Of a stretch of 18,966 nt of DNA, positions 1 through 18,966 are shown piece by piece. The notes beneath the pieces were generated by a model. The model did not search any database and was not told where the DNA came from. It worked only from the letters and a program-made list of their open reading frames with translations. Each line of letters opens with the position of its first letter. Position 1 is the stretch's first letter. The position numbers were made by a program, and so were the translations under genes. This stretch comes from Candidatus Fermentibacterota bacterium (GTDB lineage: Bacteria; JAFGKV01): assembly GCA_030620115.1 (NCBI GenBank), contig JAUXFG010000070.1:1-18966 (forward strand), read 5' to 3'.

Positions 1-111
1 CATCTGACACCCCTGTTCTCCTACGATTTAGGGCGTACCCGTACGGTCAAGGAAGAATATACACGTAGGTCTTTCGGATGTCAATAGTAGTATCAAGTCA
101 TGTGAGATTTG

Positions 112-1560
112 CTATAGATCCAGAGGTCCATCTGTCGCCCCATACATCGTCAGCACATAGGCAAACTCATCGGTGGTACGGGGAAGAAGCTTGGAGAAGT
201 ATTCGTCTGCCTCCTGCGTCCTGGTGATTGGCACAGGTTGGAACCAACTGCTTCCACCATCCAAGGAAGCGGCTGCCCATATATCCATAGAGAACAGGCT
301 ATCCCCTTCGAACCATCCGATGTCATTCCAAGAGGCTACAAGAACGCCATCGGATCTGACAGTCAGACTAGGGCTGTGCAGCCAGCTGTCACCATCTAAG
401 AAGAACTCGCGAGGATTGAAACCAGGGTAGGTTCCATCGCATATCAGGTCAGCCGTCCATTGACCATCCACCTGGTGGATATCAAAAAGCCCCAAAACCT
501 CCGACTCGTTCTCGAAGTGACCAGAATCGGCGAGTACAGCGCAGAAATGAATGTCCCCGTCCGGTTCTATCAGTCCGTCGAAGAACGAGTTAGAGTAGTG
601 GCCCTCGATTCCAGGAACTGAGCCCGGCATGTCGGGAACCAGATTCTGATCAACCCAGATATTGTCCGACCAGGTATTTCCCTTATCAGTTGACTCTTTG
701 TAGACAATCAGCAACGGCTCCTCGGCGTAGTTTTCGCTCCGATACCCTCCTGCTGCAATCACAATTTTCTCAGATTCTTCCCCATCGGTCCAGTACAATA
801 TCTGACTGTTTTCGTAGCCCTGGCCATAGACTGGATTCTCGCCATATTGCTCCTCAGACGGGAAAATGAGTACTTCTCCCGGCGGATCGAGTATCCCTGT
901 CAAAAGATCGAATGAGATGAAGTAGTGTGAATCACCTGCGAGTTCTCGGGCCTGTGCAGCAAGGTATACGATGTTGTCCTGACCGGTGACGGTAAGCGGT
1001 AGACTATCTGCCACGATTCCGTCAAGGATCCAGGGAGTCGTCCACCCACCCCCCGCAATCCCAAATTCGTCATAGGTGAACGCAAGGCCTGACCAGTCAC
1101 CGTCAAGCGTCATCTGGGGATACACGAACGACCCGTCCCGGAACACGCCAGGGGAGACATATCCGGCGGTCACGCCGACGCCGTCCACAATCCAGGAACC
1201 ATCCATGAGCTGATCCTCACTCACGAACTTGGTCAGTACACTGGAGTAGTTGTCGTTGTATGCAAAATAGAACCAGTTCGTGCCCGATTCTCCAGGAAAG
1301 ATTAGCCCCTGGTTTGGCTCCCAGAGGTAGTTCATATAGTGGATCATCGTATCCATACGAACAGTAGCAAAATCTCGATTCATGGGTGCTGCGTTTTGGC
1401 GGCCGCGTTCCAAAACGGTTGTGGGATGACGACTTCCAGGGAAATTCGACAGATGTCCCATTGATGATGATGGCTGTTGCCATTTATGTACTTTCGGCGG
1501 AGCGGCTAGCGCCAACGCCACCAAAGGGAGCATTAACGCCAAGGCCAACAATTTCCTCAT
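112..1560 (-). CDS. Secreted BNR/Asp-box repeat protein (sialidase-like fold)
   Basis: Encodes 482 residues starting with a clear signal peptide (basic MRK, then a Leu/Ala-rich core ending near residue 19, ALA-A), so it is exported. Two Asp-box motifs of the form SxDxGxxW are visible at residues 290-297 (STDKGNTW) and 432-439 (SLDGGSSW), as found on beta-propeller blades of sialidases and other BNR proteins. Many Trp, Asp and Gly residues fit a propeller. I could not identify the Arg triad and Tyr/Glu of a true sialidase, so enzyme activity is not claimed; it may be a carbohydrate-binding or structural surface protein. There is no C-terminal sorting domain, unlike the M1 peptidase in this window. 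The ATG is supported by AAAGGAG eight bases upstream. It stands alone: next to it on the 5' side is a 690-bp repeat-rich gap. Confidence 0.8.
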   Translation of the reverse strand: MRKLLALALMLPLVALALAAPPKVHKWQQPSSSMGHLSNFPGSRHPTTVLERGRQNAAPMNRDFATVRMDTMIHYMNYLWEPNQGLIFPGESGTNWFYFAYNDNYSSVLTKFVSEDQLMDGSWIVDGVGVTAGYVSPGVFRDGSFVYPQMTLDGDWSGLAFTYDEFGIAGGGWTTPWILDGIVADSLPLTVTGQDNIVYLAAQARELAGDSHYFISFDLLTGILDPPGEVLIFPSEEQYGENPVYGQGYENSQILYWTDGEESEKIVIAAGGYRSENYAEEPLLIVYKESTDKGNTWSDNIWVDQNLVPDMPGSVPGIEGHYSNSFFDGLIEPDGDIHFCAVLADSGHFENESEVLGLFDIHQVDGQWTADLICDGTYPGFNPREFFLDGDSWLHSPSLTVRSDGVLVASWNDIGWFEGDSLFSMDIWAAASLDGGSSWFQPVPITRTQEADEYFSKLLPRTTDEFAYVLTMYGATDGPLDL

Positions 1561-1981
1561 AACATTGACTCCTTTCTTAATGCACGATCACAGATCGCCC
1601 GACCACCAAAGAGGGTCTTCTCACCTCCTTTCGTTGCCCAGATCTTGCTTGGATCGACCGCAGAATGCCATTCGAACAGGTGAGGCCGTTGTTAGACGTC
1701 CACAAACATCCCCCAGGATTGACAACCGGCATCACCCCTGTACTCCTCCTATTGCACAGATCGTGCCACAAGCCTGATGGCCTCGGCAACAACCAGATTG
1801 GCGCTGACATGCAGAAGAGAAACCATGTAGGTGTGCATATCATGCATAACAAGAACGCAAGACATGCACATCCGGACGGCGCCCTCCTTCAGATCATCTC
1901 CAAGAGAGCAAGTGACAGGATTATGTCTCGGAGATGACCTGATGAGCTGATGAGCAGGAAGGAGAGAGGAGAGGAAAACGT

Positions 1982-2007
1982 CCAACATCGAACATCCAAC
2001 ATCGAAG
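1982..2007. repeat. AACATCGAACATCC-type interspersed repeat, copy 1
   Basis: The stretch is built from CCAACATCGAACAT followed by CCAACATCGAAG, i.e. the unit AACATCSAA repeated with small changes. A 14-base core (CCAACATCGAACAT, 1982-1995) occurs again in inverted orientation at 15023-15036, and a 12-base part (AACATCGAACAT) recurs at 2176-2187. From memory, such strings are scattered through genomes of several uncultured FCB/PVC lineages; this recollection is not verified here. Confidence 0.7.
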
Positions 2008-2010
2008 TGA

Positions 2011-2037
2011 GGATGGGAAGGATGGGAAGGATGGGAA
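2011..2037. repeat. Tandem 9-bp repeat (GGATGGGAA x3)
   Basis: Three exact head-to-tail copies of GGATGGGAA at 2011-2019, 2020-2028 and 2029-2037. A partial copy (GGATGGG) follows at about 2073-2079. The unit length is a multiple of three but no plausible gene spans it, so it is an intergenic microsatellite-like tract. Confidence 0.85.
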
Positions 2038-2061
2038 GTTCGGGACGAAGTTCGAGACGAA
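2038..2061. repeat. Tandem 12-bp repeat (GTTCGRGACGAA x2)
   Basis: GTTCGGGACGAA at 2038-2049 is followed at once by GTTCGAGACGAA at 2050-2061, differing by one base, and then by a decaying GTTTGTGGG. It directly abuts the 9-bp tandem array, so the two probably belong to one composite intergenic repeat. Confidence 0.75.
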
Positions 2062-2105
2062 GTTTGTGGGGAGGATGGGCATGATTCGTTGTGATTGTTG
2101 ACGGC

Positions 2106-2129
2106 GGACGCGACGGAGCGCGTCCCTCC
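2106..2129 (+). repeat. Hairpin element, copy 1 (loop ACGGAG, tail CTCC)
   Basis: A perfect 7-bp stem, GGACGCG (2106-2112) with CGCGTCC (2119-2125), encloses the six-base loop ACGGAG (2113-2118) and is followed by CTCCAT. The loop GGAG can pair with the tail CTCC, which would make a small H-type pseudoknot. A second copy at 14977-15000 keeps loop and tail but has a different, still fully paired stem. Function unknown; it may be a mobile REP-like element. Confidence 0.75.
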
Positions 2130-2175
2130 ATAGATTCGATATCCCTCTGGGTGAGGACTGAGAGCTTTCTTGGGA

Positions 2176-2189
2176 AACATCGAACATCC
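2176..2189. repeat. AACATCGAACATCC repeat, copy 2
   Basis: AACATCGAACATCC, sharing 12 bases with the core of the element at 1982-2007 and in the same orientation. Confidence 0.6.
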
Positions 2190-2248
2190 CCTCGCCTATG
2201 CTCGGGGCAAGCTCACTCGGTTCAACGTTGAAGTATGAGGCCTGCGGG

Positions 2249-3955
2249 CTATGAAACCATCCTGACTATTCTTAGTGTTCTCAACCGATTCAACGCGGCG
2301 GCGATGTCGACTGTTCTTGGCATGGCGTAATCGCCGTGCACGGCGCCGAAGGGCCGGAGCAGATCGAGGCCGTTATCCAAAAGCTCGCGTTCCAGGAGCT
2401 CCAGCGCTTCCCGGAGTGTCCGGTGACCATCGAGATGTGATGATGCGAGGCGATTCAGTGCATCACCGATGGCCCGCACCTGTGCGAGTTCCGTGGGTCC
2501 TGAGAGAGATCCGAGATCGATCTCTTCCCGCCCAAAGGAGATCGTGTCTTTGCGTTTCGCGGAGATGGCCACTGATTTCCTCCCGCGTGACGGATCAATG
2601 GAAAGAGGATCAGGGATCCGTTCCGGTGGACCACTGAGCGGTCCTGGCGGCTCATGCTCCCGCCCCGTGGGAACGCGGGCAGCCACTCCTCGAGCCTGTT
2701 CGGTCACGTTCAGTGGTTCATATGTCTCCATGGCGATGATGAGATTCGCCACATCGAGATAGTCCCCCGATCCTCCGAGCACGAGGATGGTAGAGATCCC
2801 CAGAGAGCGGTGAAGCTCCTGCACGCGATCGACGAATGGTATGATGGGCTCCTGATCCTTGCTCACAAGAAGCTGCATACGCCGGTCTCTGATCATGAAA
2901 TTGGTGGCAGCAGTGTCCTCGTCTACCATGAGGAGGCCGGTCCCCACCTCAATGGCTTCTACGAGTCCCGCAGCCTGCGAGGTGCTTCCTGATGCATCAT
3001 CCGTTGAGAAGCATTGTGTAGATCTGCCGTCTGGGAGGTCGTTTATGAAAGGGCTGATGTCTACCGAGGCGACCCGGCGTCCCTCCTCTGCACGGATTTT
3101 CATGGCGGTGGGCACCGTGACACAGAACTCCCGGCCGTCTCCTGGAATATGATCGTACACACCACGCTCGATGGCGCTCAGGAGCGTTGATTTGCCGTGG
3201 TAACCGCCGCCTACGATGAGCGTCACGCCTTCTGGTATTGCCAAACCACGAATTTTGTGGCCCGAAGGCATCATGAAGGTCTTGCGCAATGAAACCGGCG
3301 AGCTAAGCGAACGCGCGCCCTGGTCCATGGGGCGCGGATCCACGCCGCTGCGCCGCGGGAGAACGGCGCCATCAGCGAGGAATGTAACGAGCCCATGCGC
3401 CGGTAACTGGGCGCGCAGCCAGTGCGAGTCCTCGGCCGTCTCGAGATGCTCTAGAAGCTCCTTTCCGTCCGCGACGGCCGGTGTGAGCGTTTCCTGTGCC
3501 AATGCCGGGAGCTCTTCGGTGAGGAGATAGACTGCTTGGCGTGCGAGAATACGCCGTCCCGCTGCGGGAAGGCCCACGGCAGCGCGGATTTCCACCCACG
3601 AGGGCGTCACCAGAATGCCGCTTCGCTTCAGGATCTCCTGCCCTGGCCGAACAACGAGAATGGCGCCGCTCTTGCCGGAGCCGCTCCGGCCTGTCCCGCG
3701 CCGGTGAATCCACCTCGCGACACGCCTTTGCAGGAAGTCTTCCAGGGCCGTTTGTTTGATCTCGCTGTCGAATCGCCCGCGAGGCCATTGGGTGTGCATG
3801 CGGATGCGGACTCGCGAGGGCGCGGCAAAAGGATCGCCCTGCACATGATCGATGAACAGCTCAACGGGGGGCGTGCCGTGTGTGCCGCGTATCTCCTTGT
3901 AGGCCGGATAGGATCTCCGGTCAAGGGAATGAAGAAGCGATCTCAGTCTCTGCAT
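2249..3955 (-). CDS. Predicted ATPase of the ABC class (PF09818/COG3044 family)
   Basis: Encodes 568 residues, the full length of the PF09818 family, which has an N-terminal family-specific domain before a single ABC-type ATPase core. Visible motifs are a Walker A-like loop GGGYHGKST at 249-257, a signature-like segment DDASGSTSQA at 319-328 and Walker B LLMVDED at 341-347 followed by TAATNFMIRD. The C-terminal part (about 455-560) has the FGREEIDL segment typical of the family. There are no membrane segments, so it is a soluble ATPase and not a transporter. The only studied relative I recall is trypanosome MRB1590, linked to RNA editing; the bacterial role is unknown. The ATG has GAGG seven bases upstream and lies 10 nt after the polyprenol-kinase-like gene, so it is likely the last gene of that operon. 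The linker at about 425-455 is Pro/Gly-rich. Confidence 0.88.
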   Translation of the reverse strand: MQRLRSLLHSLDRRSYPAYKEIRGTHGTPPVELFIDHVQGDPFAAPSRVRIRMHTQWPRGRFDSEIKQTALEDFLQRRVARWIHRRGTGRSGSGKSGAILVVRPGQEILKRSGILVTPSWVEIRAAVGLPAAGRRILARQAVYLLTEELPALAQETLTPAVADGKELLEHLETAEDSHWLRAQLPAHGLVTFLADGAVLPRRSGVDPRPMDQGARSLSSPVSLRKTFMMPSGHKIRGLAIPEGVTLIVGGGYHGKSTLLSAIERGVYDHIPGDGREFCVTVPTAMKIRAEEGRRVASVDISPFINDLPDGRSTQCFSTDDASGSTSQAAGLVEAIEVGTGLLMVDEDTAATNFMIRDRRMQLLVSKDQEPIIPFVDRVQELHRSLGISTILVLGGSGDYLDVANLIIAMETYEPLNVTEQARGVAARVPTGREHEPPGPLSGPPERIPDPLSIDPSRGRKSVAISAKRKDTISFGREEIDLGSLSGPTELAQVRAIGDALNRLASSHLDGHRTLREALELLERELLDNGLDLLRPFGAVHGDYAMPRTVDIAAALNRLRTLRIVRMVS

Positions 3956-3965
3956 ATCTGATCCT

Positions 3966-4532
3966 CTATATCAAAAGCATCCAAACCACGAGTCCCGAAA
4001 GCGGGAGCAACAGATTGTCCCAACCGCGAGGTGCGAGCCATTCAACCACGGCTGCAATGAATGAAAGCGACACGGCCTGTGTCAAACCAAGCCCTGCCAG
4101 GGTAGCAGTGGCCCACACGGCAGTGAGGCAAGCGACAGAACCGGCTAATGTCTTCTCCGTATGGAGAGGCATGCGTGGACCGCCGAGTGCTTTGCCGCAT
4201 ACCGCAGCCAGGGCGTCGCCGATGAATGCCATGGAACATATGGCCCATGACCATGGTGGGGGAACAAGGAATAAGACGAGGGCGGCCCCTGCGGCCAGAA
4301 GGAGGGGACCCCAGTCTCGCTCTTTGCCCTGTTCGCCCAACGCGCGCAGTTTTCGCCAGATCGGGATGCCTTCGGGGCGACGGACAAGGTGAATCGTATC
4401 AATGAGCACCAAGATAACCAGCGCATACGCTCCCCAATGTTGGAATGGCACGAAGGCCATGCCGAGGATCTGCAGCGACTTTCGTCTTGTTTCGAGCAGC
4501 CGGCCGGATTGGTTGTGTATCAGGGCAAGCAC
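3966..4532 (-). CDS. Dolichol/phytol kinase-like membrane protein (COG0170, CTP-transferase superfamily)
   Basis: A 188-residue, strongly hydrophobic protein with about five to six membrane segments (roughly 34-50, 76-92, 96-112, 134-150, 152-168, 174-188). The family motif is clear: G105-D106 ALAAVCGK, then HTEKTLAGS at 124-132, and finally E164 and W171-D172-N173 before the last helix. These match the conserved GD, KT/S-xGS and DN positions of the SEC59/VTE5 dolichol-kinase and phytol-kinase family, which phosphorylates a lipid alcohol using CTP. The true substrate (polyprenol, phytol, diacylglycerol or another) cannot be inferred. Start is GTG at 4532, overlapping the end of the M1 peptidase gene by 13 nt with no strong Shine-Dalgarno, so translation is probably coupled to the peptidase gene. 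At the 3' side the ABC-class ATPase gene begins 10 nt later. Confidence 0.75.
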   Translation of the reverse strand: MLALIHNQSGRLLETRRKSLQILGMAFVPFQHWGAYALVILVLIDTIHLVRRPEGIPIWRKLRALGEQGKERDWGPLLLAAGAALVLFLVPPPWSWAICSMAFIGDALAAVCGKALGGPRMPLHTEKTLAGSVACLTAVWATATLAGLGLTQAVSLSFIAAVVEWLAPRGWDNLLLPLSGLVVWMLLI

Positions 4533-7459
4533 ACCAGCGGCATACTTTGCTCCTCACCCGCGACGTCGATGCAAAGCACGTAGGTTCCTGCAGCAAGCCG
4601 GGGAGAGAGGGAGATTCTCGATGCCCCGGAGGGGAGGAAGCCCTGGTGGAGCATTGCGATTCGGCGCCCGGCCAGGTCGTAGAGCGCAAGCCTGACCGGC
4701 GATGCCTCCCTGAGGTGGAGGGTGATGCTCGATGTACGCCGGAATGGGTCGGGCACTAGGAGGGACAGGAGCCGCGGCTCGGGGCCAAGATCGATGCCTG
4801 TGCCAGGACCCTCGAGCCAGTCCGCTACCCGGCGGATCATCTGATCGCGTGAGAGGAAATGTGGTTGTGTCTGGTTAATGGCTTCGAAGCCGAAGGTGAG
4901 CACCACGGCCTTCCCACAGAGGTCGGTTCTCGTGCCACAGTCCAGATCGGTGTGGAAATAGTGCATGACCGGAAGTGCTCCATCCAAGGGATTGATCACC
5001 GTCAGCGAGGTTTGATTGTCTGCGCCTCCGTCGCCTTGAATGAGGCCCATGAGCCCATTGCCGATAACGTCGTTGTCCTCACCTTCGACTGTGCGGTTGC
5101 CTTGGTAGTGGGGATCAACCAGCTCGACGTGCAGGTAATTGGTGAGGAGATCACTCCCTTCCGGGAACGAGGGGAGATCATCCAGCGCGTTCTGGCCTGT
5201 GAGGAAAAGTGATCCTCCCGCGTCCAAGAAAGCCATGATGTTTTGGCATTCATTGGCATCCAGAGCCATGGAGTCCGCATCACCGGTGAACCATATGACC
5301 ATATTCTGTGAGGCGTACTTGGCGAGCCTCGCTGATGAGATCGGTCCCATTGCCTGCACTGGCCAAACCTCCCGACTATCCCCGTCGGGCAAGGTATCCA
5401 TGGCGGCAAGGTAGTACTCTTCATACTCGTTCTCGAATAGATCATCGTCAACCAGAAGTCTTTTGGCAGCACCCAGATGGAGTCGAATCGGGAGCTGGAG
5501 GACTCCCTCGTTCTCCATGGCCACAGTCAGGATGAGCTCCACCTTTTTTGGATCGGCGCCGGTAGATCTGATTCGGAATGGCTCATCGGTGTTGGTGGCT
5601 GTCTCCCCTTCCGGCAATGCCGGTATGGACGCCGAGCCGGAAATGACTTCGACGTCAGCAGTCTGCGAGGAGAGCGTAAGAGTCAGGTTCTCCAGAGACG
5701 TCAGGGGGTTCTGAAGCCCGACCACAAGCTCGGCCTCTTCTTCTGGATCGAGACCGCCGTCATCATCACCATAGTCATCCAGTTGCATAGACCGGAGGTA
5801 AAGCCTGTCCATTTCCTGGGCGTCCACGAAGCCGAATAGCACGTTGTGGTGAGGATCGAAACGGACCTCCGTTGGTTGACCGGGAATCCTGAAAGATGAC
5901 GTGGCGACCTCGTTGGAATCTACGAATGAGTACCAATGTGTCGTATCAGCGAGATCACAGGCCACTTCCAATGTGAAACGAAAGATGGGGCCGATGGTTT
6001 GCACCTGTCGGACCTCGACGTCGAGGATGGCGTCGCCGTTCTCACACGGCACCATGGCATAGCGGAACGACAGGCGTGGATGGCCGGGCTCCCGCGCCCA
6101 TTGATCGAAGAACCAAGAAAGATCCTGCCCTGTGGTCATCTCGAAGGCGATCTGCATGCTGTCCGTGGTGGCATTCCCATACTCGTGGTTGGCTCGGTAC
6201 TGTGCCAGACTGGCAAAGAAGAGGCTGTCACCGAGCTCCTGACGGAGCATGTGCATGATGCATGAGCCTTTTTCATAGGTGCACACGCCCCAGAGCTCCT
6301 CTGGATCAATGAGGGGGAAGTAGCCCTCAGCAGCCACGCCGCCCAGGTATTCCTGCATCTGCCGGTACATCTCCTGCCGATAGCCGCTTGGTCCATCGAC
6401 TTCCTCAGCCCAGAGCGCCTGAGAGTAGGTAGCCATCCCTTCGGAAATCCAGATTTGCGTCCAGTCGGCATAGGTGATGCAATCACCCCACCACATGTGA
6501 GACAGCTCATGAGCTGTCAGCCACTCATAGGTGAGATTCCCGTTGATGAGGGACCATGGGTAGGTGACGCATGTTTGATGTTCCATTGCGCCGATGGGAG
6601 CTGATACATTGCCGAACCGTTCGAATGGATAGGGGCCGAATAGCCGCTCGAATAGATCGATCATCTGGGGGACTCTGGCGAAGCTTGCCCGTGCATGGGA
6701 CTCCTCTTGCGGTCGCACATAGTGCCGGATCGGCACGGCGCCGGAGTCATCGCTGATCTCCACATACGGACCTGCCGCCACGCTCATGAGATAGGTGGCG
6801 ATGGGAAAATCGGTTCCCCAGGATACGACTCTGGCGGTGTCTTCCATGTCATCACAAAGAAGAGCACCATTGGAGACGCCGAACCAATTTGTGGGGACAC
6901 GGAGTGTGACCGCGGCGGTCGCCTTGTCAGAGGGATGATCATGGCCAGGAAACCAATAGCGCCCCATGGATGGAGGATCAGTGTACAGGCCGACACCCAT
7001 GGAGAAGGCGATGCCTCCAGAAAAAAAGAAACCCCCGAAAGCATTCGATCCCTCATTGGTGGGGACCCCACCGTACATGATATCGAAGGTTCTCGGTTCA
7101 CCTGGAGCCAGAGGTATTTCGGGGGAGAGGATGAGCTTGTCATCCTCTCTGGTGAAGTCCACTGAATCCGCGCCCTCAAACACGCCGTTCACCTGGAGTC
7201 TTCGCAGATCCAGCGTTACCTGATACAAACTGTCGGTTTTTGCTTGGAGATTCATGCAAACAATGCCGCAAAGCTCGTGGGTTTCCGGGAGGATGGTGAG
7301 GTCAAGATCGTAGTGGAGTACGTCCAGGCCTGGGCAATTATCTCTTGCGAGGGTCCTTCCGGTTGGAGGATGCAAGGGCCGTCGCAAAGACGAAACGTCG
7401 GCTGGTGATAGAGAACCGAGAAAAAGCAGCGCGAGCAATAATGGACCGTTCAGTTTCAT
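4520..7459 (-). CDS. Secreted M1-family zinc aminopeptidase with C-terminal sorting domain
   Basis: Encodes 979 residues with a signal peptide (MKLNGPLLLALLFLGSLS, cleavage near 20-25). The N-terminal half is a gluzincin aminopeptidase: GAMEH at 290-294 (E293 anchors the peptide N-terminus), zinc motif H317-E-L-S-H321 with third ligand E340 after 18 intervening residues, and the transition-state Tyr Y395 in TYEKGS. All key residues are present. After residue 560 come a beta-rich CARDB-like domain with LDPEEEAEL (about 560-663) and a Rossmann-like accessory module (about 664-887) also found in the adjacent M14 protein. Last is a FlgD/type-A-like sorting domain (about 893-979, LYDLAGRRIAML, AAGTYVL). 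It should cleave N-terminal residues outside the cytoplasm or at the surface. Its ATG overlaps the M14 stop (ATGA), with AGAGGA upstream, indicating coupled translation. Confidence 0.93.
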   Translation of the reverse strand: MKLNGPLLLALLFLGSLSPADVSSLRRPLHPPTGRTLARDNCPGLDVLHYDLDLTILPETHELCGIVCMNLQAKTDSLYQVTLDLRRLQVNGVFEGADSVDFTREDDKLILSPEIPLAPGEPRTFDIMYGGVPTNEGSNAFGGFFFSGGIAFSMGVGLYTDPPSMGRYWFPGHDHPSDKATAAVTLRVPTNWFGVSNGALLCDDMEDTARVVSWGTDFPIATYLMSVAAGPYVEISDDSGAVPIRHYVRPQEESHARASFARVPQMIDLFERLFGPYPFERFGNVSAPIGAMEHQTCVTYPWSLINGNLTYEWLTAHELSHMWWGDCITYADWTQIWISEGMATYSQALWAEEVDGPSGYRQEMYRQMQEYLGGVAAEGYFPLIDPEELWGVCTYEKGSCIMHMLRQELGDSLFFASLAQYRANHEYGNATTDSMQIAFEMTTGQDLSWFFDQWAREPGHPRLSFRYAMVPCENGDAILDVEVRQVQTIGPIFRFTLEVACDLADTTHWYSFVDSNEVATSSFRIPGQPTEVRFDPHHNVLFGFVDAQEMDRLYLRSMQLDDYGDDDGGLDPEEEAELVVGLQNPLTSLENLTLTLSSQTADVEVISGSASIPALPEGETATNTDEPFRIRSTGADPKKVELILTVAMENEGVLQLPIRLHLGAAKRLLVDDDLFENEYEEYYLAAMDTLPDGDSREVWPVQAMGPISSARLAKYASQNMVIWFTGDADSMALDANECQNIMAFLDAGGSLFLTGQNALDDLPSFPEGSDLLTNYLHVELVDPHYQGNRTVEGEDNDVIGNGLMGLIQGDGGADNQTSLTVINPLDGALPVMHYFHTDLDCGTRTDLCGKAVVLTFGFEAINQTQPHFLSRDQMIRRVADWLEGPGTGIDLGPEPRLLSLLVPDPFRRTSSITLHLREASPVRLALYDLAGRRIAMLHQGFLPSGASRISLSPRLAAGTYVLCIDVAGEEQSMPLVCLP

Positions 7460-10400
7460 TGTTGTCCTCTCTGGCTGGAGATATCGAATTCGCCCACGGT
7501 GACGGAAGGGAACGATTCATTGGTCGCGGCATCTACAGCCGTTACCCTGAAGAAGTAGTTCGTGGCAGGATCGCCCACGCTGCCGGGGAGTGAAACAGTA
7601 GTGGAAGTTGTGCTGGTATGCGGCGTCAGGCCCTGGATAGCAAAATACGCACTCGTGTCACGATAGATTCGATAGTGATCAATCCCGATATTGTCGGTGG
7701 ACGCCGACCATGTCAATGTCCCATCCGTCGACATGACGAGGTCGGATGGTGTTGTTGGGGCGAAAAGATCGTCGATAGATCCCAACCAGGTCAGACAGCG
7801 GGCAACCACGGTCTGAATGTTATGGGGATCGGCCCCTGATATGGGGAAGGCTTCCAGTGGCGCCCCGAAGAAGATGACCCGGTAGCCACGGCCTCCCGTT
7901 CCAGGATATCGTAGGGCCACAGGATTGTTGCTTCCCTGCATGCGGAAAACCTCCGCTGCTTGGGTGTCGGGACTCACTCGATCGGGATATTCGGCTAATC
8001 CTAAAGGGTAGCTGAGCGTTACCGTAACCCCATCCCCTATCGGATCCTCGGCAATGCCGTTCACTACAGTGCCGCTGATGCTGGTTTCATATGAGCTCAC
8101 GTGGAGATAGTCGGATGTGAAGGAATTGCCTCCGTACGCGGAGAGGTAGTTCTCAGCGGTGAAGAGCAGAGAGCCTTCCTGGTCGAGATAGGAAGCCATG
8201 TTTGCCTGGTTCGCATCCGTAAGGCTGGAAGCGTTCTGGTCTCCGGCGGACCAGAGCACCGTGCGGTACGAAAGGAGGGTGTCCAGAGGAACGGTCTCCT
8301 GATTGTACACGTCCAATCTCGTGTACATGCCACCCCACGCCTCAAGAGCTGTCACGATCCTTTCTTCAGTATTCTCATTGTCGCTGTCCACAAAAAGAAG
8401 CTCATGTTGGCCCACCATGAGGTTGACAGGTATGGACCAGTGGTAACCGCCGGCAGCAGCAACTGCGAGCGTCAGGTCTGCTATGTGCGCCTTTGGGCAC
8501 GATTCAAGTGCAAAGACTCCAAATCCTGTTTGATTTGTCGTGCTGGAACCCCCTGGAATGTCCGGATAGCTTGTTGTTGCGGTGGTGACCGTGACGTAGG
8601 GATCCGTAGTGAAGAGCGATCCGGCAACTGCAGTTGCTTCGCCGGCCCAGGTGTTTTTCAAGGTCACGAAGAAGAGAGCATTCTCGCCCGGGTCGAGGCG
8701 CCCATTTCCATTTGCAGGGTCCGGATCCTGGACCGAGGTTTCCAGCAGGACGAGATATGGTTCCATGGGCGCTTCTCCCGACTCCACGGCATCCAGGTCG
8801 AAGCCGGGATTCGGAATTGACGAAGAGCCGACATCGTCATCTCTGATACAAACGTATCGTGCCTCTGTCATGCCCGTACCTTGAAGATCAAAGGCCGTAG
8901 TTCCGTTTCCGGAACCGATTTCCGTCCACGGCCCATTGAAGTTCTCACCCAAATAGAGCTCGAATCCTTCGTCCCCGTCAGTCCCTGCCTCATAGATGGT
9001 GATATCGTCACCTGGGCCGTCGATCACGGGGGAGTTCTCTCCCATGTCGAAGACGATCCATCCGTTCTTGCCGAGGCTGAACCACTCTTCGTCCGGCGTG
9101 CCGAGGGCATCGTGGCCATGCGTGGGGTAGGGATAGTTGCCGTTATAGTTCGTGCTGTTCGCCCCCACCACTCTCCGCGCGTAGTTCCTCTGGTCGGTGG
9201 ATTGCGTGAGAGTTACATCGAGTTCGGTTCTCTGATCGCTGATGACGCTTACGTCTGAGATGGTGGCGGTCTCGTAGCCCGGGCTTGACACTATCACCGT
9301 ATATGTTCCAGTTGGCAGCGGGCGGTGATAATCCCCCATGGGCAGTTGGTTGAACACGGGCCAGTCAAGGCTCTGGATGTTGATCATGGCCTCCACCGGA
9401 TCCCCAGTGGAGGCATCGGTGACAGTACCCCCGATCCCTTGTATGGCTCGCTGGAAGAAATCGATGACCGCGGGACGATTGTCATTGAGAATGCCGTCTA
9501 TCTGAGACTCCGGGGGCGCGTAACCGTTCGAAAGCTCGATAGTCCAGTCCATGCCGCCGTATGTTCCGTAACTCCAATCGTTGCAGTCGCCCTTAGTCTG
9601 GTACCAGTCATATCCTTCGGTAACGCCGTAGTTCACGTAGGAATCGTATGCCAGGCTCAGGGTAACGATGTAGTCATTATCGGGGGTATCATTCGGCGTG
9701 TAGTTCCAGAGATAGTTCACATACTCAGCGCCGGAATGATAGGTAAGGGAGAGACAGAAGTTGTGGCACAGCGCGTTGTCTCTGACGGCCTTGGTTTCCG
9801 GCTGCGAATACGATCCGGATAGACTACCCGTCTCCCGCATATAGGCATAGTTGCGGTTCAGATCCACGCCATTGGCATTGGCCCGTGAACCAGCCTCCAG
9901 TCCATCCGGATTCATCATGGGAATAATCCAGATCTCACGTTCGTTCACCAGCTCTGCCACGTCGGGATCGGATGTGTAGTTCTCCAAGAGGTGATGGCAA
10001 ATATCAAGGGGCACTTCTACACTTATGGGTTCATTCCCGTGGTGGCACCCGATGAGCCTGACCTCGGGCTCCAATTCATTGCTGTCGGGGTTGTCGGTAA
10101 TCTCAAGACCCCAAATTGTCCGTCCCTGCACGCTTGTACCGAGGTTGTGCAGTCGGCAGATATCTGGGTATGTGGCGGCAAGGGTCTGGAAATCGGCAGT
10201 CAGCTCGCCATAGTCGTGGTATTCGCCTCGATGGGGAAGCTTGAGGGAGGGAAGGAGATCTCGCACATCGTCTGCCACGATCCGTACGTCCAGCCCTGCC
10301 TGTTTCAGCCGGGCGAGTGCTTCCTCGGTGACGATTCCTCGCGCTATCCCATGGGAAAGGTCATCGATGGAGAATCCGAGATCGACTGCACGAGAAAGCT

Positions 10401-10476
10401 CGGCCCTGGAAGGGGTAGAGAGCTCGACTACGATTTCTCGTGCGTCCGCCCAGGAGTAGACGAGGAGCAAGATCAA
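7456..10476 (-). CDS. Secreted M14-family zinc carboxypeptidase, multidomain
   Basis: About 1006 residues. The catalytic domain (about 60-345) carries zinc ligands H146-G-N-E149 and H247 (LTYHSGAE), the substrate-binding segment DLNRN with R208, and catalytic E314 (WTIELSNG), so it should be an active metallocarboxypeptidase. Next are a carboxypeptidase-regulatory-like beta domain (about 346-430), a surface domain with discoidin-like features (about 433-565), a CARDB-like domain (about 570-690), a Rossmann-like module shared with the M1 enzyme (about 691-900) and a fibronectin type III domain (about 903-1000). The N-terminus is uncertain. The first standard start is TTG at 10476, giving an unusually short leader with no Lys/Arg. 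An in-frame ATT at 10498-10500 with GGAG seven bases upstream would give a classical leader beginning MKRGLLCSL. The gene lies 57 nt after the DUF2520 gene and overlaps the M1 gene by 4 nt. Confidence 0.92.
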   Translation of the reverse strand: MILLLVYSWADAREIVVELSTPSRAELSRAVDLGFSIDDLSHGIARGIVTEEALARLKQAGLDVRIVADDVRDLLPSLKLPHRGEYHDYGELTADFQTLAATYPDICRLHNLGTSVQGRTIWGLEITDNPDSNELEPEVRLIGCHHGNEPISVEVPLDICHHLLENYTSDPDVAELVNEREIWIIPMMNPDGLEAGSRANANGVDLNRNYAYMRETGSLSGSYSQPETKAVRDNALCHNFCLSLTYHSGAEYVNYLWNYTPNDTPDNDYIVTLSLAYDSYVNYGVTEGYDWYQTKGDCNDWSYGTYGGMDWTIELSNGYAPPESQIDGILNDNRPAVIDFFQRAIQGIGGTVTDASTGDPVEAMINIQSLDWPVFNQLPMGDYHRPLPTGTYTVIVSSPGYETATISDVSVISDQRTELDVTLTQSTDQRNYARRVVGANSTNYNGNYPYPTHGHDALGTPDEEWFSLGKNGWIVFDMGENSPVIDGPGDDITIYEAGTDGDEGFELYLGENFNGPWTEIGSGNGTTAFDLQGTGMTEARYVCIRDDDVGSSSIPNPGFDLDAVESGEAPMEPYLVLLETSVQDPDPANGNGRLDPGENALFFVTLKNTWAGEATAVAGSLFTTDPYVTVTTATTSYPDIPGGSSTTNQTGFGVFALESCPKAHIADLTLAVAAAGGYHWSIPVNLMVGQHELLFVDSDNENTEERIVTALEAWGGMYTRLDVYNQETVPLDTLLSYRTVLWSAGDQNASSLTDANQANMASYLDQEGSLLFTAENYLSAYGGNSFTSDYLHVSSYETSISGTVVNGIAEDPIGDGVTVTLSYPLGLAEYPDRVSPDTQAAEVFRMQGSNNPVALRYPGTGGRGYRVIFFGAPLEAFPISGADPHNIQTVVARCLTWLGSIDDLFAPTTPSDLVMSTDGTLTWSASTDNIGIDHYRIYRDTSAYFAIQGLTPHTSTTSTTVSLPGSVGDPATNYFFRVTAVDAATNESFPSVTVGEFDISSQRGQQ

Positions 10477-10533
10477 CGAACAGAGGAGACCTCTTTTAAT
10501 TTCGCCGCTCCGGGGTGAGGCTCTGCCTGGTTA

Positions 10534-11430
10534 CTACTTCGGGGTACGCTCGAACATGCCACGGATCTCAAGCACCTTGTCGCGCGGCAACCCGCCCTTT
10601 TCCACCGCGATATCGAGGGCCTTTAGACCGAGTTCCTTGTATAGGCTCGCCACCCGAGGCCGCCGTGCTTCTACCGACGCCAGATGGGCTTTGATGGTCT
10701 GCACGTCACCGCGTTCTATGGGACCGGTGAGCGCCTTGGGTAGGCCCAGCAGGTCGATGTTGTCAACCGTGCCGCGGAGGAGTGGCGTCAGCATCTTGAC
10801 TGCTTCTTCTTTTTCCAATCCAAGCTGAACGAGGAGTTCAAGAGATGCTTGGGTCAAGACCACTACGAAGCAACTCGCCATACAGGCTGCGGCATGATAG
10901 ACTGGCTTGGTTCGTTCATCGAGCAAAAGCACGGTACCGCCAAATGCTTCAGGCACAAGCTTTTCGAGCACGGAAACCGCATCCTTGGAGCCTTCGATGC
11001 CGAAGTACGAGCCAGGGAGATTCTCCATTGCTTGATCCGCAGTCGCAAAGCTCTGGAAGGGGTGCATGGAGGCAACCTGGCAGCCCTTTTTGGCGGCGGG
11101 CTCGAGCACGTTGCTTCCCAATGCTCCTGAAGCGTGAATTACCATCTGCCCCCTGCGGAAGCCGTTGTTTGCCGCCACACTCTGACAGACCGGAGCGATC
11201 TGATCGTCGGGCACGGTAAGAAGAATCATCTTCGCCCCGACCACTACGTCCACGGGATTGGTGGATATCATACCCGCGTCGGTGAGTTTGGCGCAGTGTT
11301 CGGCGTCATCACGTGTTCGCGAGGCAACTCCGCTGATGCGATGCCCCGCCTTGGCCAACATTACCGCCAGTGCGGTTCCGACTCTTCCTGCGCCGATGAC
11401 GGCAACATTATACTTCTTGAGTGGTTTCAT
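10534..11430 (-). CDS. Rossmann-like / DUF2520 domain protein (putative NAD(P)-dependent dehydrogenase)
   Basis: Encodes 298 residues. A dinucleotide-binding fold opens the protein with VAVIGAGRVG (GxGxxG, about residues 9-18), followed by an aspartate/valine-rich sheet and LLTVPDDQI near 70-78. The family signature IHASGA and MHPFQSF (near 98-128) leads into an all-helical C-terminal DUF2520 domain (about 150-290). This matches PF10727+PF10728 (COG5495), distant relatives of ProC and of beta-hydroxyacid dehydrogenases; the reaction is not established. It is cytosolic. The ATG at 11430 has only a weak ribosome-binding region (AAGGGA nine bases upstream). It is divergent from the XPB gene and 57 nt ahead of the secreted M14 gene, so it may head that transcript, although its cytosolic role has no obvious link to the peptidases. 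Confidence 0.88.
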   Translation of the reverse strand: MKPLKKYNVAVIGAGRVGTALAVMLAKAGHRISGVASRTRDDAEHCAKLTDAGMISTNPVDVVVGAKMILLTVPDDQIAPVCQSVAANNGFRRGQMVIHASGALGSNVLEPAAKKGCQVASMHPFQSFATADQAMENLPGSYFGIEGSKDAVSVLEKLVPEAFGGTVLLLDERTKPVYHAAACMASCFVVVLTQASLELLVQLGLEKEEAVKMLTPLLRGTVDNIDLLGLPKALTGPIERGDVQTIKAHLASVEARRPRVASLYKELGLKALDIAVEKGGLPRDKVLEIRGMFERTPK

Positions 11431-11592
11431 GTTTATTTGTCCCTTGTTCCTTGTAGCACAACCAAGACAGGGGTCGATTTAGATACCCCGCCCCTGTGGA
11501 CCGATCAGGGCTTGAGTCCACTACGGGTACAAAGTACTCGATTCGGTCAAACAGATCAACCGATTTCCCCCGTACATGCCAAGGAGAGATAG
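11431..11592. promoter_or_regulatory. Divergent intergenic region between DUF2520 and XPB genes
   Basis: A 162-bp region that must contain promoters for both divergent genes. It holds an inverted repeat CAGGGG (11468-11473) / CCCCTG (11491-11496) around an AT-rich centre, which could be an operator or an RNA hairpin. The 5' leader of the DUF2520 gene has a direct repeat on the plus strand (CCTTGT TCCTTGT, about 11442-11454). No convincing -35/-10 pair was found in either direction. Confidence 0.4.
11581..11588 (+). promoter_or_regulatory. Ribosome-binding site that sets the XPB GTG start
   Basis: AAGGAGAG ends shortly before the GTG at 11593, with AGGAG (11582-11586) six bases upstream. This good spacing fixes a GTG start rather than a downstream ATG. 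Confidence 0.75.
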
Positions 11593-13275
11593 GTGGATAG
11601 ACCGCTGATCGTACAGAGCGATAGGACCATTCTTCTTGCCACGGATAGTCCCTCATATGCAACGGCGAGGGATCTCCTTGCGCGCTTCGCTGAACTCGAA
11701 AGGAGCCCCGAACACTACCACACCTATAGGATCACTCCCCTGTCTTTGTGGAACGCCGCAGCTGCTGGAAATGATTCCGCAGGAATCATAGAAGGCATGA
11801 GAAAGCTTTCCCCGTATCCATTGCCCGCAAACGTGGTGTTCGAGATCGAAGAGCAGATGTCGAGATACGGGCTTCTGCGACTCAGTAAGGAAGGGAGTGA
11901 TCTTGTACTTACCTCTGAGGAACCCTCGCTGCTCATGCGTCTGGCGAGGAATCCACGGCTCGCCCCCATACTCGGCCAGCCCCTTGGAGGTGGTCTGAGG
12001 ATCCCCATGGGGCTACGGGGCAAGCTGAAGCTTGTCTTGCTTCGCCTTGGCTGGCCGGTGGAAGACCTCGCCGGGTATACACCGGGAGCGCTGTTGGAGG
12101 TCGAGCTTGCGCAGACAAGCCGGAGCGGAGAGCCGTTTACCCTCCGATCCTACCAGCGTGATGCAGCAGAGGCATTCTATGCGGCTGGATCGGAACATGG
12201 CGGTAGCGGCGTGATCGTTCTGCCTTGTGGCTCGGGCAAGACAATGGTTGGTCTGGGGGCCATGGCGCTGCTCAAAAGGCAGACTCTCATCGTCACCACC
12301 GGTATCACTGCGGCGCGCCAATGGCTCCGGGAGCTCTATGACAAGACGAACCTTGATGAAGACCTTTTGGGCGAGTACTCCGGACTAAGAAAAGAGATCC
12401 GCCCAGTTACCGTCACCACATACCAGACAGTGACGTATCGAAAGAAGAAGAGTGCCCCGTTTCCGCATCTCGAGCTGTTCACCACGCTGGACTGGGGGCT
12501 CATTATCTACGATGAGGTGCATCTCTTGCCCGCGCCCGTGTTCAGGATAACCGCGGAGATCCAGGCACGGCGACGGCTTGGCTTGACCGCCACCCTGATC
12601 AGGGAGGATGGGAAAGAGGGCGAGGTCTTCTCTCTCATCGGCCCCAAGCGATACGATGTGCCCTGGAAGGAATTAGAGAAGGCAGGATGGATTGCCCAAG
12701 CCCGGTGTTACGAATTGCGGGTCGATCTATGCCCCTCGGTGGAGGACGACTATGTGGGGCAATCGCCTCGCAGACAACAGCTTGTTGCGGGCAGCAATCC
12801 CCAAAAGGATGAAGTGGTAGAAGAGCTTATCGCCAGGCATGCCGAGGACCGGATCCTCATTATCGGGCAGTATCTCGATCAACTCAGGCGACTCTCGGAG
12901 AGGCTCTCCCTGCCACTTATCACGGGTGGAACCCCCCAGCGTCGACGGGATGAGCTGTATGACTCATTCAGGCGTGGGGAGTTGGGGGTGCTCATGGTCA
13001 GCAAAGTGGGGAACTTTGCCGTGGATCTCCCCGAGGCGAATGTGGCGATCCAGATCTCCGGCACCTTTGGCTCGCGCCAAGAAGAGGCCCAGCGACTCGG
13101 GCGTATCCTGAGGCCCAAGGGCGACAAATCCCCTGCGCGGTTCTACTCCATCGTGACTGCCAGAACACCCGACGAGCAATTCAGCAGCAACCGCCAGCTT
13201 TTTCTTACGGAGCAGGGTTATCGCTACTATATTTTGAGAGGTGAGGATCTTGATCTCTTAGACGAGCTGGACTGA
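11593..13275 (+). CDS. XPB/Rad25-type superfamily 2 DNA helicase
   Basis: Encodes 560 residues, close to the size of bacterial XPB helicases such as the mycobacterial enzyme. The N-terminal region (about 1-130) resembles the XPB/Ssl2 N-terminal domain (PF13625). Helicase domain 1 has motif I CGSGKT at 212-217 (K216), motif II DEVH at 307-310 and motif III LTATL. The R337-E338-D339 (RED) motif that marks XPB follows. Helicase domain 2 ends in motif VI, Q500-RLGR504 ILRPKG. All core motifs are intact, so it should be an ATP-dependent 3'-to-5' DNA unwinding or translocating protein, with a proposed role in DNA repair in bacteria. The partner nuclease Bax1 is not adjacent. Start is GTG with a strong Shine-Dalgarno. 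It is the only plus-strand gene and converges on the TPR gene, with a MITE-like element between them. Confidence 0.93.
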   Translation: MDRPLIVQSDRTILLATDSPSYATARDLLARFAELERSPEHYHTYRITPLSLWNAAAAGNDSAGIIEGMRKLSPYPLPANVVFEIEEQMSRYGLLRLSKEGSDLVLTSEEPSLLMRLARNPRLAPILGQPLGGGLRIPMGLRGKLKLVLLRLGWPVEDLAGYTPGALLEVELAQTSRSGEPFTLRSYQRDAAEAFYAAGSEHGGSGVIVLPCGSGKTMVGLGAMALLKRQTLIVTTGITAARQWLRELYDKTNLDEDLLGEYSGLRKEIRPVTVTTYQTVTYRKKKSAPFPHLELFTTLDWGLIIYDEVHLLPAPVFRITAEIQARRRLGLTATLIREDGKEGEVFSLIGPKRYDVPWKELEKAGWIAQARCYELRVDLCPSVEDDYVGQSPRRQQLVAGSNPQKDEVVEELIARHAEDRILIIGQYLDQLRRLSERLSLPLITGGTPQRRRDELYDSFRRGELGVLMVSKVGNFAVDLPEANVAIQISGTFGSRQEEAQRLGRILRPKGDKSPARFYSIVTARTPDEQFSSNRQLFLTEQGYRYYILRGEDLDLLDELD

Positions 13276-13284
13276 AGGCATCTC

Positions 13285-13481
13285 TTAACCCGGATTTCTC
13301 ACCAACTTTCGGCTACAGCTGCCGATCTGGCATCCCGCGTCCGACGCGGGACTTCGTTACGCTTTGTCGGCTTCCTCGACGTATCGTAGAGGATACGTCT
13401 GCGGGAGCCTTGGTCTCAAGCCTTGCAGCCAGAACCAGCTCGGTGGCTTCGCTTCGAAACCCGGTAAGAAGTCCGGGTTAA
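13285..13481. mobile_element. MITE-like 197-bp element with TTAA ends and inverted repeats
   Basis: The left end TTAACCCGGATTTCTCACC (13285-13303) and right end GGTAAGAAGTCCGGGTTAA (13463-13481) are inverted repeats. Excluding the TTAA on each side, 13 of 15 bases pair (CCCGGATTTCTCACC against CCCGGACTTCTTACC). TTAA at both outer edges looks like a target-site duplication. The inside is non-coding and structured: an 8-bp hairpin TCCCGCGT/ACGCGGGA (13333-13351) and an 8-bp hairpin GACGTATC/GATACGTC (13378-13399). No transposase is present, so it would be non-autonomous. A CCC terminus next to TTAA recalls piggyBac/IS1380-type elements, but that assignment is from memory. It begins 10 bp after the XPB stop and ends 28 bp before the TPR gene stop. 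Its hairpins may affect transcript ends, though no T-run marks a classical terminator. Confidence 0.65.
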
Positions 13482-13509
13482 CCAAGCTCATCAGCTCAAC
13501 AGCTTACCC

Positions 13510-14676
13510 CTACCGCAATGTCCGTATGATCTCCTCGATGGTTGATCGATCATCTGCTTGCGGATTGAGCTTCAAGTACTCGTCGAAGTGCTGAAGGGCC
13601 CTTCTGTCGTCCGATGAATCCGCAAAGTAGAGGTGGCCGAGGTTTACATGGGCCACAGGGTCGGTGGCATCCACCGCCAAGATTTGCTCGAGATAGCCTT
13701 TCGCCTGCTCCGTTTCTCCCCGGAGTTGGGCCAAGGTTGCCATTGTGTGGAGAATGGGCTTGTGATCCGGAAGCTTGTGAAGGATCTCCTGGAGATACTC
13801 CTCAACATCCCCCGTTTCGTGCCCAGCTCCTGTAGATTGCTTGATGAAGCACTCAGCCGCATCCTCGTACTGCTCCATCTCATAGAGAATCGCGCCCTTG
13901 TTGAACAGTGCAATCTGATCATCGGGCACCAGTTTGAGGATCCGCTCGTAGATTTCTAGTTCGCTAGGTGTATCTCCTCGGGCCGAATACTGGGCCGCTT
14001 GTTCATGGAGATTCTCGATCATCTCTTGTATCTCTTCAAGAATCGCCTGTGATATCTCCGCGGCCGTTGATGGGGCCAGCACTATATAGGATATTCCACC
14101 AGAGGTCTCGGCCTCGTCTCGGAAGAGATTCCCCATGATTCTTGTTTTCACGGTTGATCTGACATTCTCCCGCGCGAGTCTCTCGATCACTGCCCGCGCA
14201 TAGTCAGCGGAATCGGATTCTGCCAAGATCGACCAGTCATGGAGGGTGAAATCATCGCGAACCAGCGAGTGCCAATCATCCAGCGCAAGGAAGAGACTAA
14301 GGATCTGATGAAGATCTTCAATCGAATCTGCCCAAAACGAACTCTGATACTGGTTCTCTTGGATGAAGCGGCCCGACCAAGCCGTGAGCTCTTGCTGAAG
14401 AATCAAGACATCATCAATGCAGTTGGTGAAGATCCACGCATCCCAGAGGCCGATCTTTTCCCTGAGCTTGGAGAGGCCCTCTTCAAGGGTGAGAACCTCT
14501 TCATGTTGATTATTAAGTCTGACTCGTACGCTATTCCTGAACTCCGCGACCTTTGCCCACTGGCGGTCCAACTCCGCCTTCGCGATCTGGAGGAATTCCG
14601 GCTCATAGTGACTCTGGTCAGTGGTTGTTGCGCGAACGAGTTCCTTGATGGACATCGAGCTACACTTCTCGTGCAT
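13510..14676 (-). CDS. DUF2007-like domain + TPR repeat protein
   Basis: A cytosolic protein of 388 residues from the preferred start. The N-terminal 140 residues are helical and begin with a segment (LVRATTTDQSHYEPEFLQIA) resembling those that precede DUF2007-type domains; I recognise no catalytic motif. Residues about 147-214 (DWSILAESDSADYARAVIE through ISYIVLAPSTAAEISQAIL) resemble DUF2007, a putative signal-transducing domain. Residues about 237-388 are at least four TPR-type helix pairs (for example ALFNKGAILYEMEQYEDAAE), expected to bind other proteins. Start choice: ATG at 14685 touches the AGGAG with no spacer, whereas the in-frame ATG at 14676 lies nine bases from it, so 14676 is preferred. 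The gene is monocistronic, convergent with the XPB gene, and has a candidate promoter at 14709-14736. No partner is evident nearby. Confidence 0.8.
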   Translation of the reverse strand: MHEKCSSMSIKELVRATTTDQSHYEPEFLQIAKAELDRQWAKVAEFRNSVRVRLNNQHEEVLTLEEGLSKLREKIGLWDAWIFTNCIDDVLILQQELTAWSGRFIQENQYQSSFWADSIEDLHQILSLFLALDDWHSLVRDDFTLHDWSILAESDSADYARAVIERLARENVRSTVKTRIMGNLFRDEAETSGGISYIVLAPSTAAEISQAILEEIQEMIENLHEQAAQYSARGDTPSELEIYERILKLVPDDQIALFNKGAILYEMEQYEDAAECFIKQSTGAGHETGDVEEYLQEILHKLPDHKPILHTMATLAQLRGETEQAKGYLEQILAVDATDPVAHVNLGHLYFADSSDDRRALQHFDEYLKLNPQADDRSTIEEIIRTLR

Positions 14677-14708
14677 ATCATTCATCTCCTGTCACTATCC
14701 TTGTGAGA

Positions 14709-14736
14709 ATAATACTTCCAAACCCCTCTTTGCAAA
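14709..14736 (-). promoter_or_regulatory. Candidate sigma70-type promoter for the TPR gene
   Basis: On the minus strand TTTGCA (plus 14731-14736, four of six consensus bases) is followed after 16 bp by TATTAT (plus 14709-14714, five of six). Transcription would begin near 14702, about 25 nt before the preferred ATG at 14676 and ahead of its AGGAG. Judged by eye only. Confidence 0.4.
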
Positions 14737-14798
14737 GCTGACTATTGAACACATAAGAACGTGACTATTCTCTGATCCACAACATCATCGGAATTGGG

Positions 14799-14928
14799 AT
14801 CGGAATCGCCATCACTATCGAAATCAGCCACACCGTTGGGCTTGCCTTCATCAAACATCCAGATTCTCGTGACTGAGAGCCATGTGATCATTCCTCAATT
14901 CGATTCCGATTCCGATAGCGATTCCGAT
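14799..14928. repeat. Inverted arms of ATCGGAATCG-type repeat
   Basis: ATCGGAATCG at 14799-14808 has exact reverse complements (CGATTCCGAT) at 14901-14910 and 14919-14928, and the arms are extended by imperfect copies of the 6-bp unit ATTCCG/CGGAAT. The roughly 90-bp centre shows no further pattern. Read as codons, the right arm gives alternating Ser-Asp, a look I associate with interspersed repeats rather than protein. Confidence 0.6.
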
Positions 14929-14976
14929 GAAGGAAAAATGCATTAGGCCTCTTGTGTCACCGTATGGAGCATCAAC

Positions 14977-15000
14977 GGCCATGACGGAGCATGGCCCTCC
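14977..15000 (+). repeat. Hairpin element, copy 2 (loop ACGGAG, tail CTCC)
   Basis: Stem GGCCATG (14977-14983) pairs perfectly with CATGGCC (14990-14996) around loop ACGGAG (14984-14989), followed by CTCCAT. Loop, tail and orientation equal those of the copy at 2106-2129, while stem pairs 3, 5 and 6 differ by compensatory changes (A-T to C-G, G-C to A-T, C-G to T-A). Both copies also share an upstream ACGGC. Confidence 0.75.
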
Positions 15001-15022
15001 ATCATCCTCACTTGGACGTTGA

Positions 15023-15036
15023 ATGTTCGATGTTGG
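15023..15036. repeat. AACATCGAACATCC-type repeat, inverted copy
   Basis: ATGTTCGATGTTGG is the exact reverse complement of the 14-base core at 1982-1995. Similar flanking units (GACGTTGA before, ATGTTTGA after) extend the likeness over about 30 bases. Confidence 0.65.
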
Positions 15037-15077
15037 ATGTTTGACCAAAGCGAATCCGATTTTCTCCTTCATGTCTC

Positions 15078-15170
15078 GCCCTGTCAGGGCTGAGGGCATT
15101 TTGTTACCCAGCCCCAGGGTTACGCCCTATCGGGCTCGCCCTGGGCTGGTATGTGAAGCCCCTTCGGGGC
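15078..15170. repeat. Cluster of G+C-rich palindromes (REP-like)
   Basis: Three hairpins lie in series. The first is GCCCTG-T-CAGGGC (15078-15090). The second is nested: outer arms CAGCCCCAGGG (15109-15119) and CCCTGGGCTG (15139-15148) with one bulged C, around inner GCCC-TATC-GGGC (15124-15135). The third is GCCCC-TTC-GGGGC (15158-15170). The arrangement looks like a REP/BIME-type intergenic element. It is downstream of the minus-strand aldo/keto reductase gene and could act as an RNA 3'-end structure, but no T-tract identifies a terminator. Confidence 0.65.
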
Positions 15171-15261
15171 ACACTAGCCGTCTTCAATAGGTTGGAAACT
15201 TCACAAACGAGTCAGGTTTTGCAACGACGTTTGTGGATTGGCTGCGAGGCGATGCCGGTTT

Positions 15262-15337
15262 CTGGATGCTTGATGCTGGAAGGAGAATGGAACGACTCCG
15301 GGTTCCATCCAGTATCCAGTGACCAGCAACCAGCATC
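15262..15337. repeat. CTGGATGC / CCAGCATC inverted repeat
   Basis: CTGGATGCTTGATGCTGG (15262-15279) faces a segment rich in CCAG and CCAT units (CCATCCAGTATCCAGTGACC, then AGCAACCAGCATC, 15305-15337). Each arm is made of degenerate copies of TGGATGC, so the pair can fold into several alternative hairpins. Confidence 0.55.
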
Positions 15338-15396
15338 GCTGCGCCTCAATCAATGCGCTACGGCATCATCACTCGTCGGTTTGGGGCGCAGCTTCG

Positions 15397-16632
15397 CTAT
15401 AGATAGATGGTCTTGAGCTCCTGGATCCTCCTTGGAATGTCGATGTGGTTCGCGCATTTTGATAAACATTTCTTGCACAAGCTGCAGTTCTCCAGACCCC
15501 TGCCTGGTGAGATGCTATCAAGAGCGTCCCGGGCCTCGTGGAAGTTGGAGTAACAGGTGGCATACATGTGGGTTCGCATCAGTGTGGGGATGTCTACCGC
15601 CCTGGGGCATGTGGACAAACATTGACGGCATTGATGGCAGTAACCAAGCGAGAGCTTCACCTCCCGATCATTCAGGAATTGTTTCTCCTCCGGTGTGTAT
15701 TCGAGATCATATGCCACCGAGAAATCCTCTTCCATCTGTTCGTATGTGGTGTATCCGGGGATGGCGGTGGCAATGAAAGGATGACGTAACGCCCATTTGA
15801 GGACGGCGGTGTGCATGATTCTACCCTTGTAGTATTTCAGGCTCGACTCTGGGATATATTGGCGATACCAGTACTGGGCGCACTGTGTCTTCATGGCAAC
15901 GAGCCCGATACCCTTCGAGGCCGCCGCGCGCAGGGCATTGATCAATGTCTCGTCCTCGCCCATGGCATAGTTGAATGCCGTCACGATTACATCGTATGAT
16001 CCCGTTCTTACTGCATCATTGATGCACTCCGCCATGTTGGAATGGGTCGTGAAGCCAATGAAACGTGTCTTCTTCTGCTCCTTCAGGAGTTGCAGCGCTT
16101 CCAGAATGCCTGGATTGTTGAGATACCCGGTATCCTGGACATTATGAGAATACAGGATATCAACATGGTCCGTCTGAAGGCGCTCGAGACTCTCCTCAGC
16201 GGTCTTGAGGAATATGCCCTTCGCCTGTTCCGGCGGCATATTCCGTTGATCATGGGGGATATACACCTTGGTGCCGATGATGACATGATCACGAACACCG
16301 AGCGTTTTAATCGCCTCACCAACCATTCTTTCATTCTGGCCACGCTGATAGTACGCAGCCGTGTCGAAATACCTGACTCCGATTTCGTATGACTTCCGAA
16401 CCAACGCCCCATCGTAGGCATTCATCACGCCCATGTTCACGACAGGCAACTGGATGCCTGTCGCCCCGAGCGTCCGTTGCAGGATGGCGCCGGACCCATT
16501 GCCGGGGGATGATCCTTCCTGGCTTGATGAAAGGAGCATATTCCCCGAGATGCCCATAGTTCCGGCTGCCATACCGGTGACACCGGCAGCCAGGAACTGA
16601 CGTCTACTCAAATCCTTGTGGGTCTGGCTCAT
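15397..16632 (-). CDS. Tat-exported aldo/keto reductase with C-terminal 2x[4Fe-4S] domain
   Basis: Encodes 411 residues. A twin-arginine signal (SRRQFLAAG, residues 9-17, then a mild hydrophobic stretch) predicts folded export through Tat. The AKR barrel (about 52-325) has the full catalytic tetrad D90, Y95, K122 and H163. The C-terminus carries two cysteine clusters, C332-x2-C335-x2-C338-x3-C342-P and C383-x2-C386-x2-C389-x3-C393, each able to bind a 4Fe-4S cluster, so electrons could enter or leave through the ferredoxin-like tail. Substrate unknown. The ATG has AGGAAGGAG five bases upstream. It lies 80 nt after the GyrI-like gene and is likely the last gene of the PadR operon; repeats follow it. 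Bacterial AKR-ferredoxin fusions of this layout are common in uncultured and anaerobic lineages, usually uncharacterised. Confidence 0.9.
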   Translation of the reverse strand: MSQTHKDLSRRQFLAAGVTGMAAGTMGISGNMLLSSSQEGSSPGNGSGAILQRTLGATGIQLPVVNMGVMNAYDGALVRKSYEIGVRYFDTAAYYQRGQNERMVGEAIKTLGVRDHVIIGTKVYIPHDQRNMPPEQAKGIFLKTAEESLERLQTDHVDILYSHNVQDTGYLNNPGILEALQLLKEQKKTRFIGFTTHSNMAECINDAVRTGSYDVIVTAFNYAMGEDETLINALRAAASKGIGLVAMKTQCAQYWYRQYIPESSLKYYKGRIMHTAVLKWALRHPFIATAIPGYTTYEQMEEDFSVAYDLEYTPEEKQFLNDREVKLSLGYCHQCRQCLSTCPRAVDIPTLMRTHMYATCYSNFHEARDALDSISPGRGLENCSLCKKCLSKCANHIDIPRRIQELKTIYL

Positions 16633-16712
16633 GACAACTCCTTCCTGTAGTTTCTCATTCCGAATACGCTGGGCTGTGGTAATCCCCGATATCGCCGTTA
16701 CGCGGTATCCTC

Positions 16713-17246
16713 CTATTGCTCAATAGCGCGGACCGGGATGATAATCTCCGTTCGCCGTTCCTCTGGAGCAACCTGTTGCGGGTCGTCATCAAGCCATCGC
16801 TCGATAGGCGGCCCGGCGACATCGAGATTGTTTTCTTCAATCAGGGGTATCAGGAGGTTGTACGAGTTGCCGACCGTCTCATAGGGACCAACGTGGATCG
16901 TTATCGCGATCTTTTCATAGTCATATTGTCGCTTCAAGAGAGGCGGCTTGATCTCGGCATCTTCTGCAATATTGAAACCCAGACCCCAGACAGTGTCTGC
17001 GTAGCCCGCTTGGAGCGGGGAATCAAAATAGATGCCGAACAGATGGCCGGTGATCTTCGGCAGAAGCTCCTGTTTCCGCAGCTCGGCAATGAATGGACCG
17101 ATCTTCTGGGGGATCTCATAATGCGATCCCTGAAACTCCAAACAAACATACCAGAACGGAGTTCCTTCCTTGATTTCGACCACCTCCTGCGCAAAAAGCG
17201 TTCCGCTGGCAAATACTACCACGATGAGAAAGACGAGACGTTTCAT
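16713..17246 (-). CDS. Exported GyrI-like (AraC effector-binding) domain protein
   Basis: Encodes 177 residues. The start at 17246 is chosen because AGGAGGT lies five bases upstream and the product then begins with a signal peptide (MKRLVFLIVVVFASGTLFAQ). A longer frame reaching 17423 exists but its first 59 residues look non-coding. The mature part resembles the GyrI-like small-molecule-binding domain. Near residues 111-125 is a stretch like the family's HxGPY motif (ITIHVGPYETVGNSY), and it ends with EERRTEIIIPVR, matching the typical C-terminal strand. It has no DNA-binding domain, so it probably binds a small hydrophobic or amide compound in the periplasm, or carries a minor enzymatic activity known in some relatives. 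It sits 173 nt downstream of the Ntn-hydrolase gene, with a hairpin in its leader at 17269-17302. Confidence 0.78.
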   Translation of the reverse strand: MKRLVFLIVVVFASGTLFAQEVVEIKEGTPFWYVCLEFQGSHYEIPQKIGPFIAELRKQELLPKITGHLFGIYFDSPLQAGYADTVWGLGFNIAEDAEIKPPLLKRQYDYEKIAITIHVGPYETVGNSYNLLIPLIEENNLDVAGPPIERWLDDDPQQVAPEERRTEIIIPVRAIEQ

Positions 17247-17268
17247 TCTATACCTCCTGAGGTGGTGG

Positions 17269-17302
17269 CCCGGGGAACAATTCCCAACAGGGGAATCCCG
17301 GG
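17269..17302 (-). promoter_or_regulatory. Two-step hairpin in the leader of the GyrI-like gene
   Basis: Outer arms CCCGGG (17269-17274) and CCCGGG (17297-17302) pair, and inner arms ATTCCC (17280-17285) and GGGAAT (17291-17296) pair around AACAG, with a five-base bulge on one side. It is about 10 nt upstream of the ribosome-binding site region, where ACCTC can also pair with the Shine-Dalgarno GAGGT on the mRNA. It could be an attenuator, a processing site or a translational control element; no ligand is implied. Confidence 0.45.
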
Positions 17303-17419
17303 TAATCCATTTGGCGAAAAGAGGTTCGTCCCCTGTGAGCGGAGAGACTCTCCCATTCCTTTGACAAGGGCCACTATGCTTCTGTGACACAGAGCTGGCG
17401 GCCCATTGGAATGAAATGC

Positions 17420-18496
17420 TCATTCCACACAGTTCGAGTGATCGGGGTAGCTGGCGATACGATCGAGGACGTCCTCCGGTAGGCTGCTGAGGAATGAAGT
17501 GCCCCCATACGAACGACCGATCAGGTCACGGTTTGCCTCGCGCGTATACCTGCTCATTTGTGGACGGATGTTCCCTCCAGTGTTCAAATCGATGTCAACG
17601 ATCTTGACTTCAGTACTGCATGAGAAATCGAGCTCTTTGAGATCAAGAAGTTTGATTTTCCTGCTCTCTGAGGTCAGGAAGTGGATCTGGAGATGATTCA
17701 GATCATAGACAATGCTCCACTGCGTGTCATTTTCCTGTGCCACACGCTTGAGCACCTCGAACGTGTAGTCCGTAGGTGTGTTGTTTTCGGTGGGCTCATA
17801 ATCTCTGACCAAGGTCGTTGCCCGAACAAAACGGTCGAGAGAGCTGTTGGATTCAGGTAGAGGCGCCTCCCCTCCCCAATCCTGATGTGTCCGCAAGTAA
17901 GTCTCCGATTCCTCATAGGTTGAATTCGTCAGTGTTCTTGCCGGCATTGATTCGCCCCGATGACACACCAGCCGGCCTTGGAGGAACTCGATGCTAGCGG
18001 TTTCCCCATGCTCATCGGCAACGAAGAAGTGTGTCTGTACCTGCGCCTGAATGCGCAGAGAGTCGAAGCTCGCAATGACCTCATCTACCGAGCCGGCGGT
18101 ATCCAGTTGGTACTGGATCCATTGTCCCGCACCGAGCGCTCTCCGCTCATCCTCGGGGGGGTACTCGGTTCCATTGAGCCAGAGGATCTCGATGACGAGT
18201 CCGGCCTCGTTCATGCCTCCCTGAGGGAGGTTGCGCCCATACTGATTGAACGTCACGCTTCCATATGTTGATGTCCAGTAGGCCGTATCCTCTGTTGGAA
18301 CTATGTCGAAGGGCTTGCGGAGATGGCGCTTGTTCACGATCACAAGCCCATCCGACATCATCCAATCGTAGTTCTTCCCCACGGCCTTTGCCCCATCATG
18401 ACTGAGGAAGAAGCAGGTGCACGCATCTGTCGGTATGGTCATCCACGCGGCAAGAACAATCACTATCAGAACGCCAACCGTTCGCCTTGGATTCAT
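17420..18496 (-). CDS. Exported choloylglycine hydrolase-family (Ntn, linear amide C-N) hydrolase
   Basis: Encodes 358 residues with a signal peptide (hydrophobic residues 7-24, cleavage before or near C26). The nucleophile is expected to be C26 in the ACTCF motif, freed by processing as in N-terminal-nucleophile enzymes. Family positions are visible in order: GKNYDWM (about 39-45), GGMNEAGL (about 92-99), LTNSTYEE with the oxyanion Asn (about 189-196) and DRFVRATTL near 222-230. The family hydrolyses linear amides such as bile-salt conjugates, penicillin V, N-acyl homoserine lactones or acyl-ethanolamides; which one applies here cannot be told. The gene is directly downstream of the PadR regulator with a TGATG stop/start overlap and GGAGG nine bases upstream, so the two are co-translated. 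Confidence 0.9.
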   Translation of the reverse strand: MNPRRTVGVLIVIVLAAWMTIPTDACTCFFLSHDGAKAVGKNYDWMMSDGLVIVNKRHLRKPFDIVPTEDTAYWTSTYGSVTFNQYGRNLPQGGMNEAGLVIEILWLNGTEYPPEDERRALGAGQWIQYQLDTAGSVDEVIASFDSLRIQAQVQTHFFVADEHGETASIEFLQGRLVCHRGESMPARTLTNSTYEESETYLRTHQDWGGEAPLPESNSSLDRFVRATTLVRDYEPTENNTPTDYTFEVLKRVAQENDTQWSIVYDLNHLQIHFLTSESRKIKLLDLKELDFSCSTEVKIVDIDLNTGGNIRPQMSRYTREANRDLIGRSYGGTSFLSSLPEDVLDRIASYPDHSNCVE

Positions 18497-18966
18497 CAGA
18501 ATGATCCTCCATTTGGATTCCGGTCGTTGTCGAGCTCAGCAAGCGTTTCCAATGTCTCGTCGCACCATGCGAGGTATGCATTGGCGCGGTGTCGCCCCAT
18601 GTTGACGGTGATCAGCCAGAGGGGAAGGTTCGGATGGGTTGACTGGTTCTCCCGTAGCCGCTGTTCGATTTGTTCCAGCGTATTCAGTCTGTCCTGGTAG
18701 TAGATTCGGCATCTATTCACGTGCGCGGCAAGATCCCGAAAGGATCCATGGCTGCCGAAGGTAATCTTCAGGAGCAGTTCATCACGCAGAACAGGCGGGT
18801 CAGGCGGGCGTCTCAGCCAATCCTTGAGCTCGGCCCAGCCCTTCTCCGTCATGTGATAGAGAAAACGATCGTGTACTCCGCCTTCCGTATCCAATTCGCG
18901 AGTGACGAGACCCTCAGCAGTGAGCCTCTTCATCATGGGATATATGGAGCCGTAGCTCTCATGCCA
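18496..18966 (-). CDS. PadR-family transcriptional regulator (5' end outside window)
   Basis: Only the last 156 residues are in the window; the frame runs open to the right edge. The first visible residues, ESYGSIYPMMKRLTAEGLV, are the recognition helix and wing of the PadR winged-helix domain, so about 20-35 N-terminal residues are missing. The internal Met at 18936 is therefore not the start. YHMTEKGWAELKDWL continues the DNA-binding domain, and the region from about residue 65 to 140 is the helical PadR C-terminal dimerisation domain (Vir-like), with LNTLEQIEQRL forming the coiled-coil part. PadR proteins usually repress their own operon and respond to small molecules. Here the stop overlaps the start of the exported Ntn hydrolase (TGATG), so it probably controls that gene and those after it. 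Confidence 0.88.
   Translation of the reverse strand, partial: WHESYGSIYPMMKRLTAEGLVTRELDTEGGVHDRFLYHMTEKGWAELKDWLRRPPDPPVLRDELLLKITFGSHGSFRDLAAHVNRCRIYYQDRLNTLEQIEQRLRENQSTHPNLPLWLITVNMGRHRANAYLAWCDETLETLAELDNDRNPNGGSF

Follow-up and report, generated by a model that had tools for sequence, protein, structure and literature searches.

The two short hairpins found in the window (the whole stretch of 18,966 nucleotides analyzed here) are, in our reading, REPs, that is, half-units of REPINs (inverted REP pairs), belonging to a GGAG-tagged family spread by its cognate RAYT (probability about 0.88). This identity rests on copy number, on stem covariation, on the presence of dimers, on the intergenic location of the copies, on a RAYT of their own placed between arrays of the same repeat, and on the correlation of the tag with the RAYT lineage and with residue 101. 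The GGAG hairpins are a new tag variant of REPs, which brings with it a testable recognition rule; what is new here is that the GGAG tag follows the RAYT lineage and that the tag is tracked by one RAYT position, the equivalent of H101 of E. coli, which is a reported tag-contact residue. The two copies and the repeated units that embed them are as follows:

2106-2129, + strand: REP copy 1 in iREP notation, with stem GGACGCG/CGCGTCC at 2106-2112 and 2119-2125, loop ACGGAG at 2113-2118, tail CTCC at 2126-2129
2101-2188, no strand assigned: repeat unit embedding copy 1 (the hairpin with its tag-side flank), with 81-84% identity to the dimer-flanking copies L040 and L018
14977-15000, + strand: REP copy 2; stem GGCCATG/CATGGCC, loop ACGGAG at 14984-14989, tail CTCC at 14997-15000
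14961-15044, no strand assigned: repeat unit embedding copy 2 (what remains of the dimer spacer, the hairpin and the 3' flank CATCATCCTCACTT..GACGTTGAATG), with about 91% identity to L013, L045, L042 and L052

In REP orientation, the unit is 5'-GGAG-stem-loop-stem; read on the - strand, copy 1 is 5'-GGAG-GGACGCG-CTCCGT-CGCGTCC. The sequence-only reading had described perfect 7-bp stems with three compensated differences and an identical loop ACGGAG and tail CTCCAT, and all of this was confirmed at both sites: the stems differ at pairs 3, 5 and 6, every difference being compensated, and AT directly follows the CTCC tail in both copies. The pattern ACGGAG-N7-CTCC occurs twice in the window, and two sites were reached in 0 of 200 shuffles (mean 0.05). 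The predicted single-stranded DNA fold of the two copies is a plain hairpin (-8.1 and -6.7 kcal/mol), and both copies are intergenic, lying between genes of the same direction. The partner hairpin of a head-to-head dimer is absent at both of them; the window copies are single REPs remaining from decayed dimers.

The genome to which the window belongs (G000) consists of 4.1 Mb in 296 contigs, of which the window is contig 170, and its phylum is represented by three genomes in the collection. The search of this whole genome for the motif, which the sequence-only reading had proposed, returned about 141 exact matches to ACGGAG-N7-CTCC (65+76) vs 24 (16+8) for a reversed control, so that the outcome set against that reading, namely few other copies or copies with unpaired stems, is not what was found. 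Stem types, dimers and placement were described from part of these copies. The dominant stems are GGCCATG and GGACGCG, accompanied by compensated variants such as GGCCACG/CGTGGCC, GGACGTG/CACGTCC and GGACGAC/GTCGTCC, and the GGAG foot is present in nearly all copies of a list that favoured CTCC tails. Inverted pairs are frequent, with CTCC (GGAG in REP orientation) either inside and a spacer of about 28-30 nt, or outside and a spacer of 18-21 nt; head-to-head dimers are found, for instance, in L052 (49(-)/91(+)), L027, L043, L036 and L045. Although stop-to-stop ORFs of at least 180 codons cover 72% of the bases in the same loci, just 6 of the 56 distinct copies fall inside them. The features by which REPs and REPINs are recognized are thus found together in this genome, that is, a short palindrome in high copy, mostly extragenic, forming head-to-head dimers and flanking a RAYT gene with the same repeats. 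That gene lies outside the window:

G000:C160:20652-21128: intact cognate RAYT of 159 aa with the motifs DHVH and YVRHNP

Four hairpins precede it and seven lie within about 420 bases after it. The protein exceeds the cut-off of NCBIfam NF047646 (REP_Tyr_transpos; 93.3 bits vs 80) and matches the solved structure of E. coli TnpAREP, 4er8 (E 5e-6). The search of the same genome with Pfam PF01797 missed this RAYT, and the four genes that it did find (L009, L010, L011 and L012) were rejected as cognate, no ACGGAG hairpins being present nearby. One of them, L011/L213 (G000:C200:12757-13167), encodes a RAYT resembling that of E. coli, has palindromes GTAGGTCGGGTTAGCGCAGCGTAACCCGAC with a GTAG tag on its flanks and represents a second REPtron, that is, a RAYT gene with flanking REPs. 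L009 (G000:C187) and L010 (G000:C118) are long Y1 transposases of the C-terminal type (324-331 aa), the latter being bounded by inverted ends with GGGGTCAG (ctggggtcagatctttaatgtt ... aacattaaagatctgacccc) that resemble the TIR-associated type; L012 is a transposase fragment matching PF01797.

Concerning the stems, we analyzed loci picked solely for encoding the transposase. In these loci, 46 of 63 ACGGAG-N7-CTCC sites have a fully paired 7-bp stem, which comes in 13 different perfect versions, and the loop-tail motif was never found there with a spacing of 4-6 or 8-10. Among 52 distinct 24-mers, chosen without regard to their stems, double-sided changes were observed at six of the seven stem pairs. 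The covariation score is 0.373 vs 0.096 in shuffles (not reached in any of 500) and no more than 0.092 with the partner slid; this supports the earlier idea of a selection for structure over stem sequence.

The same idea had been extended to an H-type pseudoknot, in which the loop GGAG would pair with the CTCC that follows the stem; in a broader form, loops and tags might pair between hairpins, such pairing being the selected feature. The commonest loop in REP orientation, CTCCGT, is indeed complementary to the tag, and four consecutive pairs with GGAG (G-T allowed) are possible for 17 of 34 distinct loops vs 25% in shuffled ones; however, this excess (50% vs 25%) is inflated, since related loops share descent, and shared descent may explain the modest excess. 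No double-sided change in the loop-tail helix was found among the 52 distinct copies, in which the tail was fixed by the way the copies were chosen. Moreover, families with the same CTCC tail have different loops (ACGAAG, ACAAAG, GGGGAC, and also 5-nt and 3-nt loops). In REP orientation, the GGAG group includes, besides CTCCGT, also CTTCGT, CTTTGT, CTTGT, GTCCC, TGTCA, CGTTG and 3-nt loops, and many GGAG families have loops that could not pair with the tag (GGCCC, CGTTG, TGTCA, CGCCG). Loops are also common to both tags: CTCTGT stands beside GTAG in L231, and CCCT beside GT[AG]G in L284 and L291 and beside GGAG in L286 and L296. Finally, zero nucleotides remain as a linker to cross the 7-bp stem, which makes an intramolecular pseudoknot sterically unlikely. 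Because loops vary, loop and tail never covary, and tags switch under one and the same loop, structure and tag are what is selected, and the loop-tail pseudoknot is not the conserved feature. The pseudoknot was hence rejected on the basis of pair counting and of the loop/tag comparison, and we consider pairing of loops and tags, within or between hairpins, extremely improbable as the selected feature.

Compensated stem changes together with a fixed-looking loop might also be expected from an RNA element (a terminator, a stability element, a small RNA or a riboswitch-like pseudoknot), the covariation then reflecting RNA folding; besides, GTAG REPs, once spread, can act in mRNA (PMC3733652). However, Rfam covariance models gave no match in the window at gathering score, and copy 1 has no terminator-like T run or terminator-like site, on which ground its reading as a terminator was rejected. 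The copies point in either direction and also form inverted pairs, they flank a transposase gene of their own, some of them even lying inside RAYT genes, and it is the tag that represents the conserved part, as in RAYT substrates. An RNA element is thus very unlikely, and the architecture of the repeat, its copy number, the dimers and the RAYT between arrays point to REPs, supporting the option of a REP-type mobile unit already raised by the sequence-only reading; mobility itself would be expected by analogy with known REPs.

Which part of the unit might be recognized by the RAYT is suggested by the comparison of RAYTs carrying different tags. Hairpins repeated next to RAYT genes were therefore sought de novo, with neither tag nor loop specified, and this retrieved the GGAG foot beside most RAYTs close to that of G000 and GTAG-type feet beside its next relatives; ten close RAYTs have no clear flanking repeat. 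Overall, GGAG is the foot beside 50 of 77 compared RAYTs, the tags having been sought without favouring it. In E. coli TnpAREP, residues W94, Q95, E100, H101 and R104 have been discussed as interacting with GTAG (PMC6006769). Once RAYTs were aligned to 4er8 (the residue of the RAYT of G000 equivalent to position 101 being T115), H101 was found in 11 of 12 GTAG-flanked proteins of the first set; the 34 GGAG-flanked proteins in which the residue is present have T, R or V there. Among further RAYTs outside this first count, GT[AG]G is the tag of each of the 15 decided H101 proteins and GGAG goes with T (7), R (7) or S (2), two distant R101 proteins having GT[AG]G; three loci of this further set repeat earlier ones and were left out of the tree. 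For the 77 RAYTs as a whole, whose counts are not independent because the proteins are related, GTAG corresponds to 24 H and 3 R, and GGAG to 28 T, 18 R, 2 S, 1 V, one missing residue and no H. Against the correlation stand three distant R101 RAYTs that carry GTAG-type tags.

The tree of these proteins needs three tag changes, at least two of which are forced by well-supported branches. The main GGAG clade embeds 41 RAYTs (98/99), and a second GGAG clade of seven, with R101, lies beside H101/GTAG sisters (98/92); since these seven retain F99 like their GTAG relatives, it is position 101, and not 99, that follows the tag. The distant L195 and L196 (G013), with S101 and TTGGAGT-tagged hairpins, are a case in which the GGAG tag may have arisen independently. 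The relation between tag and residue 101 remains a correlation across related proteins, short of proof. On balance, we lean slightly toward a joint reading, according to which GGAG REPtrons constitute an unreported tag class and residue 101 would set the second base of the tag (H selecting T, as in GTAG; T, R or S allowing G, as in GGAG), with two to three switches, each accompanied by the loss of H101.

The same hairpins were retrieved by pattern scan in MAGs of Verrucomicrobia, Lentisphaerae, Kiritimatiellae, Planctomycetes and Desulfobacterales, and also in those of Syntrophaceae, Zixibacteria, Eisenbacteria, Armatimonadetes and Chloroflexi, some single matches of the scan being possibly due to contamination. 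RAYT genes lie near such hairpins in other genomes too, and RAYTs flanked by GGAG hairpins of their own were found in Lentisphaerae, Kiritimatiellae, Phycisphaerae, Desulfobacterales and rumen genomes, with up to 13 GGAG hairpins per true RAYT locus vs 0.18 in shuffled flanks; across these GGAG REPtrons, stems are very diverse and compensated. The phylum of G030 was sampled with 240 genomes; at least 50 copies of the motif were found in 7 of 39 genomes with a RAYT (match at E <= 1e-30, a set that includes some GTAG-type RAYTs) vs 4 of 201 without (Fisher p 3.6e-4), a link which is understated because families with different loops escape the exact motif. The other two genomes of the phylum of the window have no close RAYT and motif counts near background. 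No close RAYT was detectable in some copy-rich genomes (G001, G003, G012 and G017), which suggests that some families persist after the loss of the RAYT or that the gene lies outside the MAG. No relative of the RAYT was found in viral contigs, and plasmid records gave just matches of 25-28%, in two cyanobacterial records.

Copy-rich genomes missing a close RAYT might also be expected if the hairpins were double-strand cruciforms or protein sites (bound, for instance, by a nucleoid or repair protein) that recombination spreads, the RAYT being a mere passenger; several proteins have been shown to bind REPs and BIMEs (PMC2817692). However, the tag tracks both the RAYT lineage and residue 101 through two to three switches, which would be unexpected for a passenger, and we regard this explanation as highly improbable in comparison with REPs spread by their RAYT.

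As to the mechanism, single-strand binding, cutting and mobility are suggested by the work on GTAG REPs (PMC8266576, PMC6006769). In its active form, the element is probably single-stranded DNA, 5'-GGAG-GGNNNNN-CTCCGT-NNNNNCC. The RAYT, an HUH/tyrosine single-strand endonuclease, would bind the exposed hairpin and its GGAG foot, for instance at the replication fork, making contact with the foot and the loop as in GTAG REPs, and might then cleave the strand at a dinucleotide that the foot tag specifies. In GTAG REPs, this dinucleotide is selected by cross-pairing with bases 3-4 of the tag and is CT for ..AG (PMC8266576); since GGAG retains A3G4, cutting at CT is predicted for the GGAG family as well. 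The strand would finally be rejoined elsewhere, and inverted pairs might in this way spread between genes.

REPs have previously been sorted into the GTAG and CGTC superfamilies (PMC3733652). With GTAG REPs/REPINs and their RAYT/TnpAREP (PMC3733652, PMC2817692, PMC3116915, PMC6006769), the hairpins described here share a palindrome of 20-40 nt bearing a tetranucleotide at one of its feet, an arrangement in inverted head-to-head dimers, high copy number, intergenic location, compensated stem variants and a RAYT gene flanked by the repeats. They differ in the foot, which is GGAG and not GT[AG]G, in the 7-bp stems starting GG..CC with a 6-nt loop of the CTCCGT type (in the family of the window), and in the T, R or S that the GGAG RAYT lineage has where E. 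coli has H101. CGTC REPs are also short palindromes forming head-to-head dimers, and their foot is at times altered to CCTC (PMC3733652); however, they have stems of 8-9 bp with AT first pairs, loops of 4-5 nt, a CCA tail and no flanking transposase (PMC3733652), whereas the family described here combines a GC-rich 7-bp stem with the tag GGAG and with a RAYT. A REPtron foot other than GT[AG]G is known from TnpAY1 class 3 and from the "atypical" REPs of subclass 2.6 (PMC6006769), but the foot of class 3 is CnGA and its Y-motif Y....Q, unlike the GGAG foot and the Y-motif YVRxNP (class 2 type) observed here, the RAYT of G000 carrying DHVH and YVRHNP. In IS200/IS605 elements (IS608, ISDra2), an HUH/tyrosine enzyme likewise reads a single-strand hairpin with a tetranucleotide guide at its foot; here, by contrast, non-autonomous repeats far outnumber the single cognate RAYT gene, and no multi-copy autonomous element with these hairpin ends was found. 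In the openly searchable full texts, the feet GTAG, GTGG, CGTC and CnGA are found and a GGAG class is not described, nor did literature on GGAG with RAYT or REPIN, and on REPs in Lentisphaerae/Verrucomicrobia, describe one.

GGAG REPs would represent a third class of tag, served by a RAYT lineage of its own, extending from Verrucomicrobiota and Planctomycetes to Desulfobacterales and accounting for an abundant repeat in many environmental genomes; no transposase is known for CGTC repeats. The coupling of changes in the letters of the tag with changes at one tag-contact residue might be regarded as a natural experiment, and the RAYT reading of REPs becomes directly testable by a residue swap.

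Other repeats surround the two hairpins in the window:

1976-2015, no strand assigned: accessory repeat AAACGTCCAACATCGAACATCCAACATCGAAGTGAGGATG, a frequent neighbour of the REPs of this genome, containing reiterated AACATCGAACATCCAACATCGAA
15003-15042, no strand assigned: inverted copy of the accessory repeat (90% complementary), immediately after REP copy 2

Just ahead of copy 2, positions 14785-14930 harbor imperfect inverted repeats built from ATTCCGATTCCGAT-type units, with arms of 29 nt that are 83% complementary. Past the same copy, the stretch 15070-15175 is rich in palindromes (CCCTGTCAGGGCTGAGGGC ... GCCCCTTCGGGGC) and resembles a further repeat family.
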